Below are positions 1 to 50,701 of a stretch of 50,701 nt of DNA, piece after piece (the first letter of the stretch is position 1; each line of letters opens with the position of its first letter). The stretch spans positions 1-50,701 of the forward strand of contig JAQSYE010000022.1 in assembly GCA_029256305.1 (NCBI GenBank), given 5' to 3'. The notes below the pieces were generated by a model, which saw only the letters and a program-made list of their open reading frames with translations, was not told the DNA's origin and did no database searches. Made by a program: the position numbers and the translations under genes. The stretch comes from Lacrimispora sp. (GTDB taxonomy: Bacteria; Bacillota; Clostridia; Lachnospirales; Lachnospiraceae).

Positions 1-146
1 TATGAGATTAGTCTTCGATAGTTAGACATGCCACCACTCCTTTATCACTATTTTATGCAAAATGCCATTGCATCTATGACATAAAAATGATATCCTAATG
101 AAAGAATAAAATAAAAATTTTTTCCAATATATGGAGGATGATAAAA

Positions 147-881
147 ATGAAGCTCTACCGTGCAAAAGATTACTATGACATGAGCCGAAAAGCAGCCAAT
201 ATCATTTCTGCCCAGATCATTATGAAACCAAACTGCGTTCTGGGACTTGCTACCGGCTCTACCCCTGTAGGTGCCTACAAACAGCTGATTGAATGGTACC
301 ATAAAGGTGATTTGGATTTTTCCCGCGTAAAAACAGCAAACCTTGATGAATACAAGGGTCTCACCAGAGACAATGACCAGAGTTACTATCACTTTATGAA
401 ACAGAATTTATTTATGCACGTAAACATCGATGTAACCAATACCCATATTCCTGATGGAATGGAAGCTGATACCGAAAAAGAAGCTGCCAGATATGAAGAG
501 ATCCTCAAAAATCTGGGTGGTATTGACTTACAGATTCTTGGCCTTGGCCATAATGGTCACATCGGATTTAATGAACCTTCCGATGTCTTCCCAAAAGATA
601 CCCATATTGTTGACTTACAGGAAAGCACCATTGAGGCAAATAAACGCTTCTTTGCTTCTATCGACCAGGTTCCGCGCCAGGCTTATACCATGGGAATCGG
701 GACCATTATCAGAGCGAAAAAAATTCTGTTAATGGTAAGCGGAGAAGATAAGGCAGAGATTCTGCACGATGCCCTATGCGGCCCAGTGACGCCAAAAGTT
801 CCCGCATCCATTCTGCAGCTCCATCCGGATGTAATCATTGTTGCAGATGAAGCAGCACTTACCAAATGGGAAACGCTCTGA
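147..881 (+). CDS. nagB: Glucosamine-6-phosphate deaminase
   Basis: ORF 138-881; MKLYRAKDYYDMSRKAA..., LGLATGSTPVGAY, LGLGHNGHIGFNEP motifs of NagB; start refined to ATG 147. Confidence 0.96.
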   Translation: MKLYRAKDYYDMSRKAANIISAQIIMKPNCVLGLATGSTPVGAYKQLIEWYHKGDLDFSRVKTANLDEYKGLTRDNDQSYYHFMKQNLFMHVNIDVTNTHIPDGMEADTEKEAARYEEILKNLGGIDLQILGLGHNGHIGFNEPSDVFPKDTHIVDLQESTIEANKRFFASIDQVPRQAYTMGIGTIIRAKKILLMVSGEDKAEILHDALCGPVTPKVPASILQLHPDVIIVADEAALTKWETL

Positions 882-883
882 TA

Positions 884-912
884 TTGACGTGATTTACTTT
901 GAGTGATATAAT
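884..912 (+). promoter_or_regulatory. Predicted sigma-A promoter (TTGACG-N17-TATAAT)
   Basis: -35 TTGACG 884-889, 17-nt spacer, -10 TATAAT 907-912, immediately after the nagB stop. Confidence 0.8.
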
Positions 913-943
913 AAATTAAAATTTTTTAAGGAGGTGAGACGCT

Positions 944-1096
944 GTGCGACATATTTCAATTCAAGCTACTTCACTATGGACTAATATTGTTGATATTTCT
1001 GCAGTTTTCGGTAATTTTGACGCGTCCGTGTATCAGTTCGCCCATTTTTATGAAAAAGGTAGCGTCTCATCTGAGAATTATTCTGTAAGCCGGTAG
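944..1096 (+). CDS. Putative 50-aa leader peptide/smORF (MRHISIQATSLWTNIVDISAVFGNFDASVYQFAHFYEKGSVSSENYSVSR)
   Basis: GTG start 9 nt after AAGGAGG (928-934); TAG stop 1094-1096; downstream of a strong promoter; absent from the ORF track. Confidence 0.55.
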   Translation: MRHISIQATSLWTNIVDISAVFGNFDASVYQFAHFYEKGSVSSENYSVSR

Positions 1097-1128
1097 TTTT
1101 TATCACTGGTTTTTCGGTTGATTTTCCG

Positions 1129-1157
1129 CCCGGATGCTCCTGCACCGGGTTTTTTTG
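1129..1157 (+). terminator. Intrinsic terminator/attenuator between smORF and ABC exporter genes
   Basis: CCCGG-A-TGC-TCCT-GCA-CCGGG followed by a 7-T run. Confidence 0.75.
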
Positions 1158-1237
1158 TGCGTTTTTTTCGAAATGGCTGTCTGTACGGACATTTTTCCAC
1201 TTTGAATTTTCAACACACAACATGGAGGATATAACCT

Positions 1238-2068
1238 ATGAAACAGGTAAAAACCATTCTATCCGGCTGCGGCTTTCTCTCAAAAGCCGTATGCTCCACA
1301 ATTTTGATCTGCTCGAAACAAATTTTTGACGGAGGTTTTCTCTGCATAGCCGGAGGCTACTTTGTCCAGATTGTTCAGTTCGTCCTGCTGACCTTTATCT
1401 GGAAAACCCTGGCTGAAACAAATGCTCTGCCATCAAATGTCTCTTTGAACCAGTTAATGACCTACACTCTGATGTCTGCTGTATTACATCAGGAATTAAA
1501 TATTATTTCCCCCGCCACATCGTCCTTATGGGAGGGGTCCGTCATTGGGCGCTTCTTAAGACCTATGGCTATTGAAGCCAGCTTTATATCAGAAACAATC
1601 GGTAGATTCTGGATTCCCAATTTCTTGTTTATGGGGATTCCATTGTTGCTTCTTGCGCCGTTGCTCTCTGTCAGTCCATTTCCTGATTCTTTCAGTATGG
1701 GAATTCTTTCTCTCATAAGTCTGGTGCTGGCGGTTACTATTGGATTTGCCATAGATTTACTTTTCGCTTCTCTGGCCATGAATCTGAAAAATGGGTGCTT
1801 TGCAGCTCTTGCTGTCAGGGAGGCTGTTTATTCCCTGCTTTCCGGAGAAATGATACCTTTTTCCTTATTTCCAAAAAAGCTGGGAACGCTGTTTTCCCTG
1901 CTGCCGCTTGGCTCAGTTGCCCATGGACCTTTAACGATTTACACCGGCACCGCCCATTTCCCTCTTAGCGTTCTGGCACTCCAGTTTTTCTGGGCTGTAG
2001 CTTTATGGGCCCTGACTATTTATGTATTTAATAAAAGCAAAGAAAGGATGATCTCTTTTGGCGGATAA
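1238..2068 (+). CDS. ABC-2 family transporter permease (COG4587-like)
   Basis: Six hydrophobic segments; first gene of a permease-permease-ATPase operon; SD tggagg upstream. Confidence 0.8.
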   Translation: MKQVKTILSGCGFLSKAVCSTILICSKQIFDGGFLCIAGGYFVQIVQFVLLTFIWKTLAETNALPSNVSLNQLMTYTLMSAVLHQELNIISPATSSLWEGSVIGRFLRPMAIEASFISETIGRFWIPNFLFMGIPLLLLAPLLSVSPFPDSFSMGILSLISLVLAVTIGFAIDLLFASLAMNLKNGCFAALAVREAVYSLLSGEMIPFSLFPKKLGTLFSLLPLGSVAHGPLTIYTGTAHFPLSVLALQFFWAVALWALTIYVFNKSKERMISFGG

Positions 2069-2918
2069 TTTTAAAACACTAACCAGGCTTTACAGGCAAT
2101 ATGCAAAAATGGATTTATTATGGTTTCTTAGGGATACTCGCTATTTCTTTATTCAACTAATTTCTGATGTCGTAAGCGGCGGCTGCACCATTGCAGGTAT
2201 CTGCCTGTTATCTGCAAATTTTAAGAATTTTTCCGGGATGACCCAAAATGAAATTTTATTTATGATGGGCTACGCTCTCTTTATTGACGGAATTTTTATG
2301 GTATTTTTTATTGGCAACAATACGGGCATGGTCAGCAGAATCATTGGACGGGGGCAGCTTGATCACATTATGATCCAGCCGGTTCCACTATGGGCGGAGC
2401 TTCTGGCACAGGGTTTTGCCCCTGTTTCCGGTTCTCCCATAATGATACTTGGAATAGGTCTTACTGCTTATGGTGCCGTAAGAGCTGGTATACTCATAAA
2501 TGCTTTTGCAATCTTGCTGTTTCTTTTTTACAGCACCTGTTCCATTATCATAGTGATGTCATTTATCTATCTGATTTCCTGCTCGGCGTTCTATGCTCCT
2601 GCTGCTGCAGAGGAGATTGCCGTGGTGGGAAAGGATTTATTTTCAACGTTGAAAACCTACCCTCTGGGTAATATGAAAGGGTTTCAAAAGCACATTTTTT
2701 TGTCCGTCATTCCCGTGGGCCTTTGTGCCTGGTTTCCTTCCACGCTTTTAATAAAAGCAGGAAAATACGGATTAGGTGCGGTTCTGATTCCTGAAGCTTT
2801 TTATTTGCCTGCGGCGGCCGCAATATTATCAGTTATAGCAATTATAGCATTTAAGAAAGGAATAAAACATTATGAAACCTTTGGTTCTCCAAGATACTCT
2901 GGCTTTGGCCATCGATAA
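2058..2918 (+). CDS. ABC-2 family transporter permease (COG3694-like)
   Basis: Polytopic protein overlapping the preceding gene; same operon. Confidence 0.8.
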   Translation: MADNFKTLTRLYRQYAKMDLLWFLRDTRYFFIQLISDVVSGGCTIAGICLLSANFKNFSGMTQNEILFMMGYALFIDGIFMVFFIGNNTGMVSRIIGRGQLDHIMIQPVPLWAELLAQGFAPVSGSPIMILGIGLTAYGAVRAGILINAFAILLFLFYSTCSIIIVMSFIYLISCSAFYAPAAAEEIAVVGKDLFSTLKTYPLGNMKGFQKHIFLSVIPVGLCAWFPSTLLIKAGKYGLGAVLIPEAFYLPAAAAILSVIAIIAFKKGIKHYETFGSPRYSGFGHR

Positions 2919-3882
2919 TATTACAAAAGAATACTGTCAGTGGCAGCGAAGCGGCAACGCCCGCGATATCATGAAAAATCTCCTTCACCCCGAAAAACGA
3001 GTAGTAAAAGCCCTTGACCATATTTCTCTTCAGGTAAAGAAGGGCGAATTCGTTGCTTATGCAGGCGCCAACGGAGCTGGTAAAAGCACTACAATAAAAA
3101 TTCTTTCCGGAATCCTCATGCCTACAGAAGGAACAGTCTCAGTACTTGGGGTTAATCCTGCCAAAGACCGAATATGGCTTATGCGTCATATCGGAGTCCT
3201 TTTTGGCCAGCGCACAGAATTATGGTGGGACCATCCGGTGATATCCAGTTTTGAATGGAAGAAGGAGGTATGGAACATTCCGGATTCCACCTACAAAAGA
3301 AACCTGGAGATGGTTACAGAACTTTTGGACCTTTCAGACATTTTAAAAACCTTTGCAAGGGAACTCAGCCTGGGGCAGAGAATGCGAGCGGATATTGCCA
3401 TGCTTCTTCTGCACAGCCCGGAGTTGATTTTTCTTGATGAACCCACACTTGGCCTTGATGTTCTAGCCAAGCAGCAGATGATCCGGTTTTTAAAAAAGAT
3501 CAATATTGAGAGCAAAACAACGGTGGTCGTAACCAGCCACGATATGGATGATCTGGAGGAAATGGCACAGAGAATTATTCTCATTAACAAAGGAAGAATT
3601 GCATTTGACGGTAATTTTGATGAACTTCGAAATGTGATGGGTGGTTTTTACCGGATTGTCCTTACCACAGCAAAAGAAGATGCACCACTTTCGCTTCCCG
3701 AAATGAGACTTTTAAAAACAGACAGCGGAATTCACGAGTACGAATTTGACCGGAATGCGCTGGGAATCCATAAGGTAATGGCATTGCTTTCTGATTTCCC
3801 TCAGATCCTTGACATGGAAATCAAAAAAGCTCCGATTGAAGATGTCGTGGCTAATTTATATTTGAGCTGGCGAGAAAATTAA
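2872..3882 (+). CDS. ABC transporter ATP-binding protein (COG4586-like)
   Basis: Walker A GANGAGKST, signature LSLGQRMR, Walker B LIFLDEPTLGLD; SD aagaaagga upstream of ATG 2872. Confidence 0.92.
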   Translation: MKPLVLQDTLALAIDNITKEYCQWQRSGNARDIMKNLLHPEKRVVKALDHISLQVKKGEFVAYAGANGAGKSTTIKILSGILMPTEGTVSVLGVNPAKDRIWLMRHIGVLFGQRTELWWDHPVISSFEWKKEVWNIPDSTYKRNLEMVTELLDLSDILKTFARELSLGQRMRADIAMLLLHSPELIFLDEPTLGLDVLAKQQMIRFLKKINIESKTTVVVTSHDMDDLEEMAQRIILINKGRIAFDGNFDELRNVMGGFYRIVLTTAKEDAPLSLPEMRLLKTDSGIHEYEFDRNALGIHKVMALLSDFPQILDMEIKKAPIEDVVANLYLSWREN

Positions 3883-3949
3883 CAGTTGGTTTTTTCGTAG
3901 TATTAGTGTAAAATGTACTTACACAATTTTATACGAAAGAGGTGCACAT

Positions 3950-4354
3950 ATGGCATATGCATTTACAAAGGATCTGGAGACTGGCAACCAGTTAATCGAT
4001 TCAGAACACCGCCAGCTGATTGATGCAATTAACAACTTACTGACTGCATGCTCCACCGGCAAAGGCCGTGCAGAGCTGTCCAATATTACTAAATTTTTGC
4101 AGGATTATACTGCCAAGCATTTTAGTGATGAGGAGAAGCTTCAGATTCAGAGCCAATATCCCGATTATGCAAATCACAAGCGCTATCACGAAGACTTTAA
4201 GAAGGTAGTTGCAGGAATCTGTCAGAAACTTGATAAGGAAGGTCCTACCGTTGCACTGGTGGGCGAAGTAAACAGTGCGATTGCAGGATGGTTGATCAAC
4301 CATATTAAAAGAGAGGATGTCAAAGTGGCAACTCATCTAAAAAGCAGGTCCTGA
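3950..4354 (+). CDS. Bacteriohemerythrin
   Basis: Hemerythrin motifs NQLIDSEHRQLID, HFSDEEKLQ, HKRYHEDF, HIKREDVK. Confidence 0.93.
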   Translation: MAYAFTKDLETGNQLIDSEHRQLIDAINNLLTACSTGKGRAELSNITKFLQDYTAKHFSDEEKLQIQSQYPDYANHKRYHEDFKKVVAGICQKLDKEGPTVALVGEVNSAIAGWLINHIKREDVKVATHLKSRS

Positions 4355-4375
4355 CACATATAAGCATGATAAACA

Positions 4376-4417
4376 AACAGTTTCTTTCCAGAGTTCTGGC
4401 AGGAAACTGTTTTTTTG
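4376..4417 (+). terminator. Intrinsic terminator after bacteriohemerythrin
   Basis: AACAGTTTC...GAAACTGTT followed by a T run. Confidence 0.8.
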
Positions 4418-4523
4418 TCCTTTGGCATAAAATAATTGCTGCGCTCTCTTTTCATTCCGTCCGTATTTTGATAAAATAGGTTCAGAAACGAAAAACAAAC
4501 TACTTGAAAGAAGGTACATGACT

Positions 4524-4943
4524 ATGAAAGACTCAAACTGCGCATATTGTATGAAAGGAGACTTAGTTGCTAAATTTGGTTATCCAGTCTGTGAAATGGA
4601 AACAGGCTTTTTATATTTATTTAAGGAACAGAGCAAGAAAGGCCGGGTTATTCTGGCATATAAGGATCACGTCGGCGAGATGATTGATATTACTGATGAA
4701 GAAAGAAATGCATTCTTTGCTGAGGTTTCCAAAGTATCCAAAGCCGTTCACAAGGTATTTAATCCAGATAAAGTAAATTACGGTGCTTACGGAGATACAG
4801 GCTGTCACCTGCACATGCATATCGTTCCAAAGTACAATGGAGGAGATGAGTGGGGCGGTACATTTGCCATGAATCCGGATAAGGTATATTTAACCGATGA
4901 TGAGTATGAGAAAATGGCTGAAGCCATTCGTGCAGCCTTATAA
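4524..4943 (+). CDS. HIT family protein
   Basis: CxxC N-terminus and histidine triad HLHMHIVPK. Confidence 0.9.
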   Translation: MKDSNCAYCMKGDLVAKFGYPVCEMETGFLYLFKEQSKKGRVILAYKDHVGEMIDITDEERNAFFAEVSKVSKAVHKVFNPDKVNYGAYGDTGCHLHMHIVPKYNGGDEWGGTFAMNPDKVYLTDDEYEKMAEAIRAAL

Positions 4944-4981
4944 TCAATCAGACAGACTGTACAGGAAGGAAGGTGCCGGGA

Positions 4982-5533
4982 ATGTTAGATGAAATCAGGA
5001 AGCAGGCAGGAAAAGCCGCAAAAGAGGTTTTGGACGCATCACATTTGAAGGAAAGGGACTTAGTGGTAATCGGTTGTTCTTCCAGTGAAGTATCCGATCA
5101 CAGAATCGGTTCTCATTCCAGTGCAGAGATCGGCCAGGCAGTATTTTCAGCAATTTATGAAGTCTTTCATAAACAGGGGATTTATGTGGCTGCTCAGTGC
5201 TGTGAACATTTAAACAGGGCACTCATACTAGAAAGGGAAGCGGCAGAATTCTATCATTATGAACCAGTCAATGTAGTTCCTCAGCTAAAGGCGGGAGGCT
5301 CCTTCTCTCTTGCAGCCTACCAGAGTTTTGAACATCCAGTTGCAGTAGAATCCATTAGGGCTCATGCAGGAATTGATATTGGAGATACACTGATTGGAAT
5401 GCATTTAAGAGCTGTCGCAGTTCCCATTCGTATAAAGACCCAGTATATTGGCTCTGCCCGTGTGGTTGCAGCCCGTACCAGACCAAAGTACATCGGTGGC
5501 GTCCGCGCTTCTTATGATGATATTATGGAATAA
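4982..5533 (+). CDS. YwlG/DUF436 (TIGR01440) family protein
   Basis: VVIGCSSSEV, AAQCCEHLNRAL, ARTRPKYIGG; SD aaggaagg upstream of ATG 4982. Confidence 0.85.
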   Translation: MLDEIRKQAGKAAKEVLDASHLKERDLVVIGCSSSEVSDHRIGSHSSAEIGQAVFSAIYEVFHKQGIYVAAQCCEHLNRALILEREAAEFYHYEPVNVVPQLKAGGSFSLAAYQSFEHPVAVESIRAHAGIDIGDTLIGMHLRAVAVPIRIKTQYIGSARVVAARTRPKYIGGVRASYDDIME

Positions 5534-5580
5534 AAAAAACCTGCTGTCATGCGGTATACCGCTTACAGCAGGTTTTTTGT
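5534..5580. terminator. Bidirectional intrinsic terminator
   Basis: AAAAAACCTGCTGT...ACAGCAGGTTTTTT between convergent genes. Confidence 0.85.
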
Positions 5581-5582
5581 TA

Positions 5583-7253
5583 TTATTTTGTGGCGTACAT
5601 GAAGAACCAGTACCCATAAGGAGAATGCCAAGTTCCCTTTATTTCAGGTTTCTGCAGGTAATAATCACTGGAATATACAAGAGGAGATACCGCAGCATCT
5701 TCCATCATAATTTTTTCTGCCTTGTGAAGCTTATCATAATGCTCGGTTTTATCAGACGTGCTTCTGGCTTCAGCCAATAGTTTATCTACGTCTGCACTGG
5801 AATATTTTCCATCATTGTTTCCGCTCTCTGTTGCAAACAGATTCAGCATGTTAGAAGGATCATCATAATCATATACCCAGCCTCCGCGGCAGATTTGAAA
5901 ATCACCGGCACGGCGGGTAGGTGTGAACGTGGACCACTCAACGATCTTGATATCCATTCTGATTCCAAGCTCATTCCAGGCACTCTGTAAGTACTCTGCA
6001 ACTGCTTTATTATATCCAGCATCGTTAGTCATATATTCGATAGCAGGGAATCCTTCCCCGTTAGGATATCCAGCCTCAGCCAGCAGTGCTTTCGCTTTTT
6101 CAAGATCTGCTGCATAATTATCTACGCTGAAATAGTCCCCACCGTTATTTGTACGGCTTACCTCTTCAAAAGAAGCGCCTGCCTTTTCATCAGAGATTCC
6201 AGGGCCTACAAAATTGGCTGCAGGAAGTGCGGTTCCCATCATAAGAGTATTAGCAATGTAGCCACGATCAATCGCAAGACTTAACGCACGACGTACTTTT
6301 GCATTGGTAAATGGTTCCTTCTGGGTATTAAAAATTGTATAGGATGTCGCCATACGGGGTTCTAAATGAAATTCTGCTGAATCCTTAAGGCCTGGAATCT
6401 CCTCAGTTGGAACATCACGAATCATCTGAACCTCACCTGTCCGATATGCGCTGTATGCAGCATTGGCATCTTCCATAAGAACGAACTTTAAAGTATTTAA
6501 AGTAACCTTGTCGGCATTCCAATAATTTTCATTCTTAGCAAATGTGATATGAGAGCCTGGTACCCATTCGATCATCTTTAACGGACCATTTGAAATATAT
6601 GAATCCGGTGTCAGGGACCACTGTTCACCTTTCGCTTCCACTACATCTTTCTTTACAGGTGCCATACTTGCATGAGTCACAATCTTGTCAAAGTATACAC
6701 AAGGACCTGAAAGCTCAACTACGAAAGTTTTTGCATCAGGTGCAGAAACTGCCAAAGCATCAATATTGCCTGCTGCTGCTTCGTCATAACCTTTGACTAC
6801 AGAAAGCATATCTGCTGCGTATGGTGCTGCTGTAGCTGGATCAGCCATACGTTTCCAGGAGTAAACAAAGTCCTCTGCAGTAAAATCGGAACCATCACTC
6901 CATTTTAAGCCATCTCTCAAATGAAAGGTGTAAGTGAGTCCGTCATCACTGACATCATAGGATTCTGCCTGACCAGGAACAATGTTGTTTTTCTCGTCAA
7001 ATGTCATAAGCGTCTCAAAGGCATGCATAATTATGTTGGATGCATCAATTGCCGTGCTGAGAGCTGGATCAATAGTCTCTGGGTCGGATCCGATCTGTAC
7101 TGCCAAATCAAGTCCACCTGTTGAGGCATTGGATGCTGCTTCTGTCTTCTCAGTGCCATTTTGTGCCACGCCGGACTTTCCGGAACCTCCGCATGCACTT
7201 AAAACCAGACCAGAGACAAGAACCGCTGCTAATACGATTGCTGTTTTCTTCAT
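5583..7253 (-). CDS. Peptide ABC transporter substrate-binding lipoprotein (OppA-like)
   Basis: Lipobox LVLSACGG; SBP family 5 features; start at MKKTAIVLAAV. Confidence 0.92.
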   Translation of the reverse strand: MKKTAIVLAAVLVSGLVLSACGGSGKSGVAQNGTEKTEAASNASTGGLDLAVQIGSDPETIDPALSTAIDASNIIMHAFETLMTFDEKNNIVPGQAESYDVSDDGLTYTFHLRDGLKWSDGSDFTAEDFVYSWKRMADPATAAPYAADMLSVVKGYDEAAAGNIDALAVSAPDAKTFVVELSGPCVYFDKIVTHASMAPVKKDVVEAKGEQWSLTPDSYISNGPLKMIEWVPGSHITFAKNENYWNADKVTLNTLKFVLMEDANAAYSAYRTGEVQMIRDVPTEEIPGLKDSAEFHLEPRMATSYTIFNTQKEPFTNAKVRRALSLAIDRGYIANTLMMGTALPAANFVGPGISDEKAGASFEEVSRTNNGGDYFSVDNYAADLEKAKALLAEAGYPNGEGFPAIEYMTNDAGYNKAVAEYLQSAWNELGIRMDIKIVEWSTFTPTRRAGDFQICRGGWVYDYDDPSNMLNLFATESGNNDGKYSSADVDKLLAEARSTSDKTEHYDKLHKAEKIMMEDAAVSPLVYSSDYYLQKPEIKGTWHSPYGYWFFMYATK

Positions 7254-7455
7254 AATACTTCCCTCCGTATTTACGTTCATTCGTCCGTCCTTCAAGGACA
7301 GCACGAGTTATAGCATACCACAATAGAGTCGATCATGCAATCAGCTTTTTACGCCAATCTCTTATGTATTAAGGTTATAACGTAATAAAGCATCAAAGAG
7401 CCAGACGATCGAGATACTTCTTACGTCTGGCTCACAAAGACATTTTGATTATTTT

Positions 7456-9198
7456 TTAGCGATAGGAAGTCTCCACTGCTTTTATTAATACCTTAGGATT
7501 TTTCACATGAGGAGTAACCGGACAAATCTTTTTATCAACTCCCATCAGTGTATAAACTGCTATTCTTGCAGCACGAACGGAATACTCTTCCGTAAAGACC
7601 ATATCCTCCGGTATCTCAACAAACTGACTAATCATTGCAAAGTTTGTTGAACCTTCAGGAACCACTTCCGGACGGTCAACCATTTTCCGGGGCTGGAACT
7701 GGGCATCTACATATGGCATCATACAGGGGATTACGTTTACTACATCTGCCATAATCTCTTCCTTACGGTTTTCCATATGAAGATGGCAGAGAAGCTCTGT
7801 AAGAAGCTCTTCACCTGTACAGTCTTTCATTGGTTTCTTAATATAATCGCCTACTTTATCTGTGTATAAGCCATATCCCCAGAATATGGTCTGATCCATT
7901 GGCTGATTGGTAAAATGAGGCTGAGCCGCAACAACGATACTCATCAACCAGTTGGAATCCTTAAAGGTCATTAAAGCTCCGCTTCCCGGAACGTTTCCGG
8001 AATAATCCTCTATAAGCTTCAGAAGTTTGTTTCCTTTGCTGGTTATGGTGAAACTCAACCAGTTTGTTTCACTGACATCACCAAAGAATGGATATGGATT
8101 TCCAAGTCCCTGCTTTTTCACTGCCACCTTGCTCCACAATTCCCCTGATATTGGCCGCAAAACAGGATCCGGGGCAGGAGTGTGAAGGTCGCCTAACGTA
8201 GCACTGTCTGTCATACATGCATTGGTCATAATGCAGATATCGTCATCTCCCAGTTCTACAATCCGTGTCACCCCATGGTCAGTCAGGTGAAGGACTTTTG
8301 CGGTAATCTCATCTCCCTCTGCAAAATCAATGTCTGTTACCGTACAGTTCTCTGCAAAGATAACTCCTTCTTTTCTTAAATATGTCTCAAGCGGACGTAT
8401 CACACTGTCATACTGGTTGAGAGGAGTTCTTGTCACTCCGGCCAATGTTTCAATGCGGGAAAATTCCAATATCATCCTACGCATATAACGGCGGAACTCA
8501 AATAAGCTGCTCCATTTCTGGAATGCAAAGGTGGTCTGCCACATATACCAGAAATTGGTGGTAAAAAAGTGAGGCGTGTCTGCAAACCATTCTTCAATGG
8601 TCATATCATCAAGTTTTTCTTCCGGTGTGTTCATCAGCCGTAAAAGAGCCATGCGTTCTTTCTGATTAAATCCCATGCTTTTTACATCAAGTATGATTCC
8701 ATCTTTATCAATTAGTCTCGCTTTGGCGGATGTTGGGTGTGCATGATCAAAGTCCAGAATCTCTTCCGTCACACTTCTTCCTGGTTTACTTAAAGAAGGA
8801 ATAGATCGAAACAGCTCCCAGAAGTTTTCATAGGTTTCTTCATTGAGCATACGTCCGCCCCTGCAGACAAATCCACTCTCCGGAGTGCCAATGCCGTCAT
8901 TGCTTCCCCCAAATATTGGCATACCTTCAAAGATGGTGATCTGGTTTGCAGGCATTTTGCAGTCCCTGATTAAATAGGCTGCTCCAGCAAGGCTTCCAAG
9001 ACCGCCTCCTACAAAATAAGCCTTCCCTTTTGGTATAACCGGATTACTTTTTTCATCAATCCGTTTTGCCTTTTTCAAATTTCCTATGCGTTTATAAAGT
9101 TTCTTGGCTGTCACACCTGCTGTTACACCTGCTGCCGTTGCTGCCACCCCCAGTGCCAGCAATTTAATCATGTTACTTTTCTCCATTTTTTTCAACAT
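7456..9198 (-). CDS. Oleate hydratase (myosin-cross-reactive antigen family)
   Basis: GGGLGSLAGAAYLIRD FAD motif, GGSNDGIGTPESGFVCRGGRML, DFDHAHPTSAKARLI; N-terminal hydrophobic segment; SD ggag upstream of ATG 9198. Confidence 0.93.
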   Translation of the reverse strand: MLKKMEKSNMIKLLALGVAATAAGVTAGVTAKKLYKRIGNLKKAKRIDEKSNPVIPKGKAYFVGGGLGSLAGAAYLIRDCKMPANQITIFEGMPIFGGSNDGIGTPESGFVCRGGRMLNEETYENFWELFRSIPSLSKPGRSVTEEILDFDHAHPTSAKARLIDKDGIILDVKSMGFNQKERMALLRLMNTPEEKLDDMTIEEWFADTPHFFTTNFWYMWQTTFAFQKWSSLFEFRRYMRRMILEFSRIETLAGVTRTPLNQYDSVIRPLETYLRKEGVIFAENCTVTDIDFAEGDEITAKVLHLTDHGVTRIVELGDDDICIMTNACMTDSATLGDLHTPAPDPVLRPISGELWSKVAVKKQGLGNPYPFFGDVSETNWLSFTITSKGNKLLKLIEDYSGNVPGSGALMTFKDSNWLMSIVVAAQPHFTNQPMDQTIFWGYGLYTDKVGDYIKKPMKDCTGEELLTELLCHLHMENRKEEIMADVVNVIPCMMPYVDAQFQPRKMVDRPEVVPEGSTNFAMISQFVEIPEDMVFTEEYSVRAARIAVYTLMGVDKKICPVTPHVKNPKVLIKAVETSYR

Positions 9199-9298
9199 AA
9201 TCCACACTCCAATCTCATTTAAAATCAATTGATAAGCTTATATTATCATACAACATATTTCCCGTCACCATACATGCTTATATTCCTGTATAAAAAAA

Positions 9299-9323
9299 CG
9301 ACACCCGTAAAATGGTGTCGAAA
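9299..9323 (-). terminator. Predicted minus-strand hairpin with T tract
   Basis: CGACACC-N8-GGTGTCG, followed on the minus strand by TTTTTTTAT. Confidence 0.55.
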
Positions 9324-9406
9324 AACCAGACATTTTTTCTATATTGTCTATCGTAATTTTTTTATTATTCTTTTACAATGAAAATAATGAACAAGGAGGA
9401 ATATCC

Positions 9407-9640
9407 ATGACCGGAACGTTACACAAACATATACGAGAAAGCGTTTTAAAAACGGCGCTTCTTCATCAGCTTAAAAATGGCCAGAAGGCACCAGAACGGA
9501 CCGCCCGCAACTTAAGAGAACTGTTGCAGAAGTTTAATCCCGCCTCCAGTGAACTCTTTACCTACGATGAACTGCTCATTATGATAAAAAGCTATTCCAG
9601 AGACGATTGCCTGAATCTGATTATTCAGAAACTGGCTTAA
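9407..9640 (+). CDS. Hypothetical 77-aa protein
   Basis: ATG 9407 (MTGTLHKHIRESVLK...) with SD aaggagg; longer ORF start at 9344 not supported. Confidence 0.65.
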   Translation: MTGTLHKHIRESVLKTALLHQLKNGQKAPERTARNLRELLQKFNPASSELFTYDELLIMIKSYSRDDCLNLIIQKLA

Positions 9641-10200
9641 AGCTCCGCCTGGCTACGAATATATCCGATCCGCTCCGTGGCCCTGGCGAGGCTTTTTAAT
9701 CGATCTGAAACCTGTTTCGGTTCCATCTTCATTCCTTCTTTCACCCAGTCCATAATTACACCGCACAGACCGTAGGCATAAAAGCCTGCATCAAAATCCC
9801 GTTCATCATGGGTTAGTTTTCCCTTTTCATCAAGGAACTCAATTGCTTCTGAAAATAATGCTTTTGTCATCTCATATAAGTAGCTCTCAAACGTATGCTC
9901 CTGTTCTTTTATGGTGTTGACGTAAAAGACTTTTTCCTGCCTCATATTGCTTAAAAGCTCATAGATTTTCTCATTCCAGTTTTCAAGGCTGATATCATCT
10001 GCAATCGCAGCAAAATTTTCATTATAATAAATCCAGCTTAACAGTTCATACTTGTCCTGATAGTGATAATAAAAGGTTTGTCGATTCAGGCCACATACTG
10101 CCGTAATATCTGATATGGATATCTTATCAAATGGTTTCTCTTTGCATATTTGTTTTAATGCTTCTGCAATTGCACGTTTCGTAATAAGTGAATCCGACAT
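9637..10200 (-). CDS. TetR family transcriptional regulator
   Basis: N-terminal HTH KISISDITAVCGLNRQTFYYHYQDKYELL. Confidence 0.92.
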   Translation of the reverse strand: MSDSLITKRAIAEALKQICKEKPFDKISISDITAVCGLNRQTFYYHYQDKYELLSWIYYNENFAAIADDISLENWNEKIYELLSNMRQEKVFYVNTIKEQEHTFESYLYEMTKALFSEAIEFLDEKGKLTHDERDFDAGFYAYGLCGVIMDWVKEGMKMEPKQVSDRLKSLARATERIGYIRSQAEL

Positions 10201-10216
10201 AGACCCTCCTGTTATA

Positions 10217-11095
10217 CTATTCCTTTGCTTTTGTAAAAAAATTAGCTAGTGCCGCAAACTGCCCTAAATTCAGCGCCTCACCTCTTACAGAAGGGGAAAC
10301 ACCCAGGCTTTCAATCGCGTCTGCAATCTGTTCTTTGGTATATGGTACCTCTGGAGAATTATTCAAACCGTTTTGAAGTGTTTTTCTTCTCTGGTTAAAG
10401 GAGGCCCGGATCAGACGGAACATCAATCCCGGGTCCTGAACATTGACGGGCGGATTTTTATGCCGGGTTAAGCGGATCACTGCTGATCCCACATTGGGGC
10501 GGGGAATAAAACAGTTTGGGGGAACATTGGCTACAATATACGGTTCTGCATAATATTGAACAGCCAGCGATAGCGCGCCGTAATCCTTGGTACCGGGCCC
10601 TACCTGCATACGGTCTGCCACTTCCTTCTGCACCATGACAGTGATATTATCAATGGGAACCTGGCCTTCAAACAATCCCATAATAATCGGTGTCGTAATA
10701 TAATAGGGCAGATTTGCCACCACCTTTATTGGACGTCCCCCGTTATACTTCTGGGTCAGCTCATTGATGTCGGTTTTTAATATATCTGCATGGATTACAG
10801 TTACATTATTATACTCCGCCAGTGTTTCATTTAAAATTGGTATTAATTTTGGATCAATTTCTACTGCAACCACATGACCAGCCGCTTCAGCCAGATACTG
10901 AGTCATGGTGCCGATTCCTGGACCAATCTCCAGAACACAGTCATCCTTCGTTACGCCTGCTCCCTGAATGATTTTTTCAAGTATGTGTGTATCAATTAAA
11001 AAATTCTGTCCGAACTTCTTCTGAAATGCGAACTCATGTTTTTGAATGATCTGAATTGTATTTTGAGGGTTACCTAATTTATTTTGCATACACAT
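10217..11095 (-). CDS. rsmA: 16S rRNA (adenine(1518)-N6/adenine(1519)-N6)-dimethyltransferase
   Basis: KKFGQNFLIDTHILEKI, VLEIGPGIGTMT, VANLPYYITTPI. Confidence 0.97.
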   Translation of the reverse strand: MCMQNKLGNPQNTIQIIQKHEFAFQKKFGQNFLIDTHILEKIIQGAGVTKDDCVLEIGPGIGTMTQYLAEAAGHVVAVEIDPKLIPILNETLAEYNNVTVIHADILKTDINELTQKYNGGRPIKVVANLPYYITTPIIMGLFEGQVPIDNITVMVQKEVADRMQVGPGTKDYGALSLAVQYYAEPYIVANVPPNCFIPRPNVGSAVIRLTRHKNPPVNVQDPGLMFRLIRASFNQRRKTLQNGLNNSPEVPYTKEQIADAIESLGVSPSVRGEALNLGQFAALANFFTKAKE

Positions 11096-11209
11096 TTTCC
11101 TATCGTTTTTTATTAATCAATGGTATCTTATTATAAACCAAAAGTCAATGAAATATAAGACGGGTCCGAAGTATCGGATACCCGCCATTTAATATGGTTT
11201 TGAGGAAAT

Positions 11210-11737
11210 CTAAATCTGTAAATCACATTTATTCATATATTCACTTTTCAAAATTGACATGACTATCAATGACTCATAGCTATTATTATATAAAATACAT
11301 TCTCTCAATATGCCTTCTTCAACAAAACCTTCTGATTTATAAAGTCTCTGCGCTTTATGATTTTTATATCTGACATCAAGCCATAATCTATGTGCGTTTA
11401 ACTGCTCAAAGGCAATTTTTTTAATTAACTTCAAAGTTTCTCTTCCAAATCCATGACCTTTATCTGATATAACAATTCTTCTAAATTCCATGTTGTGATT
11501 TGGATTTGTGATGCCAGCTAAAATCACATAACCAACCAGCTTATTGGTGGATGCTTCTACCATCGACAAATGCAAAATGTCTTCCTGAGACATTGAGACT
11601 CTATGTTGTTCTTTTGTCCATTGGCCAACATACTGAGCATTATCAGGTCGATGTTCACATTCAACCACAAAGTCTAAATCATTTTCCTGGGTATTTTTAA
11701 GTATAATGATATCGGATTTTTCATTGATTTCTTTCAT
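11210..11737 (-). CDS. GNAT family N-acetyltransferase
   Basis: KGHGFGRETLKLI acetyl-CoA motif, NHKAQRLYKSEGFVEEG. Confidence 0.9.
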   Translation of the reverse strand: MKEINEKSDIIILKNTQENDLDFVVECEHRPDNAQYVGQWTKEQHRVSMSQEDILHLSMVEASTNKLVGYVILAGITNPNHNMEFRRIVISDKGHGFGRETLKLIKKIAFEQLNAHRLWLDVRYKNHKAQRLYKSEGFVEEGILRECILYNNSYESLIVMSILKSEYMNKCDLQI

Positions 11738-11776
11738 ATTAACTCCCTTACCAATACTTACTCCAACGTTTTTTTA

Positions 11777-12556
11777 TCATGACTGTCTTTCATTCAGACG
11801 ATACAGCTTTCTTGCATTCCGGTTGGTAACTTCTACAACTTCATCTTTGGAAATTCCTTTTATGGTGCTTATCTCATCAATAACATAAGAAAGATTCAAG
11901 GAAGAGTTGCGCTTTCCCCGATTAGGGACAGGTGCCAGGTATGGGCAATCCGTCTCAAGTACCAGCTGATCTAAAGGCATATATTCCACTACCTCTTTCA
12001 GCTTCCTGGCATTTTTAAACGTCAGGACACCGCCAATTCCTAAATAAAATCCCATAGCCAGGTATTCCCTCGCCATCTCTTTTCCATAGGAAAAACAGTG
12101 AATCACACCTCCCACAGCTTCGGAGTGCTCCGCTTTCATAATATCAAGCGTATCTTTTGCTGCATCACGGCTGTGAATAATAACCGGAAGCTTTACTTCC
12201 TTTGCCAGATTCAGCTGACGGACAAACCAGGTCTTCTGTGTATCATGATCCGGTTCTTCCCAGTAATAATCAAGACCGATTTCTCCAATTGCCACTATTT
12301 TGTTACGGCTGGAACTTTCTTTCAGCCAGTTTAACTTCTCATCGTCTAGCTCACCAGTCTCATTGGGATGAACACCGATTGCCCCATATATATAAGAATA
12401 TTTCTCTGTGAGTTTTATGGTGCTCTCTGATGTTTTTATGCTGGCACCTACATTGGTAACCGCTTCTATGCCATGAGACTGCAGACTTCCAAGCAGCTCT
12501 TCTCTATCTTCATCAAATGCCTCATCATCGTAATGGGCGTGTGTATCAAAAATCAT
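11777..12556 (-). CDS. tatD: TatD family DNase/metal-dependent hydrolase
   Basis: MIFDTHAHYDDEAFD, IGEIGLDYYWE, VIIHSRDA, LVLETDCPYLAP; SD aaaggag. Confidence 0.95.
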   Translation of the reverse strand: MIFDTHAHYDDEAFDEDREELLGSLQSHGIEAVTNVGASIKTSESTIKLTEKYSYIYGAIGVHPNETGELDDEKLNWLKESSSRNKIVAIGEIGLDYYWEEPDHDTQKTWFVRQLNLAKEVKLPVIIHSRDAAKDTLDIMKAEHSEAVGGVIHCFSYGKEMAREYLAMGFYLGIGGVLTFKNARKLKEVVEYMPLDQLVLETDCPYLAPVPNRGKRNSSLNLSYVIDEISTIKGISKDEVVEVTNRNARKLYRLNERQS

Positions 12557-12579
12557 AGATATCTCCTTTAAAACGTTTG

Positions 12580-13338
12580 TCAACCTGTAATTAATAATCG
12601 TAGAATGTAAAGCAGAATTAAATGAAGAGGATAAAACCAGTAAAATAAATACTTTAAATTCCTTTCACCCTTTTTTCCGTTATACATGTGTATCGGCAGG
12701 AGCGCAAACACCCCGGCTCCGAGACAGCTTAAACTGATTAATGCTGCCATAATTCCGGATAATACAGTCTGAAGTTTTTTGTTATCCCGAAATACGTATA
12801 GGACCAGGATTAGTGCAATTCCGTCTATATTGTAATCCGATTTCAGCAGTATGGATACCCCGCATCCCACTCCTATTGCAAAGAGCTGCCAAAGTGGATC
12901 GCCCATAGCCTTCTGGTACCACTCAAGCACCCACAGACCGATAAAAAGGGTAAAGAACACATTCTGATACCCGGGGTGAAACCAGCTGTTAAAAATTGCA
13001 AGGTCAAACGGTATTTCAGAAATCAATGCAAATGCCAAAAGCCTGATTCCGTATTTTTTAACATCTTTGGTATGAAGAAATCCCTCTACCAGCAAAAAGC
13101 AGAAAATTGGAAAGGAAATTCTCCCAATGGTCCGGAGAATAAAATCAATGGTACTCCACTTTGCACCTTCCGGCGTAGCCAGGATCGCCTGCATCAGTGA
13201 AGGGTCCTGATACTTTAATATCCCATTTTCAATCACAGCCACACCGATATGATCAATCAGCATGGTTATAACCGCAATGATCTTTAAGGTATTCCCTGAA
13301 ATTCCTTTCCTATAGAAAGCCGTGGATTCTGTCATCAA
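12580..13338 (-). CDS. TraX family protein
   Basis: NTLKIIAVITMLIDHIGV, RTIGRISFPIFCFLLVEGF, YPLHLILLYILR. Confidence 0.88.
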   Translation of the reverse strand: MMTESTAFYRKGISGNTLKIIAVITMLIDHIGVAVIENGILKYQDPSLMQAILATPEGAKWSTIDFILRTIGRISFPIFCFLLVEGFLHTKDVKKYGIRLLAFALISEIPFDLAIFNSWFHPGYQNVFFTLFIGLWVLEWYQKAMGDPLWQLFAIGVGCGVSILLKSDYNIDGIALILVLYVFRDNKKLQTVLSGIMAALISLSCLGAGVFALLPIHMYNGKKGERNLKYLFYWFYPLHLILLYILRLLITG

Positions 13339-13419
13339 GTCCTCCTTTTAAACGATAAGACCGGATTATAAAAATCCGGCCTTAATATCATCTTTTTCTG
13401 TCCTTAAAACAGCTTTCTA

Positions 13420-15396
13420 TCAGCAGATCTCTGCTCCGGCTGGCATTGCCTTTTCCGGAATCATAAGAGATAAATTGCCCTGCGCATCTTCAGCACATAA
13501 AAGCATGCCTTCCGATAAAACACCAGCCAGCTTCGCTGGTTTTAAGTTTACCACTACCATAACCTTTTTACCAACCATCTCTTCCGGTGAGTAATGGGCC
13601 TTTATGCCACTGACAATCTGTTTTACCTGGCTTCCTATTTTTACCTTAGAGCATAAAAGTTTTTTAGATTTCGCTACTGCTTCACAGGCAATTATTTCAC
13701 CCACCTGGAACTGCAGCTTTGCAAAATCCTCATATTCGATTTCTGCTTTTGCTTCTATATCAATTCCGTCATCTGCCTGGGATTCTTTTTCCTCTTTCGC
13801 ATCTTCTACGACTGCATTCATAGCTTCCACCTTCTCCATCACTTCTTTTATATCCATACGGGCAAACAAAATTTCCGGCTTGTCGGTCACTTTATTGCCA
13901 GATGGGTATAAACCAAATTCATTCATCTGAGACAGCTCTCTTTTTGTTGTATTAAGCTGAGAAAGAATTTTAGCTGAGGTCTCTGGCATAAAAGATGTCA
14001 AAAGTGAAGCTCCAATGGTAATGGCTTCTGTCAGGTTATAAAGAACCGTCTCCAAGCGGGCTTTTGATGCCTCATCCTTTGCAAGAGCCCACGGTGATGT
14101 TTCATCAATATATTTGTTGCTTCTTCTGAAGATATTAAAGATTGAGGTCATTGCATCTGCGACGCGGAGTTTCTCCATCTTCTCGCCAACCTTCTTCACT
14201 TCTTCAAGCACAACTGCCTTTAAATCCTCATCAAACGCATCTGTTGTCCCGCCATCTGTCACCGCACCTTCAAAATACTTATTAGACATGGAAATAGTTC
14301 GGTTTACAAGATTGCCCAGAATATTGGCAAGATCAGAATTCATGCGTTCAACCATAAGCTCCCATGATATAATGCCATCATTGTCAAAAGGCATTTCGTG
14401 AAGGACGAAATAACGAACTGCATCTACTCCAAAGAAGTCCACCAGGGTATCTGCATAAAGAACGTTGCCCTTGGATTTACTCATCTTTCCATCGCCCTGC
14501 AGCAGCCAGGGATGACCAAATACCTGTTTTGGAAGGGGTACATTCAGTGCCATTAAGAAGATTGGCCAGTAAATAGTATGGAAGCGGATAATATCCTTAC
14601 CAATCAGATGAAGGTCTGCAGGCCAGAGTTTAGAAAACTGGTCAGTGTTTTTTCCATCGCAGTCATATCCTATTCCGGTAATATAATTTGTCAATGCATC
14701 CAGCCATACATAAGTAACATGTCTTGGATCAAATGTTACCGGGATTCCCCATGTAAATGTGGTTCTGGATACACATAAATCCTGAAGCCCTGGAAGAAGG
14801 AAATTGTTCATCATCTCATTCTTTCTTGATACTGGCTGAATGAAATCAGGATTTTCATTAATATGCTGGATCAAACGGTCTGCATACTTACTCATACGGA
14901 AGAAATAGGCCTCTTCCTTTGCCGGCTGTACTTCACGTCCGCAATCCGGGCATTTTCCATCTACCAGCTGAGACTCTGTAAAGAAAGATTCACATGGGGT
15001 GCAGTATAAACCTTCATAATATCCTTTATAGATATCTCCCTGGTCATAAAGCTTTTTAAAGATTTTCTGAACCTGTTCTTCATGTTGGGGATCTGTAGTC
15101 CTGATAAATTTGTCATAGGAGGTATTCACCAGATCCCAGATTGTTTTGATCTGATCGGCGGCCTGATCTACGAACTCCTTAGGGGTTATGCCTGCCGCTG
15201 CCGCTTTCTCCTCAATCTTTTGTCCGTGTTCATCGGTTCCTGTCTGGAAGAACACATCATATCCTTCTTCTCTTTTAAACCGTGCTATTGCATCAGCCAA
15301 AACTGCCTCATAGGTGTTGCCGATATGGGGTTTACCGGATGCATATGCAATGGCTGTGGTAATGTAATATGGCTTTTTGTTCGAATCTTTACACAT
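13420..15396 (-). CDS. metG: Methionine--tRNA ligase
   Basis: YITTAIAYASGKPHIGNTYE, KMSKSKGN, C-terminal tRNA-binding domain. Confidence 0.98.
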   Translation of the reverse strand: MCKDSNKKPYYITTAIAYASGKPHIGNTYEAVLADAIARFKREEGYDVFFQTGTDEHGQKIEEKAAAAGITPKEFVDQAADQIKTIWDLVNTSYDKFIRTTDPQHEEQVQKIFKKLYDQGDIYKGYYEGLYCTPCESFFTESQLVDGKCPDCGREVQPAKEEAYFFRMSKYADRLIQHINENPDFIQPVSRKNEMMNNFLLPGLQDLCVSRTTFTWGIPVTFDPRHVTYVWLDALTNYITGIGYDCDGKNTDQFSKLWPADLHLIGKDIIRFHTIYWPIFLMALNVPLPKQVFGHPWLLQGDGKMSKSKGNVLYADTLVDFFGVDAVRYFVLHEMPFDNDGIISWELMVERMNSDLANILGNLVNRTISMSNKYFEGAVTDGGTTDAFDEDLKAVVLEEVKKVGEKMEKLRVADAMTSIFNIFRRSNKYIDETSPWALAKDEASKARLETVLYNLTEAITIGASLLTSFMPETSAKILSQLNTTKRELSQMNEFGLYPSGNKVTDKPEILFARMDIKEVMEKVEAMNAVVEDAKEEKESQADDGIDIEAKAEIEYEDFAKLQFQVGEIIACEAVAKSKKLLCSKVKIGSQVKQIVSGIKAHYSPEEMVGKKVMVVVNLKPAKLAGVLSEGMLLCAEDAQGNLSLMIPEKAMPAGAEIC

Positions 15397-15451
15397 AATC
15401 TTTTCCTCCAGAAATATAATGAGATGCAGGGTGAATCATTTCCCAACAAAG

Positions 15452-15800
15452 AAAAACCCGTCTAAAAAAATCCTCATAGGAAATTTAAAGACGGGGTACT
15501 ATCCCGTGATACCACTTTAATTTATCCATGCCTTACAGCACAGACCTCACTGACTGCCTTCTAATCAAAAGCTTTCCAGAATGGCGCTTATGGTATATAA
15601 TAACAGTCTGACACGATAACGGGTGTGACCGTCGAAATTTAAAGGCTCATTGAGCCAATTCAACTTCGCTGCTCCAAGGCCATGTTGGGAAATACGCTCA
15701 GGCTTCCTTTTCAGCTACCGGAATTCTCTGTACATGAGGCGGGTTTCTTACTCTTCTTTTCTCAGCATTCTCAAACTCTTCTTTTCTCAGCATTCTCAAT
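15452..15800 (-). promoter_or_regulatory. T-box leader upstream of metG
   Basis: Minus strand AAATTAAAGTGGTATCACGGGA T-box sequence, AGAGTAAGAAACC stem I-like motif, CCCGTCT...AGACGGG + T-run terminator; candidate AUG specifier near 15681-15683. Confidence 0.85.
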
Positions 15801-15938
15801 TAATCAATTGTTAGTAACCCTAGTGTAATAGTTTCATTCCTGTTTGTCAAGCAGGTAAGTCTCAGGATCTGACCTTTTGTCATTACTTTTTTCTTATTAA
15901 CATATAAATAATATTAGTGAATTGCGGAGGATCTTAAT

Positions 15939-17756
15939 ATGAAAAACATGATTATCAGGCAGGGACGCCGTATCCTTTCCATTGTCTTGGCGGCCTCCCT
16001 GTTTTGTGCCTGCACACCCCCTCCAAGACAGACGGGAACTCCTTCCGATGCCCTATATGAAAAATACCATGCCCAAGACCTGACCATGCAGAAATCATTT
16101 GATCAGTTTACCGCTGATTTATTCCGTGATGAGATCACCGATTCCGGCATCAGCTTTCATTTCAGCATTGCTGATCCTGCTTCCAGAGGAATTAATACAG
16201 TTCCTTTAACCCTTGGTGATTTCTCTCTGGATAAGATGAAGCAGGGTACAAAGGACTTACAGGAGTTAAAGAAAAAGCTGGATGGATTTAATCCCCGCAG
16301 GCTGACTGCGGATCAGAGACTTACATATCAGATTCTGTATTCCTACATTGACACGGAGTTAACTTCTGATGGAATGGAGCTCTACGCCCAGCCGCTGACC
16401 ACCACCATTGGAATCCAGGCTCAGCTTCCTGTTCTCTTTGCCGAGTATACCTTCTACAATAAAGCGGATGTAGACCACTATCTTTCATTGCTGTCCACCA
16501 TTGATGAGTATTACGGTCAGATTCTGGAATTTGAAAAGCAGAAATCTGCTGTTGGGCTGTTTATGTCAGATACTGCTGCTGATCATGTTTTAAAATCCTG
16601 TGAAGCGTATTTGATCCAGCCGGATCACAGCTTTTTAGCTGAAACTTTCAATACCAGAATTGATTCCCTGAAGGACCTAACTGACGAGGAAAAAGCCGAA
16701 TATAAAAAGCAGAATCTAAAAATACTGGAAGAGCATTTTATTCCTGCCTATCAGAATTTAATAAGCGGTATTACAGCTCTTATGGGAACAGGAACGAATA
16801 ACAACGGTCTTTCCTATTATCCCGATGGAAAGAAATACTTTGAATACCTGGTTCATTCCAATACCGGAACTTCCTATGATTCAGTCAAAAGCCTAAAGAA
16901 GGCCATTGAAAAGCAGATGAGTACCGATATCAAGGCATTGGGACAGATTACAAAAGATCATCCTGAGGTGATTGACTCCCTGGATCATTATTCTTTTAAG
17001 TATACAAAACCAGAGGAAATACTGGAATCTTTAAAGTCTCAGATTACCACAGATTTCCCGGAGCTTCCGCCCTGCAACTACACAGTTAAGTATGTGCCAA
17101 GCGCTTTGGAATCCTCCTTAAGCCCGGCATTTTACCTGGTTCCTCCTTTGGACCGGTATCAGGATAATGTTATTTACATCAACAACAACCCGCGTTTTCA
17201 AAATGAAGACCTTTATACTACCCTGGCTCACGAGGGATACCCCGGACATTTATATCAAAATGTATATTTCCTAAGCAAAAAACCAAATGATTTAAGGAGC
17301 ATCCTTTCTTTTTCAAGTTATTCTGAAGGATGGGCTACCTATGTGGAGTATTATTCCTATACATTAGACAACGGGCTGGATCCGGAACTTGGCAAGCTTC
17401 TTGCACACAATACGGCAGTAACACTGGGGATTTACGCTTACCTGGACATCTGCGTCAATTATGAAGGCTGGGATAAAGAAGCTACCGCTAAATATCTGGG
17501 AACCTTCTATAACATAGAAAATACAGATATTACAGATTCCATTTATAACAGCCTGGTGGAGAACCCAACCAACTACATGGAGTATTATGTAGGCTATCTG
17601 GAAATTATGGAAATGCGAAACACCGCAGAAAGAATCTTAAAGGACGACTTTAACTTAAAAGATTTTCATACCTTTCTGCTTGATGTAGGGCCTGCCCCAT
17701 TTTCAGTCATTCAGCCGGCATTTCGCAACTGGCTGGCAAAACAGCTAAGAAGTTAG
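15939..17756 (+). CDS. DUF885 family lipoprotein (predicted metallopeptidase-like)
   Basis: Signal peptide with Cys; LAHEGYPGHLYQNVYF (HExxH-like) motif and SYSEGWATYVEYY. Confidence 0.88.
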   Translation: MKNMIIRQGRRILSIVLAASLFCACTPPPRQTGTPSDALYEKYHAQDLTMQKSFDQFTADLFRDEITDSGISFHFSIADPASRGINTVPLTLGDFSLDKMKQGTKDLQELKKKLDGFNPRRLTADQRLTYQILYSYIDTELTSDGMELYAQPLTTTIGIQAQLPVLFAEYTFYNKADVDHYLSLLSTIDEYYGQILEFEKQKSAVGLFMSDTAADHVLKSCEAYLIQPDHSFLAETFNTRIDSLKDLTDEEKAEYKKQNLKILEEHFIPAYQNLISGITALMGTGTNNNGLSYYPDGKKYFEYLVHSNTGTSYDSVKSLKKAIEKQMSTDIKALGQITKDHPEVIDSLDHYSFKYTKPEEILESLKSQITTDFPELPPCNYTVKYVPSALESSLSPAFYLVPPLDRYQDNVIYINNNPRFQNEDLYTTLAHEGYPGHLYQNVYFLSKKPNDLRSILSFSSYSEGWATYVEYYSYTLDNGLDPELGKLLAHNTAVTLGIYAYLDICVNYEGWDKEATAKYLGTFYNIENTDITDSIYNSLVENPTNYMEYYVGYLEIMEMRNTAERILKDDFNLKDFHTFLLDVGPAPFSVIQPAFRNWLAKQLRS

Positions 17757-17768
17757 ATCAAATAAAAA

Positions 17769-17810
17769 ACAGGCAAAAGCCAAAAATACATGGGCTTTTG
17801 CCTGTTCTTT
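17769..17810. terminator. Bidirectional intrinsic terminator
   Basis: ACAGGCAAAAGCC...GGCTTTTGCCTGT between convergent genes. Confidence 0.85.
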
Positions 17811-18345
17811 ATTTTATTTCCTTATAATTCTTTACATATTCCAGATAATCAGTATCGCCCTGTTTGATTGAACCGCTGGAATAATTCTTGCCATTTACCA
17901 GAAGTTTTAATTTATCCAGTTCAAAGTTCTCAACAAAGGTGTTGCCAATCGCGGTAATGGTAAGTCTGTCCTCACCGGAACCGCTTTGAGGTACTGCAGA
18001 CAAATCCAAAGTTCCAATTCCGTCAGCAGATTCATATTTCAGAACCTTAGTACCTTCCTCTAATACGCCGTATTCTATGAGTTTACTTACGATTGCTTCA
18101 GCAGTCAGCTTGTCCACTGCATCCATAGCCTGATTTAAGCCGGTCTTATTATCATTCTTACTGTATACAGAAATGATCTCCATCGGCTCTGCGTTAGGGT
18201 CTGGAACTTTATCACTGGCGCCTCCTGTTGATGATACAGCCTGAGGATCAGGTGCTGTTGTCTCCATCTTAGGCTTGGTCGGTGTACAGGCTACCAGGGA
18301 TACCATCAGCATTGCGCTCACTAAATACAAGATAATTTTTTTCAT
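17809..18345 (-). CDS. Lipoprotein with GerMN-like domain
   Basis: Lipobox SLVACTP; C-terminal LTAEAIVSKLIEYGVLEEGT...IGNTFVENFELDKLKLLVNGK. Confidence 0.7.
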   Translation of the reverse strand: MKKIILYLVSAMLMVSLVACTPTKPKMETTAPDPQAVSSTGGASDKVPDPNAEPMEIISVYSKNDNKTGLNQAMDAVDKLTAEAIVSKLIEYGVLEEGTKVLKYESADGIGTLDLSAVPQSGSGEDRLTITAIGNTFVENFELDKLKLLVNGKNYSSGSIKQGDTDYLEYVKNYKEIK

Positions 18346-18372
18346 AAATGCGTATTGCCTCCTTTAATTCTG

Positions 18373-18822
18373 TTAAAGGCTCCGAAACCACTTATTCAGT
18401 TTGGTCAGAGCTTTGATTAAAACTTCTACCTCATCCTCACCTAAACCGTCTATCACTCCGGCTATCATCTCCCGATGAAATATAGCATGATGATCATAGG
18501 CTTGTTTTCCTTTATCTGAAAGAGAAATATAAACAACGCGCCGGTCTTCTTCTCCCCTTTGACGGGTAACATAACCTTTTTTAACGAGACTGTTCATGGC
18601 TATGGTCAATGTCCCCACTGTAACAGACAATTCCCTTGCTATTGCGGACATATTCTTAGGTTCTCCGACTCCGATCGCCTCAATCACATGCATATCATTA
18701 TTGGTGATATTATTAAATTCCTGTGTAATGATAGCCTGCTGCTCGATATCCATTATATCCCGAAACAGCCTTACCAGTACTTCGTTAAGAGTTCCGTAAG
18801 TATCCACGTTTATCCCCTTCAA
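18373..18822 (-). CDS. MarR family transcriptional regulator
   Basis: MSAIARELSVTVGTLTIAMNSLVKKGYVTRQRGEEDRRVVYISLSDKGK winged HTH. Confidence 0.93.
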   Translation of the reverse strand: MKGINVDTYGTLNEVLVRLFRDIMDIEQQAIITQEFNNITNNDMHVIEAIGVGEPKNMSAIARELSVTVGTLTIAMNSLVKKGYVTRQRGEEDRRVVYISLSDKGKQAYDHHAIFHREMIAGVIDGLGEDEVEVLIKALTKLNKWFRSL

Positions 18823-18928
18823 ATCTATATGACAATAAAAGCTTCTTCGTAATTATACATGATTATGTATATGAAGACAACCACCTGAATTCTTATGAAA
18901 TTCTTAAATCAAAATGATTCATTTCCTT

Positions 18929-19441
18929 TTATACCAAAATTCGGCTTAAAAATACACTGGCGGCAATTCCGGCGGCTGTCGCTATTAATGCCCCTCCAAG
19001 AGTGTATCTGGTTTTTCTGATTTTAACAGTACCAAAATAAACACTAAGACAGTAAAACAGTGTCTCAGTACAGCTCATCAGAACAGAAGTCATAAATCCG
19101 ATATAAGAGTCTGTTCCATATTTTTTAAAAATATCCAAAACAAGCCCAATAGCTGCTGAATTCGAAACCAGTGCCGGAAGGAACAAAAAAGATGCCGGCT
19201 TTGTAAGAAGCTTCGCCAGATAATCCAAAAAGCCAGATGCTCTAAGTACTCCTACCGCAGTCATCAGACCAATTAGTGTAGGCATAATGCCCGCAACCGT
19301 CTTCATCCCATCTTTTGCACCATTCAAAAAATCATCAAATACCGGGCGCTTAGATAAAATACCAAATCCAACAATATAAAAAATGATCAGCGGAACCGCA
19401 GCTTCAGACAGAAATAACAAAAATCCCATAGTTTTACTCAC
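18929..19441 (-). CDS. spmB: Spore maturation protein B
   Basis: GAKDGMKTVAGIMPTLIGLMTAVGVLRASG, LPALVSNSAAIGLVLDIFKKYGTDSYIG, SCTETLFY. Confidence 0.93.
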   Translation of the reverse strand: MSKTMGFLLFLSEAAVPLIIFYIVGFGILSKRPVFDDFLNGAKDGMKTVAGIMPTLIGLMTAVGVLRASGFLDYLAKLLTKPASFLFLPALVSNSAAIGLVLDIFKKYGTDSYIGFMTSVLMSCTETLFYCLSVYFGTVKIRKTRYTLGGALIATAAGIAASVFLSRILV

Positions 19442-19494
19442 TATCCGTTAATTATTATAATCTATTCTGGCTGTTTCCTTTTCATTCTAGGCAT

Positions 19495-19794
19495 TTATTT
19501 CAAAATCTTTCGTTCAAAGATCAAAGCAACCTTTCGTAAGCCGTGAATGGCAACATTCCGGTAATGCAGTATTTGCAGCTGCTTTCTTACAATTGTCTTT
19601 GATCCCCTTTTATTAAATTCTGTCATAATTTTCTCAAATTCATCCGGTGGCGGAGCAGGCACAGGCGGTGTTAATTCCGGGTGTTTCTGCATATAATCAA
19701 GCAAACGGACTTCCAGTTTCTCTCTTGAATTATGATTCGTATTAAACAAATGAAAGATGGAACACTTATATATGGAATCTTTCTTCTGCTCCAC
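19495..19794 (-). CDS. Hypothetical protein, 99 aa
   Basis: ORF with Pro-rich linker PELTPPVPAPPPDEFEKIM; no recognised domain. Confidence 0.55.
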   Translation of the reverse strand: MEQKKDSIYKCSIFHLFNTNHNSREKLEVRLLDYMQKHPELTPPVPAPPPDEFEKIMTEFNKRGSKTIVRKQLQILHYRNVAIHGLRKVALIFERKILK

Positions 19795-19906
19795 GTCTAT
19801 ACCTCTTTATGATTGGTTATCCTTTGGTTCCCATACGCTTTGGGGTTGACTTTTTACCACTAACGTTTACTATAATAGTATATCGAATTTGGGAGGCTGC
19901 TTTTCT

Positions 19907-20977
19907 ATGAAAAAAATAATATTAACTGGCGGCGGTACTGCTGGTCATGTTACCCCGAACCTTGCTTTAATTCCTTCACTGAAAGAAAAAAATTATGAGA
20001 TTCGTTATATCGGTTCCTATCAGGGAATTGAACGAAAGCTGATTGAGAATGCTCAGATCCCATATAGCGGAATCTCAACAGGTAAATTCCGAAGATATTT
20101 TGACATTAAGAACTTTACAGATCCCTTCCGTGTGATAAGGGGGTTTGGAGAGGCATTAAAACTGATAAAAAGCTACAGACCTGATATGGTATTCTCCAAA
20201 GGTGGGTTTGTTGCCGTTCCTGTAGTGCTGGCTGCAAAACATTTAAAAATCCCGGTAATCATACACGAATCTGATATGACCCCCGGCCTTGCCAACCGGA
20301 TCTGTATTCCTGCTGCAACCCGTGTTTGCTGTAATTTCCCTGAAACCCTAAACTATCTCCCGAAAAATAAGTCAGTACTAACTGGTTCCCCTATTCGGAA
20401 AGAACTTTTAGAAGGCGACCGGCTGACCGGCTTGAATTATGCCAGGCTCAGCGAGAATAAGCCCGTTATCCTGATCATCGGAGGCAGCCTTGGTTCTGTG
20501 ACCGTTAATAACGCTATAAGGGGCATCCTTCCAAAACTTTTAAATAATTATCAGGTAATACATATCTGCGGAAAAGGCAATCTGGATGAGAGCCTTGCAG
20601 GTTCTCGTGGATATGTACAGTACGAATATGTAGATGCCCCTTTAAAACATCTTTTTGCCGCTGCCGACTTAATGATTTCCAGAGCTGGTGCCAACTCTAT
20701 CTGCGAGATACTGGCGCTGAGAAAACTTAATGTTCTGATCCCGCTTTCAGCCGCAGCCAGCAGAGGTGATCAGATTTTAAATGCCAGATCCTTTTCAAAA
20801 CAGGGATTTAGTTATCTTCTGGAAGAAGAGAACCTAAATGGAGACACCTTACTCCAGGCCATTACAAATACCTTTGCAAACCGTCAGACCTATCTTTCAA
20901 AAATGGAAAGCAGCGAACTCCATAATGCTGTGGATACAATTATCGAAATGATCGAGAACCTGGTTTCCAAAAATTAA
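19907..20977 (+). CDS. murG: UDP-N-acetylglucosamine--N-acetylmuramyl-(pentapeptide) pyrophosphoryl-undecaprenol GlcNAc transferase
   Basis: MKKIILTGGGTAGHVTPNLAL, FSKGGFVAVPVVLAA, IHESDMTPGLANR, SRAGANSICE. Confidence 0.93.
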   Translation: MKKIILTGGGTAGHVTPNLALIPSLKEKNYEIRYIGSYQGIERKLIENAQIPYSGISTGKFRRYFDIKNFTDPFRVIRGFGEALKLIKSYRPDMVFSKGGFVAVPVVLAAKHLKIPVIIHESDMTPGLANRICIPAATRVCCNFPETLNYLPKNKSVLTGSPIRKELLEGDRLTGLNYARLSENKPVILIIGGSLGSVTVNNAIRGILPKLLNNYQVIHICGKGNLDESLAGSRGYVQYEYVDAPLKHLFAAADLMISRAGANSICEILALRKLNVLIPLSAAASRGDQILNARSFSKQGFSYLLEEENLNGDTLLQAITNTFANRQTYLSKMESSELHNAVDTIIEMIENLVSKN

Positions 20978-21519
20978 TCCAAGTTGTAATCGGGACCAAG
21001 TATATTCTTTAAACAGACTCTTGTCCGATAGATCCGGGAACGGCAAACCGTTCCCGGAATCTCCAATCTTTCACAGATTTCCGAAATCGTCAGCTGTTCC
21101 AGAAAATATAGCACAGCCATCTCCTTCCACTCATCTCTCATATTAAAAATCTCACTAGTGATATTTAAAACAGACTCTTCCCCCAGAACAACATCAAGAG
21201 GATCGGTTACCACATACCTGGAAAGCGATGACATCTCATTGGATGCATCCTCCTCATCAAGGCTTACTTTCTCATAATGACCATTTTTGCGAAGACAGTC
21301 TATACATTTGCGTTTTAATATCTTGATCAGCATACTTTTTTTTCGGGTATCTGACCAGGTTAATGAATAATTTTCAAAATAAGAAATAAATGTCTCCTGT
21401 ACCACATCATCAAGTTCCAGATCTGGTACATTCAGTGTTTTAGCTATTCGGCGCAGCAGTCCCTGATATTTACCATATATGGACTGCAGCAGCAGATTTT
21501 CTTCTTCATGTATGCTCAT
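20974..21519 (-). CDS. Sigma-70 family RNA polymerase sigma factor
   Basis: Region 2-like LELDDVVQETFISYFENYS; region 4-like LTISEICERLEIPGTVCRSRIYRTR. Confidence 0.88.
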   Translation of the reverse strand: MSIHEEENLLLQSIYGKYQGLLRRIAKTLNVPDLELDDVVQETFISYFENYSLTWSDTRKKSMLIKILKRKCIDCLRKNGHYEKVSLDEEDASNEMSSLSRYVVTDPLDVVLGEESVLNITSEIFNMRDEWKEMAVLYFLEQLTISEICERLEIPGTVCRSRIYRTRVCLKNILGPDYNLD

Positions 21520-21536
21520 ATCATATGCCCCTCTGA

Positions 21537-21953
21537 TTACAGGGCGCTCCTGATGGCGGCTCCTGTCTGTGCTAGTTCTTCCGGGCTTACTTCACCCGGC
21601 ATCCATGAAACCATAGCAGGACCTTCCTCGTAACGGGGAATCAAATGCACGTGAAAATGAAAAACCGTCTGGCCTGCCTCTTTTCCATTATTCTGCACTA
21701 CATTGAACCCGGAGCATCCCAGCGCCTTTTTCATGGCGACTCCTATTTTTGCTGCCAATGGAAGGACCTTCGCTGCCGTTTCTTCATCCAGATCACAGAT
21801 ATCTCTGTAATGCTGCTTGGGAAGAATCAGGGCATGCCCTTTGGAAGCTGGTCCTAAATCCATAATTACTCGAAACATATCATCCTCATAAATTGACTCT
21901 GAAGGAATTCCCCCATTGGCAATTTTACAGAAAATGCAGTCACCTTCTCTCAT
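21537..21953 (-). CDS. HIT family protein
   Basis: CIFCKIANGGIPSE and histidine triad HFHVHLIPRY. Confidence 0.95.
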   Translation of the reverse strand: MREGDCIFCKIANGGIPSESIYEDDMFRVIMDLGPASKGHALILPKQHYRDICDLDEETAAKVLPLAAKIGVAMKKALGCSGFNVVQNNGKEAGQTVFHFHVHLIPRYEEGPAMVSWMPGEVSPEELAQTGAAIRSAL

Positions 21954-21988
21954 ACACTCACCTCCTTCCAGCATTGTTATTCTATAGT

Positions 21989-22597
21989 TTACCGGCTGCC
22001 CCGGCTTCTAGGTCTGCGATATAAAATAACTCCCATTATAATGCCTACAATAAGGCCTGCAACATGGGCAGCGTTATCAACACCTGTGCTGGTAAAACCA
22101 AAATACAGAGAGCATAAAACTACCACCAGCAACTGGCGTGTACTTAGGTCCTCCAATTGACCACGGTTAACTGCCACGGCATATAAAAGGCCGCCGATTA
22201 CTCCGAAAATTGCACCGGAAGCGCCAGCGGAAACCACACTTCGATACCCGGACAAATTCACAAACATGGAAATGACATTGGCACCTACACCGCAGATTAA
22301 ATAAAAAATCAGGTATTTAATATGGCCAAGTGCACGCTCCAGATTATCTCCCAGAATAAATAAAATTAGCATATTGTTCATAATATGATTAATTCCAAAA
22401 TGCATGAACGCGGAAGTAATTAATCTGTAATACTCCCCTCTTTCAATAACCAACGGCGCGTACATGGCCCCATGGGAAACCATAAACTGGGTATCCTCGG
22501 TAGATCCATTCATCTCCAGGTATAGAAAATAAATGATATTCACTGCAATGAGGCTAATATTCACATAGGCCCTCTTGCGCCTGCTAAATTCATCCAT
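21989..22597 (-). CDS. Rhomboid family intramembrane serine protease
   Basis: GINHIMNNM, GASGAIFG catalytic Ser, DNAAHVAGLIVG catalytic His. Confidence 0.94.
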   Translation of the reverse strand: MDEFSRRKRAYVNISLIAVNIIYFLYLEMNGSTEDTQFMVSHGAMYAPLVIERGEYYRLITSAFMHFGINHIMNNMLILFILGDNLERALGHIKYLIFYLICGVGANVISMFVNLSGYRSVVSAGASGAIFGVIGGLLYAVAVNRGQLEDLSTRQLLVVVLCSLYFGFTSTGVDNAAHVAGLIVGIIMGVILYRRPRSRGSR

Positions 22598-22649
22598 TGA
22601 AGCGCTCCTTCTGATCTATAATATGCTTATTTTATCATAAACTGACAGA

Positions 22650-23978
22650 TTATGTAAATATAAACGCAAAATTTGCTATAAAAATTTCATCTCCAATATT
22701 TAATAAAACTGTTTCGTTCGTTTCCAGAAGCCTTCCATTGACATATGTGCCATTTGTGGAGTTTAAATCGCTGATCGAATAATCATTTCCTTCCTTTTCT
22801 ATTTTTACATGTATCCGGCTGATTGCCTCGCCATCAAGAACATAATCCACCAATCCCTCCTGTTTTCCAATGAGATAGGGGGTATATGTAATCGTTATAT
22901 CCTCAATACCGGGACTGGAAGATTTAAAAATTCGTACTTGCGTATCTCTTTGGCTATTGGTAAGAAGTACCGTCTGCATCGGTTCTTCCCCTCCCCCTGC
23001 TTTTAACTGAACCTGAGATTCCTCCTCACTTTCATAAAAAGCCGTTTGCCAATCCTCCTGCTCGCTGTCATAGACGTGGTCTTTCTTCGCACTGACTTCT
23101 CCCAGGTTCTTGCAATTATTTTTGCTTCCTAATTTGATTAAACCATACAAGGCCGACAATATTCCTGTCGCCACCACTATGTACCAGTATTTTAATATAC
23201 CCTTATAACCAGATATGCTCCATACCACAACTGAAGCACCAGCCATAACTACAGGCGAAATCATAAGTGGTTTCCATATAACAAAACCGGAATCTTTCGT
23301 TTGCACAGGACTTGAAATTTCCTGTATAAACTGGACCTCCTCTTTCTGTCCATCTGTAAATCCGGATTGATACTCACCATCTGTCATAATATCCCGACTG
23401 TCTTTTTCTTCCCGTTCCTGTTGTGCCTCCAGCTTATCATTATGACTGCAAACCAGTTCCGCCAGAGCATCCATACCGTAATTATCCTTCAGGCTCTCCT
23501 GGTATAATGCATAAGCCATTACCACACATTCTTTATCCTGATGATTAATCTTTCCCAAAAGATAACGCAGTAATTCGCTCATCTCCTCTGAAAATTCCCT
23601 GTCTCTTCCCGGTATCAGGCAGAGAGACACCAAAAACTGTTCCGGTTCTATATAGATGTATTCTGGCTTCAGAAATATCTGATCCTCTTTAATCAGATAG
23701 GCTGGTAGGCGATTAAGTATCTGGGTAATCCCTATAATCAAATTTTTAAGTTCTTGTCTATTCAAGCTGTGCAGCTCTAAAATGCGGGTTAAGGGCTGTT
23801 TTGAGGTAATTTCATAATAAAAATACTTATGATTGTCAATCTGCTTTAAATGAAATTTCAATAAACCATTTATCTGGTTTTCTTTGAGCATATGAATTTC
23901 ATATCCTTCCGTCTGAGATTCATCCTGCTCTATAATCAAATAATTATGCTTCATCTCCCGCCTATATGTAACATTCAT
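22650..23978 (-). CDS. DUF6382-type N-terminal region plus FHA domain protein
   Basis: C-terminal FHA: YLIGKQEGLVDYVLDGEAISRIHVKIE...DLNSTNGTYVNGRLL; central TMs; Tad-locus linked. Confidence 0.82.
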   Translation of the reverse strand: MNVTYRREMKHNYLIIEQDESQTEGYEIHMLKENQINGLLKFHLKQIDNHKYFYYEITSKQPLTRILELHSLNRQELKNLIIGITQILNRLPAYLIKEDQIFLKPEYIYIEPEQFLVSLCLIPGRDREFSEEMSELLRYLLGKINHQDKECVVMAYALYQESLKDNYGMDALAELVCSHNDKLEAQQEREEKDSRDIMTDGEYQSGFTDGQKEEVQFIQEISSPVQTKDSGFVIWKPLMISPVVMAGASVVVWSISGYKGILKYWYIVVATGILSALYGLIKLGSKNNCKNLGEVSAKKDHVYDSEQEDWQTAFYESEEESQVQLKAGGGEEPMQTVLLTNSQRDTQVRIFKSSSPGIEDITITYTPYLIGKQEGLVDYVLDGEAISRIHVKIEKEGNDYSISDLNSTNGTYVNGRLLETNETVLLNIGDEIFIANFAFIFT

Positions 23979-23979
23979 C

Positions 23980-24390
23980 TTATTCCTCCTGACTAATCAG
24001 TGTCAGCTTTCTTAGAAAATTTTCAGGATCAAATACTGATTGCTCCAACTCAAGCCTCCATCTGCCACCCATTCCTGTTCCCTTAATCCGCCTTCCTGTA
24101 AGCAAGTTCCCGGACATATTCAATTCAAATTGATATTCCTTCCAGGAAAAAGGGGATCCGGCCCTGTGAATTGCCCAGTCCGCGGCATCACCGGGAGATT
24201 CCGTCTCATTATGCCTCAGTCTTTGTACTGATTCAGCAAGCGCCATAGCCCCTGTCACCTCGTCTCTTAAGCGATAAGCGGACTGAATGGATATCATAAG
24301 AGCGAATAATATGACCGCCATAACAAAAGCGGCCTCTACCGTATAGCTTCCATTTAAGCGCCTCTTCATCGCATCACCATAACTAGCCAC
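23980..24390 (-). CDS. TadE-like pseudopilin
   Basis: N-terminal GSYTVEAAFVMAVILFALM pseudopilin-like segment. Confidence 0.7.
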   Translation of the reverse strand: MASYGDAMKRRLNGSYTVEAAFVMAVILFALMISIQSAYRLRDEVTGAMALAESVQRLRHNETESPGDAADWAIHRAGSPFSWKEYQFELNMSGNLLTGRRIKGTGMGGRWRLELEQSVFDPENFLRKLTLISQEE

Positions 24391-24800
24391 ACCGGAACCA
24401 GAAACGGAATAAATGGAATTCTCTCTTTTCCAACATTAATTCCTTTTACACGATTTAACAGAAAAAACAGACCGCAAAAAATGCCGCTTAAACTTAAGCC
24501 GTATAGGAGTAATATAAGGTTAGACAGTGCGGGTAAAAACAGACCGCTTATTATAAAGAAACAGCCGTCCCCAGTGCCCACCGATTCCTTAGTCAATCCA
24601 CTGATTACCAATAAAGCAATACCAACCAGACAGCCGGTAAACCGATTGGCAAAGTTCTCTCTCTGTAAAAAGCACAAAATAATTCCTACCGCACCCGCGC
24701 TTAGAAGAAGCCAGATACTGACACTTTTTCTTCTCCCATCCTCCCAGGCTGCTACCAGAAGAAACATTCCAAAAATAATACAATTTATTTGTTTAACCAT
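24366..24800 (-). CDS. A24 family prepilin peptidase (TadV/CpaA-like), copy 2
   Basis: WEDGRRKSVS and VGTGDG aspartyl peptidase motifs; polytopic. Confidence 0.78.
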   Translation of the reverse strand: MVKQINCIIFGMFLLVAAWEDGRRKSVSIWLLLSAGAVGIILCFLQRENFANRFTGCLVGIALLVISGLTKESVGTGDGCFFIISGLFLPALSNLILLLYGLSLSGIFCGLFFLLNRVKGINVGKERIPFIPFLVPVWLVMVMR

Positions 24801-24810
24801 TTCTGCCTCC

Positions 24811-25740
24811 TTACTGAGAGCAATAGGAACACGCTCCTAAATGTATGACTTCCGATAATGGTACAAGCCTCACGTATGCTGTGATTGCCGAACACTCTTT
24901 ACTGCTGTGATATTTTTCTCCTGACGGCATGATATAGAGCACACTATCTTCTTCCGCCTGATTGACGCATCTGCTGCAGGATTTATATATTCCTCCACTT
25001 GTATTGCGAATACTCTCAAGCTCCGTTTTATTAACCGCTTTTATATGATTGTATAGATAGTGACAGGTTCTCTTTTTATGATATCTGGTACCGCCTCTTC
25101 CAACATAAACCATTTCTTCAGTATCATCGGACGCATCATTATTAAGCAGTGTATTTCCAATCCAGGCTCTTTTATAACATCGGGCAGTCATTGGAATACT
25201 TTTGAGCCCTAAGACAGAAAATGGAAGACGTATCCGATAATCCATAATCAGATCGATGGTTTCTTTATCTTTTAAGATAGAGGATCTGGAAAACGAGACG
25301 GAATCGAGACCCTGATACATTTCATATCTTCCTATTTTCATTCTTGTATAAAGAAGAATACCCTGTTCCGTTATTCCATTTATAAAACCGTCAGGCAGTT
25401 CATTTAATCCTGCAGTATTAAGATTTTCCCCCGTCTTAAACTCTTCTAAAAGTGATACATACTGACTTAGTTCTTCTCCTGTATTCTCAAGCGCAGTCTG
25501 CACCTTTCTCCCGTCATCTAAAAGTTTCATGGGCATCATCAGGATAATTACAGCAAACAGAAAAATCGGAAGTGACATTGCTGCTTCTATTGTCAGACTT
25601 CCTGGTATTACATAAAAGGAGGCGGATGATAATGCCCTTTTTGCAGAGATATTTCTTTTTTTCAATGGGGACTGTACCTGGAGAGTAACCTTTGCTTTAC
25701 GGATGATATTTATTAACTCTCTGAAAAAGGGCATGATCAT
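24811..25740 (-). CDS. TadE/TadG-like protein with two C-terminal YHxxxxC...CxxC modules
   Basis: GSLTIEAAMSLPIFLFAV pseudopilin segment; VYVGRGGTRYHKKRTCHYL...CSRC and LYIMPSGEKYHSSKECSAI...CSYC. Confidence 0.75.
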   Translation of the reverse strand: MIMPFFRELINIIRKAKVTLQVQSPLKKRNISAKRALSSASFYVIPGSLTIEAAMSLPIFLFAVIILMMPMKLLDDGRKVQTALENTGEELSQYVSLLEEFKTGENLNTAGLNELPDGFINGITEQGILLYTRMKIGRYEMYQGLDSVSFSRSSILKDKETIDLIMDYRIRLPFSVLGLKSIPMTARCYKRAWIGNTLLNNDASDDTEEMVYVGRGGTRYHKKRTCHYLYNHIKAVNKTELESIRNTSGGIYKSCSRCVNQAEEDSVLYIMPSGEKYHSSKECSAITAYVRLVPLSEVIHLGACSYCSQ

Positions 25741-25753
25741 TCGCCTCCTTATC

Positions 25754-27640
25754 TTAATATGCTTTTTCTGTCCGTACCTCTATGGGGAAAACAGGCTCAA
25801 GTCCTCCAAAAAAAAAGTGGCGTGCAACTCCTTTTCCCTTAATTTCTGCCCTGTAGACACAATGAGACATGCGGAATGCTTCATCTGTCGCCCTAAGATT
25901 CATCTGAATGATATCCATAAGCCTGTAATACTGCCGGCTGCTATGGGATAGAAAAAGAATCAGCTTTAAATAACCGGTATAATTAACACCGTTATTGTCA
26001 CTCCCCTCACCTTCAAACGTCCCTCTGCTACCTGAATCCAACAATCCCTGAAGTGAAAGCCTCCAATTTTCCTTTGACTTGATAAACGCAACCTTTTCCC
26101 CCTGTAATAATCGTCTTACGTCAACAATGGCCTCTCCCATTGCCCAGATGGTCATGACAAAAAAGGCCACCAGCCCCGTAAGGGGCGCAACTCCTGTAAC
26201 TCCGGTAATTACACCTGCCAGAGCGTTTGCTTCTTCTCTTTTTTCCTGATCCGTCAGAATATGTACCAGATTCAGTCCCTCCCTTATGGCTAGAACATCT
26301 GTTATAGCCTGCGTAAAATTCTTCTCATCGGTATTCATACCTCCTATTAAGTATTCCAACTCATACTTAACCTCCTTATTATCTTCTGATAAGAAACTGG
26401 TAAGAAAACGGCCGCAGTATTCCTCAAATAAAATCCGGTCTATCAGACCATCTATTTCCTCCTGTTCCCCCGTATAAAGCAGGGTTGGAAATGAATTATT
26501 ATTTAGGACCCCTTTTGAGACTTCTTTCCCCTCTGGAAGAACAAGGCCCATAAGCCCTTTTCGTGCAAGACTCTGCACTTTCTCTAAAATTTTTTGTTTT
26601 TCTGGATCTTTCACACCATTGGTATAGGAAAGCGAGGAAATATGAATTTCACACCAGATATTCTTGACAGAACCCCATAGCTCAGATAAATCCGGTCCAT
26701 CATCATCATCTGAGCTGCTCTCCCACTCATCTATGATTTGCTCTACTTCTATAGCCCGTTCTTTTGAACGTTCAATCCTGCCCTCAATATTAATAGCGGC
26801 CCCAGCAAGTGCTTCAACTTCTTTTCTCCGCTCTCCATCCTGCCTTACATAGGAGTCATACCAATCGGTATCACCGCTTACTGTGATCTGTATTGGATCA
26901 CTGAACTGGTTCATTGCTTCTGCTCTTTTGCTTTTTGTGTTTTGTAATTGAGCATTTAACTCATCTGCAATGGTTCCATAAGAATTTACAAGGGTTGGAA
27001 TCCGATTGATTTCTTTCTTTAATTCATTTGCGTTTTCTACGAATCCATGCCCATCGTAATTGCTTAAACGTGAATTTGCCTCAAGCCATATGCGTTTCTG
27101 TTTCTCTAAGGAATTATTAATCTCTTCAATTACATGTTCCAGACGTACCGCTTCCTTTGTATGTTCCCCATAGGACTTAGAAAGATCTTCTACGGCTGCT
27201 GCTTCCTTAAGGTTAGCGAGCATTGTAACTGCCCCTGTCTCATCCGGAATGTGATTAAAAATACCATACTTCATATAATCTAGAATTTCCTGCTTCATGT
27301 TTGTGCCTCTGTCATCGGTTATCAGGGCACGCTGCTGTAGATTGGCTTCCTCTATATTCACAGAATACCAGCCGAAATGTTCCATATAGGGTTTTATGTA
27401 TTCCTGCCATTCCTGTTCCAGTCCATTTCCGCTTTTATCCTCCAAAAGAAAAATCCGGTACTTATCCCACGCTTCTCTGTGATATTTGCTGAATACAGAA
27501 TCCATTGCCGAATCCGCTGCGATCTTTAAATACCATCTGGTTCCTGCAGTCCGTGCGGACTCTAAAAGTCCGCACATCAAACTGACAATACATAAAAGAG
27601 TTAAGCTAAGATAGACCGTTATATGGCCATTGTTGTGCAT
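25754..27640 (-). CDS. DUF5702-type TadG-like protein
   Basis: GHITVYLSLTLLCIVSLMCGLLESART N-terminus; coiled-coil; C-terminal TM; locus context. Confidence 0.78.
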   Translation of the reverse strand: MHNNGHITVYLSLTLLCIVSLMCGLLESARTAGTRWYLKIAADSAMDSVFSKYHREAWDKYRIFLLEDKSGNGLEQEWQEYIKPYMEHFGWYSVNIEEANLQQRALITDDRGTNMKQEILDYMKYGIFNHIPDETGAVTMLANLKEAAAVEDLSKSYGEHTKEAVRLEHVIEEINNSLEKQKRIWLEANSRLSNYDGHGFVENANELKKEINRIPTLVNSYGTIADELNAQLQNTKSKRAEAMNQFSDPIQITVSGDTDWYDSYVRQDGERRKEVEALAGAAINIEGRIERSKERAIEVEQIIDEWESSSDDDDGPDLSELWGSVKNIWCEIHISSLSYTNGVKDPEKQKILEKVQSLARKGLMGLVLPEGKEVSKGVLNNNSFPTLLYTGEQEEIDGLIDRILFEEYCGRFLTSFLSEDNKEVKYELEYLIGGMNTDEKNFTQAITDVLAIREGLNLVHILTDQEKREEANALAGVITGVTGVAPLTGLVAFFVMTIWAMGEAIVDVRRLLQGEKVAFIKSKENWRLSLQGLLDSGSRGTFEGEGSDNNGVNYTGYLKLILFLSHSSRQYYRLMDIIQMNLRATDEAFRMSHCVYRAEIKGKGVARHFFFGGLEPVFPIEVRTEKAY

Positions 27641-27825
27641 TAATACACCTCTTTCGACTGCTTGTTAATCTCTTCAAAAATGCTATCCAGCAATTTTTTT
27701 ATATTGGATTTAAAAATAATCACAAGTCCAATTAAAACAACCAGAATCAATACAATTTCAATAACGCCTACTCCATCCTCTTCTCTCATAAAATCTTTAA
27801 TCTGTTCTTTGATCAGTACGGTCAT
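27640..27825 (-). CDS. Flp1-like type IVb pilin
   Basis: 61 aa; EEDGVGVIEIVLILVVLIGLVIIFK prepilin-type segment. Confidence 0.85.
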   Translation of the reverse strand: MTVLIKEQIKDFMREEDGVGVIEIVLILVVLIGLVIIFKSNIKKLLDSIFEEINKQSKEVY

Positions 27826-27840
27826 GGTATCACCTCCTCT

Positions 27841-29103
27841 CTAGTAAAATGCAAGAAATGCGGGTACTACAATCATAGTCATGACAACAAGAAGTATCAA
27901 AAGGAGTGGCAGCAAAAGTTTGGTGCCCGCTTCTTCTCCCAACTTCCTGGCTGCGTTCTTTCTCTGCTCAAACGCAGATGCCATCTCAATATCAAGTGCA
28001 TTTCTTAGCTGCTTTCCTCCGTTTTTCTGATTTTGATCCAGCAAAGCTGCAAGCTTTATGTATGGCTGAAGGCCGCACCGTCTTCCAAATTCACTATAAG
28101 CACGGCTTTCCGACATACCACTTTTTAACTGTGATGCCGTCTTTACCATCTCTTCATAAGCAGGGCGAATGGTCCGCCTTCCATTATTGAGAGACTCCCC
28201 GTACCCCGATGCAATCCGCTCCCACGCTCCCCTTACGGTATAGCCTGCTCCAATATAGACCACAAGCTTTGAAACTACCTCTGAATAATCCATTAGAAGC
28301 TGTTGCTCTCTCAACCTGGTTTTTTTCTGTTTTTCAACCTGGGTCCTGATCTGTAAAAGAATAGCCAGTACAAAACCAAGCACAGGCAAGACTCCATAAC
28401 TTCCTTCTTTTGGTTTAAAATACTTCAGCTTTTTTTCCTCATACAAATCAGGTAAAACCAGCGAATCGTTTGTCTGTTGCTTTGTATCAATTGTATCTGC
28501 CCATTTTCTAAATGCCGCTTTCTGTTTCTCTTCCATTGTTAGAACAGGCGGATATACCTTACCTTTGAATTGGTAGCTGCGCTTATGGATTCCATCCGAT
28601 ACTTCTGCAATAATCAGAATTTCCTTACCTCCATCAGAAATCCCCTCATTATAAACCGTTCCAAAAGAATCAATCAATTCAGGATTACTGGTCTCCCAGC
28701 GTACTGATAAACCAAGGGATTCCAGTCTGGTTTTTAAATTCAAGTTATGTCTTATGGAATCAAGTGAATCATTCTCTGAAAGCATCTGCGTTTGCAGTTC
28801 CGTTTCCATTCTGTCAAACAGATCAACTGCTTCTTTTTCTGTATATTGTCGCTCTCTCACAGGAATCTCAATCAATAATTTCTTATCTTCCTGCTCTTTA
28901 TCCAGTCCTTTTACTAAAACCTCATAAATACTCTCTCCCCGCCCAGGTCCGGCTCTTTTAAGCCCCTCGCCGTAAAATACGTTCTGCCTGTTACCCGCAG
29001 AGACAATCTCCATCACTGCATACAAAAAAAATCCGCCTGCCATGCATACAGCCTGAACCTTTGTTACAGGCAGTCTCCATTTTATATTCAAATGTTTTTT
29101 CAT
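27841..29103 (-). CDS. Type II/IV secretion F-like protein (TadC-like)
   Basis: C-terminal T2SSF-like region LRNALDIEMASAFEQRKNAARKLGEEAGTKLLLPLLLILLVVMTMIVVPAFLAFY; start at SD-preceded ATG 29103. Confidence 0.8.
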   Translation of the reverse strand: MKKHLNIKWRLPVTKVQAVCMAGGFFLYAVMEIVSAGNRQNVFYGEGLKRAGPGRGESIYEVLVKGLDKEQEDKKLLIEIPVRERQYTEKEAVDLFDRMETELQTQMLSENDSLDSIRHNLNLKTRLESLGLSVRWETSNPELIDSFGTVYNEGISDGGKEILIIAEVSDGIHKRSYQFKGKVYPPVLTMEEKQKAAFRKWADTIDTKQQTNDSLVLPDLYEEKKLKYFKPKEGSYGVLPVLGFVLAILLQIRTQVEKQKKTRLREQQLLMDYSEVVSKLVVYIGAGYTVRGAWERIASGYGESLNNGRRTIRPAYEEMVKTASQLKSGMSESRAYSEFGRRCGLQPYIKLAALLDQNQKNGGKQLRNALDIEMASAFEQRKNAARKLGEEAGTKLLLPLLLILLVVMTMIVVPAFLAFY

Positions 29104-29116
29104 CCCACCCCCCTGA

Positions 29117-29854
29117 TTATATTTCAATCTCCATAATTCGCTTAGCCGTACAGTAAGCAATCATATAGATTCCCATGCAAATGGTCATTAGAATTCTTCC
29201 CGCTCCCGTAGTGTACATAATCTGAAAAAAACCAGGGGAAGTGAAGTCAATATAAATGACAATGAAAAAAGGGATAAGATTCATAATCTTTAGTTCGAAC
29301 TGCTTGGATGCCGTCATGGTTAGAATCTCCTGTCTCACCTGCACCTTATCCCGGATCACATCTGCCGTGTGGCTGATGATCGAAACTAATTCTCCTCCAC
29401 TGCGCTTTGCGGTTGAAAATACCTCGGTAAAATTCTTTACATCATCCAGACCGCTTCTTAAAGCAAATTCCAAAAATGCCTGCTCAACAGATCGGTTCAT
29501 TCGAATCTGACTCTCGATCTGCCGAAATTCCTTTGTTATGAGTCCATCTATACCATAAAGAACAGACAACTCTCTTGAAGCGGAAATTACTGCGTTTTCT
29601 ACCGAATATCCCGCACTTAAAAAGGAGGAGAGAAGTAATATTCCTTCTATGAATTCAAGATTCAGCCGCAAAAGCCGTTTATCTTTTAATTCTTTTCTTT
29701 TTGTGAGAGGAACAATGATTCCAAAGGGAATGAAAATTAGAAATACCGCCAGACTGCGATAGAAAATATAAGAAAAAAGTACTGCGATTAAGACCCCCTG
29801 CCCGCTATAAACCAGCCACTCCCTCAGGGAAAGGATATAAGTATCATAATTCAA
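29117..29854 (-). CDS. Type II secretion F family protein (TadB-like); probable TTG start
   Basis: T2SSF domain LEFIEGILLLSSFLSAGYSVENAV; ATG 29995 would overlap tadA by 152 nt, so TTG 29854 (NYDTYILSLREW) preferred. Confidence 0.78.
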   Translation of the reverse strand: MNYDTYILSLREWLVYSGQGVLIAVLFSYIFYRSLAVFLIFIPFGIIVPLTKRKELKDKRLLRLNLEFIEGILLLSSFLSAGYSVENAVISASRELSVLYGIDGLITKEFRQIESQIRMNRSVEQAFLEFALRSGLDDVKNFTEVFSTAKRSGGELVSIISHTADVIRDKVQVRQEILTMTASKQFELKIMNLIPFFIVIYIDFTSPGFFQIMYTTGAGRILMTICMGIYMIAYCTAKRIMEIEI

Positions 29855-31064
29855 TGCCTGCTGCTTTGAGCTTTTCTGTATTTTTAAGATCTCCCACTTT
29901 TTTAAGACTTCCCTGAACTGTCTTAGTATTCCCCCTGTGGGTTTCGTCCTCCTCAAACCGGTAAATGGGATTAAGTCTGATTTCACCATCTTCATAACCT
30001 GCTACCTCCACAATTGATAAGACCCGTCTGCTTTTATCCCTCAATCTTCCCAAATGTATTAAGACATCAATTGCAGCCGCAACCTGGCTGCGCACAGCCA
30101 AAAGGGGAATGTCCGCGCCCATTAACACCATGGTTTCTAACCTTGACAGCATGTCCTTGGGGCTGTTGCCATGCCCTGTGCTCAAACTTCCGTCATGTCC
30201 TGTATTCATGGCGGAGATCATATCAAGCGCTTCTCTTCCTCTCACCTCACCCACAATAATCCTGGAGGGATTCATACGAAGAGCTGCCTTAATTAAATCT
30301 CCAATTGTCACCTCTCCCTCCCCTTCTCCATTGGCACCTCTTGTCTCCAGCCGGACCAGGTTTGGAATATGAGTAATCTGCAGTTCTGCCGAGTCCTCTA
30401 TGGTCACGATGCGCTCATTTTGGGGTATATACGCAGAAAGAGCATTTAAAAAAGTACTCTTACCGGAATTCGTTCCGCCACTGATAAAAATGTTATATCC
30501 TGCTTCCACAATGACTTTTAAAAAATCTGCGGCTTCTCTGGTTATTGACCCAAACTTTAAAAGTTTGTCGATCGTTATGGGCTCTGGAAACTTTCTGATC
30601 GTGACAGCTGGTCCGTCAATGGAAACCGGCGGCAGTACAATATGAACTCTGGATCCATCGCCCAGTCTGGCATCCGCAATTGGCCTTGAAACATTTACCG
30701 TCCTGTTTACACGACTGACAATCTGCTGAATCATGTCTTCTAACTGTTCCTGACTCTCGAAAGCCTTTTCCCACCGCTGCATACGTCCGTTTCGTTCGAT
30801 ATAGATATCATTTGCCCCATTGACCATAATTTCTGTCACTGTTTTATCATCTACCAGCTCCTGAAGAACGCCCAACCGCCTAAAAGAGTCAAACAGCCAG
30901 CCTCTCAGCCTTAATTTTTCTCTCAAAGGCAGATACTCTGTCATTCCCATTCTGATTATCTTTTCATCTATTATGATATAAAGTTCTTCATCTGAGATCT
31001 GCTGATGTTGATTTAGTTCCATCATAATGTCTTCCCGCATTATCGCGCGCTGTTCTACATTCAA
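29844..31064 (-). CDS. CpaF/TadA family ATPase
   Basis: Walker A ISGGTNSGKSTFLNAL, TIEDSAELQ, IIVGEVRGREALDMISAMNTGHDGSLSTGH. Confidence 0.96.
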   Translation of the reverse strand: MNVEQRAIMREDIMMELNQHQQISDEELYIIIDEKIIRMGMTEYLPLREKLRLRGWLFDSFRRLGVLQELVDDKTVTEIMVNGANDIYIERNGRMQRWEKAFESQEQLEDMIQQIVSRVNRTVNVSRPIADARLGDGSRVHIVLPPVSIDGPAVTIRKFPEPITIDKLLKFGSITREAADFLKVIVEAGYNIFISGGTNSGKSTFLNALSAYIPQNERIVTIEDSAELQITHIPNLVRLETRGANGEGEGEVTIGDLIKAALRMNPSRIIVGEVRGREALDMISAMNTGHDGSLSTGHGNSPKDMLSRLETMVLMGADIPLLAVRSQVAAAIDVLIHLGRLRDKSRRVLSIVEVAGYEDGEIRLNPIYRFEEDETHRGNTKTVQGSLKKVGDLKNTEKLKAAGIEL

Positions 31065-31077
31065 ACTCGTTCCCTCC

Positions 31078-32079
31078 CTATGGTTGCTTTCTTAAAAGCT
31101 GCCGTGTAAAATCTCCTAACTCACTCCATAAAAGTTGATCCAGATAATTATCCTTCCTGCCAAAGGTACAGTGATACGGAAGATTGATTTTTTGAATCCG
31201 CCTCATCATAGAATCGTGACCGGATGCAGCCAGGTATGCTTCAAATTCTTCTACTTTGGCAGCTGATACACAATCTTCTTTTACCGGCATATAGATTCCG
31301 TCACATATTTCAAGAACATCCGCCGCTCTTTTCCCCATCTGACCCAGATCAAGGATAATGGTTCCATATGTACTTTCTTCCGAGATCTGCTTAATTAATC
31401 CGGCTATCTCCTGTGATGAAACAAAGGCAAGATCTTCCGGATACTGGACTGGAGGCACATAATCCAAATCTCCCCATGTACAGATAACAGTACCTAACCT
31501 TCCAAAGGAAAAACTGCCCTGTCTGTAATAATAAAACAGATCTGACATTCCCCTCTTATACTCTTCTCCTGTCAGACCTGACAGACCAGAACAATCTTCC
31601 AGATTTAAATAAAGAACTTTTAAATCCCGAGACAAAAGCTGTGCCATGGTCAGGGAAAAGGATGTCTTTAAGCAGCGGTTTACCGGCGAATAAACACCTA
31701 TTACTCTGCTTCTTTCAGACAGTGCGCTATACCCCTGTTCTTCCAAATCCGTATAGTATCCCTCCATAACCTCCCGAAGAAGGTGATTTGCTGCCTGATA
31801 CTTATAAACACTGGGGTATGGTTCATTTGATGAAATTATTTTTTCTTCTGCAAGAAGAACCACTCTGTCCGCGCCTATCTGTTCAATCTCATCGTTTGAT
31901 ACGTTGGAACTGATTAGCAGAAGTTCGATGCCATGGTCACTGCTGTAATCACTCAGTTCTTTTAGTGATGTAAAGGACACAATGGACACAGGAACCCGTT
32001 CTTTAAAATTCACAAATTCTGCGAATCGTTCCCCAAATCCATAGTCCGAATCGTATATTGCCATAATACGTTTTTTCAT
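31078..32079 (-). CDS. TadZ/CpaE-like protein with degenerate P-loop
   Basis: VIGVYSPVNRCLKTSFSLTMAQLL deviant Walker A; TIILDLG; located between tadV and tadA. Confidence 0.78.
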   Translation of the reverse strand: MKKRIMAIYDSDYGFGERFAEFVNFKERVPVSIVSFTSLKELSDYSSDHGIELLLISSNVSNDEIEQIGADRVVLLAEEKIISSNEPYPSVYKYQAANHLLREVMEGYYTDLEEQGYSALSERSRVIGVYSPVNRCLKTSFSLTMAQLLSRDLKVLYLNLEDCSGLSGLTGEEYKRGMSDLFYYYRQGSFSFGRLGTVICTWGDLDYVPPVQYPEDLAFVSSQEIAGLIKQISEESTYGTIILDLGQMGKRAADVLEICDGIYMPVKEDCVSAAKVEEFEAYLAASGHDSMMRRIQKINLPYHCTFGRKDNYLDQLLWSELGDFTRQLLRKQP

Positions 32080-32615
32080 AGCAAACCTCCTGGTTGACAG
32101 AAAACAACAGCAAGCAACGTTCCTAAAAACATACAGAATCCTAAGGGAATTACTGCGTCGTACCCATCCCGGGAGGAACTATAATAAGCTGTAATTTTTT
32201 TTGTTTGAATGAATGACCTGAAATAGGTCAGAAAGTAAGAGAAACGATGAAAAGTAGATCCTTTCACAGTCATTAGAACCAGGGACCAGATTGCCCCTAT
32301 TAAAAAACCCGCAGCAACCGCTGTAGAACCGTTGCCATATCCCAGATATGCGCAGATCAAAGCAATAATCTTAATATCGCCCGCGCCTATCATACGGCAT
32401 AAAAACAGGAGAAAAAACGCCGCTGTCACAATCAGGAATCTGCCCAGAAAGAACATCATAACCCACAATGCAGCCTGATTTTGACCCTCCCTGCCTGTAG
32501 CCATACCAGATAAAAGAAGCCCGGTCGCCATACCGACAAATATCAGCCAATTGGGTATCCTGTGTTCTCTTACATCGAAATAAGAACCGGCTGCCAGGAT
32601 AAAAAATAGTACCAT
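32076..32615 (-). CDS. A24 family prepilin peptidase (TadV/CpaA-like), copy 1
   Basis: SYFDVREHRIPNW and MIGAGDIK motifs. The ATG at 32615 is far from an SD, so the start is uncertain. Confidence 0.88.
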   Translation of the reverse strand: MVLFFILAAGSYFDVREHRIPNWLIFVGMATGLLLSGMATGREGQNQAALWVMMFFLGRFLIVTAAFFLLFLCRMIGAGDIKIIALICAYLGYGNGSTAVAAGFLIGAIWSLVLMTVKGSTFHRFSYFLTYFRSFIQTKKITAYYSSSRDGYDAVIPLGFCMFLGTLLAVVFCQPGGLL

Positions 32616-32687
32616 AAATTTAACAATATCATCTCCTCTTTTCTAAACTATAATTCTGGAAATAATGCCGGAAAATCGGCCTTGAAT

Positions 32688-32708
32688 TATGGAATATCGA
32701 ATTCCATA
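32688..32708. repeat. Inverted repeat TATGGAAT-N5-ATTCCATA
   Basis: Perfect 8-bp arms in the leader of the tad operon. Confidence 0.7.
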
Positions 32709-32760
32709 TGATTGATAATGAGAAAGTCCGTATACAGAACGTATGCGAGATTCTGACTTT

Positions 32761-32789
32761 ATTATGCACAAGATGAAAACAAAAGTCAA
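32761..32789 (-). promoter_or_regulatory. Predicted sigma-A promoter of the tad operon (TTGACT-N17-CATAAT)
   Basis: Minus-strand -35 at 32789-32784, -10 at 32766-32761. Confidence 0.65.
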
Positions 32790-32919
32790 CTATTTTTTAC
32801 AAATCTTTTATCGACGGCCTACAAACAAGGTGGTGAGGTCTTTTGTGGTATTTTATTGTTATATTTTACAATTTTTTGTCATTATTTTAATTTATATAAG
32901 TAATTTTATACAATATTGA

Positions 32920-32948
32920 TTGACCTTTTCCTTTTCGGGTGTTAATAT
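32920..32948 (+). promoter_or_regulatory. Predicted sigma-A promoter (TTGACC-N17-TAATAT)
   Basis: Upstream of ArsR-type regulator gene. Confidence 0.6.
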
Positions 32949-32988
32949 AATATTAGTTTACTATTTTAAACCAAAGGAGATGTTTCAG

Positions 32989-33324
32989 GTGGCAATTGGC
33001 AATTTTTCTGAGCTTTTTAAAAGCTGCATGCCGCTTTTTATTGCATTAGGGGACGAGGTCCGGCTAACGATTATTGAGGTTCTTACCAGCACTGATTCGT
33101 TCCATACGGAAATCCAGGGAATGAATGTGAACGAGATTACGGATAAGACAAACTTATCCCGCCCGGCCATATCTCATCATTTAAAGATTCTAAAGGATGC
33201 AGGCCTTGTTTCCGTCAGGCAGGAAGGAACTGCTAATTATTACTTTCTTACCTTTGGAGAAAGCACAAGAAAGTTATGCAGTCTTGGGCAGTATCTCCAG
33301 AATTTTATGGATCCAATCCAATAA
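32989..33324 (+). CDS. ArsR-type winged-helix regulator
   Basis: MNVNEITDKTNLSRPAISHHLKILKDAGLVSVRQEGTANYYFL; GTG 32989 with SD aaaggag preferred over upstream start. Confidence 0.9.
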   Translation: MAIGNFSELFKSCMPLFIALGDEVRLTIIEVLTSTDSFHTEIQGMNVNEITDKTNLSRPAISHHLKILKDAGLVSVRQEGTANYYFLTFGESTRKLCSLGQYLQNFMDPIQ

Positions 33325-33422
33325 ATTTATGGAGATTCAGGCAATAGATGAATAAAGTTCCAATTTCCAGATATACTGAGGTTTATAGGTACCTCGTTAA
33401 TTCGCTATCTGGAGATGATCAT

Positions 33423-33641
33423 ATGAAAAATTTATTGTTAGGAAAACACTTTTCCCTTACGGAAGAGGAACGGAATTTACGCAAGGAAATTGAACGTTCC
33501 AAAACCGCTATTGATGCAGCAAGAAATCATTTTGAACAGGTCGTTGACCCGACATTAATTGACTGCTATATCTACGAGCTCAATGCCGCACAGCTTCGTT
33601 ACCAGTTTCTTTTGCGCCACTTTAAAAGCCGTGAAGTATAG
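33423..33641 (+). CDS. YaaL/DUF2508-like protein
   Basis: EIERSKTAIDAARNHFEQVVDPTLIDCYIYELNAAQLRYQFLLRHFK. Confidence 0.75.
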   Translation: MKNLLLGKHFSLTEEERNLRKEIERSKTAIDAARNHFEQVVDPTLIDCYIYELNAAQLRYQFLLRHFKSREV

Positions 33642-33728
33642 TCAGTCACTAAACCCGCTTTCATACGAACCTGTTGCAATCGTTGCTTCAACCTGTGGAA
33701 TCGTGTACTAAAATGGAGGGGTGAGCAA

Positions 33729-35639
33729 ATGGAAGATTTAACAAATGAATTGGAAACAGGTTTTATTACTGAGCTTGACCGGTATTTGTACAACAACGGC
33801 CGTCATTACGAAATTTATGAAAAACTGGGCGCTCATCCAAAAACATGCAGCGGAAAACAGGGAATGTATTTTGCTGTTTGGGCACCTCATGCCAGTCAGG
33901 TTGGCGTAGTCGGTGATTTCAATGGTTGGAACTCGGACTTAAATCCCATGGTTCCCCTGGCCGACTCGGGAATCTGGGAAGCATTTATACCAGGGGTTGG
34001 CCTGGGACAGCTGTACAAATATGCTGTGACCACATGCAGCGGAAAGATTCTTTTTAAAGCCGATCCCTATGCTTCTTATGCGGAATTTCGCCCCCAAACC
34101 GCATCTATTACTGCAGATTTATCCATATATTCGTGGAAAGATCAGGCGTGGATTGAAAAAAGGGAAGAACAGGATCTGCTATCAGGACCGGTAAGCATTT
34201 ACGAGGTCCACTTAGGATCCTGGAAAAGAAAAAACCGGGAAGATAAGGAAGGCTTTTATACCTACAAAGAAGCCGCTCATGAACTGGCAAAATACATAAA
34301 GAATATGGGTTATACCCACATAGAGCTTTTGGGCATTGCAGAGCACCCTTACGACGGCTCCTGGGGATATCAGGTAACTGGTTATTATGCTCCAACTTCC
34401 CGGTACGGAACACCGGATGAGTTCATGTATTTCGTTGATTACATGCACCAAAATGGAATTGGAGTCATACTTGACTGGGTACCTGCACATTTTCCAAAAG
34501 ATGCTCACGGACTTTCCGAATTTGATGGGGAAGCCTGTTACGAATACGCAGATCCGTGCAAGGGGGAACATCCTGACTGGGGGACGAAAGTTTTTGATTA
34601 CAGTAAATATGAGGTTGATAATTTTCTAATTGCCAATGCTCTCTACTGGGTAGAAAAGTATCATATCGATGGACTGAGAGTGGATGCCGTCGCTTCTATG
34701 CTCTATTTAGACTATGGGAGAAACCATGGTGAATGGGTTAAGAACTGCAACGGAGGAAATGAAAATCTTGAGGCTATCGAGTTCTTTAAGCACTTAAACA
34801 GTGTGATGAAGGAACGGGGAAAAGGTGCTGTTGTGATTGCAGAAGAGTCCACTGCCTGGCCTAAGGTGACGGATCAGCCAGAAAATTCAGGGCTTGGTTT
34901 TACTTTTAAGTGGAATATGGGCTGGATGCATGATTTTCTGGAATACATGAAGCTGGATCCCTATTTTAGAAAGTATAATCATCATAAAATGACCTTTGGA
35001 ATTACATATTTTACCAGTGAAAGCTATATACTTGTATTATCCCATGATGAAGTGGTTCATTTAAAAGGTTCCATGATAAGCAAAATGCCCGGACTTCTTG
35101 AGGATAAGTTTTCTAATTTAAAGCTTGGTTATTCCTTCATGCTTGGACATCCCGGCAAGAAGCTGCTTTTTATGGGACAGGATTTTGGGCAATACCATGA
35201 ATGGGATGAAAAAGACTCCCTGGACTGGTATCTGGCCAAAGAACCTCTTGGAGAAAATCTGCAAAATTATGTCAGAGATCTTCTACACCTATACCGAAAA
35301 TTTCCTGCACTTTATAATAATGACTATGATCAGGATGGATTCTCCTGGATCAATGCCAATGATAGCGAACATAGTATTTTCAGTTTTATCCGGCATGGAA
35401 AGGACGCACAAAACAGCCTGCTGTTTGTTCTGAACTTTACCCCTGTGAATCGACCTGAGTACCGCGTGGGCGTACCGAAACAGGGGAAATACACCCTTGT
35501 TCTTGATTCATCACAAGGTCTGTATGAGAAAGAAAACTCAGCTCTGGTTTATAAATCTGAAAAGGCTCCATGGGATGGTCAGGACTATTCCATTGCTTAT
35601 CCGCTTCCCGCTTATGGCGTCGCCATATTTTGTTTTTGA
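33729..35639 (+). CDS. glgB: 1,4-alpha-glucan branching enzyme
   Basis: FAVWAPHASQVGVVGDFNGWN, DWVPAHFPKDAHGL, DGLRVDAVASMLYLDY, LSHDEVVH. Confidence 0.97.
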   Translation: MEDLTNELETGFITELDRYLYNNGRHYEIYEKLGAHPKTCSGKQGMYFAVWAPHASQVGVVGDFNGWNSDLNPMVPLADSGIWEAFIPGVGLGQLYKYAVTTCSGKILFKADPYASYAEFRPQTASITADLSIYSWKDQAWIEKREEQDLLSGPVSIYEVHLGSWKRKNREDKEGFYTYKEAAHELAKYIKNMGYTHIELLGIAEHPYDGSWGYQVTGYYAPTSRYGTPDEFMYFVDYMHQNGIGVILDWVPAHFPKDAHGLSEFDGEACYEYADPCKGEHPDWGTKVFDYSKYEVDNFLIANALYWVEKYHIDGLRVDAVASMLYLDYGRNHGEWVKNCNGGNENLEAIEFFKHLNSVMKERGKGAVVIAEESTAWPKVTDQPENSGLGFTFKWNMGWMHDFLEYMKLDPYFRKYNHHKMTFGITYFTSESYILVLSHDEVVHLKGSMISKMPGLLEDKFSNLKLGYSFMLGHPGKKLLFMGQDFGQYHEWDEKDSLDWYLAKEPLGENLQNYVRDLLHLYRKFPALYNNDYDQDGFSWINANDSEHSIFSFIRHGKDAQNSLLFVLNFTPVNRPEYRVGVPKQGKYTLVLDSSQGLYEKENSALVYKSEKAPWDGQDYSIAYPLPAYGVAIFCF

Positions 35640-35768
35640 TTTGCTAATTATTTAGTTATTTATTCCATATATTTCTATAAATTGCTATACTTCTTGGTTA
35701 TTTTGTAGTAAAATATAGATATAAAATTACATAATGTGCTAGACTCAAAGACGGAAGGAGAAGTTCAT

Positions 35769-36518
35769 ATGGCAGCAGAATTAATTGCTACAACAGCAAC
35801 AAAGAAGGTCTTTCACGATGGTGGGAAGGCAATCAAGGTTTTTAACGCCGAGTTTCCAAAGGCTGAAGTCTTAAATGAAGCACTGATCAGCGCCAGAGTC
35901 GAAGAAATCGGCGGCGTTAATGTTCCAAGAGTACTGGAAGTCGGTGTTTTTAATAACCAGTGGTCCATTACCTTTGATTTTATTGAAGGCAAAACCCTCC
36001 AGCAGCTTATGGATGAGCAGCCTGAAAAATTGCCTGAATATATGGAACAGATGGTTAATCTTCATCTGAATGTCATGTCTAAGCATTGTCCCCATTTAAA
36101 TAAGCTGAAGGATAAGATATCCAAACAGATCCAGGACATTGAAGAACTAGGTGACGTAACAAGGTATGACATGCGCACTCAGCTTGACAGCATGCCAAAA
36201 CACACCAAGCTCTGCCATGGCGATTTTAACCCCTCCAATATTATTGTAAAGGACGACGGCACTATGTATGTTCTGGATTGGGTACATGCCACTCAGGGCA
36301 ATGCCAGTGCAGATGTTGCAAGAACATACCTGCTGTTCTGTCTGCAGGATCAGAATAAGGCAGATATGTACATGAACCTGTTCTGTAAGAAGACCGGAAC
36401 TGCTAAAAAGTATGTTCAGTCATGGCTTCCCATTGTTGCAGCTGCCCAGCTTTCCAAAAAACGGCCGGAAGAAGCAGATCTTCTGAATAAATGGGCCGGA
36501 GTCTGTGATTATCAGTAA
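35769..36518 (+). CDS. Aminoglycoside phosphotransferase-fold (APH) family kinase
   Basis: LCHGDFNPSNIIV, MYVLDWVHA kinase-like motifs; SD ggaggag-like upstream. Confidence 0.88.
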   Translation: MAAELIATTATKKVFHDGGKAIKVFNAEFPKAEVLNEALISARVEEIGGVNVPRVLEVGVFNNQWSITFDFIEGKTLQQLMDEQPEKLPEYMEQMVNLHLNVMSKHCPHLNKLKDKISKQIQDIEELGDVTRYDMRTQLDSMPKHTKLCHGDFNPSNIIVKDDGTMYVLDWVHATQGNASADVARTYLLFCLQDQNKADMYMNLFCKKTGTAKKYVQSWLPIVAAAQLSKKRPEEADLLNKWAGVCDYQ

Positions 36519-36530
36519 TGGATATTTGAA

Positions 36531-36565
36531 AGGGAACGGACATTAATCAGTCCGCTCCCTTTTTT
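36531..36565. terminator. Intrinsic terminator
   Basis: GGGAACGGAC...GTCCGCTCCC + T run. Confidence 0.75.
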
Positions 36566-38321
36566 AAGAATCATATTGTGCCATGACCATTTCATAATAT
36601 CTGCCCTGTTTTTTCATCAGACTCTGATGCGTTCCCTGTTCCGCAACTCCCCCCTGATGTATCACCGCTATCAGATCCGCATCCTGAATGGTAGAAAGAC
36701 GGTGTGCAATAACAAAACAGGTTTTTCCAGCCATCAGGCGGCGCATGGCCTGCTGAATTCGAATTTCAGTTCTTGTGTCCACATTGGATGTCGCTTCATC
36801 CAGAATTAGTATTTTACAGTCCAGCAGCATGGCTCTCGCAATGGTTAAAAGCTGCTTCTGACCCTTAGAGATGTTTGTGCCGTCTTCTTTTAAGACGGTA
36901 TCATAACCTTCCGGCAGCTGTTCAATGAAGGAATGAATCCGTGCATCTTTTGCCGCCTCCACAACTTCTTCCAACGTTGTATTTTCTCTGCCATAAGCCA
37001 GATTTTCATAGATCGTTCCCTGAAAAAGCCAGGTTTCCTGTAACACCATGGCAAAAGCCTTTCTGAGGCTTTCCCTTGTCAAATCTCTTATATCCAGACC
37101 ATCAATCAGAATTTTTCCGCCATTCACCTCATAAAAACGCATCAGTAGATTTATAATTGTTGTTTTCCCTGCTCCGGTGGGACCTACAATTGCAATCAAC
37201 TTTCCAGGATCTGCTTTTAAGGATAAATCCTGTAGTATGGGCTTTCCATTCTCGTATCCAAAATTCACATGAGAGAACTCAACGCAGCCTTTGACCGGGT
37301 GGTTGAAGTCAGAGAGTACTACCGCATCTTTTCTGTCTTCCTGCTCCTTAATCTCATCCATAAGTTTAAATACACGCTCTGCTGCGGCAAGCGCCGACTG
37401 AAGATCGTTCATGATATTTGCAGCCTCATTGATAGGACCAGAAAACTTTCTTGAATAAAGAACAAACGAGGAGATCTGGCCCACTGACATGGAGCCGGTC
37501 AGAAAAAGGAATGCTCCAAATACACTAATTAAGGTTAGTGACAGATTGTTAATGAAATTCACCATTGGGCCTGTCATGCTTCCGTAATATTCTGATTTAT
37601 AATAGCTTTCCACCGCCTCTTTGTTCATAATGGAGAATTTGCGGATCACTTCTTCTTCCTCACAATAGGCTTTAATGGTCTTCTGCCCCGTCACCTTTTC
37701 TTCTACAAAGCCATTGAGCGCTCCAAGGCTTCTCGCACGCGCACGAAAGAGAGGCCTTGTGCGGCTTGTGATAAATCTGGTCATTATGCCTGATAAGGGT
37801 ACCGTTATTGCAAATACCAGCACAAGTCTAGGCGAGATAATCACCATCATATAGAGGGCTCCCACGACTGTCACCAGGGTGGAAAGAATCTGAATTAAAT
37901 CACTGGACAGAGATTCATTCACAGTGTCGATATCATAAGATATGCGGCTTATAATATCCCCGGTCTGGTGGGTATCATAATATTCTGCGGGAAGGCTCAG
38001 CATTCGCTCGAACACGTCTTTACGCATCTGGTATACCACCTTGCGGCTGATTGTGATCATCAATACAGACAAGACATAAGACAAGACCGATGATGCCAGA
38101 TAGAACACTGCCATAAGACCTGCGTATTGAAACACACGTGAGAAATTCACGCCCCCCTTTCCAGGTTCTATGGCATCTATGGCATAACCCGAAAGCAAAG
38201 GTCCTAAAAGTGCCAGCAGATTGCTGACTATTGTCATGAGTAATGCTAGAAGGAGCAAAAACCGGTACTTCATTAGATAAGGCATCAAACGTTTTATAGT
38301 ACTTTTTTGTAAGTTCTTCAT
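36564..38321 (-). CDS. ABC transporter, fused permease/ATPase
   Basis: GPTGAGKTTIINLLMRFYE, ISKGQKQLLTIARAM, ILILDEATSNVD. Confidence 0.96.
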   Translation of the reverse strand: MKNLQKSTIKRLMPYLMKYRFLLLLALLMTIVSNLLALLGPLLSGYAIDAIEPGKGGVNFSRVFQYAGLMAVFYLASSVLSYVLSVLMITISRKVVYQMRKDVFERMLSLPAEYYDTHQTGDIISRISYDIDTVNESLSSDLIQILSTLVTVVGALYMMVIISPRLVLVFAITVPLSGIMTRFITSRTRPLFRARARSLGALNGFVEEKVTGQKTIKAYCEEEEVIRKFSIMNKEAVESYYKSEYYGSMTGPMVNFINNLSLTLISVFGAFLFLTGSMSVGQISSFVLYSRKFSGPINEAANIMNDLQSALAAAERVFKLMDEIKEQEDRKDAVVLSDFNHPVKGCVEFSHVNFGYENGKPILQDLSLKADPGKLIAIVGPTGAGKTTIINLLMRFYEVNGGKILIDGLDIRDLTRESLRKAFAMVLQETWLFQGTIYENLAYGRENTTLEEVVEAAKDARIHSFIEQLPEGYDTVLKEDGTNISKGQKQLLTIARAMLLDCKILILDEATSNVDTRTEIRIQQAMRRLMAGKTCFVIAHRLSTIQDADLIAVIHQGGVAEQGTHQSLMKKQGRYYEMVMAQYDS

Positions 38322-40051
38322 CCGTTCCTCCTTCTTTCTGCTCCCATTTGAGAAATAACTATTTCCCGATAGCCTTCACAAGTTTCCATCAATTCTTCAT
38401 GAGTTCCCCGGCCAATAACAGCCCCCTCTTCCATTACCAGAATCTGATTTAGGTTCCTGACAGAACTCACCCTCTGGGCGATAAATATGCAGGTAGTATG
38501 GGGGAAATTCTCCCTTAGTTCTCTTCTGAGCTGAGAATCAGTTTTGTAGTCCAGAGCACTGGAAGAATCATCAAGGATCAAAATCTCTGGATGCGCAGCC
38601 AGGGCTCTGGCTATGAGGATTCTCTGCTTCTGGCCTCCGCTTAAATTTGCACCGCGAATATTTAAGGATTCTAAGATACCGCCTTTTTCCCCGATAAATT
38701 CAAGTGCCTTTGCAAAGCCTGCTGCATCAACTGCTTCCTGCTTAGAAATATTTCGCCCCATTCGTATGTTTTCCAATATGGATTCTTCAAATATTACATC
38801 ATTTTGAAAAACAGTCCCGAATCTGGATCTTAAATCTTTAAGACTCATGGTGCGGATATCCCGTCCATTAATACGAATTGTCCCCTCATCCGGATCATAA
38901 TATCTCATAAGAAGATTGATGACTGAAGATTTTCCCGAGCCGGTCGCCCCTATAATGCCCAGCGTTTCTCCTTTTTCCATATGAAACGTAATATCTCTTA
39001 AATGATTTCCAGTTCCGTCATAAGAAAAGGATACATGATTAAATTCCAGAAATGAAGTTTCTTTTTCCACCTCTTTATAAGCCTGCGTCAACTGAAAAGA
39101 TGCCTCATCTTCACCCTCCAGAACTCTGTCGATCCGTTCTGCAGATGCCGTTGCCTTTGATATAATAACGAACATTCTGGAAATGGACATCAGTGCATTT
39201 AAAATAATTGTAAAGTAAGTCATAAATGCCAATATGGTGCCGACTTTGGAAAGCCCCTCATTGACCCGGTATGCCCCTGCCACTACCACGCATACCAATC
39301 CCATATTGAGAAATAGGTTCATAACTGGGTTTATTATGGCTGTCGTAACCGTCGCACGTTTTTCCCAGTCCACCACCTCACGATTGCTTTTATCAAACCG
39401 TTTTTGCTCGAAGTCCTCTTTAGAAAGTGCTTTAATCACACGGATCCCGGCTATGTCCTCCCGAATAAGCCGTACAAATCCATCCACCTTTTCCTGCAGC
39501 TGAGTAAACAGAGGAATACTCTTTCTTGAAACAACGATAACCACTGCTGTCAAAAGGGGAAGAACTGCTAAAAGAATGCAGGCCAGAACAGGGTCAAGCA
39601 AAAGAGTCATGACAATTCCGCCTACCAGTAAAATAGGTGCCCGCACTCCAAGCCTCTGAATTCTACCAATCATTTGATGAACATTATAAGTATCGCTGGT
39701 AAGTCTGGAGATCAGAGATGGTTTGGTTATCTCATCTGCCTGACGGTTTGAAAGAATCATTACCTTACGGAATAAATCCTCACGTATGGTAAAGATGGAG
39801 TCGCTAGCCACTCTCGATGCCATGCGGTTTGCAATGATACTTAATATCACCGCCAGCAGGGAACACACAAACATAAATATTCCCCACAGAAAAATCTCCT
39901 CCTTCTTTCCTGCCGGAATCACCACATCAATCATGCGGGCCAGAGTCCAGGGAAGAAAAAGATCCATTAGCGTTCCAGAAAATTTAATGAAAAAGCCCAC
40001 TGTCATCCGAAGATAATAGGGCTTTAAATAATATGTTATAATTCGTTTCAT
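38318..40051 (-). CDS. ABC transporter, fused permease/ATPase (heterodimer partner)
   Basis: GATGSGKSSVINLLMRYYD, LSGGQKQRILIARALAA, ILILDDSSSALD (degenerate catalytic Glu). Confidence 0.96.
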   Translation of the reverse strand: MKRIITYYLKPYYLRMTVGFFIKFSGTLMDLFLPWTLARMIDVVIPAGKKEEIFLWGIFMFVCSLLAVILSIIANRMASRVASDSIFTIREDLFRKVMILSNRQADEITKPSLISRLTSDTYNVHQMIGRIQRLGVRAPILLVGGIVMTLLLDPVLACILLAVLPLLTAVVIVVSRKSIPLFTQLQEKVDGFVRLIREDIAGIRVIKALSKEDFEQKRFDKSNREVVDWEKRATVTTAIINPVMNLFLNMGLVCVVVAGAYRVNEGLSKVGTILAFMTYFTIILNALMSISRMFVIISKATASAERIDRVLEGEDEASFQLTQAYKEVEKETSFLEFNHVSFSYDGTGNHLRDITFHMEKGETLGIIGATGSGKSSVINLLMRYYDPDEGTIRINGRDIRTMSLKDLRSRFGTVFQNDVIFEESILENIRMGRNISKQEAVDAAGFAKALEFIGEKGGILESLNIRGANLSGGQKQRILIARALAAHPEILILDDSSSALDYKTDSQLRRELRENFPHTTCIFIAQRVSSVRNLNQILVMEEGAVIGRGTHEELMETCEGYREIVISQMGAERRRNG

Positions 40052-40458
40052 GACTCTTCTTTACCTGACATCGTCTCATGCTCTTTTTTTAGTTCCTGAT
40101 ACAAATCATAGAAATTCCATTTTGAGTTGGTATCTGTTATTACAGCCTTTAAGGCTATTTTTGATACCCCTGACCGCTTCAAACCTATCAGAAGCTCATC
40201 AATCCGTCTGTTGGAAAAATTCTTCATTACCAGAATTTCTTCTTCCACTTCCGGGCATTCTGACACAGGCAGTTCCCTGAATCCCTCAATACCAGCCAGA
40301 TAGCCGATTGTCTGGCCCGTCTGGTCCGGTGTAATATTTTTAATGCGGATTCCCATTCGAACCAAAACTGATTTTAGCATGGCAATTCTGGTATTGTTTC
40401 CTTTCTGGCTGTCCTTTTCCGGACAATAATATAATACCATTTCTTTCTTTCCTGTCAT
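40048..40458 (-). CDS. DUF3783-like protein
   Basis: ILVMKNFSNRRIDELLIGLKRSGVSKIALKAVITDTNSKWNFYDLYQELKKEH. Confidence 0.75.
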   Translation of the reverse strand: MTGKKEMVLYYCPEKDSQKGNNTRIAMLKSVLVRMGIRIKNITPDQTGQTIGYLAGIEGFRELPVSECPEVEEEILVMKNFSNRRIDELLIGLKRSGVSKIALKAVITDTNSKWNFYDLYQELKKEHETMSGKEES

Positions 40459-40500
40459 TTTGTCTCCTCCTGCTGCTACCTATAGCAGTTGTATTCGAAA

Positions 40501-40608
40501 TTATTTGCCGTCTAATATGCTGAAATAGAAAGTTGTAAACACCGCGGAAAGTTCCATATCCGGATTATGAAGAATTGTGCAACCTAAAAATCCTATTTTG
40601 ATAGTCAT
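40501..40608 (-). CDS. Putative 35-aa smORF (MTIKIGFLGCTILHNPDMELSAVFTTFYFSILDGK)
   Basis: ATG 40608, TAA 40503-40501; preceded by aaagg SD-like sequence and a TTTACA-N17-TATAAT promoter; absent from ORF track. Confidence 0.5.
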   Translation of the reverse strand: MTIKIGFLGCTILHNPDMELSAVFTTFYFSILDGK

Positions 40609-40642
40609 AACTGATCCGCCTTTCCCAAAATCATTACTTTCT

Positions 40643-40671
40643 ATTATAGTTTACAAGAACACTGGTGTAAA
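40643..40671 (-). promoter_or_regulatory. Predicted sigma-A promoter (TTTACA-N17-TATAAT)
   Basis: Minus-strand -35 40671-40666, -10 40648-40643. Confidence 0.7.
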
Positions 40672-40693
40672 TCCTGTATTCCAATGATTTTAT

Positions 40694-40735
40694 GCAAAAA
40701 AAATCCGCAGCCAGAGAATAACCAGTCTGCGGATT
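40694..40735 (-). terminator. spoVG intrinsic terminator
   Basis: AATCCGCAG...CTGCGGATT, followed on the minus strand by 8 T. Confidence 0.85.
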
Positions 40736-40751
40736 AAACTTATATAGTTAC

Positions 40752-41039
40752 TTAAGCAAATGCTGCTACGGCCTCCGGCATCTCAAGAGCCGTGGTCTCA
40801 TACTTATCCAAAATTACTTTCTGGATCATATCCCGGGTTCCGGAATTAATGGGATGTGCGATATCCCGGTACTCCCCGTCTGCAGCCTTGCGGCTTGGCA
40901 TGGCAATAAATAAGCCTTTCTCTCCTTCAATTACCTTAATATCATGAATCACAAATTCATTGTCCAATGTTATGGATACAATAGCTTTCATCTTACCCTC
41001 TTTTTCGATGCGTCTAACTCTTACGTCTGTAATCTGCAT
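40752..41039 (-). CDS. spoVG: Septation protein SpoVG
   Basis: [51 protein letters not shown]; start refined to 41039. Confidence 0.97.
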
Positions 41040-41065
41040 GTTAAAGCCCCTTCCCGTCACATTTC

Positions 41066-42187
41066 CTATAATGTGTATCTCTCGTTTTTTTCTATGACAA
41101 TTTTTATATTGTCTGGCGTCCCTATATAGGTGGTATTGGCCCGGATCGTATCCCGGCTTTCCACGATACAATTTTCTATTACTGTATTGTCGCCTATATA
41201 AACATCATTTAAAATGATGGAATTCCTGATGACACAGTTGTTGCCAATATATGCTTTTTTGAATAAAACGGAGTTTTCTACTACCCCATTGACAATACTG
41301 CCGCTGGATATCAGGCTGTTTCTCACAGCAGCTCCAGGGTTGTACTTGGCTGGTGGCAGATCATCAATCTTAGAATAAACATCCGGATACTGCCGGAAGA
41401 AATAATCTCTGACCTCCGGTTTTAAAAAGTCCATATTGGTTGTATAATAGGACTCCACTGAGGCAATGTTTCTCCAGTATGTATCCATACGATAGGCATA
41501 GATTCTCTTAAGATTCCGATAGCGGACGAGAATGTCACTAACAAAATCATAACGGTCCTCCATTGCACACCGTTCAATTAGCTCAATCAGCTGGCGTCTG
41601 CGAATTACATAAATTCCGCAGGAGACTGTGTTAGAAGAAGCAACCATGGGTTTTTCTTCAAAATCTGTAATTCTTCCGTCGTCATTGGTTTTCACAATAC
41701 CAAAGCGGGTAGTGTCCTCCCCTGCCGGAAGTTCCGTACAGACAACGGTGATATCAGCCTTCTTTTCAATATGATATTCCAGGACTTTTCCATAATCCAG
41801 CTTATAGATTCCATCTCCTGCAGCTATGACCACATATGGCTCATGGCTGTTTTTTAAGAATATCAGATTCTGAAAAAGGGCGTCGGCAGTTCCCCGATAC
41901 CAGTCGCTGCTTTCTGCAGTAATCGTGGGTGTAAATACAACCAGTCCTCCCTGCTTTCTTCCGAAATCCCACCACTTGGATGAGCTTAAATGCAGATGAA
42001 GAGATCTGGAATTATATTGGGTTAAAACTGCCACATTCTGTATATGGGAGTTTGTCATATTACTGAGTGCAAAATCAATACTACGGTAGTTCCCTGCAAT
42101 GGGCATGGCGGCGATGGCCCTTTTACTGGATAATTCCCTCATTCTTTTGCTGTTTCCGCCTGCTAATACAATTCCTATGGCTCTCAT
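41066..42187 (-). CDS. glgD: Glucose-1-phosphate adenylyltransferase GlgD subunit
   Basis: [44 protein letters not shown]; paired with glgC. Confidence 0.94.
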
Positions 42188-43405
42188 CTCATACCACCTG
42201 CCTTTATGATGTAGTCACCGCTTGTCAACTCTCCATCAGGATAATCTTCCTGCCTGGTCTCGCCAACAATTGCTGTGTTCTTCCCCACCTTTACTTTGTC
42301 TGGTATGACTGAGTTTTCTCCAATGGTCACCAGATCAAACTGATAGACCTTGGGATCATATTTGCTGGGCGCAAAGTCACCCGCTCCCAGTTCACAGTCA
42401 GCACCGATAATAACGTTCTCAGCGATGATTGCTTTACTGATTCTGGTGTTCTCCCCTATCACACACTCCCTCATGATAATGGAATCGTTGACCACAGCTC
42501 CTGATTTGATTAATACGCCGGCACCGATGACGGAGTTATGAACCTCTCCCCTGATCTCAGTTCCTTCTCCGATGATACTTCGGTCAATGACAGCCTCTTC
42601 TGATACATATTGGGGCGGTATAATATCACTCTTTGTATAAATCTTCCAATACTCTTCATAAAGATTAAATTCTGGAATGATATCAATCAGCTCCATATTT
42701 GCTTCCCAGTAAGAGCTTAAGGTTCCTACGTCCTTCCAGTATCCGTTATACTCGTAAGCAAATACCCTGTTACCCGATTCAAAGCAGTAAGGAATGATAT
42801 GCTTGCCAAAGTCACAGCCAGGAACATCGGACATACGGACTAAAGCTTCCTTTAAGACCTTCCAGCTGAATATGTAGATGCCCATGGAAGCAAGATTGCT
42901 TCTGGGATTTGCGGGTTTTTCTTCAAATTCTGTAATCCGGTTGTTCTCATCGGTTATCAGAATTCCAAAACGGCTGGCCTCTTCAATGGGGACCGGCATG
43001 GCAGCAACAGTGATATCAGCGTTATTTGCTTTATGGTACTCCAGCATAACCTCATAATCCATCTTATAAATATGATCTCCAGAGAGAATGAGAACATAAT
43101 CCGGGTTATAGGTCTCCATATACTCCAGGTTCTGATAGATTGCATTGGCTGTACCGGTATACCAGTCGCTTCCCTTGCTTCTTTCATAGGGAGGTAGTAT
43201 CGTGACACCGCCAACGTTACGGTCTAAATCCCACGGAATACCGATTCCGATATGAGTGTTTAAACGCAATGGCTGATACTGAGTCAGGACCCCTACTTTT
43301 TCCGCCAAATGATACTGCGGGTTTTGCCACCTTCTGCGTCAGAACGCCTAAACGGCTGCCCTGACCGCCTGCAAGAAGCATGGCAATCATCTCTTTTTTA
43401 ATCAC
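42184..43405 (-). pseudogene. glgC: Glucose-1-phosphate adenylyltransferase, frameshifted by internal deletion
   Basis: N-terminal [39 protein letters not shown], then the +1-shifted [22 protein letters not shown]...; the expected YRxIDFxLSN segment is absent at about 43295-43302. Confidence 0.85.
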
Positions 43406-43583
43406 GTTATCACCTCTTGCTGTTGATATTTATTGTACTAGCATTATACCACACATTCACGAAATAGTGAACAAATTTTTAAATTATTGTGATAATTTTT
43501 TGTGCATTTTCCGACATTTTTCATGCTTTTGTCATTTCTTTTACATTTTAGCATTTATACAGCTTTTTTGAGCCCCATCCCCC

Positions 43584-43612
43584 TTGAATCGGGGCCAAAA
43601 ATACAGTATAAT
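43584..43612 (+). promoter_or_regulatory. Predicted sigma-A promoter of asnS (TTGAAT-N17-TATAAT)
   Basis: -35 43584-43589, -10 43607-43612. Confidence 0.7.
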
Positions 43613-43650
43613 CTTACTAAGTATGCGAACATGTAAAAGGAGAAGCGATT

Positions 43651-45042
43651 ATGGAATTAACCACGGTAAGACAAATATATAGAGACAAAGATTCATTTCT
43701 CAATAAGGAAGTTACAATTGGAGGCTGGGTGAGAAGCTTAAGGGATTCCAAAACCTTCGGATTCATTGTGTTAAATGACGGAAGCTATTTTGATACGCTT
43801 CAGATCGTATATCATGACACCATGGAAAACTTTTCAGAAATATCTAAGCTGAACGTTGGCGCAGCAATTATCGTCACCGGAACCCTGGTTCCGACACCGG
43901 ATGCCAAACAGCCATTTGAAATACAGGCCGCAAAAATCGACATTGAAGGCACTTCTGCTCCGGATTATCCGCTTCAGAAAAAACGTCATTCCTTTGAATA
44001 TTTAAGAACCATCTCTCATCTTCGCCCTAGAACAAATACGTTTCAGGCTGTTTTCCGGGTACGTTCTCTTATTGCCTATGCCATCCATCAGTTCTTTCAG
44101 GAGCGGGATTTTGTCTATGTGCACACTCCTCTCATCACAGGAAGTGACTGTGAAGGTGCCGGCGAGATGTTCCAGGTAACAACCATGGATTTAAAGAATA
44201 TCCCCATGACTCAGGAGGGAGCCGTAGACTTTACTCAGGACTTCTTCGGAAAACCTACCAACCTAACCGTGAGCGGACAGCTGAATGCGGAAAGCTACGC
44301 TATGGCCTTTCGAAATGTTTATACCTTTGGTCCTACATTCCGTGCTGAAAACTCCAATACCACCAGGCACGCAGCAGAATTCTGGATGATCGAGCCTGAG
44401 ATGGCGTTTGCTGATCTTCAGGATGATATGGAACTGGCAGAGGCCATGCTGAAATATGTGATCCGTTACGTTCTTGAGCATGCTCCGGAAGAGATGAACT
44501 TCTTTAACCAGTTTGTGGACAAGGAACTCTTAGAAAGACTGAACCATGTACTAAATTCTGAATTTGCCCATGTGACCTACACCGAAGCAGTTGAACTTTT
44601 AGAGGCGCACAATGAAGAATTTGATTATAAGGTGTTCTGGGGCTGTGACTTACAGACAGAGCATGAACGCTATTTAACAGAGCAGCTCTTTAAGAAACCG
44701 GTATTTGTCACTGATTATCCAAAGGAAATCAAGGCATTTTACATGAAGATGAACCCTGATAACAAGACCGTTGCTGCTGTTGACTGTCTGGTTCCCGGAA
44801 TCGGCGAGATCATAGGCGGAAGTCAGAGGGAAGACGACTTAGACAAACTGACAGCGCGTATGGACGAGCTGGGACTGAAGCAAGAAGATTATGATTTCTA
44901 CCTTGATTTAAGAAAATACGGTTCTACCCGCCATGCGGGATTCGGCCTTGGATTTGAACGCTGCGTTATGTATTTAACCGGTATGGCCAATATCCGGGAC
45001 GTAGTTCCATTCCCAAGAACCGTTAACAACTGCGAACTTTAA
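43651..45042 (+). CDS. asnS: Asparagine--tRNA ligase
   Basis: [65 protein letters not shown]. Confidence 0.98.
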
Positions 45043-45204
45043 GCCGCTGAGGCTGCTGCCAATCAGACAGCCTCTTTATACCGGAACCATGTATGAAGGG
45101 AGTTTGGAATTTCTTTTATATGTGGTTCCAAGTCTATGAAAGAGGATTACGTACAGCAAAGACCAGATTCCTTCGTGCAGTGCTGTACCAGCGAGGTATT
45201 GACG

Positions 45205-46275
45205 ATGAAATTCATACATATTGCAGATGTTCACTGGGGCATGAGCCCTGACAGCGATAAGCCCTGGAGTCGGGAACGCTCCCAGGATATAAAAGACACC
45301 TTTTCAAAGGCCGTAAACCAGGCTAAGACTCTGGAAGCTGACTGTCTTTTTATTTCCGGTGATCTTTTTCACCGCCAGCCCCTTGCCAGAGATTTAAAAG
45401 AGGTTAATTATTTATTTTCAACCATTCCGGGAGTACGTGTGGTCATCATCGCAGGAAATCATGACCGCATCCGTAATAACTCCGCCCTTTTAAGCTTTAC
45501 CTGGGCTCCTAACGTGTCTTATATCTTGGGAGAGGAACTGGAAAGCGTTTATTTTAATGAGATCAACACGGAAGTCTATGGTTTTAGCTATCACTCTGTG
45601 GAGATACCTGAAAACCGTCTTGATCATTTGAAAGTACCGAACAACGGAAAAATTCATGTCCTCTTAGGTCACGGAGGAGATGCGAACCATATCCCCTTTG
45701 ATAAAGGCGCTATGTCAAGTCTGGACTTTTCCTACATCGCCATGGGACATATTCACCGCCCTGAGATTCTGCTTGAAAACCGTATGGCATTTGCGGGCTC
45801 TCTGGAACCTCTGGACAAAACGGAATCCGGTCCTCACGGCATGATGGTAGGTGAGATCAATGAGGTAACCCGTATGGTAACCTCACTAAAATTCATTCCT
45901 TTGGCAAGGCTTCAGTACATCTCTCTTGCCGTCAATGTCACCCCTGCCACTACCAATACAGAACTAGCTATGAAAATTACCCAGGAGATCCAAAATCGGG
46001 GCGGAGAAAATATTTACCGATTCCGCATACGGGGCATGAGAGATCCTGATATTACATTTGATTTAGATATGCTTTCCACCCGTTTTAAAATCCTGGAAAT
46101 TATTGATGAGTCAGAACCACAGTATAATTTCTCTGCTCTCTTTGCGGAACACCCAAGCGATATGATCGGGTTCTTTATCCAGGCCCTTCAAAAGCCAGAG
46201 ATGAGCGGGGTGGAGAAGAAGGCGCTTTATTACGGAATCAATGCTTTGCTTCGTACCACGGATGAAAGGAGCTGA
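45205..46275 (+). CDS. Metallophosphoesterase, SbcD/Mre11/YhaO-like DNA repair exonuclease
   Basis: MKFIHIADVHWGM, LFISGDLFHRQP, VVIIAGNHDR, LLGHGGD, AMGHIHRPE. Confidence 0.9.
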   Translation: MKFIHIADVHWGMSPDSDKPWSRERSQDIKDTFSKAVNQAKTLEADCLFISGDLFHRQPLARDLKEVNYLFSTIPGVRVVIIAGNHDRIRNNSALLSFTWAPNVSYILGEELESVYFNEINTEVYGFSYHSVEIPENRLDHLKVPNNGKIHVLLGHGGDANHIPFDKGAMSSLDFSYIAMGHIHRPEILLENRMAFAGSLEPLDKTESGPHGMMVGEINEVTRMVTSLKFIPLARLQYISLAVNVTPATTNTELAMKITQEIQNRGGENIYRFRIRGMRDPDITFDLDMLSTRFKILEIIDESEPQYNFSALFAEHPSDMIGFFIQALQKPEMSGVEKKALYYGINALLRTTDERS

Positions 46276-46278
46276 CCC

Positions 46279-48141
46279 ATGAAAATACTGAATATCTACA
46301 TCAATGGATTTGGGAAATTCCATGGCAGGAACTTAACGTTCCATGATGGAATCAACATTGTTTATGGAAAAAATGAGGCTGGAAAATCCACAATCCATAC
46401 GTTTATCCGCAGCATGCTTTTTGGAATTGAACGGCAAAGGGGCAGAGCTTCCAGAAATGATCTCTACTCCCGTTTTGAACCGTGGGAAAACAGCGGGACC
46501 TATGAAGGCCAGATCCGTGTGGAACATAAGGAACATATCTACCGGATCGAACGTACCTTTCAGAAGAACAAAAAAGAGTTTAAGGTGGTAGACGAAACTG
46601 CCGGAAAAGAAATCGAGCCCACCAAGGCGTTTTTAGATGACCTTCTGTGCGGGTTAAGCGAAACTTCCTACATAAACACCATCAGCATCGGTCAGTTAAA
46701 AAGCGCCACCGACGAAGGTATGGTGACCGAGCTGAAAAACTATATTGCAAACTTGAATACAACAGGCAATCTTGCACTTAACATCACGAAAGCCGCTGCC
46801 TGCCTAAAGTCCCAGAAAAAGGAACTGGAAGCCCAGATGGTACCGGAAGCAGCCCGCACCTACACTTCTTTGTTAAGTGAAATCCGCAATATTGAAAAAG
46901 AGATTTCAGCCCCTGAGTATGAGAACCAGATTCAGAACTATCAGAAGCTTCGCGTAGATATGAAGGCTGATTTAGAAGAACGCCAGACAGAAAAGGAAGA
47001 GCTGATTAAAAAAGTGGCGAGAGGCAGGCAGGTTCTCACTAGCAACCAGTTTTCCGATCACGAATCCATTCATTCCTATTCCCAGAAGGCACAGGAGCAT
47101 TATGATGATTATATGGAGGCGCAGGCCGCATGTAACCGAAAACCGAAAAAGATTGCTTCCGCTATTTCACTAATTATTGCCACACTTTTACTATGCAGCA
47201 CCGGGATTATTTACTACCTGGGAGAATCCAATTATTTTTCCGCGTATTACGGCGTTGATCTCATTTTGCTGCTCAGTGTTTTTGTCAGTGGAGCTCTTAT
47301 TTTTTATCTAATTGGCCTACTCCTTTTTCTAAGACTTCGCCATCATGTGAAGGATATGGAAATGAGCGGCAAGATCCTTCAGGAGATTTTGTCCCGGCAT
47401 TTAGGTGATACAGACATTTCCACAGATTCTATACAGGCATTTAAGAACCGCATGGCTGAATTCACACGACTCTGCTCTGCCGTCTCTAAATCAGAAGCGG
47501 CCATCAGCCAGAAAGCGGTCCAGATCGAAGAGCTTAATAAAAAGCTGGAAGGCTGTGGAGAAACCATAGAGACACAGCAAAAAAGTCAGTGGGAGCTGGA
47601 AAAGAAACTGGATCATCTTTCCGGCTGTAAAACCCAGGCAGAAGGATTAAAGCACATTCTTGCTGAAAATGACCGTATTCGGGAAGAAATCTCTGCCGTA
47701 GACTTAGCGTTAGAAACCATGACCAACTTATCTTCCTCTATCCGTGACTCGTTCGGACTTTACTTAAATAAGGCGGCCTCTGATTTAATCGCAGGGATTA
47801 CCGGCGGTATCTACACCAGTATGAGTGTAGACGAAAACTTAAATATCTTTTTAAATACAAAAACAAAGCTGGTTCCCTTAGAGCAGGTCAGCAGCGGAAC
47901 CATGGACCAGGTTTATCTGGCGCTTCGCCTGGCTGCCGCAACTCTGATTCAGACTGGTGATGAAAAAATGCCGTTTATCTTTGATGACAGCTTTGTCCTT
48001 TATGACGACGACAGACTTAAGACCGGGTTAAAATGGCTGGCTGGCACTTATACGAATCAGATCATTATCTTCACCTGCCACCAGCGGGAAGCACAGATGA
48101 TGACTGCCAACTTAATGCCATATCATTTAGTGGAAATATAA
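46279..48141 (+). CDS. SbcC/Rad50/YhaN-like ATPase with central transmembrane hairpin
   Basis: Walker A YGKNEAGKSTIHTFIRSMLFG; VSSGTMDQVYLALRLA signature; PFIFDDSFVLYDDDR Walker B; two hydrophobic segments mid-protein. Confidence 0.88.
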   Translation: MKILNIYINGFGKFHGRNLTFHDGINIVYGKNEAGKSTIHTFIRSMLFGIERQRGRASRNDLYSRFEPWENSGTYEGQIRVEHKEHIYRIERTFQKNKKEFKVVDETAGKEIEPTKAFLDDLLCGLSETSYINTISIGQLKSATDEGMVTELKNYIANLNTTGNLALNITKAAACLKSQKKELEAQMVPEAARTYTSLLSEIRNIEKEISAPEYENQIQNYQKLRVDMKADLEERQTEKEELIKKVARGRQVLTSNQFSDHESIHSYSQKAQEHYDDYMEAQAACNRKPKKIASAISLIIATLLLCSTGIIYYLGESNYFSAYYGVDLILLLSVFVSGALIFYLIGLLLFLRLRHHVKDMEMSGKILQEILSRHLGDTDISTDSIQAFKNRMAEFTRLCSAVSKSEAAISQKAVQIEELNKKLEGCGETIETQQKSQWELEKKLDHLSGCKTQAEGLKHILAENDRIREEISAVDLALETMTNLSSSIRDSFGLYLNKAASDLIAGITGGIYTSMSVDENLNIFLNTKTKLVPLEQVSSGTMDQVYLALRLAAATLIQTGDEKMPFIFDDSFVLYDDDRLKTGLKWLAGTYTNQIIIFTCHQREAQMMTANLMPYHLVEI

Positions 48142-48143
48142 TA

Positions 48144-48190
48144 AAATCCCCGAAAGAGATTTTGATTCTAATCTCTTTCGGGGATTTCTT
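48144..48190. terminator. Bidirectional intrinsic terminator
   Basis: AAATCCCCGAAAGAGAT...ATCTCTTTCGGGGATTT between convergent genes. Confidence 0.9.
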
Positions 48191-48191
48191 A

Positions 48192-49496
48192 TTAATCACG
48201 GTTTTTCACTGACCCGATTATAACTCCGATTAAAATACCAACGACTGCTGGACATATCCAGCCAAGCCCGACGAAATAAAGCGGGAGCTTTATAAGCACT
48301 GCATGTAAAAATCCTGCTCCTGCCGGTTCCAGCGCCAGAAGTACTCCTGTGATCCCGGTTAAGCCCATGGTACAGATATAGACCGCTCTCCAGCGCTTTC
48401 CATCACGAAAAGTGAAAGAAAGCAGAATCAGCACAATGGAAATCGGATATAAAGCACTCAAAACCGGAACCGATATCTCCAGTATCTTATTAAGCCCTGC
48501 ATTTGAAATGATCAGGCTGACCAGGGCGAACAAAAACGCCCACGTCCGGTATCCAACCTTTGGTATAATGGTGCAGAAATATTTGCTGCAACAACTGATC
48601 AGACCAATACAGGTATTCAGGCAGGCGATAAAGAAAACAGCCGCGAGCAGAATAATACCTGCTTTTCCATACAAAAACTGTACCGCCTGATTTAATGTCT
48701 GAGCGCCGTTATTCCCTACTTTGAATGCGCCACCAGTCACTGCTCCAACATGAGATAATGCACTGTAAACCAGCAAGAGGATTCCTCCTGCAAAAAAACC
48801 GGCCCTGATGGTTTCATGAACCACATCTGCTTCTTTCTTAATACCCATGGCCTTAATATTCAGCGATATGATAATCCCGAAATTTAAGGCTGCAATCGTA
48901 TCCATGGTCATATAGCCTTCCAAAAAACCTTTGATAAAGGGAGCCTTCTGATATGTCTCCAAAGGCGCTCCATAACCTCCTGCAGGGTGAATAATACAGC
49001 CCGCAAAGATCACTGCAATCAGAACCAAAAGGATCGGAGTAAGAACCTTTCCCAGACGGTTTGTCAGCTTATCAGGCTTTAGTGCAACTACAAATGCAAT
49101 GGTAAAAAACGCCACCGAATACAAAAATTGCATCAGTGCGCTTGAGCTCCCCGCCTTCAAAAAGGGAACCACTGCCATTTCAAAGGATGTACTTGCAGTT
49201 CTTGGAATAGCAAGGCACGGGCCGATGGATAAATAGATTAATAAGGTGAAAATAAAAGCAAACTTCGGGTGAACACGCCCCGCCAGCTTGTCCAGCCCAC
49301 CGGCCTGAGCCACTGCGACGACGCCTAATACCGGAAAGCCGATTGCGGTTACTGCAAATCCTGCCACAGCAATCCAGGTTGCGGTTCCCGCTGATGCTCC
49401 AAGAAAAGGCGGAAAGATCAGGTTGCCTGCTCCAAAAAACATGGAGAATACCGTCAGTCCTGCTAACACTAATTTATCTTTTGTTAATCGCTCCAT
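48192..49496 (-). CDS. brnQ: Branched-chain amino acid transport system II carrier protein
   Basis: GLTVFSMFFGAGNLIFPPFLG, YLSIGPCLAIPRTASTSFE, GYMTMDTIAALNFG. Confidence 0.96.
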   Translation of the reverse strand: MERLTKDKLVLAGLTVFSMFFGAGNLIFPPFLGASAGTATWIAVAGFAVTAIGFPVLGVVAVAQAGGLDKLAGRVHPKFAFIFTLLIYLSIGPCLAIPRTASTSFEMAVVPFLKAGSSSALMQFLYSVAFFTIAFVVALKPDKLTNRLGKVLTPILLVLIAVIFAGCIIHPAGGYGAPLETYQKAPFIKGFLEGYMTMDTIAALNFGIIISLNIKAMGIKKEADVVHETIRAGFFAGGILLLVYSALSHVGAVTGGAFKVGNNGAQTLNQAVQFLYGKAGIILLAAVFFIACLNTCIGLISCCSKYFCTIIPKVGYRTWAFLFALVSLIISNAGLNKILEISVPVLSALYPISIVLILLSFTFRDGKRWRAVYICTMGLTGITGVLLALEPAGAGFLHAVLIKLPLYFVGLGWICPAVVGILIGVIIGSVKNRD

Positions 49497-49509
49497 AGTC
49501 TCCTCGAAA

Positions 49510-50688
49510 TTAACGGTCTCCGGCGCGGTAACGCTCTAGCAGACGGTTGATTCTGTTTGTTGGGTTAAGAAGACCACTGAGGGATGCATCATGGTTTAAG
49601 TTGTCAATAATAAGAGCGATATACTTGCTCATATCAACATTAATATAATAAGGTCTGGACAGAAGATCCGGTGTCTGGTATACCAGATTGGTGGTTAAGA
49701 TCCTGTCGATTAAACCATTTTCATAATATTCATCAAACTTTGCAAGTCCATTGGTAAAGAGTCCGAAAGTAGCACAGACAAATACTTTCCTGGCCTTTCT
49801 CCGTTTCAGTTCTTTCGCAACATCAAGCATGCTTTCGCCAGAGGAAATCATATCATCTACAATAATTACATCTTTGCCTTCCACGCTGCTTCCCAGGAAT
49901 TCATGAGCAACAATCGGATTGCGTCCGTTAATAATCTGAGTATAATCACGTCGTTTGTAGAACATACCCATATCAAGTCCCAACACATTGGCGAAAAATA
50001 CAGCACGTCCCATACCGCCTTCGTCCGGGCTGATGACCATCATATGTTCGCTGTCAATATCCAGTTCTGTCTCTTCTTTTAACAAGTATTTAATGAACTG
50101 GTAAATAGGCTGAACCGTCTCAAATCCTTTTAACGGAATTGCATTTTGTACTCTGGGGTCATGGGCATCAAACGTAATAATATTCTCCACACCCATGTTT
50201 ACAAGCTCGCGAAGCGCCAATGCACAGTCGAGGGATTCTCTTCTGGAACGCTTATGCTGGCGGCTCTCATATAAGAAAGGCATAATTACATTAATACGCC
50301 TTGGTTTACCTGCCGATGCAGCGATCACACGCTTTAAATCCTGAAAATGATCATCAGGGGACATGTGGTTGGTCATCCCGCACAGAGAATAGGTCAGACT
50401 ATAGTTACAAACGTCAACCATGATATAAAGGTCGTCACCTCGCACAGACTGCTGCAGGGTTCCTTTCGCCTCTCCAGTTCCGAATCTGGGGGTGCTGGCT
50501 TCAATGATGTAAGTATCTCTCTGATAACCAGAAAAAGCGATGGTAGACTTATGTTCGCTCTCCCGATCCTGTCTCCATGCCACCAGGTAATCATTCACTT
50601 TTTCTCCCAGTTCCTTGCAGCTTTTTAAAGGAATTAAGCCCAATGGTCCAACCGGAATGGTTTCTATCGTTTTCTCTTCGTAAAGCAT
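49510..50688 (-). CDS. prs: Ribose-phosphate pyrophosphokinase
   Basis: RINVIMPFLYESRQHKR, VISPDEGGMGRA, DVIIVDDMISSGESM PRPP-binding motif. Confidence 0.92.
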   Translation of the reverse strand: MLYEEKTIETIPVGPLGLIPLKSCKELGEKVNDYLVAWRQDRESEHKSTIAFSGYQRDTYIIEASTPRFGTGEAKGTLQQSVRGDDLYIMVDVCNYSLTYSLCGMTNHMSPDDHFQDLKRVIAASAGKPRRINVIMPFLYESRQHKRSRRESLDCALALRELVNMGVENIITFDAHDPRVQNAIPLKGFETVQPIYQFIKYLLKEETELDIDSEHMMVISPDEGGMGRAVFFANVLGLDMGMFYKRRDYTQIINGRNPIVAHEFLGSSVEGKDVIIVDDMISSGESMLDVAKELKRRKARKVFVCATFGLFTNGLAKFDEYYENGLIDRILTTNLVYQTPDLLSRPYYINVDMSKYIALIIDNLNHDASLSGLLNPTNRINRLLERYRAGDR

Positions 50689-50701
50689 TTGTTTCTCCTC
50701 C

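Follow-up and report, generated by a model that had tools for sequence, protein, structure and literature searches.

Attenuators of the Escherichia coli trp type switch between alternative RNA pairings designated 1:2, 2:3 and 3:4, and this is the scheme that we propose for a leader preceding an ABC exporter operon in Lacrimispora sp. In contrast to trp-type systems, the peptide encoded by this leader has no run of codons for a single amino acid, and the operon downstream specifies an exporter rather than a biosynthetic pathway. Closest in topology among known systems is the vmlR leader of Bacillus subtilis, in which a uORF lies in an anti-antiterminator, a second hairpin (SL-2) is the apex of the antiterminator, an intrinsic terminator follows, and ribosomes that stall on the uORF reportedly keep the anti-antiterminator from forming (PMC9226507). 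The vmlR uORF has 3 codons, its Shine-Dalgarno (SD) sequence is single-stranded upstream of the hairpin, and its target is an ABCF gene whose own SD is masked, whereas the Lacrimispora leader ORF has 50 codons, its SD would itself be strand 1, its stop codon falls in the apex hairpin, and its target is an ABC-2 exporter.

The bmrB leader of the B. subtilis bmrCD exporter is also a GTG-initiated ORF of about 50 codons ahead of an ABC exporter, and it has three alternative stem-loops and a need for translation of the ORF in drug-induced read-through (PMC4191407). The bmrB terminator lies inside the ORF and the exporter is a BmrC/BmrD heterodimer, whereas here 31 nt separate the stop codon from the start of the terminator, and the permeases are of the PF06182 type; no SD-containing first strand is described in the text on bmrB that was consulted (PMC4191407). 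At cplR of Clostridioides difficile (PMC10201436) and toiL of E. coli (PMC12121999), stalled ribosomes open the structure of the uORF, and lincomycin, retapamulin or tetracycline act as inducers. These two differ from the leader described here in that the cplR uORF encodes an MRI tripeptide, with the cplR SD masked in the terminator hairpin and an ABCF factor as target, and in that toiL acts on translation and Rho-dependent termination, with a toxin-antitoxin operon as target. Several of the drugs that are effective at vmlR, cplR, vga(A) and toiL are thought, or have been demonstrated, to trap ribosomes on start codons (PMC12121999; PMC10201436). Finally, in the tlrB (yxjB) leader of B. subtilis, NusG-dependent pausing buys time for initiation and a hairpin keeps the number of ribosomes on the leader to about one per transcript; that leader differs in having 9 codons, a tylosin-specific RYR stall, no identified antiterminator and a hairpin that mainly masks the tlrB SD (PMC6851288).

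The Lacrimispora leader is set apart from bmrB by terminator position and exporter, from vmlR and cplR by their 3-codon uORFs and ABCF targets, and likewise from amino-acid attenuators and from Rfam families. A search of open-access papers found no published description of the leader or of COG4586/4587/3694 operons.

The locus and its leader transcript

The window, meaning the whole 50,701-nucleotide stretch of Lacrimispora sp. DNA that was analysed, contains nagB (138-881), then the leader, and then the genes for permease 1, permease 2 and an ATPase (Table 1). The promoter assigned to the leader is the top-ranked promoter-like site between positions 700 and 1400; most homologous leaders have a -35/-10 pair some 10-24 nt 5′ of the SD, and the one upstream of L057/L093 reads TTGACA-N17-TATAAT. 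An earlier note made from the letters alone had named the promoter, the AAGGAGG SD, the 50-codon GTG ORF ending in TAG and the permease-permease-ATPase order. Direct reading bears out all four, with PF06182 falling on the second transporter ORF and ABC_tran on the third. Permease 1 on its own has no match in Pfam, a search by sequence found no solved structural relative for it, and the ATPase resembles ABCA/drrA-type domains in a general way only. The permease genes overlap by about 11 nt (2058-2068), and permease 2 and the ATPase by about 47 nt (2872-2918), which suggests translational coupling.

Table 1 Features of the leader and exporter operon in the window.
Feature	Position	Strand	Basis
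Sigma-70-type promoter of leader transcript, TTGACG-N17-TATAAT	884-912	+	11/12 consensus matches
Shine-Dalgarno of leader ORF, AAGGAGG, overlapping strand 1	928-934	+	Sequence; AGGAGGTGAGAC conserved in homologues
P1 5′ strand (strand 1, SD/start region, putative anti-antiterminator)	932-944	+	Pairs with 1060-1072; fold and comparative tests
Leader ORF, 50 codons, GTG start, TAG stop	944-1096	+	ORF list; length kept, frame-specific dN/dS
Candidate antiterminator strand 2, AGG[U]AGCGUCU	1057-1067	+	Predicted to pair with 1132-1141 when SD blocked; cognate pairing favoured
P1 3′ strand (anti-SD), codons 39-43, overlapping strand 2	1060-1072	+	Fold and comparative tests
P2 hairpin holding the stop codon; would be antiterminator apex	1073-1126	+	Minimum-energy fold
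Intrinsic terminator, GCCCGG.TGC, loop GCACCGGGT, then 7 U	1128-1156	+	Sequence; fold
Strand 3, terminator 5′ arm and loop, GGAUGCUCCU	1132-1141	+	Predicted to pair with strand 2 in antiterminator
ABC exporter permease 1, 276 aa	1238-2068	+	ORF list; co-occurs with leader 17/17 in genus
ABC exporter permease 2, PF06182 (ABC2_membrane_6)	2058-2918	+	Pfam match
ABC exporter ATPase, PF00005 (ABC_tran)	2872-3882	+	Pfam match

Linkage to the exporter and spread beyond the genus

Within the genus the leader is present in 17 of 25 genomes, in one copy each, and the permease is found in exactly those 17; the 8 Lacrimispora-group genomes that have no permease have no leader either. Among named organisms, Lacrimispora amygdalina, L. 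xylanisolvens, L. defluvii, [Clostridium] aerotolerans and Hungatella are the nearest relatives. In most of the 17 genomes nagB is followed by the leader, the two permease genes and the ATPase gene, and then by hemerythrin, HIT and DUF436 genes. In a family-wide sample all seven genomes with a close permease carry the leader, and two genomes whose permease is about 35% identical carry a diverged leader of the same architecture. This linkage, joint absence included, suggests that the exporter is useful only when it is inducible.

To look beyond the genus, we located the transporter with a permease-1 profile and then inspected its upstream DNA with no prior assumption that a leader would be there. 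Hungatella has leaders of the shared plan, as do four other Lachnospiraceae genera, two of them with a related peptide (L043, L044) and two with a different one (L052, L053). Such leaders also occur in five further Bacillota families (L057/L093, L058, L094, L096/L097 and L098), and across lineages the leader ORFs range from 35 to 80 codons. In L099 there is a leader ORF with a terminator, but P1 (the SD-masking helix described below) is missing. No comparable leader lies upstream of the distant permease homologues L054-L056 and L059-L077, the last of these (C14:3519-4175) being a second homologue in the same genome as the window. Three of the leaders (L024, L026 and L028) come from metagenome-assembled genomes labelled 'Paenibacillaceae bacterium' that carry Lacrimispora-type sequence, with about 90% DNA identity across the leader, and these labels look wrong.

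No separate terminator lies between nagB, which stops at 881, and the leader promoter (881-912), nor does one occur anywhere between 881 and 1128, so that in Lacrimispora the attenuator terminator probably ends nagB transcripts as well. Ending nagB might even be its sole function, the leader ORF then being a decayed remnant, and the locus L020 (G007; positions 1480-1532) would fit such an arrangement, since there a near-identical terminator directly follows nagB and is followed by a hemerythrin gene, the leader and the ABC operon both being missing. In Hungatella, however, nagB is more than 1 kb further upstream and the leader and its helices are still there, leaders persist in other lineages with a different gene or none directly upstream, and the ORF is under selection. 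A mere nagB terminator is already disfavoured, and we regard it as exceedingly improbable.

Coding and RNA-level constraint in the leader ORF

All 18 Lacrimispora and Hungatella leaders have an ORF of 50-52 codons (50, or 52 in Hungatella) with zero indels within the frame and with SD and start codon always retained. In codons 2-27 we found a pN of 0.28 and a pS of 0.52, giving a dN/dS of 0.39 (0.44 for close pairs), whereas the two remaining frames, taken across the entire ORF, gave ratios of 0.88 and 1.27, so that the coding signal is restricted to the ORF frame. Codons 28-43 behave differently: pS is 0.04-0.06 and pN 0.10-0.11, and the near-zero synonymous change indicates that third positions there are held fixed at the RNA level. 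Part of this stretch belongs to P1 and the candidate antiterminator; TCCGTGTAT.AGTGCGCCCATTTTTACG is not fully accounted for by either.

In another reading, the leader peptide arrests the ribosome in the presence of one compound, either at the conserved S-L-W-x-N of codons 10-14 or at the conserved S-V-Y-x-C-A-x-F-Y of codons 28-36, the exporter then removing this compound. W12, N14, S28, A33 and F35 are invariant in a 15-row peptide alignment, and an aromatic residue around codons 7-13 recurs in diverged leaders. However, the excess of pN over pS in codons 28-43 points to constraint on RNA rather than peptide in that stretch, and the GCCC-U5 motif of L053 is one base out of register relative to the frame of L052; we consider stalling of this kind unlikely.

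That the ORF has a fixed length in Lacrimispora and is strictly linked to an exporter would also be expected of a functional peptide secreted by the transporter, with the terminator tuning the ratio of peptide to transporter. Yet neither a signal sequence nor a double-glycine leader is visible, searches of Pfam and NCBIfam with the leader peptide gave no match, and across lineages the peptides, of 35-80 aa, share hardly any residues while the RNA helices are rebuilt. We give a secreted peptide very little credence.

The earlier note had offered two kinds of control, by translation or stalling on the ORF and by binding of a ligand to the RNA. The frame-specific coding conservation fits sensing of the ribosome, and ligand sensing found no support. 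In favour of a riboswitch to which the ORF is incidental, synonymous change is close to zero at TCCGTGTAT.AGTGCGCCCATTTTTACG, beyond P1 and the antiterminator. Against it stand the frame-specific purifying selection in codons 2-27, the freedom from indels, the constant SD and start codon, and loop sequences that are entirely different between lineages. The Rfam search agrees with the absence of a named riboswitch class from the earlier reading: neither the window nor 12 homologous loci gave a match at the gathering score, and nothing credible appeared at permissive thresholds. A riboswitch is accordingly, in our estimation, very improbable.

A helix over the Shine-Dalgarno sequence

The SD/start region AGGTGAGACGCT (932-943) and AGCGTCTCATCT (1061-1072), in the 3′ part of the ORF, can form 12 base pairs including one G-U, as had been pointed out before. 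The minimum-energy fold of the window leader consists of this helix (P1), P2 and the terminator, and it lengthens P1 to 13 bp (932-944/1060-1072), closing the ORF and burying the SD. The folding energy of the leader is better than that of 200 out of 200 dinucleotide shuffles (z -2.76), and only 0.4% of shuffles equal the duplex between the SD and the 3′ part of the ORF in the window. By the same kind of comparison P1 falls at or below 5% in 18 of 21 leaders (for L094 the shuffle test used a shortened segment; the full segment gives -16.6 kcal/mol), and P1 takes in the SD region in 20 of the 21.

The strands that make up P1 differ between lineages: GTGAGAC/GTCTCAC in Lacrimispora, GAGGA/UCCUC in L043, AAGCACAUG/CAUGUGCUU in L044, GUGGUGAG/CUCACCAU in L052, GGUGGUGAGAGGU/GCCUCUUGCCAC in L057 and GGACCUUG/CAAGGUCC in L094. 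When strands were exchanged among leaders, the cognate combination had the best mean energy of 40320 permutations (p of about 2e-5 to 5e-5 in two eight-leader sets that share some members, in a test of few lineages in which related leaders are not independent). As far as can be read from these sequences, different lineages have remade P1 from other bases, the SD side and the ORF side changing together. Within Lacrimispora the cores of P1 and of the antiterminator are nearly invariant, so the support from covariation comes from between lineages. Covariation of 932-943 with 1061-1072 and conservation of the 50-aa peptide were the two signs that the earlier note looked for in homologues, and homologous leaders display both coding selection and a covarying P1.

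Terminator and candidate antiterminator

A hairpin followed by a T-run is found downstream of the ORF in all 21 leaders, and homologues have a further hairpin over or close to the stop codon, as P2 is in the window. In the window the terminator stem spans 1128-1150 and the 7-T run 1150-1156; the hairpin and T-run of the earlier note thus stand, its coordinates (1129-1157) being marginally off.

For the antiterminator the comparison of homologues supports pairing of 1057-1067 with 1132-1141. This pairing and P1 are mutually exclusive, as both use 1061-1067, and in most lineages the equivalent of strand 2 lies just 5′ of the anti-SD or overlaps it. Putative counterparts are CAGCGUC/GACGCUG in L017, AACACCC/GGGUGUU in L094, the 14-bp GAUUGUUUUGAaUGC/GCAgUCAAAACAAUC with one mismatch in L053, a similar pairing with G-U changes in L052, and helices of about 13 bp with one bulge in L057 and L098. 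Cognate pairing was favoured with p=2e-5 among 16 leaders; two sets of 8 gave p=2e-5 and p=0.004. Against shuffles within each leader the antiterminator is individually modest (0.02-0.07 in 10 of 21), and it is weak or unclear in L016, L037, L096 and L097.

Two other pairings were considered. A strand at about 1022-1028 (GCGUCCG) could form 7 bp with the terminator arm in the window, and is a minor alternative, as the fold with the SD covered uses 1057-1067. The earlier note had proposed that CCGGT (1090-1094), at the end of the ORF, pairs with ACCGG (1144-1148). Both motifs exist in the window, but this pairing would target the 3′ arm of the terminator and is not kept in homologues, ACCGG being missing from the terminators of L017 and the Hungatella leaders, and several other lineages having nothing at the end of the ORF that corresponds to CCGGT; it is therefore not supported as a functional element.

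Fold modelling of the proposed switch

We modelled transcripts cut just before the 3′ arm of the terminator (strand 4), imposing selected ribosome positions as constraints. In the window leader the mean pairing of the antiterminator in the model was 0.06 with the SD free and 0.64 with the SD covered, and it was 0.01 when the ribosome sat at the stop codon, the covered state pairing 1057-1059 and 1061-1067. The antiterminator of the window is thus predicted to require a ribosome over the SD together with a stop codon that is free of ribosomes. Most close relatives of the window leader agree with it under these constraints. Leaders L013, L016, L017, L038 and L043 gave an SD-dependent pattern like that of the window; L011 and L012 formed part of the antiterminator already with the SD free, L057, L058, L093, L094 and L098 formed it even with the SD free, and the models of some leaders chose other pairing partners. 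When the complete transcript is folded, most leaders favour the terminator over the antiterminator, and pT mostly exceeds 0.9 even with the SD covered (L043, L094 and L057 are clear exceptions). Because the terminator wins at full-length equilibrium, switching would have to be kinetic and take place during transcription.

It is conceivable that these leaders are instead generic attenuators of the bmrB kind, in which the lag of the ribosome behind RNA polymerase anywhere on the ORF matters, SD occupancy is a by-product and P1 merely stops repeat translation of the leader. The bmrB leader does combine slowed translation of a 53-aa ORF with a terminator, an antiterminator and an anti-antiterminator (PMC4191407), and ORF lengths of 35-80 codons suggest that distance and time matter rather than one peptide. 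In our model of the window leader, however, a ribosome stalled at codon 33 leaves P1 intact and the antiterminator off (mean 0.08), whereas covering the SD switches it on, and the SD region is, as noted, almost always part of P1; we see a dependence on elongation speed alone as rather doubtful.

A proposed ribosome-dependent attenuator

As far as the features of a uORF attenuator can be examined on sequence, all are found: a translatable ORF under coding selection, a terminator, a candidate antiterminator and a candidate anti-antiterminator. With considerable confidence we propose that the leader is a ribosome-dependent transcription attenuator (1:2 / 2:3 / 3:4) that controls the ABC-2-type exporter operon and uses its own SD as strand 1. 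The broader interpretation in the earlier note, of an attenuator-like leader with a genuine ORF, an SD-masking helix and control of an ABC exporter, survives in this proposal, its CCGGT/ACCGG antiterminator excepted.

From the ORF, helices, conservation, covariation and mutual exclusivity computed here, we infer an order of events, a kinetic competition and a signal as follows. Strand 1 would be the SD/start region, strand 2 the 3′ part of the ORF, strand 3 the 5′ arm and loop of the terminator, and strand 4 its 3′ arm. With the SD unoccupied, 1:2 (P1) would form, locking strand 2 and blocking initiation on the leader, and 3:4 would terminate transcription. A ribosome moving at normal speed would trail RNA polymerase to the stop codon, opening P2 and freeing the SD, so that P1 would re-form and termination would again follow. 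Were a ribosome to be stopped on the start codon or close to it, or were slow elongation to cause a queue back onto the SD, strand 1 would be masked, 2:3 would form around the P2 apex, the terminator would come too late, and RNA polymerase would read through into the permease-permease-ATPase operon. P1 would also allow only about one ribosome onto the leader of each transcript, like the hairpin of the tlrB leader (PMC6851288).

By analogy with vmlR, cplR and toiL, the most likely signal is a translation inhibitor that traps ribosomes on the start codon or early codons. Drug induction of the leader is a reasoned guess, which we make on account of the start-codon-acting drugs at vmlR, cplR, vga(A) and toiL. 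More tentatively, and with somewhat more hesitation than conviction, we suggest that the leaders form an undescribed Bacillota-wide class of attenuators that sense occupancy of the leader SD, such that agents holding ribosomes at start or early codons turn on a dedicated ABC-2 exporter, the helices being kept in at least six families and the peptide being free to change. If so, a broad leader family that is absent from Rfam would join the antibiotic-sensing attenuators, most known examples of which belong to ABCF and methylase genes. The SD, as a switch strand, would make a compact sensor of initiating ribosomes, and the inducers of the leader would be candidate substrates, offering a testable route to the purpose of the exporter.

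We note that the NusG pause motif TTNTTT has no perfect match at the CCCATTTTTA stretch of the window. Positions 1025-1060 of the window (TCCGTGTAT.AGTGCGCCCATTTTTACGAAAA, codons 28-38) show almost no synonymous change, which is explained only where they overlap P1 or the antiterminator. Most of the diverged leaders again have GCCC and then a U run at this position, a possible pause signal.
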